The position numbers were made by a program, and so were the translations under genes. Source: Acidimicrobiales bacterium (GTDB lineage Bacteria; Actinomycetota; Acidimicrobiia; Acidimicrobiales; Aldehydirespiratoraceae). Taken from it: a stretch of DNA of 42,205 bases. The number at the start of each line of letters is the position of its first letter. Position 1 is the first letter of the stretch. The DNA lies in the NCBI GenBank assembly GCA_029263215.1, contig JAJCXY010000069.1, forward strand, positions 1-42,205. The letters are read 5' to 3'. Shown piece by piece: positions 1-42,205 of the stretch. The notes below the pieces were generated by a model that was given only the letters and a program-made list of their open reading frames with translations, was not told the DNA's origin and did no database searches.

Positions 1-153
1 CCGGTGCTCATCGGTGCGACAAGGGCGTTCGATGACGCTCTCGGGTCGGTGGCTGTCGATGGCTGGGCTTGGCTCGGCCTTCTCGCCGGCTTCGGCGCGA
101 TCAACGTGGTGCTGGGAGCATTGGCCTACGGCGTTCTTCTGGAGGAGACATGA
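1..153 (+). CDS. ccmB: Heme exporter membrane protein CcmB, C-terminal fragment
   Basis: The window opens inside this gene. Frame 1 reads about 50 codons to the TGA at 151-153, beginning PVLIGATRAF and running through a hydrophobic helix rich in Gly, Leu and Ala. CcmB is the membrane subunit of the CcmAB transporter that powers release of heme from CcmE during cytochrome c maturation. The assignment rests on the PVLIGATRAF-type sequence, the C-terminal membrane segment and the position directly before ccmC. Its stop overlaps the ccmC start as ATGA, so the two are probably translationally coupled. The N-terminal part and any ccmA lie outside the window. Confidence 0.8.
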   Translation, partial: PVLIGATRAFDDALGSVAVDGWAWLGLLAGFGAINVVLGALAYGVLLEET

Positions 154-944
154 CCCAACCGATGGCGGCAGCCGCAACTGAGCAGGGCTCTGCCGACAAT
201 CCGGCGTCCACCGGGTCGCGCACCACTCTGGGGCTGGGGCTGGTGGTCTTGGTAGGCCTCGTGGCAGTGGTGCTCCTCGGGTTCTTCGGTGCTCCGGAAG
301 ATGATCAGCAGCGCGACGCGGTGCGGATGATCTTCGTTCATGTTCCGTCGGCTCTGCTCACCTATGTGGCGTTCGCCACCACCGCGCTGGGTTCGGTGAT
401 GTGGTTGTGGAAGCGGTCGGTCTGGTGGGACATCGTGGCCCACTCCGCAGCGGAGATCGGCGTAATGTTCTGCGGCCTCACCCTGGCTACCGGTTCGATC
501 TGGGGCCGACCCACATGGAACACCTACTGGGACTGGGGCGACGTCCGCCTTGTCACCACCCTGATCCTCTTCCTGATCATGGTCGGTTACCTGTCGGTCA
601 GGTCGATGGGCGACGACGACGCCACCGCCACCCGCGCTTCGATAATCGGGCTCATCGCGGCGGTGAATCTCCCCATCGTGAATCGCTCGGTGGAGTGGTG
701 GTTCGACCGCACACTGCATCAGAAGTCGTCGCTCACCGACGGCAATCTGGAAGACCTCACCCTGTTCACGCTCGTGCTCGCGATCGTCGTGTGGGGCCTG
801 TTCTTCCTATGGGCGATGACCCACCGGTTCCGTGTCGGTTGGCTCGAGCGCGAGTTGCGCTCCGGTGATCTCGACGAGGCAATCGCGGCCCGCAAGGCCG
901 AAGCCCTTATCGACGGCGATTTCCAGAACGGAGCAAGCTCATGA
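150..944 (+). CDS. ccmC: Heme handling protein CcmC (System I cytochrome c maturation)
   Basis: A 264-residue polytopic membrane protein that binds heme through the WWD motif and passes it to CcmE. The Trp-rich motif is visible at about residues 118-131 (WGRPTWNTYWDWGDV). Conserved histidines flank it: H64 in IFVHVPS, H98 in VAHSAAE, and one in the later TLHQKSS stretch. About six hydrophobic segments are seen, as is usual for CcmC. I chose ATG 150 because it overlaps the ccmB stop (ATGA); an upstream in-frame start at 69 would lie inside ccmB and add a charged, non-homologous extension. The stop overlaps the next start by 4 bp. The first 25 or so residues are Ala/Gly-rich and probably a cytoplasmic tail. 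Confidence 0.93.
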   Translation: MTQPMAAAATEQGSADNPASTGSRTTLGLGLVVLVGLVAVVLLGFFGAPEDDQQRDAVRMIFVHVPSALLTYVAFATTALGSVMWLWKRSVWWDIVAHSAAEIGVMFCGLTLATGSIWGRPTWNTYWDWGDVRLVTTLILFLIMVGYLSVRSMGDDDATATRASIIGLIAAVNLPIVNRSVEWWFDRTLHQKSSLTDGNLEDLTLFTLVLAIVVWGLFFLWAMTHRFRVGWLERELRSGDLDEAIAARKAEALIDGDFQNGASS

Positions 945-1090
945 CCCATCTCGGCTATCTGCTGGTGGGGTGGGGACTCACGATCGGCTGCGGAGTGTTG
1001 TACTCCATCCATCTGGTCCGGAGGGGTCGGGCTCTCGCCGCTCGAGTGCCCACCACGCGGCGACGCTGGCTCACCGCGGACGAACGATGA
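941..1090 (+). CDS. ccmD: Small membrane protein, CcmD-like
   Basis: A 49-residue open frame too short for most gene callers. It starts MTHLGYLLVGWGLTIG, crosses the membrane once (about residues 4-23) and ends in an Arg-rich tail, which is the CcmD layout: a single helix with a basic cytoplasmic end. CcmD is needed in System I to release holo-CcmE from the CcmABC complex. The frame overlaps ccmC by ATGA at 941-944 and ccmE by ATGA at 1087-1090, exactly filling the gap between them, which strongly supports it as a real gene. Sequence conservation in CcmD is low, so the name rests on size, topology and place. Confidence 0.8.
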   Translation: MTHLGYLLVGWGLTIGCGVLYSIHLVRRGRALAARVPTTRRRWLTADER

Positions 1091-1629
1091 GCGACGACCT
1101 CTCACCCCAGGTTCCGCGCCCCACTCGCAAGGGTCGGCGCTGGTTCCCGGCCCTCATCGGTGTGGCTGTGCTCGTCGTGGTCATCGGGCTCGTATTCAAC
1201 CTCGTCAGCGGTTCCCTGTTCTTCTACAACGCCGATGAGGCAGTGGAGCGGCGCTCGGATCTCGGCGATGAGCGCTTCACCCTGCAGGGCGCACCGATCG
1301 GCTGTTCCATCGTCGAGGGTTTCAGCGGAAACGACCCGGTGGTTGCGTTCAGCGTCACGTTCGGCGGGGAAACCGTCGATGTCGTTCACTTCGGCGACCC
1401 CGCAGAGTTGTTCCAGCCCGACGTGGCGGTGGTACTCGACGGTGCCTGGGCGGAAGGTGTCGCTCCGGTCGACGGGTTCGACGGCCTCGCCGATGACGGC
1501 TGGCACTTCGCTTCGGATCGAATGCGGGTCAAGCACGACAACGACTACATCAACGAAGAGGGATACGACGAGAGGCTCGTGCAGAGCGGAGCGGCGCGCG
1601 CCGACGCCGCCGGAGCCTGCACCACATGA
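1087..1629 (+). CDS. ccmE: Heme chaperone CcmE
   Basis: A 180-residue membrane-anchored OB-fold protein that carries heme covalently from CcmC to CcmF. One helix lies at about residues 19-40 and the rest is outside the membrane. The heme-binding signature is present: H150 in VKHDNDY, with Y154 four residues later, matching the His130/Tyr134 spacing (HxxxY) of the E. coli protein. It is therefore the His type, not the Cys type seen in some archaea and sulfate reducers. ATG 1087 overlaps the ccmD-like stop. A C-terminal tail of about 25 residues after the heme motif is rich in Ala and Glu. The stop overlaps ccmF by 4 bp. Confidence 0.92.
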   Translation: MSDDLSPQVPRPTRKGRRWFPALIGVAVLVVVIGLVFNLVSGSLFFYNADEAVERRSDLGDERFTLQGAPIGCSIVEGFSGNDPVVAFSVTFGGETVDVVHFGDPAELFQPDVAVVLDGAWAEGVAPVDGFDGLADDGWHFASDRMRVKHDNDYINEEGYDERLVQSGAARADAAGACTT

Positions 1630-3581
1630 GCAATTCTTCGCTGGGTGCTGCGGCGGTAGCATTGGGCACCGCCTGCGCCTTGGCGGGCATCGTGATCGTG
1701 GCCCTGGGGTTGGCCGGGCGTCGGCCCCGGTGGTTCGCCGACGTCGTTCGCCTCGTGACGGTGATGACCGCGGCATCGGTGGCATCGGTGGTGATCATGG
1801 AGCGAGCCCTCATCACCCGCGACTTCACGGTGGCGTTCGTGGCCGAGAACGGGTCGAGTCGTACACCTGCGCTGTTCAATGTCGCCACCCTGTGGTCTGC
1901 GCTCGAAGGGTCGATCCTGCTGTGGACCGTGATCCTCTGCGGCTACGTCGTGGCCGTGGTGCTGAAGTTTCGCCACCGCCGCGACGACCCGATGGTTGCG
2001 TGGGCGTTTCTAACCCTGTTCGTCGTCTGCTCCTTCTTCTTCTTGCTCATGCTCGGCCCCGCGGCACCGTTCGGCTCGTTCGATCCGCCTGTCGGCTACG
2101 ACGGCAGGGGCCCCAATCCTCTTCTTCAAAACCACATCTTGATGGCGTTTCATCCGCCTGTGCTCTATCTCGGCTATGTGGGCTTCACGGTGCCGTTCGC
2201 GTTCGCGATCAGTGCGCTGGTGACCGGCCGGGTGGGAGAGGGCTGGCTGCTCGCCACCCGACGGTGGACGGTGATGGCCTGGGGCTATCTCACCCTCGGC
2301 ATCGTCCTGGGAGCATGGTGGAGCTACGAGACCCTCGGCTGGGGTGGCTACTGGGCCTGGGATCCGGTCGAGAACGCCTCCTTCCTGCCCTGGCTCACCG
2401 GCACGGCCTTCTTGCATTCGGTGATGGTTCAGGAGCGGCGCGGCATGTTGAGGGTGTGGAACCTCTCCCTGGTGATCGCCACCTTTTCGCTCACGATTCT
2501 CGGCACCTTCATCACCCGCTCGGGGGTGCTCCAGTCGGTCCACGCCTTCGTCGAGTCCGGAATCGGCCCCGCCATTCTCGGCTTCTTCGGCCTCATAGTG
2601 GTGGTGTCGCTCGGACTCATCGCCTGGCGGGGCGACGAACTGAGATCTCCCGGCCGCATCGACTCGCCGATCTCGCGAGAAGGGGCCTTCCTGGCCAACA
2701 ACGTCCTGTTCGCGGCGTTCGCTTTCATCGTGCTGCTCGGCACCGTTTTCCCTCTTATCGTAGAGGCCATAGACGGTCGCACGATCTCGGTGGGGAACCC
2801 CTACTTCGAACGTATGACCATGCCCGTCGGGTTCGTGCTCCTCTTCTTGATGGCGATCGCTCCGGTGCTTCCATGGCGTAAGGCCTCCACCACAGTGCTC
2901 AGCCAACGCCTGATCTGGCCGGCGTGGATCGGGGTCGGCTCGATGGTGTTCGCCCTCGTGGTGGGCGCCCGGGGATGGGCGCCGATGCTTGCCTTCGGTC
3001 TTGGTGGATTCGCCGGTGGGGCCGCCCTGCGCCAGGTCGTTCTCGCCACTCGCCGCCAAGGATGGCGAGGCCTCGTCGGGCGAACCAACGGCGGGATGAT
3101 CGTGCATATGGGTGTGGTGCTCATCGCCATCGCTTTCGCGGCGAGCAACGCCTATGTGCGTCAGGGTGAGTTCACTCTTCAACCGGGCGAGACCGTCGTG
3201 TTCGCCGACCACACCCTCACCTATGAGGGTTCCGATTTCGTCGAGTATCCCAACCGGTCCGAGCGCACGGCTCGGGTCAACATCGACGGGGCGAAGGTCT
3301 ATGAGCCGGGGATCGCCACCTACCCGTTCGCGGGCCAGACGATTGGCGTTCCGTCGGTGCGGTCCACTCCGATCGACGACATCGCGCTTTCGGTGCTCCA
3401 GTTCCCCGAGGGGATCGATGATGCGGTGATCTTGCGGGTCACGATCCAGCCCCTGATCATCTGGCTCTGGATCGGTGGTTTGGTGATGGCCGCCGGCACG
3501 GTGCTGGCCGTGGTGCCAGGACGACGCCGCCAGCCCACCGCGCCGACATCCGCCCCGATCGTCGAGGAGGTGATGGCGTGA
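1626..3581 (+). CDS. ccmF: Cytochrome c heme lyase CcmF
   Basis: A 651-residue polytopic membrane protein, the usual CcmF size, that takes heme from holo-CcmE and attaches it to the CXXCH of apocytochromes. The WWD domain is clear at about residues 229-257 (GAWWSYETLGWGGYWAWDP), followed by VENASFLPWL. H170 and H176 (LLQNHILMAFHPP) match the conserved first histidine region. A periplasmic domain near residues 510-610 precedes the last helix. The start overlaps ccmE and the stop overlaps the thioredoxin gene, both by 4 bp. Together with CcmG and CcmH this makes the ligation module of System I. Confidence 0.95.
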   Translation: MSNSSLGAAAVALGTACALAGIVIVALGLAGRRPRWFADVVRLVTVMTAASVASVVIMERALITRDFTVAFVAENGSSRTPALFNVATLWSALEGSILLWTVILCGYVVAVVLKFRHRRDDPMVAWAFLTLFVVCSFFFLLMLGPAAPFGSFDPPVGYDGRGPNPLLQNHILMAFHPPVLYLGYVGFTVPFAFAISALVTGRVGEGWLLATRRWTVMAWGYLTLGIVLGAWWSYETLGWGGYWAWDPVENASFLPWLTGTAFLHSVMVQERRGMLRVWNLSLVIATFSLTILGTFITRSGVLQSVHAFVESGIGPAILGFFGLIVVVSLGLIAWRGDELRSPGRIDSPISREGAFLANNVLFAAFAFIVLLGTVFPLIVEAIDGRTISVGNPYFERMTMPVGFVLLFLMAIAPVLPWRKASTTVLSQRLIWPAWIGVGSMVFALVVGARGWAPMLAFGLGGFAGGAALRQVVLATRRQGWRGLVGRTNGGMIVHMGVVLIAIAFAASNAYVRQGEFTLQPGETVVFADHTLTYEGSDFVEYPNRSERTARVNIDGAKVYEPGIATYPFAGQTIGVPSVRSTPIDDIALSVLQFPEGIDDAVILRVTIQPLIIWLWIGGLVMAAGTVLAVVPGRRRQPTAPTSAPIVEEVMA

Positions 3582-4144
3582 CGGAATCGGCCCGCTCCGA
3601 CACCACTCGACTGGCCCTGTGGACCGTGCTGCCGGTGGCCGTCGCCACGGCCCTGTTGCTGGTGTTGCTCGCCACCCGGTCGCCAGGCAGCGAAAGGGCC
3701 GTTTCCAGCCGACTGCTGGGAGAAGTGGCACCCTTGATCGAAGGCCCCACGATCGAGGGCGACTGGTTCGACATCGACGACCATCGGGGTCAGTGGGTGG
3801 TGGTCAATTTCTTCTCCACTACCTGTGTTCCCTGCATCCAGGAGCACCCCGAGTTGGTGAACTTCCAGGAGACCCACGCATCGGTCGGCGACGCCACCGT
3901 CGTCTCGGTCAGCTTCGACGACCAGGCGGCAAACGTGATCGACTTCTTCGCGGAGCACGGTGGCGACTGGCCGGTGCTGGTGGAAGACACCGGCACGTTC
4001 GCGGTGCGCTACGGCGTCACGGGAGTACCCGAGAGCTATCTCGTCGCCCCCACCGGAGTGGTGGCGGCAAAGTTGATCGGCGGGATCACCGCAGCAGAGC
4101 TTGATGGCCGGATTTCCGGCCTTATCGAGGCGGCCGACGCATGA
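3578..4144 (+). CDS. ccmG: Thiol:disulfide oxidoreductase CcmG/DsbE-like
   Basis: A 188-residue membrane-anchored thioredoxin-fold protein. One N-terminal helix (about residues 13-32) is followed by a thioredoxin domain with the redox pair C83-V-P-C86 and the cis-Pro region YGVTGVPES. In System I, CcmG keeps apocytochrome cysteines, or the CcmH disulfide, reduced so that heme can be ligated. The GTG start at 3578 overlaps the ccmF stop (GTGA), with GAGGAGG just upstream at 3564-3570 as ribosome binding site. The active site has STTCVPC in place of the common WASWCxPC, so the Trp before the Cys is missing. A general ResA/TlpA role is possible, but the operon place favours CcmG. Confidence 0.88.
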   Translation: MTESARSDTTRLALWTVLPVAVATALLLVLLATRSPGSERAVSSRLLGEVAPLIEGPTIEGDWFDIDDHRGQWVVVNFFSTTCVPCIQEHPELVNFQETHASVGDATVVSVSFDDQAANVIDFFAEHGGDWPVLVEDTGTFAVRYGVTGVPESYLVAPTGVVAAKLIGGITAAELDGRISGLIEAADA

Positions 4145-4608
4145 GTCGTAATCTTGTGGGCTGGGCAGCAGTCTTCATGGTGGGTGCATCGGCTCTGATT
4201 TTCGCGGCGGTCGACAGTGGCGGACCGGTCACCAATGCCGATCGTGCCTACAGCCTGGCTAAGGATTTTGCCTGCCCGGTGTGTCAGGGCCAGTCGGTAG
4301 CGGAGTCAGATGTTCCGGTGGCGCGCAACATACGGCGCGAAATACGGGTGTGGGTCGACGAGGGCCGCACCGACGGCTACATCCGCGATCAGCTGGTGAG
4401 CTTCTACGACGAAGACATCGACTACACGCCTTCGGCATCGGGGATCACCAGCCTGGTCTGGATCCTGCCGGTGGTGGGCGCGGCCGGCGCTGGTGCCGGC
4501 CTCGTCGTGGTGTTCCGGCGGTGGCGCCTGGAGGGCGAGCAGGAGGCGAGTGCCGCCGACATCGCCCTGGTGGCCGCGGCCAGAGCCGAAGCCGAGGATC
4601 GTGGCTGA
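4141..4608 (+). CDS. ccmH: Cytochrome c maturation protein CcmH (CycL type)
   Basis: A 155-residue protein with an N-terminal helix or signal (about residues 6-24), a periplasmic domain and a C-terminal helix (about 107-125). The redox motif C45-P-V-C48 in FACPVCQGQS corresponds to the LRCxVCQNQS motif of CcmH/CycL, which reduces the apocytochrome CXXCH thiols with CcmG. This is the short form; the TPR part fused to it in E. coli CcmH is encoded separately by the next gene. The start overlaps ccmG by ATGA. The basic tail after the last helix probably faces the cytoplasm. Confidence 0.92.
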   Translation: MSRNLVGWAAVFMVGASALIFAAVDSGGPVTNADRAYSLAKDFACPVCQGQSVAESDVPVARNIRREIRVWVDEGRTDGYIRDQLVSFYDEDIDYTPSASGITSLVWILPVVGAAGAGAGLVVVFRRWRLEGEQEASAADIALVAAARAEAEDRG

Positions 4609-5746
4609 ACTCATCGTAGGACTCGAGGAGCAGCGAGAATTTCTCCTCGGCTCACTCGACGATCTCGAGGCGGAATACGCCGCCGGTGATCTCGACGACT
4701 CCGACTACCGTACCCTGAAAGCCAACTACACGATCCGGGCCGCTGGTGTGATCCGCTCGATCGAGGCGAAGGCCGTGGCCGATGCCGCACCCCGACATTC
4801 GTGGAAGCAGATCGCGGCATGGACCGCAGGCATAGTGGCCACAGCCACGCTCGCCGGTGTGCTCGTGGCCCAGTTCTCGGGCAGCAGATCGGTCGGCGGA
4901 TCACTCACCGGCGACATCCGTACAACATCGCGTGAGCTGTTGGTGGATGCTCAGCAGGCATTCGGAGCCGGCGATATCGAGCAGGCGATCGAGATCTACG
5001 ACGATGTGCTCGAGATTCAGCCGTCGAGCACCGAGGCTCTCGCCTACAAGGCGTGGATGCTCCGACTGTCCGGTGATCTCGAGTCGGCGGTGCCGCTCAT
5101 CGAAGACGCGGTGGCGATCGATCCGACCTATGCCGATGCTCGTGTGTTCGGTGCGGTCATAGCCCTCGATCTGGGGGAGGTGGTGCAGGCCACCGACCAT
5201 CTCGATGTCTTCGACACGCTCGACGCGCCCCCCTTCATGGACCAGCTCGTCGAACAGCAGGGTCTACGCAACCGGATCGATCTGCTCACCAACACCGACG
5301 CGCTTGATCGGGTGGAGTCGGTGTTGCTGGTCGACGATCCTCCGGCGTTCGGCGACACCGACCTCACCGTCGACGACGTCTTGTTGGCCGCGGAGGCACT
5401 TGCCGCCGACCGACGTGTCGTCGAGGCGCTCGAACTGGTGCAGCAGGTCGTCACCGATCAGCCCGGCGACCCGGACCTGCTCGCCGGTTACGGCTGGCTG
5501 CTGGCCAGGAGTGCCACGCCCGAGCGGCCCGAGCCGGCGGAGCTCGCCGCGGATCGGCTCAGTGAGGCTCTTCTCATCGATCCGGCCCACGCCGAGGCTC
5601 TCGTCTACCGGGCGTTCGTCTTCGCCTTCCTCGATCGGCCCGACCTCGCCGCCATCGACCTGGTGGCGTTCGAAGCGATCGATTCGCCACCGCCCGACCT
5701 GCTCGAACTCATCGAAGTGTTCGACCTTAGGGGTCAGATCGGCTGA
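4601..5746 (+). CDS. TPR membrane protein, CcmI/CycH-like
   Basis: A 381-residue protein beginning at GTG 4601 and overlapping the ccmH stop by 8 bp. Its N-terminal part (about residues 1-60) is acidic and helical; one membrane helix lies near residues 66-90 (QIAAWTAGIVATATLAGVLV). The rest is a set of TPR-like helices, seen in patterns such as GAGDIEQAIEIYDDVLEIQPSSTEALAYKA split across repeats. CcmI proteins use such repeats to hold apocytochrome c C-termini and hand them to CcmFH. The place at the end of the ccm operon supports that role, although sequence identity to classical CcmI is likely low. A longer upstream in-frame start (4493) would run through ccmH and is rejected. Confidence 0.78.
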   Translation: MAELIVGLEEQREFLLGSLDDLEAEYAAGDLDDSDYRTLKANYTIRAAGVIRSIEAKAVADAAPRHSWKQIAAWTAGIVATATLAGVLVAQFSGSRSVGGSLTGDIRTTSRELLVDAQQAFGAGDIEQAIEIYDDVLEIQPSSTEALAYKAWMLRLSGDLESAVPLIEDAVAIDPTYADARVFGAVIALDLGEVVQATDHLDVFDTLDAPPFMDQLVEQQGLRNRIDLLTNTDALDRVESVLLVDDPPAFGDTDLTVDDVLLAAEALAADRRVVEALELVQQVVTDQPGDPDLLAGYGWLLARSATPERPEPAELAADRLSEALLIDPAHAEALVYRAFVFAFLDRPDLAAIDLVAFEAIDSPPPDLLELIEVFDLRGQIG

Positions 5747-5809
5747 TTGGCCGCGGCCGACATTCGGAGCTGACTCGTTGCCGGCTTCTCGATCGGGCAC
5801 ACTGTTGCG

Positions 5810-7906
5810 ATGAAAGGCCTCGGGCGACTCGATCTCGGACGCATCGCACTGCTTGCCGTTCTCGCCATCGGCGCGGCCACCCTGCTCACCAAGGATCAAT
5901 GGGGCTGGGTATTCAGCTCCGATGAGGCCCAGACCCAGGATGTCGAGGCCCCCACGGTCGACATCGACGAGGTCGATGAGGCCACCGAGCGCCTCTATCG
6001 CGTCGCCCCCGACAATGGCTCCGCGGCGCGCTACGAGGTGGAAGAGCGCCTGGCCGGGTCGTCGCAGACCGCCCGAGGCACATCGTCGGTGCTGGCCGGC
6101 GACATCGTGGTCAATATCGAAGACCCCTCTCTCAGCCGCATCGGCACCATCGTGGTGAATGTGGAGATGTTCGAATCGGGCTCCAGCCTTCGCGACAAGA
6201 GGATCCGTCACGATTTCCTGGAATCGACCCACTGGCCGTTCGTTCGGTTCGAGCCGACGCTCGTCGAGGGCTATCCCGCCGCCTTCGCCGATGACGCCAC
6301 CCAGGATCTCACCATCATCGGCGATCTCACGGTGAAGGAGACCACCCTTGAAGTGAGCTTCAGCGGCCCCGTCACCGTCGCCGCGGATCGGCTCACGGCA
6401 AGCATGTCGGCCACGATCCTGGGGTCGGAGTTCGGAGTCGGTCCCATCCATATCGCCCGGCTGGCCCATACCGAAGACGAGATCACTCTGATCTTCGACC
6501 TGGTGGCCGATCGGGTCGATCTCGATTCGCCCGGGGTCGACGAAACCGATCTGGCGCGAGACGTCGAGCCCGACGAGGTGGCGGGCGGGGCCTTCGCCGA
6601 GCACGTGCAACCGATACTCGAGAGTCGTTGTGTGGCCTGCCACACCACTGATGGCCCGGGCTGGAGCACTCTGGCGATGGAGACGGCGTCGGATGTGGCC
6701 ACGATCGCCGACGACATCGCCCTCGTCACCGGAGCGGGCTACATGCCTCCCTGGCTGCCTTCAGATGAGAGTCTCCCGTTCCACGACGACTGGTCGCTCT
6801 CCGAAGACGAACTCGCCACCCTGGCCGACTGGGCCGCCGACGGGGGCGGCCTCGACGTCTCTCCCGACACTCCGCTGGTGGCCGCCACCGAGCTGATCCA
6901 CCCGATCACCCGTGATCTCGTGATCCCCGCTCGTGAGGAGTATGTGGGTTCTCTCGATCAGCAGGACGACTATCGCTGCCAGGTGCATGAGGTCGCTGAT
7001 GCCGATGGCTCGGGCACATGGGTCACCGGATTCGCCTTCGAGCCCGACGAGACCTCGGTGGTGCACCACGCCATCACCTACCGAGTTCCCGCCGCGGCGC
7101 GTGAGGAGGTCGATGCCAAGGACGGTGCCGACGGCAAGCCGGGATGGACCTGTTTCGGACGCTCCAACCTCAGTGCAGAAGGGGTCTATTCGATCGCGGG
7201 CTGGGCCCCCGGCCAGCAACCCACGATCTACCCCGATGGGGTCGGCTTCTATCTCGAGCCCGGGGACCTGATCGTCAACCAGATCCACTACCACTTCGAC
7301 CACGACACCCCGCCCGACAACTCTGTGATCGTGCTCCAGACCGCCACCGAAGCCGAGATCGCCGCCGGAATGACCGCGATCCAGGGCTCGTCGTACATCA
7401 CGCCGGCGGAGATTCCGTGCACACCCGACGAAGCGGGTCCCCTGTGTGATCGCGGCGCTGTGCTCGCCGACATCGCCGACAAGTACGGCCGCGTGGCCAG
7501 TTTCATTCCCGACTTCATCATCGGCCAGTGCGGGGGCTCGGTCGACGACTACGACGATCTCGACGGCACGGTGGCTCACAGCTCCTGTGATCTGGGTGTG
7601 CGCAACAGCGGCACCGTGTTCTCGGTGCTCGGTCACATGCACGAGTTGGGAGCGGCCTATCGGATGACTCTCAATCCCGGCACCGCCGAAGAACTGGTCC
7701 TACTCGACATACCGGTGTGGAGCTTCGAGTGGCAGCTCAACTATCGCCCGCTCGACGACGTGCACATCGATCAGTCCGACACGATCCGGTTCGAATGCTG
7801 GTGGGACCGTTCTCTCACCTTCTTCGAGGAGCCCCGCTACGTCACCTGGAACGAGGGCACCGTCGATGAGATGTGTTTCTCGACGGTTCGTGTGATTCCC
7901 GACTGA
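5810..7906 (+). CDS. YceI / cytochrome c / Cu type II monooxygenase fusion
   Basis: A 698-residue exported protein with an N-terminal membrane anchor (about residues 11-27). Three domains follow. Residues 60-240 look like a YceI beta-barrel (IRHDFLESTHWPFVRFEP). Residues 260-350 form a c-type heme domain with C274-V-A-C277-H278 and a likely axial Met in GYMPPW (M312). Residues 365-698 resemble the peptidylglycine/dopamine monooxygenase copper fold: HH pair H419/H420, H493 in NQIHYHF, HxH H609/H611 in LGHMHELG, and M688 in VDEMC. These match the full CuH and CuM ligand sets of PHM as I know them. It lies 63 bp behind the ccm genes, which would mature its heme. The electron donor and substrate are unknown. 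Confidence 0.82.
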   Translation: MKGLGRLDLGRIALLAVLAIGAATLLTKDQWGWVFSSDEAQTQDVEAPTVDIDEVDEATERLYRVAPDNGSAARYEVEERLAGSSQTARGTSSVLAGDIVVNIEDPSLSRIGTIVVNVEMFESGSSLRDKRIRHDFLESTHWPFVRFEPTLVEGYPAAFADDATQDLTIIGDLTVKETTLEVSFSGPVTVAADRLTASMSATILGSEFGVGPIHIARLAHTEDEITLIFDLVADRVDLDSPGVDETDLARDVEPDEVAGGAFAEHVQPILESRCVACHTTDGPGWSTLAMETASDVATIADDIALVTGAGYMPPWLPSDESLPFHDDWSLSEDELATLADWAADGGGLDVSPDTPLVAATELIHPITRDLVIPAREEYVGSLDQQDDYRCQVHEVADADGSGTWVTGFAFEPDETSVVHHAITYRVPAAAREEVDAKDGADGKPGWTCFGRSNLSAEGVYSIAGWAPGQQPTIYPDGVGFYLEPGDLIVNQIHYHFDHDTPPDNSVIVLQTATEAEIAAGMTAIQGSSYITPAEIPCTPDEAGPLCDRGAVLADIADKYGRVASFIPDFIIGQCGGSVDDYDDLDGTVAHSSCDLGVRNSGTVFSVLGHMHELGAAYRMTLNPGTAEELVLLDIPVWSFEWQLNYRPLDDVHIDQSDTIRFECWWDRSLTFFEEPRYVTWNEGTVDEMCFSTVRVIPD

Positions 7907-7919
7907 ATCGGCGCCCGAT
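7907..7919. terminator. Short hairpin between convergent genes
   Basis: ATCGG-CGC-CCGAT forms a 5-bp stem with a 3-nt loop between two converging stop codons. It has no T-tract. It may help end transcription on both sides, but the stem is short and chance is a fair explanation. Confidence 0.25.
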
Positions 7920-8890
7920 CACCCGGCGAGTTTGACGTAGCCGGTGTGGAAGAACTCGAGTGCGGCGACATACGGATCGGCGGCCGAGCGCAACTCGGTG
8001 TAGGACAGAAGGGCGCCGTTGAAGGCGGTTGCGTTCCAGAAGGGATCGTCGCCGTCGACCTCGCCCCAGGCGCCCACATAGAGGTAGGGCTCATCGGACG
8101 ACTGGTCTCCGGGGGACATGCCGTAGGAGGCTCGCCCACCTGCTTCGGTGTCGCCCATTGCCAGGGCGGGATCGAAGTGGCCCGGCCATAGCTGGGGGCG
8201 CTCGACGTCGGCTGCTCCATCGGTGAGGCGAAGCTCTTCGAGCACCCCCCAGGCGAACCCGAACCAGTCGCCCAGAAACTGACCCGATGCCGCGTCGACT
8301 GCGAGGACCTCATCGATGTCGCCCAAGGGTGGGGAGTCGTGCTCAGCGGCCTCGGTGCCCGCGGCGACGCCCACGAAGTCGGCGGCGGCCCTGATGGTGG
8401 TGATGGGCAGGGTGTGAACAGCCTCGGCTGTCTGATGAACGACGTTGGTGCCCTCGATCCTCACCTGCTCGTCGGCTCCGAAGAAGGGAGTGCCGTAACC
8501 CCCGTGGGTGTAACGGAGACCAAACTTTGTGTTGGCGACACGGCGGGCCTCGGCCACCACGGCAAAGGCGAGCCGGTGGAAGGCCTCACGGGCTGTGGGG
8601 TAGCCGTCGGGCACTGCGTCGAGCGGCTTACGATTGCCGAGCCAGTGGGTGCGGGCGTAGTCGGCGAGTTCGGGCCTCTGGGCCACCAGGTCGTCCCATG
8701 TGAGCGAGCCTGCGGTGGTGGGCGTCACCACCGTTTCGGCATGGGCATCGGCGCCGACCGAGGCGGGGTCGTCGGCGAAGAAGGGCCCTTCTGTGACAGC
8801 GGGGGGAGATGGCTCCAGGACGCGGGCGGTCAGTCCCTCGCCGAGGCGATCGCCGGCGTCACGCTGCGGGTTGCGGGGCTCGATGGTCAT
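7919..8890 (-). CDS. Conserved hypothetical protein
   Basis: A 323-residue soluble protein without signal peptide or membrane segment. I do not recognise the family. The ATG at 8890 has AAGGAAG about 6 nt upstream as ribosome binding site, so I prefer it to a start 11 codons earlier. The sequence is rich in aromatic and Gly/His residues (for example RYTHGGYGTPFFG and LWPGHFDPALAMGD); several conserved-looking His and Asp residues lie in the C-terminal half, including PYLYVGAWGEV. It is convergent with the preceding monooxygenase fusion (12 bp between stops). No function is proposed. Confidence 0.75.
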   Translation of the reverse strand: MTIEPRNPQRDAGDRLGEGLTARVLEPSPPAVTEGPFFADDPASVGADAHAETVVTPTTAGSLTWDDLVAQRPELADYARTHWLGNRKPLDAVPDGYPTAREAFHRLAFAVVAEARRVANTKFGLRYTHGGYGTPFFGADEQVRIEGTNVVHQTAEAVHTLPITTIRAAADFVGVAAGTEAAEHDSPPLGDIDEVLAVDAASGQFLGDWFGFAWGVLEELRLTDGAADVERPQLWPGHFDPALAMGDTEAGGRASYGMSPGDQSSDEPYLYVGAWGEVDGDDPFWNATAFNGALLSYTELRSAADPYVAALEFFHTGYVKLAG

Positions 8891-9026
8891 GGGGGACTTC
8901 CTTTGATCGTTCCGACTCTGCAACGCCGGCGATGGCGATGGAGTTCACGAATGTGAGATTGTCGACGATTGCACCATTCGCGGCATCGGGCCGGAAGTGA
9001 TCTGAACCGTTTGGGGTTGCCTGGGT

Positions 9027-10307
9027 GTGGATACGCGAACAGTAGTCGCCGGTTTCGTCGCTCTCGCCGTGCTCGCGTCGGCGTGCGGCTCGGTGTCAGC
9101 GGGCGACGATCTGTCCAGCCTCCCCCCGATCGACACCCAAGGCGACTTCCGGGGCAATACCGGCACAGACGGTACCCATCTCCCTGCCCTCGACCCGGAC
9201 GTGGACCCGTCGGTCTTTCCCGGCGAGCGCATCGAGTCCACCGATCGTGAGGATGTGGCGTCGGCGCTGCGCGGCAACCGCAACGGTTCGGAGTTCCCTG
9301 CCCCTCTCATCGATCTCAATCGGCTCATCTCCGGGGGCCCGCCCCCCGACGGCATTCCTCCCCTCGATGAGCCGAATTTCCAGAACGCGGCCGGAGTCAA
9401 CTGGCTCACCGGCGTCGAGGCGGTGATCGTCCTCGAAATCGAGGGCGACGCCCGGGCCTACCCGGTGCAGCTCCTCACCTGGCATGAGATCGTCAACGAC
9501 GTGGTCGGTGGTGTGCCGGTGACGGTGGCCTACTGCCCTCTGTGCAACTCGGCTCTGGCGTACGACCGCCGACTCGACGACCGGATTCTCGACTTCGGCA
9601 CCTCCGGTGAGTTGTTCAATTCCTCACTGGTGATGTACGACCGCCAGACCGAGAGCCTGTGGACCCACTTCGACGCGAAGGCCGTGGCCGGCCACCTCAC
9701 CGGCGAGCAGCTCACCACCTATTCGGTGCAGATGTCTTCGTGGGAGAGTTTCCGAGAGGCGTACCCCGATGGCAAGGTTCTGAGCCGGGTCACCGGGTTT
9801 TCTCGCGACTACGGCCGCAACCCCTACGCCGGCTACGACAGCCCCGAGAATCGTCCCTTCCTCTTCGATGGCGACATCGATTCCCGCCTCGATCCCAAGC
9901 AGAGGGTGATAGTGGTCCGAGACCCCGATGATCCTGCGGTGGTTCTCCCCCTCGACGAGGTGTTCCAGTCGGGTGCGGTGGCGTTCGAGGCTCACGGGCG
10001 GGGCCTCATCGCCGTTGTCGATCCGGGTACCGCCAGTCCTCTCGACGGCCAGTTCGTCGAACTCGGATTCGATCAGGGCACATCGGCGGTGTTCGTAGCC
10101 GAACTCGACGGCGAACCGGTCGATCTGATCCGTACCGAGGAGGGCTTCTTCGACCAGGCGAGAGGGATCACGTTCGACGTGTTCGGTCATGCCACCGACG
10201 GCTCCGACGTTCGGCTCGAAACGGTTGAACATCTAGACACATTCTGGTTCGCGATCGCGGCCTTCGACTCCGACGCGGTGATTCTCGAGGCCGATTCCGG
10301 CACCTGA
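9027..10307 (+). CDS. DUF3179 domain lipoprotein
   Basis: A 426-residue protein from GTG 9027. The N-terminus is a short hydrophobic helix ending in a lipobox-like ASAC (C20), so it is probably a lipoprotein. The body is a DUF3179 domain with the family's typical stretches: PVTVAYCPLCNSALAYDR, LYNSSLVMYDR-like FNSSLVMYDRQTESLW, and the PYAGYD turn before PFLFDGD. The family has no firmly known function; the CPLCN motif is conserved and may bind metal or be redox active. A second member is encoded at 27664-29034. The next gene is a Crp-type regulator on the same strand 56 bp on. No clear ribosome binding site precedes the start. Confidence 0.85.
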   Translation: MDTRTVVAGFVALAVLASACGSVSAGDDLSSLPPIDTQGDFRGNTGTDGTHLPALDPDVDPSVFPGERIESTDREDVASALRGNRNGSEFPAPLIDLNRLISGGPPPDGIPPLDEPNFQNAAGVNWLTGVEAVIVLEIEGDARAYPVQLLTWHEIVNDVVGGVPVTVAYCPLCNSALAYDRRLDDRILDFGTSGELFNSSLVMYDRQTESLWTHFDAKAVAGHLTGEQLTTYSVQMSSWESFREAYPDGKVLSRVTGFSRDYGRNPYAGYDSPENRPFLFDGDIDSRLDPKQRVIVVRDPDDPAVVLPLDEVFQSGAVAFEAHGRGLIAVVDPGTASPLDGQFVELGFDQGTSAVFVAELDGEPVDLIRTEEGFFDQARGITFDVFGHATDGSDVRLETVEHLDTFWFAIAAFDSDAVILEADSGT

Positions 10308-10363
10308 TCTCCACCTCGCCGAACAGTCGGGAACAAGACAGTCCAGCTGAGGGTTTCTGAATC

Positions 10364-11050
10364 ATGACCACCGCTACTGCACCACCTTCTGAGCTCGTCA
10401 ACTGGCTCGGCACCTGCCTGGGCCGCGGCGAACTCGCCCCCCTGTCCTGTGGCGATCTCGAGGAGCTCGCCACTCACCTCGTGGAGCGCCGCCACGCTGG
10501 TGGCACCACGATCTACGAACGCAACCAGCTACCCGACCAGGTGTACATCCTGCGCAGTGGAACGGTGGAGCTCGCCCGCGACATCGGCGGTAGGCGGGTT
10601 GTGGTGCAGCTCCTACGGGCGGGCAGCGTCTTCGGGGATATCCCCCTGTTTCTGCGCACCGGCGAACCCACCACGGCTCGTGCGGTGGAGGACAGCACGG
10701 TGCTGGCCATCGACTCCCTCACCCTTTTCTCCCTGCTTGGCCAGAAGCCGATGCTCGCTCGTCGCTGGCTGGTCTCAGTGGCCCAACGCATGGCCGAGAT
10801 GCAGGACAGGGTCAGCGATCTCCTGTCGGGCAGCCTCGACTGCCAGGTGGCATCCTGGCTGTTACGCGAAGCCGGCACCGACGGCATCTCGGTGAGCCAG
10901 CAAACCCTTGCCCGCCTGCTGGGGGCCCGTCGCACCAGTGTCAACCAGTCTCTCAGGCGACTTGAAGCGAAGGGTCTCATCGAGACCGGTTATCGCCGCG
11001 TGGGGGTGCTCGATCAGGCCGGGCTCGAGGCTGTGATCAGCGACCGCTGA
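10364..11050 (+). CDS. Crp/Fnr family transcription regulator
   Basis: A 228-residue protein with an N-terminal cyclic-nucleotide-binding-type beta roll (about residues 20-135, RSGTVELARD and the FGDIPLFLRTGEPTTARAV region) and a C-terminal winged helix (about 165-225, SQQTLARLLGARRTSVNQSL as the recognition helix region). Two cysteines, C17 and C28, lie near the N-terminus, but the Cys spacing of oxygen-sensing FNR is absent, so the ligand is not evident. GAGGG lies about 11 nt before the ATG. Its 3' end overlaps the convergent phosphatase gene by 14 bp. Confidence 0.87.
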   Translation: MTTATAPPSELVNWLGTCLGRGELAPLSCGDLEELATHLVERRHAGGTTIYERNQLPDQVYILRSGTVELARDIGGRRVVVQLLRAGSVFGDIPLFLRTGEPTTARAVEDSTVLAIDSLTLFSLLGQKPMLARRWLVSVAQRMAEMQDRVSDLLSGSLDCQVASWLLREAGTDGISVSQQTLARLLGARRTSVNQSLRRLEAKGLIETGYRRVGVLDQAGLEAVISDR

Positions 11051-11561
11051 CCCCGGGTTTCACGGTATAGACACCGCGCACGATGTCGCGGCCCCGCGTT
11101 TCGAGGGTCCACACCGACCCCTTCTCACAGCCCCGCGCCCCCACAATGCTCATCCCCTCCCTGAGGAGTCGATTCAGCGCCTCGGGTATCAGGTCGCCGT
11201 GGCTGCAGAGCACCAGATCACCATCCGTCGGTGCTTGCTGACGTAGGGCCTCCACGAGCTCGATCGACCGGGCGCCCTCGGTGAGAATTTGCAGCGGTTC
11301 CACCGCGACTCCATGGTCGACCGCGACCGGGCTGACGGTTTGGAGGCATCGTGTGGCGATCGACGACCAGACCCCCCGGATGGCGGCGTTGGCAAAGAAG
11401 ACGACAAGAGCCCCGGCCTGATCGAGTCCGACATCGTCGAGGGGCCGGTCGAGGTCGTCGCCGTCGAAGCGACTCCTGTCGGCGGCGCTTGCGTGACGCA
11501 CCAGATGCAGAGCCAAAGTGAGCTGATCGTAGCTGCTCGTAGAAAGGACCGTTCGCCTCAT
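11037..11561 (-). CDS. Histidine phosphatase (SixA/phosphoglycerate mutase-like)
   Basis: About 174 residues. The catalytic RHG-type motif appears as LVRHASA near the N-terminus, and the second histidine as LVLCSHGDLIPEAL. The compact size and early RHA motif resemble SixA-type phosphohistidine phosphatases, which remove phosphate from histidine kinases or other His-phosphorylated proteins; the true substrate cannot be told. The start is uncertain: ATG 11561 adds 15 residues before the domain, while TTG 11516 would begin right at it and has TACGAT 9 nt upstream. The gene is divergent from the receiver-like gene at 11607 and convergent with the Crp-like gene. Confidence 0.8.
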   Translation of the reverse strand: MRRTVLSTSSYDQLTLALHLVRHASAADRSRFDGDDLDRPLDDVGLDQAGALVVFFANAAIRGVWSSIATRCLQTVSPVAVDHGVAVEPLQILTEGARSIELVEALRQQAPTDGDLVLCSHGDLIPEALNRLLREGMSIVGARGCEKGSVWTLETRGRDIVRGVYTVKPGVSGR

Positions 11562-11606
11562 GTGGCGGGCCTTGTTCCCGGCTCTAATAGAAGGGAGGTA
11601 ATTGTC

Positions 11607-12098
11607 ATGAATGATGTGAACCGAACTGCAGTGATCGTGGCAGGCGACCTCGACATCCTCGAGTTGCTGGTGGAATCTGCCGGTTACTCCGTGGCCGGAG
11701 TGGCGTCGATGGGTGTCAACGGTGAACGCATCGTCGAGCATGTGCAGCCCGACGTGATCGTCGTCGAAAATGAGCTCACCGGCGAGCAGGGCTGGCAGTT
11801 GCTCGACCGTTTCCGTGCTCTGAGTCCGGCTTCGAAGGTCGTGCTGGTGGTAGCCGACGGATGGACTCCGGGTGAAGTCGGTGCGATCGGCGCATTCGCG
11901 GTGCTGGCGCGCAGCAATGTCGGCTCCATCGTGGAGATCCTGCACGACCTCGACACATGGATCGATGTGCATGTGGTCGACGGCACCGTGCAGAGCGATC
12001 GGCGGACGGGGCGCGAACGCCGCCTGCACCAGGACTGGACCAAGGTGGGCTGGGAACGACGTGGCGGAACGCGCCGCACCCTAGAGGTGAGCGCCTGA
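11607..12098 (+). CDS. Degenerate receiver-domain protein
   Basis: A 163-residue protein from ATG 11607, preceded by a strong AGGGAGGT ribosome binding site. Residues 8-125 follow the response-regulator receiver pattern (AVIVAGDLDILELL at the start, PDVIVVENELTGEQGW in the middle). The normal catalytic residues are all changed: the phosphorylated Asp is E54, the acidic pair after strand 1 is A12/G13, the Ser/Thr position is non-polar, and the conserved Lys is R102. The tail of about 35 residues is very basic, with RRTGRERR and WERRGGTRR, and could bind nucleic acid or a partner. There is no DNA-binding domain. It probably works without phosphorylation. Confidence 0.75.
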   Translation: MNDVNRTAVIVAGDLDILELLVESAGYSVAGVASMGVNGERIVEHVQPDVIVVENELTGEQGWQLLDRFRALSPASKVVLVVADGWTPGEVGAIGAFAVLARSNVGSIVEILHDLDTWIDVHVVDGTVQSDRRTGRERRLHQDWTKVGWERRGGTRRTLEVSA

Positions 12099-12109
12099 GC
12101 CGACTCGGC

Positions 12110-12847
12110 TCAGAGACTCACGTGGGTGACGCAAATGGCGTCGCCCTGAGGCTTTGACGACGCGGTGTCGGTGGCGGTGGGTCCGTAGAGTTGGCTCAGC
12201 ATCCCCTGCACGATGCCTCGGTCGACCGCACAGATGACCGGATGCTCGACCACCGCATCTCCGAACGGGCAATGTTCGGCGATGATCTGAAGGTTGTCGC
12301 CTTCGGCCTTCTCGGCCCGCGCCGCGAAGCCGTGGGCAGACAGGGCATCGGCCACGGCATGCAGAGCGCCACGAAAGGACCGGTGGGTTTCGCCGGGCTC
12401 GATCGCGTCGGCCATGGCCTTGCCGTACTCGACCCCGACCTGTTCGGCCATCTGCTCGGCCTTCTCGCGGGGGAGCAAGGCCAGTGCTCGTCCGAGGAGG
12501 GACACGAGGATGTCGTCGTGGCGGACCTTCACCTCGAGCTTCACTTCGGGAGCGGTGGCGCGGTAGCGCTTCGACGGACGGCCGACTCCGCCGGAGGGTT
12601 TGGCAACAGCTGCATCGAGATATCCACCCGAGGAGAGCTTGTCGAGGTGGTGCCGGGCGACATTGGCGTGAAGGTCGAAGCGCTGGGCGGTCTCTCCCGC
12701 AGTGATCCCGTCGCCGTGCTCGTGGGCGTAGAGATAGATCTCCCTGCGGGTGGGATCACCGAACGCGGATGTGATCGCGGTGACCGCCGACGCGAACTCG
12801 GTGGGACTGAGTTCGCGTGACCCGGGCTGGGGGGAGGTGCCATCCAC
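12110..12847 (-). CDS. SufR-like Fe-S cluster transcription regulator
   Basis: A 245-residue regulator. An N-terminal winged helix (about residues 20-95, ITAGETAQRFDLHANVARHH) is followed by a linker domain and a C-terminal cysteine region: C193, C206 and C239. The C-x12-C spacing is that of SufR, the repressor of suf Fe-S assembly genes, where three cysteines hold a cluster. The later gap (32 residues) is slightly longer than I recall for the mycobacterial protein. The GTG start at 12847 lies 6 nt behind TAGAAT on its own strand, suggesting a leaderless message. It is divergent from mrp, a putative Fe-S carrier, so it may control mrp and itself. No suf operon is in the window. Confidence 0.78.
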   Translation of the reverse strand: MDGTSPQPGSRELSPTEFASAVTAITSAFGDPTRREIYLYAHEHGDGITAGETAQRFDLHANVARHHLDKLSSGGYLDAAVAKPSGGVGRPSKRYRATAPEVKLEVKVRHDDILVSLLGRALALLPREKAEQMAEQVGVEYGKAMADAIEPGETHRSFRGALHAVADALSAHGFAARAEKAEGDNLQIIAEHCPFGDAVVEHPVICAVDRGIVQGMLSQLYGPTATDTASSKPQGDAICVTHVSL

Positions 12848-12849
12848 CC

Positions 12850-12862
12850 AGGTATTCTACCT
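12850..12862. promoter_or_regulatory. Inverted repeat over leaderless -10 box, SufR-like/mrp gap
   Basis: AGGTA-TTC-TACCT is a perfect 5-bp-arm palindrome in the 74-bp gap between the SufR-like gene and mrp. On the minus strand it contains TAGAAT (12859 to 12854), which would place the transcription start at or next to the GTG at 12847. A protein bound here would cover that -10 box, so this is a good candidate for the regulator's own operator. This is inference from position and symmetry only. Confidence 0.5.
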
Positions 12863-12921
12863 ATCGCTGTAGGGGAAATTCCTCGCCCCTGTTTGTTCGA
12901 GGCCGATCCAACGGAGTTCTG

Positions 12922-14061
12922 ATGACTGTGACCGATGACGAGGTGATCGAGGCGCTCGAGCCTGTTCACGATCCTGAGCTGAATCGCAGCATCGTCGAGC
13001 TCGGGATGGTGCGCTCCATCACGATCGATGGCGGCCACGTCGAGGTGGGCATCGATCTAACCATCGCGGGCTGCCCCCTTCGCAACGAGATCCAGAACCG
13101 GGTCGGCGAGGCGGTCACCGCCCTCGACGGAGTGAGCGCGGTCACCACCGACTTCGGAGTGATGTCCGACGCTCAACGCGCCAAGGTGCGAGAGATGATC
13201 CACGGAGATCCGGCCGCCACCGCGGGGAGCCAGGAAGCCCACGGCCATGCCGAGGGGCGGGCCATCCCGTTCGCCCAGGCCGGCAACCGCACTCGCACGA
13301 TCCTGATTGCATCGGGCAAGGGAGGGGTGGGGAAGTCCTCGGTCACGGCCAACCTCGGCATTGCTCTCGCCCAGCAGGGTCATTCCGTGGCGGTCATCGA
13401 CGCGGATGTGTGGGGTTTTTCGATTCCCCGGATGCTGGGTGTCGATCAAGCCCCTACGGTGATCGACGACCTGATCGTGCCTCCTGAAACCCACGGAGTG
13501 CGCTCCATCTCGATGGGCTTCTTCGCCAAGGAGGATCAGCCGGTCATCTGGCGCGGGCCCATGCTGCACAAGGCACTCGAACAGTTCCTCACCGACGTCT
13601 ACTGGGACGACCCCGACTTCCTTCTCATCGATCTGCCTCCGGGCACCGGCGACATCTCGCTGTCGCTGGCCCAGTTCCTGCCGCGTAGCGAGGCCTTCGT
13701 GGTCACCACCCCCAACCCGGCAGCCCAGACCGTCGCCCAGCGTTCCGCTTTCATGTTCAAGCAGGTCAACATCGAGGTGAAGGGCGTGATCGAGAACATG
13801 TCGTGGTTCACCGGCGACGACGACAAGCGCTACCTCCTGTTCGGTTCCGGTGGTGGTCAGGAACTGGCCGATCGGCTCGAAGTCGACCTGATCGGACAGG
13901 TGCCCATGACCATCGCGATGCGTGAAGGGTCTGATCACGGTCGCCCGATAGTGGCCGTGGATCCTTCATCAGAATCGTCTCTTGCGTTTGTGGAGATGGC
14001 AGAGTGGATACTCTCCAACGCACCGAGCAAGCGCACCCACCCCGAACTCAAGATCAACTGA
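12922..14061 (+). CDS. mrp: Mrp/ApbC-type P-loop ATPase, Fe-S cluster carrier
   Basis: A 379-residue protein with an N-terminal MIP18/DUF59 domain (about residues 1-95, including the conserved TIAGCPL with C51) and a Mrp/NBP35 ATPase domain. The deviant Walker A motif GKGGVGKS is at residues 132-139, and PPGTGDISL follows later. Mrp proteins bind Fe-S clusters and pass them to target enzymes. The CxxC pair found after NMSxF in E. coli Mrp is absent here (NMSWFTGDDDKRYLLFG), which I believe is usual in Actinobacteria. ATG 12922 has ACGGAG upstream. It is divergent from the SufR-like regulator, which may sense the same cluster supply. Confidence 0.9.
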   Translation: MTVTDDEVIEALEPVHDPELNRSIVELGMVRSITIDGGHVEVGIDLTIAGCPLRNEIQNRVGEAVTALDGVSAVTTDFGVMSDAQRAKVREMIHGDPAATAGSQEAHGHAEGRAIPFAQAGNRTRTILIASGKGGVGKSSVTANLGIALAQQGHSVAVIDADVWGFSIPRMLGVDQAPTVIDDLIVPPETHGVRSISMGFFAKEDQPVIWRGPMLHKALEQFLTDVYWDDPDFLLIDLPPGTGDISLSLAQFLPRSEAFVVTTPNPAAQTVAQRSAFMFKQVNIEVKGVIENMSWFTGDDDKRYLLFGSGGGQELADRLEVDLIGQVPMTIAMREGSDHGRPIVAVDPSSESSLAFVEMAEWILSNAPSKRTHPELKIN

Positions 14062-14105
14062 CCCGTTCCGCTTTCCCGGAGCGACCTACCCCAGGAGACA
14101 ATCTC

Positions 14106-14336
14106 GTGGACATCCGTATTGGCGTCACCGACACCCCTCGCGAGATCAACTTGGAACTCGCCGACGATGCCGACCGCGACGCCCTGAAGGCCGATATCGA
14201 CGCCGCCCTCGCCGGAGAGTCATCGACCCTTTGGCTCACCGACGACAAGGGACGCGATATCGCGGTGGCAGCCACCAGGATCGCTTACGTCGATGTCGGC
14301 CCCGAGGGCAGCACCAACCCGATCGGCTTCAGCTGA
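14106..14336 (+). CDS. DUF3107 small protein
   Basis: A 76-residue protein from GTG 14106, with CAGGAGAC as ribosome binding site. It begins VDIRIGVTDTPREI and ends with YVDVGPEGSTNPIGF, both typical of DUF3107 (the actinobacterial family that includes mycobacterial TB9.4/Rv3208A). It is acidic, soluble and without motif; no function is known to me. It lies 44 bp behind mrp, probably in the same transcript, and just before the PdtaS-like kinase gene. In mycobacteria the same family sits in the same neighbourhood as pdtaS and whiB1, so the block is old. Confidence 0.87.
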   Translation: MDIRIGVTDTPREINLELADDADRDALKADIDAALAGESSTLWLTDDKGRDIAVAATRIAYVDVGPEGSTNPIGFS

Positions 14337-14357
14337 TCCAAGTTTCGGCGACCGGTC

Positions 14358-14363
14358 TACGCT
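14358..14363 (+). promoter_or_regulatory. -10 box for leaderless kinase mRNA
   Basis: TACGCT followed by 6 nt (GGCCGG) and the GTG at 14370. This spacing puts the transcription start on or beside the start codon, and no ribosome binding site is present. The same layout occurs at 36366, 22004 and, on the minus strand, 12854. Confidence 0.5.
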
Positions 14364-14369
14364 GGCCGG

Positions 14370-15896
14370 GTGGCCAGCCTCTCTGAGCTCGCTCGAGCCC
14401 GCACCGGGCTCGACGAAGCGGTGATCGCACATCTTCAGCGACTGGTCGCAACCTGGGCGCTGCCGTGCGACCTGTCGTTCGCTGATCTGCTCCTGTACGC
14501 CCCGCTCGACGCGTCGGCGTCGGAGTTTGTCGTGCTCGGCCATGTCCGCTCCGCCACCGGAGCAACCGTTCATCAGGGCGATCCCGTCTCGGAGTGTGTC
14601 TCTGCCGTCGCTCGCCCCGGGCTGGCTCGCTGCCTTCGCGAGGGCCGACGCAGCGAGAGCATTCTCGCGGCCCCCGACGAAGTGTCGTCGGCGGGTGACG
14701 ACACGGTGGAGGAGGATGTCTTCTTGCCAGGGCTCATCGGGCGCCTCGTGATCGACCATGTTCCGGTACGAATGGGCGACCGGGTGGTTGCGGTGCTCAC
14801 ACGAGAGTCAGAGCCGGGCCTGATCCGTTATCGCAGCGCGTCGGAGACGGTTTACCGGCGCCTGTGGGAGCGCTACGCCACCATGATCACCCAAGGCACG
14901 TTCCCCCTGGCCACCCAGGAACGCGAGGGAGAGTTCCGTGAGCCGCGGGTGGGCGACGGGGTGATCGTCCTCGACCGGGAGCGGCATGTGGAGTTCGCGT
15001 CGCCCAACGCCCTGTCGGCGTTGCACCGACTAGGAGTCAGGGCCAATGTGGAGGGTCGTACCCTCGGCGATGCGGGCATCGACGATGGGGTGGTGCGACG
15101 GGCTCTGGCGAAACGCAACAGCACGGTGGCCGAACTCGAACACGGCGACGATCTCACGGTGGTGGTGCGCTGTCATCCCCTCGTCGAAGACGGGCGTGCC
15201 ACCGGAGCCCTGGTGGTTCTGCGCGACGTCTCCGAGATCCGTTCGCGCGACCGCCTGTTGATGTCGAAGGACACCACCATCCGAGAGATCCATCATCGGG
15301 TGAAGAACAATCTGCAGACCATCCAGGCTCTCCTGAGGCTTCAGTCGCGGCGCCTCGAGTCGGTGGAGGCGCGATCGGCGGTCGAGCAGTCGGCCCGCAG
15401 GATCGAGTCGATCGCGATCGTTCACGAGACCCTGTCAACCAACGCCACCGACGTGGTCGATTTCGATGATGTGGTCACCCGTGTGGTGAGGATGGTGGAA
15501 GAGGGGTTCGACAGCCCCGATCGGCCTCTGAGAGTGGAGGTCGACGGATCATTGGGTCAGCTTGCCGGCGACGTCGCCATGCCACTGGCAGTGGCGCTCA
15601 CCGAACTGGTGCAGAACGCGGTGGATCACGCCGCACCGCGTGGAGCCGAGGTGGCGGTGGCGTTGCGGTCGAGCCGCAAGGAGCTCTTTATGCGGGTTGA
15701 AAATGGGGGGGCAGGTGTTCCCGATGGCTTCTCGCTCGATCGTGATGCGGGCCTCGGGCTCACGATCGTCCGCACTTTTGTGGTCCACGATCTGGGCGGC
15801 ACCATCTCCATAGGACCGGCCAACGACACCCAGCCCCGGGGTGCGGTTGTAGACGTGCGTGTGCCACGGCGTTCCGGTCCGCTCCCGCTGGGGTGA
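14370..15896 (+). CDS. pdtaS: Sensor histidine kinase, PdtaS-like (HisKA_2 type)
   Basis: A 508-residue soluble kinase. Domains in order are an N-terminal GAF-like region (about 10-145, beginning WALPCDLSFADLL), a PAS domain (about 190-295), the HisKA_2 phosphoacceptor helix with EIHHRVKNNLQTIQ (H308/H309) and an ATPase domain with N-box LVQNAVDHA (about 413-421) and GLGLTIVR. This is the arrangement of mycobacterial PdtaS, which phosphorylates the RNA-binding antiterminator PdtaR and responds to cytosolic signals. No PdtaR-like gene is in the window. The adjacent convergent whiB1 gene mirrors the mycobacterial neighbourhood (Rv3220c/Rv3219). GTG 14370 is supported by the -10 box just upstream. 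Confidence 0.88.
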   Translation: MASLSELARARTGLDEAVIAHLQRLVATWALPCDLSFADLLLYAPLDASASEFVVLGHVRSATGATVHQGDPVSECVSAVARPGLARCLREGRRSESILAAPDEVSSAGDDTVEEDVFLPGLIGRLVIDHVPVRMGDRVVAVLTRESEPGLIRYRSASETVYRRLWERYATMITQGTFPLATQEREGEFREPRVGDGVIVLDRERHVEFASPNALSALHRLGVRANVEGRTLGDAGIDDGVVRRALAKRNSTVAELEHGDDLTVVVRCHPLVEDGRATGALVVLRDVSEIRSRDRLLMSKDTTIREIHHRVKNNLQTIQALLRLQSRRLESVEARSAVEQSARRIESIAIVHETLSTNATDVVDFDDVVTRVVRMVEEGFDSPDRPLRVEVDGSLGQLAGDVAMPLAVALTELVQNAVDHAAPRGAEVAVALRSSRKELFMRVENGGAGVPDGFSLDRDAGLGLTIVRTFVVHDLGGTISIGPANDTQPRGAVVDVRVPRRSGPLPLG

Positions 15897-15898
15897 TT

Positions 15899-16177
15899 TC
15901 AGACTCGGTGCTGGGCCCGACGGCGACGGCGAATGACGCGGCGCTCTTCTTCTGAGGTGCCGCCCCACACCCCGGTGTCCTGGTTGGTGACGAGAGCGAA
16001 CTCGAGACAGGCATCGCGACACGCACAGTCGAAGCAGACCTGCTTCGCGTCGGCGATCTGGGTGATGGCGGATCCGGTCGACCCGATCGGGAAGAAGAGG
16101 GTGGGATCGGTGTCCTGGCAGGCGGCATCGCCACGCCAGTCGATCGTGGATGTGAATGCGTCAGCGGTGACCGCCAC
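15899..16177 (-). CDS. whiB1: Fe-S transcription regulator WhiB1
   Basis: A 92-residue Wbl protein. Four cluster cysteines are visible: C20, then C48-x2-C51-x5-C57, followed by the family turn DTGVWGG and a basic C-terminal tail (EEERRVIRRRRRAQ). The stretch DPTLFFPIG and QIADAKQVC match WhiB1 closely. WhiB1 binds a [4Fe-4S] cluster sensitive to nitric oxide, pairs with the primary sigma factor and is essential in mycobacteria. An extra cysteine, C53, sits inside the C51-C57 interval. The GTG start at 16177 is preceded by GGGGGA. The stop is 2 bp from the convergent kinase gene stop. Confidence 0.92.
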   Translation of the reverse strand: MAVTADAFTSTIDWRGDAACQDTDPTLFFPIGSTGSAITQIADAKQVCFDCACRDACLEFALVTNQDTGVWGGTSEEERRVIRRRRRAQHRV

Positions 16178-16230
16178 GTGTGTTCCCCCAGGTCCAGAGT
16201 GATCCGGGGCGTGTCCCGGTCACCGAGGAG

Positions 16231-16260
16231 ATATTAGGAACCGGTTCTACTTTTGCGCAA
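16231..16260 (-). promoter_or_regulatory. whiB1 promoter with internal palindrome
   Basis: On the minus strand TTGCGC (16260-16255) and TAATAT (16236-16231) are separated by 18 nt, giving a start near 16224 and a leader of about 47 nt. The spacer holds the perfect palindrome GAACCGGTTC (16238-16247), well placed for a regulator that blocks or bends the promoter. Confidence 0.55.
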
Positions 16261-16264
16261 GGAA

Positions 16265-16279
16265 AAGTTGGTACAACTT
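16265..16279. promoter_or_regulatory. 15-bp palindrome upstream of whiB1 promoter
   Basis: AAGTTG-GTA-CAACTT is a perfect inverted repeat with 6-bp arms lying 5 bp upstream of the whiB1 -35 box, in an A/T-richer stretch of a GC-rich genome. Symmetry and position suggest a dimeric regulator site, perhaps an activator. The cognate protein is unknown. Confidence 0.5.
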
Positions 16280-16352
16280 CGGACCGGACAGACACAGCGA
16301 CAAAATCCGATGATGCGCCACCAAGCCCGAAGGAAAGCGCGAGACTCACCGT

Positions 16353-17045
16353 ATGACCCAAGTGATCGCACATCGCGGTGCCCGCCAGGAGGCCACGGAG
16401 AACACGCTCCCGGCGTTTCGGATCGCCCGCGAAATGGGGGCTGATTGGGTCGAGCTCGATGTTCGTCGCACGATCGACGGGATGGTGGTCGTACACCACG
16501 ACGCCCACCTCGGCGATGGCCGACTCCTGGCCGAGCTCACCTGCGACGAGCTGCCCGAATCGGTGCCGAGCCTGGCCGAAGCACTCGAGGAGTGCGACGG
16601 GATGGGCGTCAACATCGAGATCAAGAACCTGCGCGACGATCCCGACTACGACGCGGCTCACCTGGTGAGCGACGCGGTTGCCGGGCTCGTGCAGGCCTAC
16701 CTCGGCCCCGAGCGGGCTCTGGTCTCCTCGTTCAACGTCGACGCCCTCGATCGCCTCCACCAGGTCGACCCCACGATCCCACTTGCCCTCCTCTATGCGA
16801 TCGGGAGTCCGGCGAGTTGCATCGACCGCGCTGTCGCCCACGAGATGAGTGCGGTGCACCCCTACGACCCACTGGTCGATGCGTCGGTCGTTCGTCGGGC
16901 CCACGACGCGGGGCTGGAGGTCAATGTCTGGACCGTCAACGACGCCGCCCGTATGGAGGAGCTGATCAGCTACGGCGTCGACGGGATATGCACTGATGTG
17001 CCCGATCTGGCAAGGGCCGTGGTCGACCGCATCGAGCACTCCTGA
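16353..17045 (+). CDS. Glycerophosphodiester phosphodiesterase
   Basis: A 230-residue cytoplasmic GDPD-family TIM barrel. The catalytic and metal residues are visible: H7-R8 in IAHRGA, E16 in ATENT, E34-x-D36 in VELDV, and H49 in VVHHD. It hydrolyses glycerophosphodiesters to glycerol 3-phosphate and an alcohol. There is no signal peptide, so it resembles the cytoplasmic UgpQ class. The start is ATG 16353; AAGGAAAG lies about 15 nt upstream, which is rather far. The next gene on the opposite strand is a lipid kinase, a loose link through phospholipid metabolism. Confidence 0.9.
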   Translation: MTQVIAHRGARQEATENTLPAFRIAREMGADWVELDVRRTIDGMVVVHHDAHLGDGRLLAELTCDELPESVPSLAEALEECDGMGVNIEIKNLRDDPDYDAAHLVSDAVAGLVQAYLGPERALVSSFNVDALDRLHQVDPTIPLALLYAIGSPASCIDRAVAHEMSAVHPYDPLVDASVVRRAHDAGLEVNVWTVNDAARMEELISYGVDGICTDVPDLARAVVDRIEHS

Positions 17046-17051
17046 CCAGGG

Positions 17052-18017
17052 TCAGGGAATCAGCAGGTTGAGGTGGTCGGGGGTCCAGGTGAACCGGAGT
17101 CGCTTGCTCGATCCGAGGTGGTCGCCGTCGACTTGATACGGCGCCGGCGGGTCGGCTTCCACCACCACTGAATGCACATCGGTGCGCAGATCGATTCCTC
17201 GTCGTGAGGCTACGTCGCGGCCGGTGAGAGCGGCTCCCGCCACCGGACCGATGGTGCGAAGATCGAGACGTTGGAGTGTCACTACCGCCAGCGGGTCGGC
17301 CAGGGTGAGATCGGGAACGATGTCGAAGGGTCGGTTGCCGAGGAAGGTGTAGGGATTCGCGTTCATCACGATCGTGAGGAAGCCGGTGGTGAGTTCGTTG
17401 CCTTCGGGTCCCACGATCCTGAGCGGAGGCCGACTCCGTTTCACCCTGCGGAGCCATGTATCGGTGGCGGCGTAGATAAAGAGGGGATGACCCGCCCAGC
17501 GTTTCCAGGGACCTCTCTTCTCGACCTGTTCCACCACCGCCGCGTCGAAGCCGACCCCGCAGTGGAACAGGAAGTACCGGCCCTCGACCGACCCCAGCCC
17601 TATCCGCTGGAAGGAGTCTCGATCGATCGCCTCGAGGAGGACGCCGACCGCATCCACCGAGTCGTCGGGAAGGCCGAGGATGCGAGCGAAAACGTTGGTG
17701 GACCCGCCGGGCAGGGTGGCGAGGGCGGTGTCGGTGCCCGCCAACCCGTTGGCGGCCTCGTTGAGAGTGCCATCGCCGCCGAGAACCACCACGAGGTCGT
17801 AGTTGTTGCCGGCCGCCGACTGGGCGAGGCGGGTGGCGTGCCCCCGCCGGCTGGTCTCGGCCAGGGTGACGTCGTGGTCGGCGGACAGGGCCTTGTGGAT
17901 GACCACTCGACGGCGAGCGGTCACCGAGGAGGCAACCGAGTTCACGATGAACAGGATTCGCAAGGGGTCGAACGCTACCAGCGGGATCGGCCGCCGGAAG
18001 AAACCGTAGATCTTCAA
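17052..18017 (-). CDS. Diacylglycerol kinase-family lipid kinase
   Basis: About 321 residues. The N-terminal DAGK catalytic domain begins RILFIVNSVASS and contains the nucleotide loop VVLGGDGTLNEAANGL and LPGGSTNVFAR, both family signatures. A C-terminal beta-sandwich domain with PYQVDGDHLG completes the DagK/YegS fold. These enzymes phosphorylate diacylglycerol or related lipids. The start is uncertain: no ATG or GTG lies in frame near the domain, so I chose TTG 18017, which leaves 49 bp to the divergent etfB. Longer in-frame starts would overlap etfB and are unlikely. Confidence 0.85.
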   Translation of the reverse strand: MKIYGFFRRPIPLVAFDPLRILFIVNSVASSVTARRRVVIHKALSADHDVTLAETSRRGHATRLAQSAAGNNYDLVVVLGGDGTLNEAANGLAGTDTALATLPGGSTNVFARILGLPDDSVDAVGVLLEAIDRDSFQRIGLGSVEGRYFLFHCGVGFDAAVVEQVEKRGPWKRWAGHPLFIYAATDTWLRRVKRSRPPLRIVGPEGNELTTGFLTIVMNANPYTFLGNRPFDIVPDLTLADPLAVVTLQRLDLRTIGPVAGAALTGRDVASRRGIDLRTDVHSVVVEADPPAPYQVDGDHLGSSKRLRFTWTPDHLNLLIP

Positions 18018-18066
18018 TGGCGCCGGACATAGTGATTCCCGGCGGGGAGTGGCAGACTCTCGCGCT

Positions 18067-18846
18067 ATGAAGGTTGTTGTCTGTGTAAAACAGATCCCGG
18101 ATCCGGCTGATCCAGGTGCGCTCGACCCCGAGACCAATACTCTCAAGCGGGACACGAAGCTCATCCTCGACGAGTCGGATTCCTACGGGGTCGAAATGGC
18201 TCTCCAGTTGGTCGATGCGGCAGGTGATGGTGAAGTGCACCTGGTGTCGATGGCTGCCAACAATGAGGTCGGTGGCCTACGCACCGCACTCGCCATGGGG
18301 GCATCCAGTGCCACCATCGTGAGCGACGATGCGCTGGGTGGAAGCGACGCTCTCGGCACCTCCAAGGTGCTGGCGGCGGCGATCGCCCGCCAGGAGCCTG
18401 ATCTGGTGCTAGCCGGCACCGAGTCGAGCGACGGCTACACCGGGGTCGTTCCCGAGCAGGTCGCCGAGCTGATGGGCTTGCCGTCGGTCACCTTCGCCAA
18501 GTCGATCTCCATCGAGGGCGGCGAGGCGAAAATACAGCGGCAGACCGAAGCGGGTTACGACGATGTCGAGTGCCCGCTGCCGGTGGTGGTGTCGGTCACC
18601 GCGGGAGTCGTGGAGCCGCGTTATCCGTCCTTCAAGGGCATCATGGCGGCCAAGAGCAAGCCCGTCGATGAGCTCGACCTCGATGCCCTGGGCATTGATG
18701 CGGCGCAGGTCGGATGGGCCGGTGCGGGCCAGGAGATCGTCGCGGTCGACGAAGCTCCCGCCCGTGAAGCAGGCGAAGTGATCGAGGACGACGGCGATGC
18801 CCATGAGCGCATCGTGGCCTTCCTCGACGACCTCAAGATCCTCTAG
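18067..18846 (+). CDS. etfB: Electron transfer flavoprotein beta subunit
   Basis: A 259-residue ETF beta/FixA protein from ATG 18067, starting MKVVVCVKQIPDP. The family signature near residues 140-165 (PSVTFAKSI) and the later VEPRYPSFKGIMAAKSK are present. ETF carries electrons from acyl-CoA and other dehydrogenases to the membrane quinone pool through an FAD in EtfA; EtfB holds AMP. The etfA gene follows after 9 bp with a shared transcript. The Glu/Asp-rich C-terminus is usual for actinobacterial EtfB. Confidence 0.95.
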   Translation: MKVVVCVKQIPDPADPGALDPETNTLKRDTKLILDESDSYGVEMALQLVDAAGDGEVHLVSMAANNEVGGLRTALAMGASSATIVSDDALGGSDALGTSKVLAAAIARQEPDLVLAGTESSDGYTGVVPEQVAELMGLPSVTFAKSISIEGGEAKIQRQTEAGYDDVECPLPVVVSVTAGVVEPRYPSFKGIMAAKSKPVDELDLDALGIDAAQVGWAGAGQEIVAVDEAPAREAGEVIEDDGDAHERIVAFLDDLKIL

Positions 18847-18855
18847 GAGACAGCA

Positions 18856-19827
18856 ATGGGACTCGACAAGATCTGGGTGTTTGGTGAGGGCGACGGAGAC
18901 GATGTCGCCACGATCACCCTGGAAATGCTGGCCAAGGCCCGTGAGCTCGCCGACACCGTAGAGGTGTTCATGGCCGGCGACGGAGATGATTATGCCGAAG
19001 AGCTCGGCGAGCACGGTGCTGATGCGGTCTATGCCACCGGCGACCTCGATGGCGCGATGCAGGGTGTGGCGGTCGCTTCCGCGGTGGCGGCGGCCATCGA
19101 ATCTGGCGACGCCGATGCCCCCAATGCTTTCCTGCTCGGCACCAGCCAGGACGGGCGCGATGTGGCTGCTCGCCTGTCGGTGAAGCTCGACACGCCCGTG
19201 ATCACCAATGTGGTCGACCTCGAACTCGACGGAGACCACCTGATCGGCTCCGAGCCGGTGTTCGGCGGCACCGTGGACGTGAAGACGAAGAACACCTCGG
19301 GCAAGTCGGGCATCTTCCTCGTGCGGCCGAAGTCGTTCGTGGCCGAAGGTGTCGGTGGAGCGGAGGCTGATGTCGAGGATCTCGATGTCCCCGAAGCCGG
19401 CACTACCGGCGCAGCGCGAGTGGTAGAACGCTTCGCGGAGGAATCAGACGGACCCAAGCTCGATGAGGCCAATATCGTGGTGTCCGGTGGCCGCGGACTG
19501 GGCCAACAGGAGGCCTTCGCCATGATCGAGGAGCTGGCCAAAAACCTCGGTGGGGCCGCGGGTGCGAGTCGTGCGATCGTCGATGCCGGCTGGGTGCCTT
19601 ACAGCTCCCAAGTGGGCCAGACCGGGAAGGTCGTGAAGCCTGATGTCTACATCGCGGCCGGCATCTCCGGGGCCACCCAGCACCTGGTTGGCATGAAGGG
19701 ATCGAAGAACATCATCGCCATCAACAAGGACCCGGAGGCGCCCATCTTCGCAGTGGCCGACCTCGGCGTGGTGGGCGATGTTCACAAGGTGCTACCCAAG
19801 CTGATCGAAGCACTCAGCAATCGCTGA
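18856..19827 (+). CDS. etfA: Electron transfer flavoprotein alpha subunit
   Basis: A 323-residue ETF alpha/FixB protein. The C-terminal FAD domain is clear: VSGGRGLG near residue 215, [20 protein letters not shown] and GATQHLVGM near residues 258-285, and [11 protein letters not shown]. With EtfB it forms the soluble dimer that passes electrons to ETF:quinone oxidoreductase. TAGGAGACAGCA before the ATG is a good ribosome binding site, and the tag of TAGGAG is the etfB stop, so the genes are coupled. No acyl-CoA dehydrogenase is adjacent. Confidence 0.95.
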
Positions 19828-19844
19828 TCGGCCCAAAATCACAA

Positions 19845-19876
19845 ATCGCCTCCCCGGTGAAGACCGAGGAAGCGAT
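19845..19876 (+). terminator. Imperfect hairpin after etfA
   Basis: ATCGC-c-TCC-c-CGGT / ACCG-a-GGA-a-GCGAT folds into 12 pairs with two C-A mismatches and a GAAG loop, 18 bp behind the etfA stop. No T-tract follows. It may end or protect the etfBA transcript. Confidence 0.4.
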
Positions 19877-19923
19877 GCGGTAAACAGAACCATAGCACAT
19901 ATCGAATTTTGATGCTGGGTCGG

Positions 19924-19954
19924 GCGGGGTTTCTTCTCGACTTTCTCACCCCGC
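19924..19954. terminator. Hairpin in the convergent etfA/SCO1664 gap
   Basis: GCGGGGT and ACCCCGC (7-bp arms) flank a pyrimidine-rich 17-nt loop. The gap 19828-20079 is the longest gene-free stretch and is richer in A/T; apart from this hairpin, the one at 19845 and a lone DnaA-box-like TTGTCCACA at 20012-20020, I see nothing in it. Confidence 0.35.
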
Positions 19955-20079
19955 ATCGAAAGATCACCCGAAATTCAGCGTGAAATAGCCGGGCTAGAGG
20001 GTCGCGCGACGTTGTCCACAGGTCTTTCCCCAGCTGTGGGGAGTCACTGTGTGTGTTGTGAATTGGTGGTAGCGCGGTC

Positions 20080-20826
20080 TTAGACGAGGGGCCACGGCCA
20101 GCGCCTGCCGCCGGTGTCGTCCTCGGGGAAGCGTCGGGCCGTGCCCAGCGCCATCGCTCGCGTTCGTAATGCCTCGCGCTCGAAGGGGCTCAGAAGCTCG
20201 TCGAGTTCGGCCGGCAGCGGCTGATCGAGCAGGGCGAAGAGGTCGTCGCACAAGCCGTCGGCCACCGGCTCCCCGGCGAAGTCCCAGATGACGGTGCGCA
20301 ACTTGAACTCATGATGAAAGGCGACGCCGTGGTCGATCGCCCATATGCGACCCTCGTCACCGAGAAGGCAATGGCCCGACTTGCGATCGGTGTTGTTGAT
20401 CACCACGTCGAAGGCGCAGATCCGGCGGAACACGTCGTCGTACTCGTCGCCCGCCTCGTGCATCGAGAAGTAGTGCTCCTCATGATTGCAAGGCATGAAG
20501 AGCTGGAGCGACCCGACACCGTGGAGGAGGTCGTCGCGGGTCACGGTGGGGGGTACGAGGCCCCAGCCCAGCGCCTCAGAAACCACGAATGCGGCAACCT
20601 CACGCTGATAGAGGCCATCGGGGAAATCCCAGAGCGGGCGCTCACCGGCCAAAGGTTTGTAGATGGCCTGGGCATCGATGCCGTCGTGGCGGATGTCGAC
20701 CAGGAAGGTGGCATTGGACGAATAGGGCATCCGGCCGATCAGGTCGGCCTCGCCCTCGGCCAGCAGGGCCAGGCCGTGGGCGGTGGCGATCGGGGGACGA
20801 TCGAGGAAGGGGGAGCCGTCGCTCAT
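20080..20826 (-). CDS. SCO1664 family kinase-fold protein
   Basis: A 248-residue protein of the actinobacterial SCO1664 family, which resembles the PI3/4-kinase or HipA-like fold. Kinase-like features are ATFLVDIRHDG followed by a Lys in AIYKPLAGERPLWDFP, then the catalytic-loop-like FDVVINNTDRKSGHCLL and a DFG-like IWAIDHGVAF. The substrate is unknown. I start at ATG 20826 (MSDGSPFLDRP); an upstream in-frame start would overlap the preceding gene. It is the third gene of a minus-strand unit behind the phosphatase and DUF3090 genes, an arrangement seen across Actinobacteria. Confidence 0.85.
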   Translation of the reverse strand: MSDGSPFLDRPPIATAHGLALLAEGEADLIGRMPYSSNATFLVDIRHDGIDAQAIYKPLAGERPLWDFPDGLYQREVAAFVVSEALGWGLVPPTVTRDDLLHGVGSLQLFMPCNHEEHYFSMHEAGDEYDDVFRRICAFDVVINNTDRKSGHCLLGDEGRIWAIDHGVAFHHEFKLRTVIWDFAGEPVADGLCDDLFALLDQPLPAELDELLSPFEREALRTRAMALGTARRFPEDDTGGRRWPWPLV

Positions 20827-20848
20827 GGTGTGGTCACGAGCGTGCGGC

Positions 20849-21346
20849 TCAGTTGCTGCACGCACACCAGTCGTTGTTGCGTGGGTCGAGGGGCTGACCG
20901 CAGAACTGGCACGGTGGTCGACCGGCAGCCACCACGTCGCGGGCCCGGTGGATCAGGCCCATGACCTGCTCGCGGCTCAGAGAGAACCGTGCGTGGGCGG
21001 GTTCTTCGGCGTCGTCATCGTCGTCGCGGAGGAGCTCCTCGGCCAAGACGATGAGCCGATCCTCCTCCGCGGCGTAAGCCACACCCAGCGCGCCGATGGT
21101 CCAGGCCGCAACCACCGGCTCTCGAAGGGTGAGGTCGCCAGGAGCAGGTCCGATGTCGGTGTCGGGGAGATCATCGAGGACACGGTCGAGATAGTCGGCC
21201 AGGGCCGCGACCTGCTGCTTCTCGAGCCGGAGTGACACCAGGTTTCCTTCCGCCCGGCCCTGGAGGAAAAACGCCCTTTCCCCACGGGGACCGAGAGTTC
21301 CGACGGTGAAGAACTCGACGTCTTCGAACGAATACGACTCGGTCAT
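20849..21346 (-). CDS. DUF3090 family protein
   Basis: A 165-residue protein beginning MTESYSFEDVEFFTVGTLGPRG in two parts typical of DUF3090. A long acidic helical middle follows, and the C-terminus carries a small zinc-ribbon-like end: CQFCGQPLD then WCAC. The function is unknown. The start overlaps the phosphatase stop by 4 bp (ATGA on the minus strand), so the two are coupled, and the SCO1664 gene follows after 22 bp. The constant company of these three genes suggests a shared task. Confidence 0.87.
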   Translation of the reverse strand: MTESYSFEDVEFFTVGTLGPRGERAFFLQGRAEGNLVSLRLEKQQVAALADYLDRVLDDLPDTDIGPAPGDLTLREPVVAAWTIGALGVAYAAEEDRLIVLAEELLRDDDDDAEEPAHARFSLSREQVMGLIHRARDVVAAGRPPCQFCGQPLDPRNNDWCACSN

Positions 21347-21990
21347 GACGGGGCAAGACCGGCGAGGCTCTCGCCGGTGGAGTTGACGGTGAGGACCAAG
21401 GGTCCGTCGGGCGTGTAGAGGATCGCCGTGATCGAGCAGGGAGACACGACGATGCGCTGGAAGAGATCGAGATGGGTTCCGGTGGCGGCCGCAACCACGG
21501 CCTTGATCACATCCGCGTGCGACACCGCGACGATGGTGTCGCCGGGATGGGCTGCCACCAGATCGTGGGTGGCAGCGAGAGCGCGCGACTGCATCTCGGC
21601 GAAAGACTCCCCGCCGGGGAATCTGAATCCGCTGGGATAGCGCTGCACGGTGCGCCAGGCATCGAGCTTGCGTAACTGGGCCAGCTTGCGGCCCGTCCAG
21701 TCGCCGAATTCGCATTCGATCAGGCCCTTGGCCTGGCGGACCCTGAGCTTGCGGGCTCGGGCGATCGGGGCGGCGGTCTCGCGGGTGCGTTCCATCGGAG
21801 ACGCGTAGACCGCAGCCACCGCAGGGAGTTCGGCGATACGTGCAGCCGCCGCCTCGGCTTGGGCAATACCCTTCTCGGCCAGGTGGAGACCTGGTTCCCG
21901 GCCCGGCAGTGACGCCCCGGTGGTGGGGGTCTGGCCGTGACGCACAAACAGGACCAGGGTTGGTTTCGGGGCAGTGGATCGACGAGGCAT
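21343..21990 (-). CDS. Histidine phosphatase family protein
   Basis: A 215-residue phosphoglycerate mutase-like phosphatase. The catalytic motif is LFVRHGQTPT, the second arginine lies in ASPMERTRETA, and the later histidine in IVAVSHADVIKAVV. It begins the minus-strand trio with DUF3090 and SCO1664. It differs from the SixA-like protein at 11037-11561 in length and motif. The substrate is unknown; members act on sugar phosphates, cofactors or phosphoproteins. ATG 21990 is 26 bp from the divergent uracil-DNA glycosylase gene. Confidence 0.88.
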   Translation of the reverse strand: MPRRSTAPKPTLVLFVRHGQTPTTGASLPGREPGLHLAEKGIAQAEAAAARIAELPAVAAVYASPMERTRETAAPIARARKLRVRQAKGLIECEFGDWTGRKLAQLRKLDAWRTVQRYPSGFRFPGGESFAEMQSRALAATHDLVAAHPGDTIVAVSHADVIKAVVAAATGTHLDLFQRIVVSPCSITAILYTPDGPLVLTVNSTGESLAGLAPS

Positions 21991-22003
21991 CGTCTGGTCA
22001 ACG

Positions 22004-22009
22004 TAGCCT
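22004..22009 (+). promoter_or_regulatory. -10 box for leaderless udgB mRNA
   Basis: TAGCCT followed by 7 nt and the GTG at 22017. No ribosome binding site precedes the start, so a leaderless transcript is likely. Confidence 0.45.
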
Positions 22010-22016
22010 GCGAGCC

Positions 22017-22709
22017 GTGAATTCCCGTTCCGCCCCGACCCCGTCGGCTGCCCTCCGACTCCTCGAACGCGATGTCGTGGCCTGCCGGGACTGTCCCCGG
22101 CTCGTCGAATGGCGAGAGCAGGTCGGTCGCGAGAAGCGTGCGGCCTACCGAGACGACACCTACTGGGCCCGCCCCGTCCCCGGATTCGGCGACCCGGATG
22201 CTCACCTTCTGGTGGTGGGGCTCGCCCCTGCTGCGCACGGCGCGAACCGCACGGGCCGTATGTTCACCGGCGACCGCTCGGGTGACTGGCTGTACCGGGC
22301 CCTCTGGCGGGCCGGCTACGCCTCACAACCCGAATCGACCGCTGTCGACGATGGACTCACCCTCGATGGCGCCTGGATCACATCGCCAGTCAAGTGCGCA
22401 CCGCCGGCCAACAAGCCCACCACCACCGAACGCGATGCCTGCCGCCCCTTTTTCGGTCGGGAGATGGAAGCGTTGGCGGGGGTGAAGGTGATCGTGGTCC
22501 TCGGCGGATTCGGCTATCAGGTGGCATGTCAGGAACTCGGAGTCAGGCCCCGACCGAAGTTCGGGCACGGCGTGGAGGTGGCACTGCCAGACGATCGAAC
22601 CCTGCTGTGCAGCTTCCACGTGAGCCAGCAGAACACCTTCACAGGGCGCCTGACCGAACCCATGCTCGACGCCGTGTTCACGCGGGCGCGTGAGTTGGGC
22701 GCCGAGTAG
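22017..22709 (+). CDS. udgB: Uracil-DNA glycosylase, family 5 (UDGb)
   Basis: A 230-residue Fe-S uracil-DNA glycosylase. Four cluster cysteines are visible: C23 and C26 (CRDC), C127 (VKCAPP) and C142 (DACRPF). Motif A is GLAPAAHGANRTG (about 68-80) followed by MFTGDRSGDWLY, and the second motif is FHVSQQNTFTGRL. Family 5 enzymes remove uracil, hypoxanthine and other deaminated bases and lack the catalytic Asp or Asn of family 1. The GTG start has a -10 box 7 nt upstream and no ribosome binding site. This family is common in high-GC Actinobacteria and thermophiles. Confidence 0.92.
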   Translation: MNSRSAPTPSAALRLLERDVVACRDCPRLVEWREQVGREKRAAYRDDTYWARPVPGFGDPDAHLLVVGLAPAAHGANRTGRMFTGDRSGDWLYRALWRAGYASQPESTAVDDGLTLDGAWITSPVKCAPPANKPTTTERDACRPFFGREMEALAGVKVIVVLGGFGYQVACQELGVRPRPKFGHGVEVALPDDRTLLCSFHVSQQNTFTGRLTEPMLDAVFTRARELGAE

Positions 22710-22843
22710 GCCATTTTCGCCAGGGTCGATATGGGGCCGTTGGCCTGTTTCGCGACACGTGTTGTGGGTCGTCCGTACCGAATCCGACCGGGATGGTTCG
22801 ATCGGCTCTGTCGCGGAGGTGTCGGCGCGACGACAGTCAACAC

Positions 22844-23125
22844 ATGGCACCGCACATCCGTCTCGCAGCTACCGGTACCGACGGGGGATTCGTTCGCCCC
22901 GACGCCGACCGGGTGATCGATCTCGACCTCACCGACGAGGGCGGGATCTTGTGTGAGGACTACGCCGAGCGCAATCCTGAGGGCACCAGGGCACTTCTTG
23001 CGGCGCTGAACCTCCAGCCCGCAGGGCACCGAGCCGGTGAGCCGACCCTGCATGTCTTCGACCTCGGCGTGTATCGGGCGACCGGCTGTCGTCGGCTCGC
23101 GTCGATCTTCGGCAGCATCGTCTGA
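22844..23125 (+). CDS. Small hypothetical protein
   Basis: A 93-residue open frame from ATG 22844 beginning MAPHIRLAATGTDGG and ending RRLASIFGSIV. I do not recognise it. Composition is ordinary for a coding region here (acidic first half, VIDLDLTDEGG), and it fills the gap between udgB and a lipoprotein gene on the same strand. No good ribosome binding site is seen; an earlier in-frame ATG at 22793 is possible. The 134 bp before it (22710-22843) hold nothing else I can name. Confidence 0.45.
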   Translation: MAPHIRLAATGTDGGFVRPDADRVIDLDLTDEGGILCEDYAERNPEGTRALLAALNLQPAGHRAGEPTLHVFDLGVYRATGCRRLASIFGSIV

Positions 23126-23173
23126 CCCGAGGCCACCGTTTGGCTTGTCAGCGGCGCTAACCTCGGCGCCGTC

Positions 23174-23593
23174 ATGGCTCGTAGAAACCGTCCCCATTCC
23201 TCCTTGCTGCTGATCGTTCTCGCCCTCGTGGTGTTCGCCGGCGCCTGTAGCCAGAGCAACACGCCCGAAACCTGGGGAGAAGCCCAGGAAGACGGCAATC
23301 TGCGCCCGAATTTCATTCGCGCGTGCACTGAGGCCAATGCCGAGGGGGGCGACGTCGAGTTCACCGCCGCCGAGGCGAGCACCTATTGCGGGTGCGCGTT
23401 CGAAGAGATAGTCGAATACTTCGGTGGCGCGATCGCTCCCGACAACACGATCTCCGCAGTGGCCAATGCTGCCGAGGGGCGCGATTTCGAAGCGTTCAAG
23501 ACTCTCGAAGCCGACCTCCGCAAGAACCCCGAGCAGATCCCCGTCGACATCGAGGCCATGCTCACCGGGTGCGCTGCTCGAGCCACGGGCTGA
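23174..23593 (+). CDS. Hypothetical lipoprotein
   Basis: A 139-residue protein with a basic start, a hydrophobic helix and the lipobox FAGAC (C25), so the mature protein is a lipid-anchored domain of about 115 residues. It has four further cysteines (FIRACTEA, TYCGCAF, TGCAAR), likely forming two disulfides outside the cell. The pattern resembles small secreted actinobacterial proteins with CxC motifs, but I know no function. TAACCT lies 10 nt before the ATG, so the leader is very short. The next gene starts 7 bp after its stop. Confidence 0.75.
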   Translation: MARRNRPHSSLLLIVLALVVFAGACSQSNTPETWGEAQEDGNLRPNFIRACTEANAEGGDVEFTAAEASTYCGCAFEEIVEYFGGAIAPDNTISAVANAAEGRDFEAFKTLEADLRKNPEQIPVDIEAMLTGCAARATG

Positions 23594-23600
23594 GCAGAGA

Positions 23601-24860
23601 ATGGCCCCGCCATCAGATCGCGTGGCCCAACTCGATCTCGACTTCGTCCGCGCCCAGTTCCCGGCATTCGCCCATCCTGAGACCGGCCGGTGGGCCCATC
23701 TCGAAAACGCCGGTGGGAGCTACGTGCCGCGCCAGGTCGTCGACCTGCTCGCCGACCTCTTTGCCCACCACAAGTGCCAGCCGGGCTGGGGTTTCGGCCC
23801 GTCGACGGTGGCGTCTGAGGCAATGGAGCGTTCCCGCCAGGTGATGGCGGAGTTGTTCAACGCCGAGCCCGAGGAGATCCACTTCGGGCCGTCCACCAGC
23901 CAGAACACCTACGTGCTCGCCCAGGCGTTGAGGCCCACCTGGAGTGAGGGCGACGAGATAATCGTCACCGACCAGGACCATGAGGCCAACTCCGGTGTCT
24001 GGCGCCGCCTGGCCGCCACCGGAATCGTGGTGAAGGAGTGGCAGGTCGACCCTGTCACCGGACTCCTCGACCCGGACCGGGCGCGGGAGCTGATCACCGA
24101 GCGGACCCGCCTCCTCGCGATGACCCATGCGTCCAACGTTGCCGCCACGATCAACCCCATCGCCGAGCTCGCGGCCGACATACACGCGGTGGGCGGGCGA
24201 ATCGTGGTGGATGGAGTGTCCTACGCTCCGCACGCGATGGTCGACGTGAAGGCACTCGACTGCGATGTCTACCTCTACAGCGCCTACAAGACCTTCGGTC
24301 CCCACATCGGGATGATGTTCACCAAGGCCGACCTGCTCGATGAGATCGCCCACCAGGGGCACTATTTCAACGAGGCGATTCCCGCCACCCGGCTCACGCC
24401 TGCCGGCCCGGATCATGCTGTGATCGGAGCGGCGGCCGGGATCGCCGACTACTACGACGCCCTCCATACCCATCATTTCCCGGGCCTTGATCGCACGGGG
24501 TTCGATGCCGCATCAGCGATGTTCGACCTCTTCGCCCACCATGAGGAAGGCCTGATGGCACCCCTCCTCGATCTCCTCACCGAACGCAACGGGGTGAGCG
24601 TGGTCGGCCGTACCGAAGCCCGCCACGAGATGAGAGCGCCCACCATCGGCTTCTGGTCGTCGAAGGCCTCTTCGAGCGACATCTACCGGGCCCTGATTGA
24701 GGCCGAGGTGTCTTGTGGTCACGGTCACTTCTACGCCCATCGCCTCGTGTCGGCACTGGGCCTCGACCCCGACGACGGCGTGGTTCGGCTCTCGATGGTC
24801 CACTACAACACCCACGACGAAGTGGAGCGGGCGATCGACGTGCTCGACCGCGTGCTCTAG
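23601..24860 (+). CDS. Class V aminotransferase, cysteine desulfurase-like
   Basis: A 419-residue PLP enzyme of fold type I. The cofactor Lys is K230 in YLYSAYKTFGPH, the Asp that pairs with the PLP nitrogen is D204 (IVVDGVSYAPH), and H127 lies in TDQDHEANS. The C-terminal domain has SCGHGHFYAHRL where SufS has RxGHHC. It looks like the cysteine desulfurase-like subfamily that lacks proven sulfur transfer (the VC1184 group); the reaction is not known. The ATG at 23601 is 7 bp after the lipoprotein gene. Its TAG stop overlaps the convergent selenoprotein gene's TAG in the palindrome CTAG. Confidence 0.85.
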   Translation: MAPPSDRVAQLDLDFVRAQFPAFAHPETGRWAHLENAGGSYVPRQVVDLLADLFAHHKCQPGWGFGPSTVASEAMERSRQVMAELFNAEPEEIHFGPSTSQNTYVLAQALRPTWSEGDEIIVTDQDHEANSGVWRRLAATGIVVKEWQVDPVTGLLDPDRARELITERTRLLAMTHASNVAATINPIAELAADIHAVGGRIVVDGVSYAPHAMVDVKALDCDVYLYSAYKTFGPHIGMMFTKADLLDEIAHQGHYFNEAIPATRLTPAGPDHAVIGAAAGIADYYDALHTHHFPGLDRTGFDAASAMFDLFAHHEEGLMAPLLDLLTERNGVSVVGRTEARHEMRAPTIGFWSSKASSSDIYRALIEAEVSCGHGHFYAHRLVSALGLDPDDGVVRLSMVHYNTHDEVERAIDVLDRVL

Positions 24861-25471
24861 GGCCGTTCGCCGAACTCCGGCCTTTCGGTGCGAGTGCGCT
24901 TGAGTTCCCAGAACCCGCTCACGTTCATCATGGTCACCAACGCGTCCCACATGGCCAGCGAATCCTCGGTGGGCGGGACCCTGGTGATGACGGGACCGAA
25001 ATAGCCCTGGCGAACACCGTCGCGATCGTCGAAGGCGATTATGGGCGTGCCCACATCGTCGCCGCAGAGCGCGAGGCCCTTGTCCATGCGTGTACGTATC
25101 TCGGCGTCGAACGAATCGTCGTCGAAAGCATCTGCATGCGAGACGTCGTAGTCGATTGCCTTCAGCGCCTCCGCCGCGGTGAAGTCGCGATCCTGGTCGT
25201 GATGGATTCGTCGGCCGTACTCCTGGTACAACGCGAAGACGGCGTCGTCGCCCTCTGCCTTGCGCACCGACTCCATCACCCGCATGAGATTGTGGGTGAA
25301 CACCGATGCGGTGTAGTAGTCCGAATCCTCGTCTGGTTCGTTCTTGAACAAGAGACTGATCGGCTGCCACGTGACGTTGAGGTCACGAGCGGGCTTGATT
25401 TCGTCGACGACCCAACGGGCCGTCACCCAACACCACGGTCAAATCGGATCAACCCAAAACTCGATGTCCAT
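24857..25471 (-). CDS. Mycothiol nitroreductase-like selenoprotein (UPWC), candidate
   Basis: A 204-codon gene with an in-frame TGA as codon 11 (25441-25439). Reading through gives WVDPI-U-PWCW where the Rv2466c family (mycothiol-dependent, DsbA-like thioredoxin fold) has FDPLCPWCW, so the TGA replaces the nucleophilic Cys; the resolving C14 is kept. Downstream family marks are GDDVGTP (cis-Pro), YFGPVITRVP and FWELKRTRTE at the C-terminus, and the total length matches the roughly 207 of Rv2466c. ATG 25471 has GGAGG at 25487-25483. The next in-frame start after the TGA (GTG 25426) would lose the whole active site. A SECIS-like hairpin follows the TGA. A nonsense mutation or sequencing error is the main alternative. 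Confidence 0.82.
25406..25424 (-). promoter_or_regulatory. Candidate bacterial SECIS hairpin
   Basis: On the mRNA strand GACGGCCC-GTT-GGGTCGTC forms an 8-bp stem (one G-U) with a GUU loop; an outer U-G pair may extend it. The stem starts 14 nt after the TGA and the loop 22 nt after it. As I recall, bacterial SECIS elements have a loop 16-37 nt from the UGA with a G among the first two loop bases, which fits. The bulged U seen in the E. coli fdhF element is not evident. Confidence 0.7.
25439..25441 (-). other. Probable selenocysteine codon (TGA)
   Basis: In-frame TGA, codon 11 of the Rv2466c-like gene, at the first position of the CxxC redox motif. Both flanks are conserved family sequence, and the reading frame stays open for the 193 codons that follow. 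Confidence 0.8.
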
Positions 25472-25482
25472 CGTGGTCGTTT

Positions 25483-25487
25483 CCTCC
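25483..25487 (-). promoter_or_regulatory. Ribosome binding site deciding the upstream start
   Basis: GGAGG on the minus strand, 11 nt before ATG 25471. It is the best ribosome binding site near the gene and supports translation starting upstream of the in-frame TGA. Confidence 0.65.
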
Positions 25488-25523
25488 GTTTACCAGTGTC
25501 GGCAATCTTGGTGTTCAACCCGC

Positions 25524-26690
25524 CTATTTCGACGGTATTCCAACCCTCGCCGCTCCCTGTGCCCATTCAGGCCAGCGCTCACGGCTCTTCTGAGCCAGCT
25601 TGTGCATAAGTGCTATCGCACCGGGGTCGTCGTCGCCCGGCCTGGTCTCGATCACCCCGTCCTTCACCATGGCTTCGATCACGGCACGGCCGAGGTCGGT
25701 GCGCACGACGGTGAGCGTCCAGTCGGTGAGGTTGCCGATGCCTCCGGTGGAGATGTCGGCGTGTTCCGCCGCGAAATCGGGGCAGTGATTGCAACCCTCG
25801 CGGGTCCAGGCGTGGCATTCCTTGAGGTTGATCTCGTGGTAGCCGCCGTCCTTGGTCCAGATCTGGAAGACGCCCTTGATGTTCATTTTGGCGATGTTGT
25901 CGCGTTTGAGGCCGTACTTGACCTCGAAGAGTTCGTCGAAGAGAGAGTCGTCGAACGACTTGGAGCAGAGCAGGCCGATGTTGAGCTTGAACGGCTTCGA
26001 CACCTTGCCGACCTTGCGATGCCACATCACCGGTGCCACCGATGTCTGGCAGCTCATTCCCACCAGGGCGAGTCGTTCGAGGCCCTTCTCGTTCGCCTCG
26101 GTGAAGGCCATGGTGTTGGCCGAGTAGGTGTAGCGGCTGCCCGCCCCCCTCAGTACCTCGTCGCGGTTTGTGGCCACCATCGGGAAGGCCTTCCAGCCCG
26201 GCTCGCCACTGGGGAGGGTCTCCACGCCGCTGGTGAGGGCACCGTCGACGATGTCGTTCTCGAGGCACCAGATGAGGATTGCCGACACCAGACCACCGTC
26301 CTGGCCGGTCTCGTAGACGAAGTCATCGCTGGCGCGGGTGAGCAGGATGTCGGAGAGGACACCGGCCATCTCGTCGGGCTCACGTTCACGCCCGTGAAGG
26401 TGCATGTCGGCTTCGGGTTCCCACATTCGGAACCGGGGACACGAACGAGTGCACGACGTGCAGCCCTTCTGGCCGTGGATGCAATCGTCGGCACCCAGTT
26501 CTTCTTCGATATGGAAGGGCCGGTAGGCCCCCGGCTCGTGTTCGTAGCCGATCACGTCGTGGGGGCACGAGATCACACACCCGGCACAGCCAGTGCACAG
26601 ACCAGAGGTGATCACCTCGTCGTGGAGCTCTTTCCACTGATAGCTCCAACGTTCCTTCTTGGCGGGAACGGAGGTTTCTGTGACAGCCAT
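25524..26690 (-). CDS. FrhB/FdhB-like Fe-S flavoprotein (F420 hydrogenase beta family)
   Basis: A 388-residue protein. A ferredoxin-like cluster site C32-x2-C35-x2-C38-x3-C42 (LCTGCAGCVISCP) and a second C70-x6-C77-x2-C80-x3-C84 lie in the first 90 residues. The rest resembles the FrhB N- and C-terminal domains, with GQDGGLVSAIL, GMSCQTSVAPV and NIGLLCSKSFDDSLF. FrhB-type subunits hold FAD and move electrons between Fe-S clusters and coenzyme F420 or ferredoxin; other members are reductases with different substrates. No hydrogenase or formate dehydrogenase partner is nearby. ATG 26690 lies 38 bp behind the upstream gene, and the selenoprotein gene follows after 52 bp on the same strand. Confidence 0.85.
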   Translation of the reverse strand: MAVTETSVPAKKERWSYQWKELHDEVITSGLCTGCAGCVISCPHDVIGYEHEPGAYRPFHIEEELGADDCIHGQKGCTSCTRSCPRFRMWEPEADMHLHGREREPDEMAGVLSDILLTRASDDFVYETGQDGGLVSAILIWCLENDIVDGALTSGVETLPSGEPGWKAFPMVATNRDEVLRGAGSRYTYSANTMAFTEANEKGLERLALVGMSCQTSVAPVMWHRKVGKVSKPFKLNIGLLCSKSFDDSLFDELFEVKYGLKRDNIAKMNIKGVFQIWTKDGGYHEINLKECHAWTREGCNHCPDFAAEHADISTGGIGNLTDWTLTVVRTDLGRAVIEAMVKDGVIETRPGDDDPGAIALMHKLAQKSRERWPEWAQGAARVGIPSK

Positions 26691-26728
26691 GGATGAGAAC
26701 CTAGTCGGCGGTGTGCCGACCGCTCTCG

Positions 26729-27601
26729 TCAACCGGCCCGAGCCGTCGACCAGTGAGCCGGGAGGTATTCGTCGATCGGGGCATCCCAGTTCGGGATCGT
26801 GTTGGCGATGGGGTCGTAGCTGGCGAGCCACATGGGCATCCAGCTCGGATCGGCCTGCTGGGATGGGTGGTGGTCGCGTAGGGCGGTGATCGCCATGGTC
26901 GGCATCACCTCGAATGCGAAGGCGAGTCCCCACTTCCAGAGACGAAACCACGCCACCGGATTCAGCACCCGACGCCACGCGGTGAGCTGCACCACCGTGC
27001 TCAGAAAGATGAACCACACGAGCATCGTGAAGCACACTGCCATGGCCACGACGTAGCGAAAGCGACTGCCATCGACGGACGCCCACACATCGTGGGCAAC
27101 CGTCTTGTGTTCGACTTCCTCGGCGAGGTGCCAGAGAAACAGGGTTGCGGGCTCGGGGTCGGCGCCACGGAACAGTTCGTGGCGGCGATTGTCCATCCAC
27201 CGTGCGGCCGCAAATGCCGTCGCCTCGAACCCCGCGGCGTAGGCCACGGCGAACCTCTTGCCCGCCCGGCGTTGCAAGAAGCGGTACGACCGGGCCAGCC
27301 ACTTCTCGACCCGCTTCAGTGCAGGGTGTTGGGCGGTGATGATGTCGTTGAATCGGCGATGCTGCCTCGAATGCTCACGTTCCTGTTCGAGGTAGGCGTG
27401 GACCTCGGCTACGAGATGGGGATCGTCGATCTCTCCGAGAGCCCCTCGAACCGCGGCCATCACGTAGGGCTCGCCATAGGGCATTCCGAGCGACAGGCCG
27501 TTGCAGGCGGCGGAGAACTCGGGCTTCAGGGATTGCCACGCGGCGCGAGTATCGGCGGGCCACTCCAGCTTGATGTCTCGGTGACGAATCGGTTCCCCCA
27601 C
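26729..27601 (-). CDS. Predicted metal-dependent hydrolase (PF10118-like)
   Basis: A 290-residue protein with metal-ligand patterns of a helical di-metal fold: EQEREHSRQH near residues 73-82 and LAEEVEHKTVAHDV near 160-172. A hydrophobic stretch (VVAMAVCFTMLVWFIFLSTV) follows and probably crosses or touches the membrane. This matches my memory of the PF10118 family of predicted metal-dependent hydrolases, whose substrate is unknown. The start is GTG 27601 (VGEPIRHRDIKLEW). It is the first of three co-directional genes leading to the FrhB-like and selenoprotein genes. Confidence 0.75.
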   Translation of the reverse strand: MGEPIRHRDIKLEWPADTRAAWQSLKPEFSAACNGLSLGMPYGEPYVMAAVRGALGEIDDPHLVAEVHAYLEQEREHSRQHRRFNDIITAQHPALKRVEKWLARSYRFLQRRAGKRFAVAYAAGFEATAFAAARWMDNRRHELFRGADPEPATLFLWHLAEEVEHKTVAHDVWASVDGSRFRYVVAMAVCFTMLVWFIFLSTVVQLTAWRRVLNPVAWFRLWKWGLAFAFEVMPTMAITALRDHHPSQQADPSWMPMWLASYDPIANTIPNWDAPIDEYLPAHWSTARAG

Positions 27602-27663
27602 AGCCCTTTTGTCGGCAGCTGCTCTGCAGAGTGGAGTGGAGATCGACAGATCGAGTTTCCGAC

Positions 27664-29034
27664 CTACTCGCCGTAGACCGGTGACCCCGGGAAGAAGCTC
27701 GCCCAGGCAAACCAGAACTCGTTGCGATGTTGCAGGGTCTCGAGCTGTTCACCGGAGAGGGGTCCCTCGACTGCCTTGCCGAGCAGGGTCCAGACTGTGC
27801 CGGTCTCGGCGTCGATGAATCGGCCGGCTTCGGTGCTCGAAAAGGTGAGTGTCTGACCGTCGACTCGGCGGTCGAAGGCGACACCGGAGCCGATCGCCTC
27901 ACCATCGGCGATGGTCGAGGCGTCGAGTGCATCGGCGGTTTCGTCGCCCCAGAGAACCGCCACCGGCACGCCCTCGACGTCGTCGTTCACCGCAGGGGTC
28001 TCGCTGAGCAAGCTGAACGGGTAGGCCTTCTGGGTGCCGTCGACGGTAATGCCCACCACCCGTGACAGAGCGGGGAAGCGTGGGTCGGGCTCGCCGTCGA
28101 AGAGAAACGGCGTCTGGCTGGAGCTGTAGTCGGCGTAGGAGTTGCCGCCATAGGAGATCCCGAACCCCGTGTCCTGGGCGAGTGACAGGGCTTCGGGGAA
28201 GCTCTCGAGCACGCTGCTGTAGGACACGATGGAAGTGGGTATGAGTTCGAGCTGGGTGCCGGCGAACTCTCCCACGACGCCTTCGCCGGTGATCTGCTGC
28301 CAGAGGGAGGTCGAGGCGTTGTCCCACATCACGAGGTCACTGTTGCGCAGCAGGCCTGACACGCCGAAACGAAGGACCTTTCCATCGACACGCGCATCGA
28401 ACGTCACCGCCGTGTTGCACAACGGGCAGTAGGTGATGACTACAGGGAGGTCGCCGAAGCGATCGTTGACCACCTCGTGCCGGGTGAGGATCGACAGGGG
28501 GTAGAAGCGCACTTCACCGTTGAACCGCACCAGAGCGCCCGGCTCGCGTTCGTCGAGCCAGGTAGCCGAAGCGATCGGCTCGAACTTGGGGAAGTCGATC
28601 GGCCTGATGCTGTCGCGGGGATCCACTCGCGGGATTCCGAGGAGAAACTCATTGAGATCAACGGTTCGCCGAGACCAATCCGTGGTCCAGGGCGCCACCG
28701 CCTGGCCGACATTGCCGGTGAACCCGAGGGTGGGGTCCTCGGTCACGATGGTCACGCCGACGTCGGAGCTCGTTGTCCCGCCGGAGAGGTCGAATGGGCG
28801 ATCGGTATCGGTGGGGGAGAAGAGGCCATCGGTGAAGTCGGGTGCTTCCGCGGCCTGCTCACCGTCGTTGTTCGAGGCGGCCGGGTTGGTCGTCGTATCG
28901 TCGGACTTCTCGATCTCGTCATCGGGTGCGGCCGCCGCATCGGTCGCTACATCACTGATGCCGGCCGCGCCACCGCAAGCTGCTGTGGTGATGGCGACTC
29001 CCACGGCAAGAGCCATCAAACGCTTCCTGTTCAC
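27664..29034 (-). CDS. DUF3179 domain lipoprotein, second copy
   Basis: A 456-residue protein from GTG 29034, with GGAGG 7 nt upstream. The N-terminus is basic, then hydrophobic, ending in a lipobox-like TAAC (C20); an acidic, Thr/Ala-rich linker of about 80 residues follows. The DUF3179 core has VVITYCPLCNTAVTFDAR, LRNSDLVMWDN and PFLFDGEPDPRF, parallel to the protein at 9027-10307. It is encoded 16 bp behind ccdA, so it probably works with the CcdA/TlpA thiol pathway; the conserved CPLC pair would be a natural substrate. That link is inference. Confidence 0.87.
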   Translation of the reverse strand: MNRKRLMALAVGVAITTAACGGAAGISDVATDAAAAPDDEIEKSDDTTTNPAASNNDGEQAAEAPDFTDGLFSPTDTDRPFDLSGGTTSSDVGVTIVTEDPTLGFTGNVGQAVAPWTTDWSRRTVDLNEFLLGIPRVDPRDSIRPIDFPKFEPIASATWLDEREPGALVRFNGEVRFYPLSILTRHEVVNDRFGDLPVVITYCPLCNTAVTFDARVDGKVLRFGVSGLLRNSDLVMWDNASTSLWQQITGEGVVGEFAGTQLELIPTSIVSYSSVLESFPEALSLAQDTGFGISYGGNSYADYSSSQTPFLFDGEPDPRFPALSRVVGITVDGTQKAYPFSLLSETPAVNDDVEGVPVAVLWGDETADALDASTIADGEAIGSGVAFDRRVDGQTLTFSSTEAGRFIDAETGTVWTLLGKAVEGPLSGEQLETLQHRNEFWFAWASFFPGSPVYGE

Positions 29035-29050
29035 TGGAGATCCTCCATGA

Positions 29051-29971
29051 TCAGACCGGAGAAGGCTCACGGTCGGGTGCCTCGTCACCGGCGCTGCCGG
29101 CATCGGGCGACGGTACGGATGGTTCGGCCGGAGGCTCGAACCGCTTCAGAACAGACGACATGATCGCGATGAGGATGACACCGCCGAGCACCAGTCCGAT
29201 CGTTCCGGAGTTGGAACCGATCGCGTTGGTGAGCGAGGCAGACCAGCCGTCCACCACTCCCGCCGCTGCTCCCTGATCACCCGCATCGGATGTGAGGTCG
29301 TCGGCCCAGAACCAGGTGATATAGAGACCGGCGATGATCAAGAACCCGGCGGAGACCCGCTGGACGTAGGGGAGCACCCTCCTCAATCGGCTGACGACGC
29401 CCTGCTTGGCGAAGGCGACCGCCAGGGTCACCGCCACCAGCAGCACCGACATGCCGAGGCCGTAGGCGATGTAGGTGAGGAACCCGGAGATGAAGTTGGC
29501 GCTGGCGATGGAACCCACCACCACCGAGAGGAACACCGGCAGAGTGCACGAAAGCGATGCGAGCGCGTACGACACGCCGAACGTGAAGACCGATTTCGTG
29601 TCGCGGCTGCCGGTGCCGCCCTGCACCTTCAAGAAGCCGATCGAGAGTTGGTAGCCCCGGAACATGGCGATGCCGAGCAACACCATGATCACGCCGATGC
29701 CCAGAGCCACGTAGGGGATCCAGTCGATGATCGAGCGGACACCGGCATTGATCAGCAACCCGGTGGTGCCGAACACCACCAGGAAGCCGAGCGATACAAT
29801 GCCGCCGACCTTGAGCGCCTGGGCGACGCTCGCGCCGCTTTCCGCGTCCTCGTCGGAGCCCTCGAGGCCCATGAAGTACGACAGGTAGGCAGGCAGCATG
29901 GCGAACCCGCACGGGTTGACGGTCGCGACGAGACCGGCCGCGAAGGCGAGGCCGATCGGTGCGTCGATCAC
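29051..29971 (-). CDS. ccdA: CcdA/DsbD-like thiol reductant transporter
   Basis: A 306-residue membrane protein with about seven hydrophobic segments. The two redox cysteines are C21 in NPCGFAMLP and C142 in SLSCTLPVF, the hallmark pair that relays electrons from cytoplasmic thioredoxin across the membrane. The Pro residues beside each Cys are kept. The C-terminal 35 residues form a hydrophilic, Pro/Asp-rich tail. GTG 29971 overlaps the TlpA-like stop (GTGA), so the two are coupled; the thioredoxin is its likely partner. It could serve the Ccm system at the start of the window as well as the nearby DUF3179 protein. Confidence 0.92.
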   Translation of the reverse strand: MIDAPIGLAFAAGLVATVNPCGFAMLPAYLSYFMGLEGSDEDAESGASVAQALKVGGIVSLGFLVVFGTTGLLINAGVRSIIDWIPYVALGIGVIMVLLGIAMFRGYQLSIGFLKVQGGTGSRDTKSVFTFGVSYALASLSCTLPVFLSVVVGSIASANFISGFLTYIAYGLGMSVLLVAVTLAVAFAKQGVVSRLRRVLPYVQRVSAGFLIIAGLYITWFWADDLTSDAGDQGAAAGVVDGWSASLTNAIGSNSGTIGLVLGGVILIAIMSSVLKRFEPPAEPSVPSPDAGSAGDEAPDREPSPV

Positions 29972-30513
29972 GACGCCGCCTTCAGTTCTTCGATGCGGCT
30001 CAGCAGCGCATCGTCGGTGAGTTGCCCGCCGAAGATCTCATGGATCTGGCCGTCGGCGGTGATGAACACGGTGCTCGGCATGGCGAACAGGCCGAGCGAG
30101 CGGAAGAGCTCACCCTGGGGGTCGTCGGCGAGGGTGTAGGTGAGGCCGACGTCGTTGGCTAGGCCGACGGCCGCGCCTCGGCTGTCGGCATTGGCCATTC
30201 CTATGAACGTGACGTCGTCGCTGACGGCCTCGTGCACAGCCTGGAAGTCGGGTAGCTCACCGACACATGCCGGGCACCACGAAGCCCAGAAGTTGAGAAC
30301 CACGGGCTTGCCTCGGAAGGCGGCGAAGCTGGAGATGCCACCGTCGAAGAGTTCGAAGTCGGCGTCGAACGCCTCTTCATCGGAGGTGGCGGGTTCGGCC
30401 AGATCGCCGCCCCCGCCGAGGGAGACGACGGCGATCACGATCGCAACGAGCACGGCGAAGGACCCTCCGATGAGTCGCTGCCTCTGTCGTTTCGACACCG
30501 TCAAGTTGGCCAT
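29968..30513 (-). CDS. TlpA/ResA-like membrane-anchored thioredoxin
   Basis: A 181-residue protein with one N-terminal membrane helix (about residues 14-33) and an extracytoplasmic thioredoxin domain. The active site is WASWC80-P-A-C83 and the cis-Pro lies in LFAMPSTVFI. It probably reduces disulfides outside the membrane with electrons from the CcdA-like protein encoded directly behind it. ATG 30513 has GAAGGGAA upstream. An in-frame start further up (30600) would add a Cys- and Arg-rich stretch of no family likeness and is rejected. Confidence 0.9.
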   Translation of the reverse strand: MANLTVSKRQRQRLIGGSFAVLVAIVIAVVSLGGGGDLAEPATSDEEAFDADFELFDGGISSFAAFRGKPVVLNFWASWCPACVGELPDFQAVHEAVSDDVTFIGMANADSRGAAVGLANDVGLTYTLADDPQGELFRSLGLFAMPSTVFITADGQIHEIFGGQLTDDALLSRIEELKAAS

Positions 30514-30570
30514 CGCCGTTCCCTTCGAGCTGTTTCGCTGACAGGGAAACGACCTCAGCGGCCGGCAACG

Positions 30571-30587
30571 TTCGCGATGGTCGCGAA
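30571..30587. promoter_or_regulatory. 17-bp palindrome upstream of the TlpA-like gene
   Basis: TTCGCGA-TGG-TCGCGAA is a perfect inverted repeat with 7-bp arms in the 100-bp gap before the TlpA/CcdA/DUF3179 unit, 58 bp from its start codon. A weaker repeat, GTTTC/GAAAC, lies at 30532-30550. Either could be a regulator site, or the first a terminator-like stem for the upstream gene. Confidence 0.45.
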
Positions 30588-30613
30588 GATCACAGTTCAC
30601 GCCGCTGACTGCG

Positions 30614-31801
30614 TCAGGCGCAGCCCTCGATCCACTCCACTTCGGGGGTTCGTCCGGCCCGATAGCTGGTGACCAATTCTCCGTCGGTTTCGAACACGAC
30701 CCGGAAATCGACGAGGTTCTCCGCGGTGGGTGTGAGCGTCAGGTAGTTGCCGTCGACGTACTGATGGGGCGACACTGTGATGACGCCGGGGAACAGGGTC
30801 TTGATCTCCTCTTCGGTGCTCCCGATCATGGCCCCGGACGCGGTGGCGGTGGGGCCCGAGTCGACGTCGACGCGAGCGATCACGCCGTCGATGAGCATTA
30901 AGCCGACCCCGTCGAAGCCGTCGACCCTGGCGAATCCACATCCGGGGCTTGCTTCGACGACCCCTTCGGTCGGGCCGACAACTGCCAGTCCGGATGCTTC
31001 GGTGGCTTCCTCCACGGTCATGCCGATACGTATCGGCCCGAGGCCGCCGGTAGTGATGGTGGCGGCGGTGAGTTGGGGATCGTTGGCGTCGGCCAGGGCG
31101 ATGACGCCTCGTCCGACTTCGGATGCGCCGAAGGTGAGGATCTGCAGATCCGACACCACCAGCAGATCGTGGGGCTCGCTGAAGGCGACCTGATCACTGC
31201 GGTGTTGGTAGCGCACTGTCACCGACCCCGACACGGGGTCGACCGCAACGTCGTCGATGGCGATACGGTCGCCGAGAGGCACCCCGTTGGTCGCCAGGAT
31301 TCCATCGGGGTCGTTGAACACGCCGTGGACAAAGTGGAAGATTCCGGTGTCGCCGGTGGTGACGGAGAGCAGCACTACCGCTTCGGCGATCTCGTCGCCG
31401 TCGAGGTCGGCGGGAATCGTCTGGAGGATGGTGACAGTTAGCGACGAGTCGGAATCGGGGAGGGCTTCTTGTCCGACCCCGTCGGTGAGGGTGATCAATC
31501 CGGTGGACGAACCTTCGACCGGATAGCTCGCCTGATAGGCGAAGTCGAGGGTGGAGTCGACGGTCACCGGTGCGACGGTGGTGGTGGTGGTTTCATCAGG
31601 GGCGAGCGTCGTGGTCGTCACGGCTGGCGCGTCGCCCGCCGAGGTATCGCTCTCGGGCGAAGTGTCGACCGAGAAGTAGACGACGGCTCCTCCGACTATT
31701 GCGCCCAGGATCGTGGCGAACAGCAGCCACATGGCACTGGGTCGGGCCGGCCGAGCGGGGATGATGCTCGGCCCGGGAGGCTGCTGATCGAAGAACTCCA
31801 C
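30614..31801 (-). CDS. Hypothetical membrane-anchored protein
   Basis: A 395-residue protein from GTG 31801 (VEFFDQQPPGPS); a TTG two codons earlier is also possible. A short Pro-rich cytoplasmic part precedes one membrane helix (about residues 24-43, WLLFATILGAIVGGAVVYF). Next comes a Thr-rich linker with VTTTTLAP and TTTTTVAP, then a beta-rich outer region with FG-GAP-like PADLDGDEIAEAVVLL and a C-terminal part starting LGPIRIGMTVEEA, a pattern common in actinobacterial lipoproteins. No function can be given. It lies 100 bp before the TlpA-like gene on the same strand. Confidence 0.72.
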   Translation of the reverse strand: MEFFDQQPPGPSIIPARPARPSAMWLLFATILGAIVGGAVVYFSVDTSPESDTSAGDAPAVTTTTLAPDETTTTTVAPVTVDSTLDFAYQASYPVEGSSTGLITLTDGVGQEALPDSDSSLTVTILQTIPADLDGDEIAEAVVLLSVTTGDTGIFHFVHGVFNDPDGILATNGVPLGDRIAIDDVAVDPVSGSVTVRYQHRSDQVAFSEPHDLLVVSDLQILTFGASEVGRGVIALADANDPQLTAATITTGGLGPIRIGMTVEEATEASGLAVVGPTEGVVEASPGCGFARVDGFDGVGLMLIDGVIARVDVDSGPTATASGAMIGSTEEEIKTLFPGVITVSPHQYVDGNYLTLTPTAENLVDFRVVFETDGELVTSYRAGRTPEVEWIEGCA

Positions 31802-31864
31802 GTTCAAGCGTTAGCACGGCCCCGGTGGTCGTGGGCGGATCGGCTGCCGTTATCTGGAAACGAC

Positions 31865-31904
31865 ATCGGCCCTGACCTGCACGTTTGCGCTGGTCAGGGC
31901 CGAT
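31865..31904 (-). terminator. Hairpin terminator behind tRNA-Arg
   Basis: ATCGGCCCTGACC and its exact complement GGTCAGGGCCGAT (13-bp arms) enclose a 14-nt loop, starting 10 bp beyond the tRNA 3' end. Only a weak T-rich run (GTCGTTTCC) follows on the minus strand. Its strength and position make it the likely end of the tRNA transcript. Confidence 0.75.
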
Positions 31905-31914
31905 ATTCGGCTTG

Positions 31915-31986
31915 CGCCCTCGGGGCGACTCGAACGCCCGCACACGGCTCCGGAGGCCGATGCTCTATCCGCTGAGCTACGAGGGC
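31915..31986 (-). tRNA. tRNA-Arg (anticodon CCG)
   Basis: The minus strand folds as a full cloverleaf: acceptor GCCCTCG/CGAGGGC, D arm GCTC-AGCGGATA-GAGC, anticodon loop CTCCGGA with CCG at its centre, a 4-nt variable loop, and T arm GGGCG-TTCGAGT-CGCCC. The outermost anticodon-stem pair is U-U. The discriminator base is G and CCA is not encoded. It reads CGG arginine codons. The gene is divergent from argS, whose product charges it. Confidence 0.95.
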
Positions 31987-31987
31987 A

Positions 31988-32016
31988 CGTCCCCGCGGGG
32001 ACGAGTCGTCAGGTTA
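31988..32016 (-). promoter_or_regulatory. tRNA-Arg leader palindrome and -10 box
   Basis: TAACCT on the minus strand (32016-32011) is a fair -10 box and would start transcription near 32004. The short leader is almost wholly the 16-bp perfect palindrome CGTCCCCGCGGGGACG (31988-32003), next to the tRNA 5' end. It may guide 5' processing. No clear -35 box is seen. Confidence 0.4.
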
Positions 32017-32051
32017 GCGCCAAAGCTCCGATCACCGCGAGCCTGTCTCAC

Positions 32052-32110
32052 CCACCGTTCTGGTGTAGCAGAACCCCGGTTTTCGAACCCCGGCTACACC
32101 AGAACGGTGG
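32052..32110. repeat. 18-bp perfect inverted repeat between tRNA-Arg and argS
   Basis: CCACCGTTCTGGTGTAGC (32052-32069) and its exact complement (32093-32110) enclose a 23-nt loop that holds AACCCCGG twice and TTCGAACCCC, a T-loop-like string. It lies between the two divergent promoters rather than inside a transcript with known ends. It could be a mini-element, an RNA, or a two-way terminator. Confidence 0.75.
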
Positions 32111-32152
32111 CTTTGGGCGTCGAAACCCCACGGTCACGATCGGGCGCGCCTG

Positions 32153-32158
32153 TAGGAT
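32153..32158 (+). promoter_or_regulatory. argS -10 box candidate
   Basis: TAGGAT lies 32 bp before the argS ATG and would give a leader of about 26 nt with CGAGGC as a weak ribosome binding site. No good -35 box is seen 16-18 bp upstream. Confidence 0.35.
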
Positions 32159-32190
32159 CGGGCCTTCCCTACATCTCACGCGAGGCTTCG

Positions 32191-33798
32191 ATGGACGTCC
32201 GAGATCACCTGCGTTCGGCGCTTCACTCAGCGCTTGCCGCCACGGGCATCGAACTCCCCTCCGACGACATCGCTATGGAGCGTCCGGCCAGCCGCGAACA
32301 TGGGGATTGGTCGTCCAACGTGGCTCTCGCTACCGCCAAAAAGGCGGGCCGCAATCCCCGCGAGTTGGGCCAGCAACTCGTCGACACGCTCTCCTCTGAT
32401 CTGCCTCTTCACGTCACCGCAGTCGAGATCGCCGGCCCCGGTTTCGTCAACTTCCGCCTCGCCGACTCGTGGCTCCACGAGGTACTGGTCGATGTGATCC
32501 ATGCGGGTGTCGACGGTTACGCCCGCCACGACTTCGGCTCCGGCGTCCATGTCAACGTCGAGTTCGTGAGCGCAAACCCCAACAAGCCGCTCCATGCCGG
32601 GCACGGCCGAGGTGCCTGCTACGGCGATTCCGTCGCCCGCCTTCGCGAGCGTTGCGGATATCAGGTCACGCGGGAGTTCTACATCAACGACCGGGGTGTG
32701 CAGATGCAGCGCTACGCCGAGTCGCTAGCGGCTCGTAAGCGAGGCGATGATCCGCCCGAAGACGGATACCACGGTGCCTATGTCGCCGACTGGGCGGCCG
32801 AGATGCCCGCCGATGCCGACCCGTTCGAGTGGGGGCGCGACCGTGGCCTCGCCAGCCACAGGTCCACGTTGGAGACGATCAACATCCACCACGACGTGTG
32901 GTTCAGTGAGAAGTCGATGGTGGCGAGCGGGGCGATCGATGAGACCCTCACCGATCTGGCAACCAACGGGGCGGTCTTCGAAGCCGACGGTGCCACTTGG
33001 CTGCGATCTACCGACCATGGCGACGACAAGGACCGTGTACTCATCAAGAGCGACGGCGACTTCACTTATCTCACCCCCGACATCGCTTATCACCGCGACA
33101 AGTTCTCGCGCTCTGACCTCCTCTTCAATGTCTGGGGCGCCGACCACCACGGCTACGTGGCGCGCATGAAGTCAGCGATGCAACTCCTTGGTCACGACCC
33201 CGATGAGCTTGAGATCGCCATAACTCAAATGGTCGATCTGGTACGTGACGGCGAGGCGGTCGCAATGTCGGGTCGGTCGGGCGATCAGATCGATCTCGAC
33301 GACATCATCGCCGAGGTCGGCCCGGACGCAGCCCGCTTCACCTACCTCATCCAGTCGGTGGACTCCCGTCAGAACTTCGACCTCGACGAAGTTGCCAAAC
33401 AGGGCATGGACAACCCGGTCTTCTACGTCCAGTACGCCCACGCCCGAATCTGCTCGATCTTCGTCAAGGCCGCCGAGGCGGATGTGGAACGCGCGCCGCT
33501 GGCCCAGGTTGACGGAAGCCTGCTCATCCACGATCGAGAACTCGACATACTGCGCTCGCTACAGGAGCTCCCTGGCGTGGTGCTGATCGCCAACGCCGAC
33601 AACGGCCCCCATCGCGTGGCAGCGTGGTCGCGCGAGCAGGCGGCCGCCCTCCACGGCTTCTACCACGATTGCTACGTGATGGGCGATGGTGTCAGCCCCG
33701 AGCTCACCCAGGCTCGACTCGCTCTGGTCGGAGCGTCGCAGGTGGGGCTGCAGATCGGCCTCGATCTGCTTGGGGTCTCTGCTCCGGAGTCGATGTGA
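32191..33798 (+). CDS. argS: Arginyl-tRNA synthetase
   Basis: A 535-residue class I synthetase that charges tRNA-Arg. The N-terminal tRNA-recognition domain (MDVRDHLRSAL to about 95) is followed by the HIGH-type motif HAGH at residues 135-138 in SANPNKPLHAGHGRG, and by the KMSKS-equivalent MSGRSG at 359-364. The C-terminal anticodon-binding domain contains FYVQYAHARICSIF and ends FYHDCYVMGD with SQVGLQIGLDLLGV. ATG 32191 begins the known N-terminal domain; longer in-frame starts run through the hairpin and tRNA and are rejected. lysA follows after 7 bp. Confidence 0.96.
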   Translation: MDVRDHLRSALHSALAATGIELPSDDIAMERPASREHGDWSSNVALATAKKAGRNPRELGQQLVDTLSSDLPLHVTAVEIAGPGFVNFRLADSWLHEVLVDVIHAGVDGYARHDFGSGVHVNVEFVSANPNKPLHAGHGRGACYGDSVARLRERCGYQVTREFYINDRGVQMQRYAESLAARKRGDDPPEDGYHGAYVADWAAEMPADADPFEWGRDRGLASHRSTLETINIHHDVWFSEKSMVASGAIDETLTDLATNGAVFEADGATWLRSTDHGDDKDRVLIKSDGDFTYLTPDIAYHRDKFSRSDLLFNVWGADHHGYVARMKSAMQLLGHDPDELEIAITQMVDLVRDGEAVAMSGRSGDQIDLDDIIAEVGPDAARFTYLIQSVDSRQNFDLDEVAKQGMDNPVFYVQYAHARICSIFVKAAEADVERAPLAQVDGSLLIHDRELDILRSLQELPGVVLIANADNGPHRVAAWSREQAAALHGFYHDCYVMGDGVSPELTQARLALVGASQVGLQIGLDLLGVSAPESM

Positions 33799-33805
33799 GG
33801 CCCTG

Positions 33806-35071
33806 ATGCTGCCTCTTCCGCTGCGCCTGCTCCCCGACAACGCCGAGGTCGTCGACGATCGCCTCCACATCGGTGGCTGCGATGTGCACGACCTGGCAGC
33901 CGAGTTCGGTACGCCACTGTTCGTCTACGACGAGCAGCACCTGAGAGCCCGCTGCCGCGAGGCGGTCGAGGCGTTTGGTCCCGGCGTGGCGTACGCCACC
34001 AAGGCCTTTCTGTGCACGGCCATGGCGAAGTTGGCCCACGAGGAGGGCATGCATCTCGATGTGGCTACCGGCGGCGAACTCCACGTCGCTCTCCACGCGG
34101 GGGTGTCCGCCGACAAGCTCGTCCTCCACGGCAACAACAAGTCGCCGGTAGAGCTGCGTATGGCGATCGACGCAGGAGTGGGCCGCATCGTCGTCGACTC
34201 CTTCGACGAGCTCGATCGCCTCGATTCGATTCACGTCCAAACCGGGATCACCCCGAAGGTTCTGCTCCGGCTCACGCCTGGTATCAAGGCCGAGACCCAC
34301 GAGTTCATCTCCACCGGCCACGACGATTCCAAGTTCGGTTTCACCGTGTCGAGCGGGGCGGCGGATGCGGCAATCGAACAGGCCAATGCTTCTGACTCGG
34401 TCGAATTGGTGGGGGTCCACGCCCACATCGGAAGTCAGGTGTTCGCCGTCGGGTCGCTGGCCAAGGCCGCGGCGGTGATCGCCGGTGTGGCCGCACCGTG
34501 GGATCTCGCCGAGATATCGGTGGGGGGCGGCCTCGGAGTGCCGTATGTCTCCGACGAGCGGGCGCCGACGATCGCCGAGTGGGGCAAGTCCGTCCACGAC
34601 GCCTGCGCGGCAGCTGGTGTCACCGCAACTGTCTCCGCTGAGCCGGGACGGTCGATCGTGGCCGCCGCCGCGGTCACCCTCTACACGGTCGGCACCATCA
34701 AGGACCTCCCTGGGATCCGCACCTATGTGGCGGTCGACGGCGGAATGAGCGACAACCCCCGGCCCGTGCTCTACGGCTCCGGTTATGAGACCTTCCTGGC
34801 TCGGAGAGTCACCGCCGATCGGCCCCGCACCGTCACCGTGGTGGGCAAGCATTGTGAGTCCGGCGATGTGCTCGTTCGAGCGGGGCAGTTACCCGATGAT
34901 GTGGTGGTGGGCGACATCATCGCCACGCCGGTCACCGGGGCCTACGGTCATTCGATGGGTTCCAACTACAACAAGGTTCTGAGGCCTGCGGTGGTGTTCG
35001 CAAGCGATGGCGATGCCCGCCCCGTGGTGCGGCGCGAGACCTACGACGACCTGGTCCGCCTCGACGTCTGA
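33806..35071 (+). CDS. lysA: Diaminopimelate decarboxylase
   Basis: A 421-residue fold type III PLP enzyme making L-lysine from meso-diaminopimelate. The cofactor Lys is K66 in VAYATKAF, the glycine-rich phosphate site is ISVGGGLGVPY, and VHAHIGSQ and GKHCESGD carry the expected His and Cys residues (the Cys comes from the other subunit's site in the dimer). The PLP barrel is followed by a beta domain with YGHSMGSNYNK. ATG 33806 is 7 bp behind argS. In most Actinobacteria hom follows directly; here two other genes lie between. Confidence 0.95.
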   Translation: MLPLPLRLLPDNAEVVDDRLHIGGCDVHDLAAEFGTPLFVYDEQHLRARCREAVEAFGPGVAYATKAFLCTAMAKLAHEEGMHLDVATGGELHVALHAGVSADKLVLHGNNKSPVELRMAIDAGVGRIVVDSFDELDRLDSIHVQTGITPKVLLRLTPGIKAETHEFISTGHDDSKFGFTVSSGAADAAIEQANASDSVELVGVHAHIGSQVFAVGSLAKAAAVIAGVAAPWDLAEISVGGGLGVPYVSDERAPTIAEWGKSVHDACAAAGVTATVSAEPGRSIVAAAAVTLYTVGTIKDLPGIRTYVAVDGGMSDNPRPVLYGSGYETFLARRVTADRPRTVTVVGKHCESGDVLVRAGQLPDDVVVGDIIATPVTGAYGHSMGSNYNKVLRPAVVFASDGDARPVVRRETYDDLVRLDV

Positions 35072-35072
35072 C

Positions 35073-35354
35073 ATGGGACCGGTTGGGCTCGGCCACGCGG
35101 TGCGGCGAGCCGACGTGCTATGGCGTCGTAGCGGCGACAGGGTGCTCATCCGGCGCCCCGGTCACGATGAGGTGGCGGTGTTGACCGGAAGTGGGGTCGA
35201 TCTTTGGCACAAGATCGCGGCCCCGATCGAGGTCGACGAGCTGTGCGCTGAGCTCGCAGGTGCTCATGGCTTGGGGCTCGACGATGTCGTCGACGATGTG
35301 ATCTCCGCTGTTACCGATCTCCTCGGCCGGGGCCTGGTGATGGTCGATGGCTGA
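35073..35354 (+). CDS. PqqD-like peptide-binding (RRE) protein
   Basis: A 93-residue protein whose middle follows the PqqD pattern: a beta hairpin (RVLIRRPGHDEVAVLTGSGVD split by a turn), then helices with DLWHKIAAPIEVDELCAEL and a C-terminal DLLGRGLVMVDG. PqqD-type domains bind leader peptides of ribosomal peptide products and present them to modifying enzymes. The ATG is 1 bp beyond the lysA stop, and the 3' end overlaps the nucleotidyltransferase gene by 8 bp. No precursor peptide or radical SAM enzyme is seen beside it, so its partner peptide is unknown. Confidence 0.72.
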   Translation: MGPVGLGHAVRRADVLWRRSGDRVLIRRPGHDEVAVLTGSGVDLWHKIAAPIEVDELCAELAGAHGLGLDDVVDDVISAVTDLLGRGLVMVDG

Positions 35355-36336
35355 CCGGCCCCTATACGCGATCGCGGGATGGGGGCTTCGGGCGGCCCCG
35401 CCCGTACCGACCCGTATTCTGGCTGCCGCCGAACTGCTCCCAGAGGTCGGCCGACACAAGCTGATCGGTGTGCTCGAGGCAATGCTGCGTGAGGGCCAGG
35501 CTCGGGTGGATGATGAGGAGGCGGTGGCCACCGCCCACGCCGATGCGATGGCGGAGGCCCTACTGCTCGAGGATGTTCTGCTGCAGGCGATCGACGTGCT
35601 CGATTCGGTGGGGGTGGAGTGGCGGGTGCTGAAGGGGTCGGCCCTCGCCCACACCGTGCCGGTTTCTCCGTCGATGCGCAGCTTCGGGGACAACGACCTT
35701 CTTATCCGTGGCGAACAGATGCAGGCGGCCGTTGATGCCATCACCGAGGCGGGAGGGCATCGACTACAGCGCCGCGTGTCGCCCCTGTTCGATCGTCGAT
35801 TCACGAAGTCGGTCACCATGGGCTGGCGGGCGGCGACCGAACTCGACCTCCACCGCACCCTCGCGCCGGGCCCCTTCGGGCTTCGATCCTCACCCGCCGG
35901 GCTCTTCGGGGACTCCGCGTTCTTCGAGCTTGCCGGCCGACGAGTCGCCACCTTGTCGCCCGAGCTCCACCTCATGCACGCCGCGGTTCACGTGGCCCTC
36001 GGCGGGTTCGACCCGCGGCTCGGTAATGTCCGAGACATCGCCCTGCTGCTCGAGCACCCCGGCATCGACCCAGAAGCCGTTCGCGAAGATGCCCGACGCT
36101 GGGGATATGAGTACCCGCTGACGCTCGGCCTGCAGGCCGCAGTTGAGATCGGAGCCACTCGTCATCCGGTGGTGGAGTGGGCTCGGGCTTTTGTGCCGAG
36201 CGACAAAGACGCCCGACTGCTCGGGAGCTATCACCACACGGTCAAGCGATTCCGGGCTCAGGCCTGGGCATCGCTTCGCGTACTCGGCTGGCGAGACAGG
36301 GCTGCCTACGTGTGGGCGCTCGGCCGACGCCACTGA
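35347..36336 (+). CDS. Nucleotidyltransferase-family protein (PF14907-like)
   Basis: A 329-residue protein resembling the uncharacterised nucleotidyltransferase family often found with PqqD-like proteins. The expected motif elements are VEWRVLKGSALAH (Lys-Gly-Ser) and SMRSFGDNDLLIRG (the D-x-D metal site) near residues 95-120, with ATELDLHRTL later. The transferred group and acceptor are unknown. It overlaps the PqqD-like gene by 8 bp, so the two are translated together. The C-terminal region is helical, Arg/Trp-rich and ends WALGRRH. hom starts 42 bp on. Confidence 0.72.
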   Translation: MADRPLYAIAGWGLRAAPPVPTRILAAAELLPEVGRHKLIGVLEAMLREGQARVDDEEAVATAHADAMAEALLLEDVLLQAIDVLDSVGVEWRVLKGSALAHTVPVSPSMRSFGDNDLLIRGEQMQAAVDAITEAGGHRLQRRVSPLFDRRFTKSVTMGWRAATELDLHRTLAPGPFGLRSSPAGLFGDSAFFELAGRRVATLSPELHLMHAAVHVALGGFDPRLGNVRDIALLLEHPGIDPEAVREDARRWGYEYPLTLGLQAAVEIGATRHPVVEWARAFVPSDKDARLLGSYHHTVKRFRAQAWASLRVLGWRDRAAYVWALGRRH

Positions 36337-36365
36337 ACTCGGGCGAGGCCATCGGCCCCGGCCGC

Positions 36366-36371
36366 TACGCT
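36366..36371 (+). promoter_or_regulatory. -10 box for leaderless hom mRNA
   Basis: TACGCT, then 6 nt (CAGCTG) and GTG 36378. It repeats the spacing seen before the PdtaS-like gene and suggests that hom-thrC has its own promoter apart from argS-lysA. Confidence 0.5.
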
Positions 36372-36377
36372 CAGCTG

Positions 36378-37682
36378 GTGCAACAACTCAAGATCGGTCT
36401 ACTCGGGTGCGGAAATGTCGGTGGGGCACTCGTCGGCCAACTCGATGCCCGGCGTGCCGCCATAGCTCGTCGTACCGGCGTCGAGCTGACCATCGGAGCG
36501 ATTGCGGTGCGCTCGGTCTCCAGGGACCGTGATGTCGATGTCGACGCGTCCCTGTTCACCACCGACCCGAGGTCGGTGGTCGAGGATCCGGAGATCGACC
36601 TGGTCGTCGAACTGATCGGTGGTATCGAACCCGCCCGTGAGCTGGTGTTGAGGGCTCTTGAGCTCGGCAAGCCGGTGATCACCGGCAACAAGGAGCTGCT
36701 CGCCAACCACGGAGCCGAGCTCTGTGCCGCGGCCGACGATGCTGGAGTCGACCTCCTCTTCGAGGCAGCTGTGGCGGGGGGTATCCCCCTGATCCGCCCG
36801 CTCCGTGAGTCGCTGGTTGGGGAAAACGTCACGCGGGTGATGGGGATCGTCAATGGCACGACCAACTACATCCTCACCCAGATGGCGGAAAACGGCGCCG
36901 GCTACGCCGATGCACTGGCGGAGGCGCAGAGCCTCGGATACGCGGAGCGCGATCCCACCGCCGACGTGGAGGGATACGACGCCGGCGCCAAGGCCGCGAT
37001 CATCGCCTCGATCGTGTTCGGGGCCACAGTGGTGGCGGGCGACGTGTATCACGAGGGGATAGCAGGCATCACCGCCGTCGACATCGCCACCGCCGAGCGT
37101 CTGGGGTTCGTGATCAAGGCAGTGGTGATAATCGAGGGCCAGGGTGATGTCGACGGCGACGGCCCGCCCGAGGTGTCGGTGCGTACCCACCCCGCCATGC
37201 TCCCCGCCTCGCACCCACTGGCGAGCGTTCGCGACAGTTTCAATGCCGTCTTCGTCGAGGGTGAGTCGGTCGGCGATCTGATGTTCTACGGGCGGGGTGC
37301 AGGCGGTGAACCCACCGCGAGTGCGGTGTTGGGCGATCTCATCGACGCCGCTATCAACCGGGTGGCGGGCACCGCCGCCCGCATCGGGCATCTCGAACGG
37401 GCCCGGATCTGCCCGATCGATGATCTTGACACCGCCTACTACCTCGCCATGGAAGTCATCGACCGGCCTGGCGTGCTGGCCCGGGTCACCGACGAGTTCG
37501 GCCGCCACGAGGTATCGATCCGGTCGATGGAGCAGCAGGGAATGGGCGACGACGCCCTGCTGATCTTCATCACCCACCGCTCCAACGAGGCCGCGGTTCA
37601 GGCCACTCTGCACTCGCTCCGTGAGCTCGATGTGGTGCATGGCATCCGCACCGTCATCCGTGTGGTCGGCGACGAGGACTGA
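36378..37682 (+). CDS. hom: Homoserine dehydrogenase
   Basis: A 434-residue enzyme reducing aspartate semialdehyde to homoserine. The NAD(P) fold starts at once with GLLGCGNVGGAL (about residues 7-18), the substrate region has PVITGNKELLANHG and IVNGTTNYILTQM, and a C-terminal ACT domain (about 350-434, MEVIDRPGVLARV) would allow threonine feedback control. GTG 36378 is the start because the nucleotide fold begins five residues later and a -10 box precedes it. thrC follows after 5 bp. No aspartokinase is fused. Confidence 0.95.
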   Translation: MQQLKIGLLGCGNVGGALVGQLDARRAAIARRTGVELTIGAIAVRSVSRDRDVDVDASLFTTDPRSVVEDPEIDLVVELIGGIEPARELVLRALELGKPVITGNKELLANHGAELCAAADDAGVDLLFEAAVAGGIPLIRPLRESLVGENVTRVMGIVNGTTNYILTQMAENGAGYADALAEAQSLGYAERDPTADVEGYDAGAKAAIIASIVFGATVVAGDVYHEGIAGITAVDIATAERLGFVIKAVVIIEGQGDVDGDGPPEVSVRTHPAMLPASHPLASVRDSFNAVFVEGESVGDLMFYGRGAGGEPTASAVLGDLIDAAINRVAGTAARIGHLERARICPIDDLDTAYYLAMEVIDRPGVLARVTDEFGRHEVSIRSMEQQGMGDDALLIFITHRSNEAAVQATLHSLRELDVVHGIRTVIRVVGDED

Positions 37683-37687
37683 CCCTC

Positions 37688-39070
37688 ATGACCCTGCGCT
37701 ACCGGAGCTCGCGTGGTCTCGCTCCCGAGGTTGATTTCGGCGATGCGCTTCTGGGAGGGCTCGCTCCCGACGGCGGCCTCTACCTGCCCGCGGCATGGCC
37801 CGCTCTGAGCGAGGCCGCACCCGAGCACTATGCGGAACTGGCCGCCATGGTGATGCAACCCTTCGTGGAAGGGGTGATCGACGCCAACGACTTCGCCGCG
37901 ATGGTGGCCGACGCCTACAGAACTTTCGATGCACCCGACGTCTGCCCGGTGGTCGAACTCGACGAGCACCACCACCTGATGGAGTTGTTCCACGGCCCCA
38001 CGCTCGCCTTCAAAGATGTGGCCCTTCAGCTGGTGGGCCGCCTGTTCGAGCACGAGCTGGGCCGCCGCGACGAGAGGGTCACCATCGTGGGCGCCACCTC
38101 CGGCGACACGGGCTCGGCGGCCATGGATGCCGTGCGCGGGAGCGAGCGTGTCGACATCGTGATCTTGTTCCCAGCCGGGCGCACTTCAGAGGTCCAACGT
38201 CGCCAGATGACCACACTCACTGAGTCCAACGTGCACGCCGTAGCGGTAGACGGCACCTTCGATGACTGCCAGGACCTGGTGAAGGCCATGTTTGCCGACG
38301 AGCCGTTTCGTGAACGCTGTCGGCTCTCGGCGGTCAACTCGATCAACTGGGCCCGGGTGATGGCCCAGATCGTCTACTACGTGTGGGGCGCGCAGCAGCT
38401 CCGATGTCGGGGCGAAGCCATCACCTATTGCGTGCCCACGGGCAACTTCGGCAACGTCTTCGCCGGCCACGTTGCTCACCGCATGGGTCTGCCGGTCGAT
38501 CGTTTCATAGTCGCCTCCAATACCAACGACATCCTCACCCGTCTCATCGCCACCGGTGAGATGGTGGCCGATGAGGTGGTGCCGACCCTGTCGCCGAGCA
38601 TGGACATCCAGATCTCCTCCAATCTCGAACGCCTGCTGGTCGAACTGCTCGACCACAATGGTCCCGCCACCGCGGAGCTGATGCAGACCTTCCGGGCCAC
38701 TGGCCGCGCTGCCCTCACGCCCGAACAGCATCAACAACTCAGCGCCGAGTTCGCCGGAGTCAGGCTCGACGACGCCGAGACCCTCGCGGTGATGGCCGAC
38801 GTGCACCACCGGCACGGGATGTTCATCGATCCCCACACCGCAGTGGCGGTGGGGGCCGCCGAGCGACTCCGTCGCCCCGGGGAACGGATTCTCACCCTCG
38901 CCACCGCCCACCCCGCCAAGTTTCCCGACGCGGTCGAGCAGGCCACCGGCGTGCGCCCGGAGCTGCCTTCGCACATGGCCGGCATCTTCGAGCGCCCCGA
39001 GCGGTTGGAGCACGTTCCCAACGAACTCGCCGCGGTGGAGGATTACGTCGACGCCGTGCGGCGAGCCTGA
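37688..39070 (+). CDS. thrC: Threonine synthase
   Basis: A 460-residue PLP enzyme turning O-phosphohomoserine into threonine. The cofactor Lys is K109 in GPTLAFKDVALQ; GATSGDTGSAA and the phosphate loop PTGNFGNVFAG follow. The N-terminal YRSSRGLAPEVDFGDALLGG region is that of the long E. coli/yeast-type enzyme rather than the shorter form common in mycobacteria, which I regard as noteworthy. It forms an operon with hom. thrB, which would supply its substrate and often lies next, is absent before rho. Confidence 0.94.
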   Translation: MTLRYRSSRGLAPEVDFGDALLGGLAPDGGLYLPAAWPALSEAAPEHYAELAAMVMQPFVEGVIDANDFAAMVADAYRTFDAPDVCPVVELDEHHHLMELFHGPTLAFKDVALQLVGRLFEHELGRRDERVTIVGATSGDTGSAAMDAVRGSERVDIVILFPAGRTSEVQRRQMTTLTESNVHAVAVDGTFDDCQDLVKAMFADEPFRERCRLSAVNSINWARVMAQIVYYVWGAQQLRCRGEAITYCVPTGNFGNVFAGHVAHRMGLPVDRFIVASNTNDILTRLIATGEMVADEVVPTLSPSMDIQISSNLERLLVELLDHNGPATAELMQTFRATGRAALTPEQHQQLSAEFAGVRLDDAETLAVMADVHHRHGMFIDPHTAVAVGAAERLRRPGERILTLATAHPAKFPDAVEQATGVRPELPSHMAGIFERPERLEHVPNELAAVEDYVDAVRRA

Positions 39071-39096
39071 AAGCAGAACCGTTGACGAGTAGCTGG

Positions 39097-39125
39097 TTGT
39101 TGTCGATTGGGTCCGCCCCTACGCT
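39097..39125 (+). promoter_or_regulatory. rho promoter
   Basis: TTGTTG (39097-39102), 17 nt, and TACGCT (39120-39125). Transcription from about 39132 would give a leader of roughly 135 nt before the rho start. Long rho leaders often serve autoregulation by Rho-dependent termination, but no specific element is seen here. Confidence 0.5.
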
Positions 39126-39266
39126 CTGAACCATCGCCAACGCGTGACCGTCGGATACGACGGCCGGACCAACGGCCCGATCTTGTGGGCGTCGGCGACA
39201 CATTGCCAGCCACCCGACCCGCTGGGGAATTCGTGGTGGACCACTCCAACTCGAGGAGACGTGCCC

Positions 39267-40859
39267 GTGGAATCCGCGGAGATGCGCCGGTCAACCTTGC
39301 AACGCAAGGATCGCGAAGAGCTGACGGAGATCGCCGCCACGCTCGGCAAGAAGCCGCCTTCGCGGGCGCGTAAGGGGGAGATCATCGATCTCATCCTCGA
39401 CCTTGCCAATGGCGGCGACGGCTCGTCTGTCGCCACCGCGGAGACCACTGTTTCAGAGCCTGTGGCAGACGCGGCACCTGCGCCTGAAGACGGCGACGAC
39501 GACAAGTCGAAGCCGGTCGACAAGCCCGCCGGCGGTTCCGGCGCGCCGAAGCAGCGGGGCGGCCGCGCTCCGAGATCCGACGGCGATGGCGACGAGTCGG
39601 CCACCGACACGCCCGCCGCGGATAGCGCCGAGCGCCCCGATCCAGGTAACCGCCGTCGTCGCCGTAGAGGTCGCGACCGTGATAACAATCGCGACGGTGG
39701 CGGCGACAACTGGGATGGCGAGCCGGTTGCCATCGAGGGTCATCTCGATCTTCGCAACGAGGGCTACGGGTTCATCCGGGTGAATGGCTACCTGCCGAGC
39801 CGCGACGACGCCTATGTGCCGGTGAAGCTGGTGCGCCAGTTCGGACTGCGTAAAGGCGATGTGATCGCCGGACCATCGCGTCCCGCGAACCGCAACGAGA
39901 AGAACCCTGCCCTGACATCGGTCGAGAGCGTGAACGGTGCGGCTCCCGAGGCCGCAGCCGACCGCCCCAACTTCGAGGACCTCACCCCCCTCTTCCCCGA
40001 TGAGCGTCTACGCATGGAGATGAAAGGCGACAGGTCCAACATGACCGCCCGGATCATGGATCTGATCTCTCCGATCGGGAAGGGTCAACGGGGCCTGATC
40101 GTTTCGCCGCCCAAGGCCGGCAAGACCACCATCCTCAAGAACATCATCCGCTCGATCGAGGCCAACAACCCAGAAGTGCACCTGATGGTTCTCCTGGTCG
40201 ATGAGCGCCCCGAGGAGGTCACCGACATGAGGCGGTGGCTCCATGAGGGCGAGGTGATCGCCTCAACCTTCGATCGTCCCACCGAGGAGCACACCACCAT
40301 CGCCGAGATGACCATCGAGCGGGCCAAGCGGATGGTCGAGGACGGCAAGGACGTCTGCGTGATCCTCGACGGCATCACCCGGTTGGCGCGGGCCTACAAC
40401 ATCGAAGCCCCCCAGTCCGGCCGAGTCATGTCGGGCGGGGTCGATTCGGCTGCTCTCTACCCACCCAAGAAGTTTTTCGGTGCAGCCCGCAATGTGGAGG
40501 AGGGCGGCTCGCTGACGATTCTCGGCACCGCCTTGGTCGAGACCGGCTCGCGTATGGACGACGTGATCTTCGAGGAATTCAAGGGCACCGGCAACATGGA
40601 ACTTCGCCTCGATCGTCGCACGGCTGAGCGGCGGGTCTATCCCGCCATCGATGTAGACGCATCGTCGACTCGCCATGAGGAGTTGCTCTTCGAAAAGAAG
40701 CAGCTCGATCAGGTGTGGAAACTGCGACGGGTGCTCGGCGCCCTCGCCGACAGCGGCTCAGCCGGTGCCGGACTCGAGATGCTGATCGACCGACTCGCCG
40801 CTTTCAAGACCAACGACGAATTCCTCGCAGAGGTCGCGTCCACCGCGTCTCCCTCCTAG
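39267..40859 (+). CDS. rho: Transcription termination factor Rho
   Basis: A 530-residue RNA helicase. The N-terminal Rho_N helices (about 8-48) are followed by an insertion of about 100 residues, acidic first and then Arg/Asn/Gly-rich ([15 protein letters not shown]), as in many Actinobacteria, where it adds RNA binding. The OB-fold RNA site is [15 protein letters not shown] (about 158-172), Walker A is PPKAGKTT (281-288), and the R-loop region [11 protein letters not shown] is intact. I chose GTG 39267 because GAGGAG lies 8 nt upstream; in-frame GTG codons at 39261 and 39144 have no suitable ribosome binding site. Confidence 0.94.
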
Positions 40860-40871
40860 ACTGGCTCGGCT

Positions 40872-41153
40872 ATGAAGTCTGACATCCATCCCCAGTATCG
40901 CCCCGTCGTCTTCCAGGACATGTCCGCGGGCACATCGTTCATCACCCGATCGACGATTGCCACCAACGACACCGTCACATGGGAAGACGGCAACGAGTAT
41001 CCACTGGCCAAGGTGGAGATCTCGAGCGAAAGCCATCCCTTCTTCACCGGTCAGATGAAGATCGTCGACACCGCCGGTCGCGTCGAGCGCTTCGAGAAGC
41101 GCTACGGCCGACGCAAGACGGCAGCGGGTCCGGCCGAAGAGAGCGACGACTGA
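40872..41153 (+). CDS. rpmE2: Ribosomal protein L31, zinc-free type B
   Basis: A 93-residue bL31 protein. It begins [20 protein letters not shown] and has [21 protein letters not shown] in two parts, the type B (YkgM-like) form. The four cysteines of the zinc-binding type A form are missing: TCSCGN is replaced by QDMSAG and the later C-S-K-C by S-S-E-S. Type B proteins usually replace type A when zinc is scarce. Here the gene is in the standard place of rpmE behind rho. TAGACT 9 nt before the ATG may drive a very short leader. Confidence 0.92.
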
Positions 41154-41160
41154 TCCAGTC

Positions 41161-42150
41161 GTGACTCTCGATCCTGCCCAGCGGGCGGGGCTCGAGCGTG
41201 CTCGTGCTATCGCTATAGCGCGTCGCGAGTTTGATATCGGCGGCGACTCCGTCGTGATCGACGTGATGCCGTTCGGTGTGGTCGTTCGCGACACCGAACG
41301 GGCGTGTGTGGTGGTGTCGAGCAAGGATCTCGCGGTTCTCGGTGGTGTCCTGGTGTGGATCGATCGCGAGAAACTCAGCGATGTCCAACTCGTCGCCGAA
41401 CACCATGCGAGTATCCATGCTCGGCGGGCCCTGAGGCTGGCTCCCGAGATCACAATGTGGGAACTGTCGGCCGACCGGGTGGCTCGTGCCGCCCCGGAGC
41501 CACTTGCCGAGCTGGCTCCTGCACCTGTTGCGGTCTCGGAGATAGTCGCTCTCATCGAGAAGTCGGGAGCCGATGCGGTAGTCGAAGATGGCATAGTGCG
41601 CGCTGAGGTGGCGGGACTTGAGGTAGGGCGCGTGGTCGACAGTCCGGAGGGACCGCGACTGGAGGTGGGGGTTGGTCGCTTCGATCGGGAGGCGGCGGCA
41701 CTACTACACGGCGGCCGTCACGCCGATCAGGCGCTCGCCGACGTGATCACCCAGGTGAGCGAGCATCGACAGGGCGGGGCCGTGTCTCACGCCGTCAACC
41801 GGATCGGGCGCGAACGATGGCTGCGCACAATGGTTCGAGACGACCCCGGATTGGCCGGAGTGGAGGCTCCGACAGAGATCGACCCGGTGCCGCCGAGGTC
41901 GAGCCTGCTCGACTCGGGGCCGGCGGCGCTCATCGGCACTCGCAATGGTGGCAGGGCTCTCGTGGCATGCAGCGTGGGGGTCGATCTCGGCCTCGTGCCT
42001 GAACTGTCGGACCTGGCTGAGCGCCACGAGGTGGATGAAATCTGTGTGGTTCTGCCCGCCCGTGATCATTTCGGGTTCCTCGATGTGCTGCTAGCCCGTC
42101 TGGCGTCCTCAACCGAGATCATCTCGATCGACCCGCCCTGGGTCGACTGA
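41161..42150 (+). CDS. Conserved hypothetical protein
   Basis: A 329-residue soluble protein from GTG 41161, 7 bp behind the L31 gene. I do not recognise a domain with certainty. The N-terminal 60 residues form beta strands (VVIDVMPFGVVVRDTERACVV in parts), the middle is Ala/Glu-rich helices, and the C-terminus has an alternating fold with GGRALVACSVG and EICVVLPARDHFGF. It has no signal peptide or membrane segment. In many Actinobacteria prfA follows rpmE; here this gene takes the place. The last 55 bp of the window (42151-42205) show nothing I can name. Confidence 0.7.
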   Translation: MTLDPAQRAGLERARAIAIARREFDIGGDSVVIDVMPFGVVVRDTERACVVVSSKDLAVLGGVLVWIDREKLSDVQLVAEHHASIHARRALRLAPEITMWELSADRVARAAPEPLAELAPAPVAVSEIVALIEKSGADAVVEDGIVRAEVAGLEVGRVVDSPEGPRLEVGVGRFDREAAALLHGGRHADQALADVITQVSEHRQGGAVSHAVNRIGRERWLRTMVRDDPGLAGVEAPTEIDPVPPRSSLLDSGPAALIGTRNGGRALVACSVGVDLGLVPELSDLAERHEVDEICVVLPARDHFGFLDVLLARLASSTEIISIDPPWVD

Positions 42151-42205
42151 CAAGCGGCCAACGAACCGGTCAGGATCTCCGCCGACCACTCCCGGTGTTC
42201 GATTT

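Follow-up and report, generated by a model that had tools for sequence, protein, structure and literature searches.

The question raised by this locus is whether an in-frame TGA, eleven codons into an Rv2466c-like gene, ends translation or specifies selenocysteine (Sec). The gene lies on the minus strand of a stretch of DNA of 42,205 nucleotides, here called the window, and the features needed to follow the argument are:

24857–25471, minus strand: Rv2466c-like gene, predicted to encode a selenoprotein of 204 residues (ATG to TAG), with Sec as residue 11 (UPWC); family PF22234
25439–25441, minus strand: in-frame TGA, the predicted Sec codon (codon 11), at the column of Rv2466c Cys19
25483–25487, minus strand: GGAGG, a ribosome-binding site judged from its sequence, 11 nt 5' of the ATG at 25471
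25430–25432, minus strand: TGT codon of residue 14, the second (resolving) Cys

Translated from the ATG at 25471, the minus strand reads MDIEFWVDPI, then TGA, then PWCWVTARW. That TGA (25441–25439) is the only internal stop, and from there the frame is open to the TAG at 24857, its 3' end encoding FWELKRTRTE. The first-pass annotation had described this start with its GGAGG, the TGA at codon 11, the motif WVDPI-U-PWCW and an otherwise intact frame running to the FWELKRTRTE ending, and all of these were confirmed. It had also placed the stop on the nucleophilic cysteine, which holds: in the alignment to Rv2466c chains the TGA coincides with the first Cys of CPWC, Cys19 (4zil_A, E 3e-35). Some homologs have no start codon at the Met column and must begin farther upstream.

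The TGA is widely shared. It stands at column 11 in 40 of 41 loci from named assemblies, the remaining one (L058) ending before the column; by title these are MAGs, assigned to Acidimicrobiia or to actinobacteria with a less exact name. A further set, L064–L093, which overlaps the first in genomes and includes the window's own copy (L064), has it in 30 of 30 loci. Some relative of the gene was found in 318 of 397 genomes drawn from the order Acidimicrobiales, a draw that shares members with the 41 loci, and at least 84 of the 397 hold a copy at ≥50% identity with one TGA, counts that ignore relatedness; among the matches listed, the 84 span 33 genus codes. All 57 genomes fetched from these 84, the window's own included, have the TGA exactly at column 11, and since the same codon recurs in 57 separate assemblies a sequencing error is unlikely. 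Two of the genomes with a TGA copy, G006 and G321, consist of a single contig.

If the TGA were nevertheless a real stop, the gene would be a pseudogene, or would yield a shortened protein that restarts at GTG 25426 and lacks the nucleophile. An ORF of 189 aa from this GTG does exist, and is all that an ORF listing returns when TGA is taken as a stop. However, the codons before the TGA are conserved as protein (mostly FWxDP) across the 33 genus codes, again among the matches listed, in agreement with the conserved flanks reported at first pass; no fetched TGA copy has a second stop within its aligned part; and W6, D8, P9, P12, C14, N44 and Pro143 are identical in all 86 full-length TGA rows, a count that takes in near-duplicates. 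Decay in related genomes had been named as a sign to look for, and the fetched copies proved intact in frame, active site and the SECIS-like hairpin described below; four rows with an internal TAG or TAA (G488, G019, G594 and G568) lay outside the fetched set. Termination at codon 11 is thus a very improbable reading.

The first-pass annotation had also asked whether related genomes switch between TGA and TGC/TGT at this column, and on the alignment they do. In 14 genomes of the order, among the matches listed, the best match (≥45%) is a full copy without a stop and has TGC or TGT there; G308 and G170, whose matches end before the column, were excluded. The Cys forms are about 45–62% identical to the window protein, and the source genome itself also carries a Cys paralog (CPFA, L021). 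Among 396 genomes drawn from the phylum, 102 gave a match, and outside the order no TGA was found at this column among the matches listed. Some distant rows with one TGA were rejected as Sec copies: four in the order (G091, G210, G385, G358) have TGT or TGC at the column and seven from the phylum, at 31–39% identity, all have TGC, the TGA of these rows sitting at or past the C-terminal end. A tree was built from 116 distinct rows (70 Sec, 46 Cys) with the Sec column masked and with near-identical rows and truncated matches dropped. On it the Sec/Cys label changes 7 times, against a shuffle mean of 36.4, and a weakly supported group of 80 contains 69 of the 70 Sec rows together with 11 scattered Cys rows. 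The number of Sec/Cys exchanges is uncertain, because the starred branches force just two of the seven changes and the tree has no direction.

A Sec codon needs a decoding system, and the genome search proposed at first pass recovered all four components, each above its cut-off, in the source assembly (4.05 Mb, 131 contigs, 94.8% complete): tRNA-Sec (64 bits, read by ARAGORN as SeC(tca)), SelB (273 bits), SelA (379 bits) and SelD (360 bits), with SelA, SelB and tRNA-Sec together on one contig. The SelD gene (L018, C18:50460-51386) is itself a selenoprotein gene, having a single in-frame TGA in the context GAG-U-GCK, which fits the UxxK motif given for the SelD family in the part of a 2026 review available to us (PMC13188914), and it serves as a positive control for Sec decoding in this genome. 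Across the order, SelA was found in 237 of 397 genomes at E≤1e-40 (233 above the cut-off) and, at that threshold, in 81 of the 84 listed TGA genomes where 50 would be expected, counts that again ignore relatedness; the three TGA genomes without a SelA match are each only 73–76% complete. The 14 genomes with a Cys copy divide into ten with SelA and four without.

The same genome could in principle read UGA otherwise, through a changed code or by inserting Cys (or Trp), for example with a SelC-like tRNA charged with Cys, as in Mukai et al. 2017 (cited in the available part of PMC9437257). Cys insertion finds some encouragement in two MshC-like genes, related to CysRS, that the genome has besides cysS, one of which passes the CysS cut-off (353 vs 340 bits); yet for both of them the MshC model gives a better score than the CysS model. 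ARAGORN, run on the best 8 of 12 tRNA-Sec matches, found the anticodon TCA in one only, a tRNA-SeC, the next seven being Ser, Leu, Gly, Arg and Cys tRNAs, and the SelA present makes Sec on that tRNA. A changed code is opposed by the use of TGA as an ordinary terminator, since 5 of 10 further window genes that were checked end in it, as does the MshC-like gene that precedes cysS. Recoding of either kind is as improbable as termination.

A candidate SECIS element lies just beyond the codon:

25405–25425, minus strand: SECIS-like hairpin, 9-bp stem, GUU loop at 25414–25416

It occupies 14–34 nt 3' of the UGA, with 22 nt from UGA to loop, and has a predicted energy of −13.7 kcal/mol on its own; folded alone, its 21 nt give a stem of 8 bp. 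The bacterial SECIS limits stated in the review, as far as it was available (PMC13188914), are a loop of 3–9 nt with G in the first two places, a stem of 4–16 bp, 16–37 nt from UGA to loop and an energy of at most −7.5, and the window hairpin, whose 3-nt loop starts GU, agrees with every one of these that was tested. Across the regions 3' of the UGA in TGA copies (71 distinct sequences), codons 16–22 are almost frozen at their third positions, whereas these positions vary in 13 Cys homologs (≥48% identity). Normalised synonymous entropy in the TGA copies is 0.27 for hairpin codons (5 codons) vs 0.69 for 58 others (p 2.6e-4); for the Cys homologs, from which rows below 44% identity and near-identical and truncated rows had been dropped, it is 0.70 (2 codons) vs 0.73 (48).

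Pairing is conserved as well. The stem joins columns 17–25 to 29–37 around the GUU loop, and 97.4% of the 585 cells from 65 distinct TGA sequences are paired, 13 of the cells being changed on both sides; neither figure, nor the covariation score, is reached in any of 500 shuffles, and the observed three pairs with double changes are reached in 5 of 500, with the caveat that related sequences can beat such shuffles without structure. When the partners were slid by 1–3 columns as a control, 14–64% paired. The pair 21–33 joins two synonymous sites, the third base of codon 17 and that of codon 21; it is GC in 54 sequences, AU in 4, UA in 3, and CG, GU, UG and other in one each. By comparison, 17 Cys homologs have 58.8% of hairpin cells paired against a shuffle mean of 59.2. 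The folding energy of a 48-nt segment is ordinary by comparison with shuffled sequence: z is −1.28, and 22 of 200 shuffles do equally well. When the source genome was searched with a covariance model of the hairpin, this gene came out at E 5.5e-18 and the next match at 0.004; the four next best of the 16 matches resemble chance and were rejected as further SECIS elements. One Cys copy, G134 (L102/L133), still has every one of the nine pairs, its single difference from the majority hairpin being the first stem base; the other Cys copies compared retain 2–7 pairs. The G134 hairpin is probably a relic of a Sec-to-Cys reversion.

Taken with the machinery and the hairpin, codon 11 is almost certainly decoded as Sec, and we put the probability that 24857–25471 is a genuine selenoprotein gene, as predicted from sequence, at about 0.9.

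The family to which the protein belongs is well defined. It matches PF22234 ('Mycothiol-dependent nitroreductase Rv2466c') with 136.1 bits against a cut-off of 27, and the same model was found in 25 of 25 members scanned (E≤0.001). The NCBIfam models gave no family for the window protein, none of them names this Sec family, and one of the 25 members weakly matched a thioredoxin model. The 25 aligned Sec members have in common, among others, W6, D8, P9, P12, W13, C14, N44 and P143, which we take to be the cis-Pro of the thioredoxin-like fold, together with F158-G159-P160, K191 and R194. All of these are invariant in the 86 full-length Sec rows except W13 (83 W, 3 F); at position 192, 76 rows have R and 10 have K. 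The second Cys is present in 86 of 86 Sec rows, and in the 49 Cys rows the position is Cys in 34, Ala in 13 and Thr in 2. A monothiol form, with this Cys replaced, is accordingly seen in 15 of the 49 Cys rows. L168–L173 have Ala at this position and L174 has Thr, so that many Rv2466c-like proteins are of this form.

An AlphaFold2 model, made from the window and locus sequences with Cys substituted for Sec, has a pLDDT of 92.9. Among PDB chains, the top ten matches all come from Rv2466c or the M. leprae structure 4wkw (TM 0.78–0.85, E 1e-13 or better); the next structure is a D. radiodurans oxidoreductase, named FrnE in 5xwh (TM ~0.5, E ~4e-6), and DR2335, a DsbA-like protein, matches with TM 0.76 and E 8e-6. 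The protein thus resembles the Rv2466c / Mrx2 / DsbA-Mrx1 cluster (PDB 4zil, 4nxi, 5xur) in matching over its whole length with the same predicted fold, and it keeps the aligned W, D, P, P, W, second Cys, N51, TP and FGP positions, which presumably have roles in Rv2466c. It differs in having Sec for the nucleophilic Cys19, a like-for-like replacement rather than a loss, in carrying the SECIS-like hairpin within its coding sequence, and in sequence, the identity being ~32%.

How far the protein is new depends on what has been catalogued. In the available portions of the literature, DsbA-like UxxC selenoproteins are represented by nine sequences of COG2761 from the Sargasso Sea in 2005 (PMC1088965) and by DsbA 1–3 selenoproteins from GOS in 2008 (PMC2398784), both sets being marine, by a Sec-FrnE in Mamiellophyceae (PMC6627142), and by the DsbA-like 'form 1' (UxxC) and 'form 2' (DxxUP) of the 2026 review, whose example of form 2 is labelled a crotonase family protein (PMC13188914); a 2016 table has a DsbA-like row reading '41, 45', taken here as organisms and sequences. 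The present gene could then be a real selenoprotein already contained in those DsbA-like sets (Sargasso Sea/GOS or form 2), with only the link to Rv2466c new. Its DPIUP fits DxxUP, compared by motif alone, and its UPWC fits UxxC; every one of the 25 members matches PF01323 at E≤0.001 (2.8e-10 for the strongest); and such actinobacteria also occur in marine habitats, as would suit the 2005 and 2008 sets. On the other hand, COG2761 is, we take it, FrnE, and FrnE structures fit the model far worse than Rv2466c does; the present gene does not encode a crotonase family protein, as the form 2 example is labelled; the window protein scores 23.8 bits with PF01323, under the cut-off of 25.6; and NCBIfam is silent on these proteins. 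We regard full prior coverage as a possibility of some substance without favouring it, and some of the Sec clade may already sit unnamed in published DsbA-like sets.

With those DsbA-like and FrnE selenoproteins the window protein shares the UxxC motif, a DsbA-like thioredoxin fold and Sec in place of the first Cys. It differs from them, by descriptions rather than by sequences, in belonging to the PF22234 branch and to Acidimicrobiia, and FrnE structures match its model less well (TM ~0.5). The word 'mycothiol' is absent from the main text of the review in the part available (PMC13188914), and titles and abstract openings yielded no paper linking selenium to Rv2466c or to the Sec clade. The first-pass remark that there is no firm description in the mycothiol branch can be upheld only in part, since generic DsbA-like UxxC selenoproteins are in print. 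What would be new is the Sec form in the Rv2466c branch; DsbA-like UxxC selenoproteins as such have been catalogued since 2005.

In the Cys enzymes, according to the available parts of PMC11841060 and PMC8280269, Cys19 is the nucleophile, Cys22 resolves, and mycothiol with its reductase restores the enzyme. The source genome has an Mtr-like gene (574 bits, next 231), an MshA-like gene (394 bits, next 96) and two MshC-like genes (425 and 402–403 bits, cysS itself 293; the first is the one that passes the CysS cut-off), all clear of the background and all below the NCBI cut-offs, and the organism likely has mycothiol. The MshC-like genes are at C40:8071-9246 and C29:17766-18860, one of them directly before cysS; an in-frame TGA inside a third MshC match was dismissed, because it is simply where the MshC-like gene before cysS ends.

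A mechanism can be proposed on this basis. The SelA/SelB/SelD/tRNA-Sec system would decode UGA codon 11 as selenocysteine, steered by the hairpin in the coding sequence just 3' of it, to give a DsbA-fold oxidoreductase of the Rv2466c (Mrx2) branch with the active site Sec-Pro-Trp-Cys. Sec11 would act as nucleophile and Cys14 as resolving residue: the selenolate may attack oxidised substrates (mixed disulfides with mycothiol, protein disulfides, perhaps nitro compounds), a selenenyl-sulfide would form with Cys14 or mycothiol, and the enzyme would be reset by mycothiol and the mycothione-reductase-like enzyme. Since the use of mycothiol is inferred from family, fold and the MshA-, MshC- and Mtr-like genes, we consider a mycothiol-linked reductase activity probable, with some reserve; a nitroreductase activity is suggested by family membership.

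Two genes adjoin the Sec gene:

25524–26639, minus strand: FrhB/FpoF-like Fe-S protein, resembling F420 hydrogenase/dehydrogenase beta subunits, 52 nt upstream of the Sec gene; start putative
23601–24860, plus strand: class V aminotransferase, cysteine desulfurase-like (TIGR01976, 312 bits, cut-off 352), convergent with the Sec gene

The enzyme could work without mycothiol, reduced by thioredoxin or, with F420H2, by the FrhB/FpoF-like neighbour. C. glutamicum NCgl2478 is also regenerable by Trx/TrxR, according to the available part of PMC8280269, and all 15 other genomes fetched from the window's family have the FrhB/FpoF-like gene upstream (85–90% identical), at gaps of 15–153 nt in 14 of them and 652 nt in one. 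It is, however, beside none of the Sec copies in 14 fetched genomes of other families (one with only 403 upstream bases), and the MshA-, MshC- and Mtr-like genes are present. We think it unlikely that mycothiol is dispensed with, and the FrhB/FpoF-like protein as a partner of the Sec enzyme is speculation.

The aminotransferase gene overlaps the end of the Sec gene by 4 bases, and a relative of it occurs in the flanks of 7 of 41 loci. Also on the minus strand, 27664–29103 encodes a DUF3179 protein (PF11376, 297 bits) that carries CPLC, and DUF3179 is listed as a selenoprotein family (UxxC/T) in the available part of PMC13188914. A gene for a DsbD/CcdA-like membrane protein (29051–30600, minus strand), with a weak Pfam match below the cut-off, adjoins a TlpA-like thioredoxin gene.

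The carriers of the Sec gene are actinobacteria known mostly from metagenomes, and a gene caller for which TGA always terminates would report no more than the portion 3' of the active site. Because the active site is lost in this way, the selenoprotein is easily missed, even though it is verified in 57 genomes and indicated in at least 84 of the 397 in the order. As one enzyme occurs naturally in both Sec and Cys versions, the contribution of Sec to a thiol reductase could be tested directly, and the hairpin kept in one Cys homolog suggests that Sec has reverted to Cys. It could even be imagined, as a long shot, that a Sec-Mrx2 works via selenenyl-mycothiol and, in the window's family, is reduced from F420H2 by an operon-like partner of FrhB/FpoF type, which would join selenium, mycothiol and deazaflavin chemistry in one Acidimicrobiia pathway. 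If the mycothiol link is true, selenium would gain a place in the mycothiol-linked thiol system of actinobacteria.
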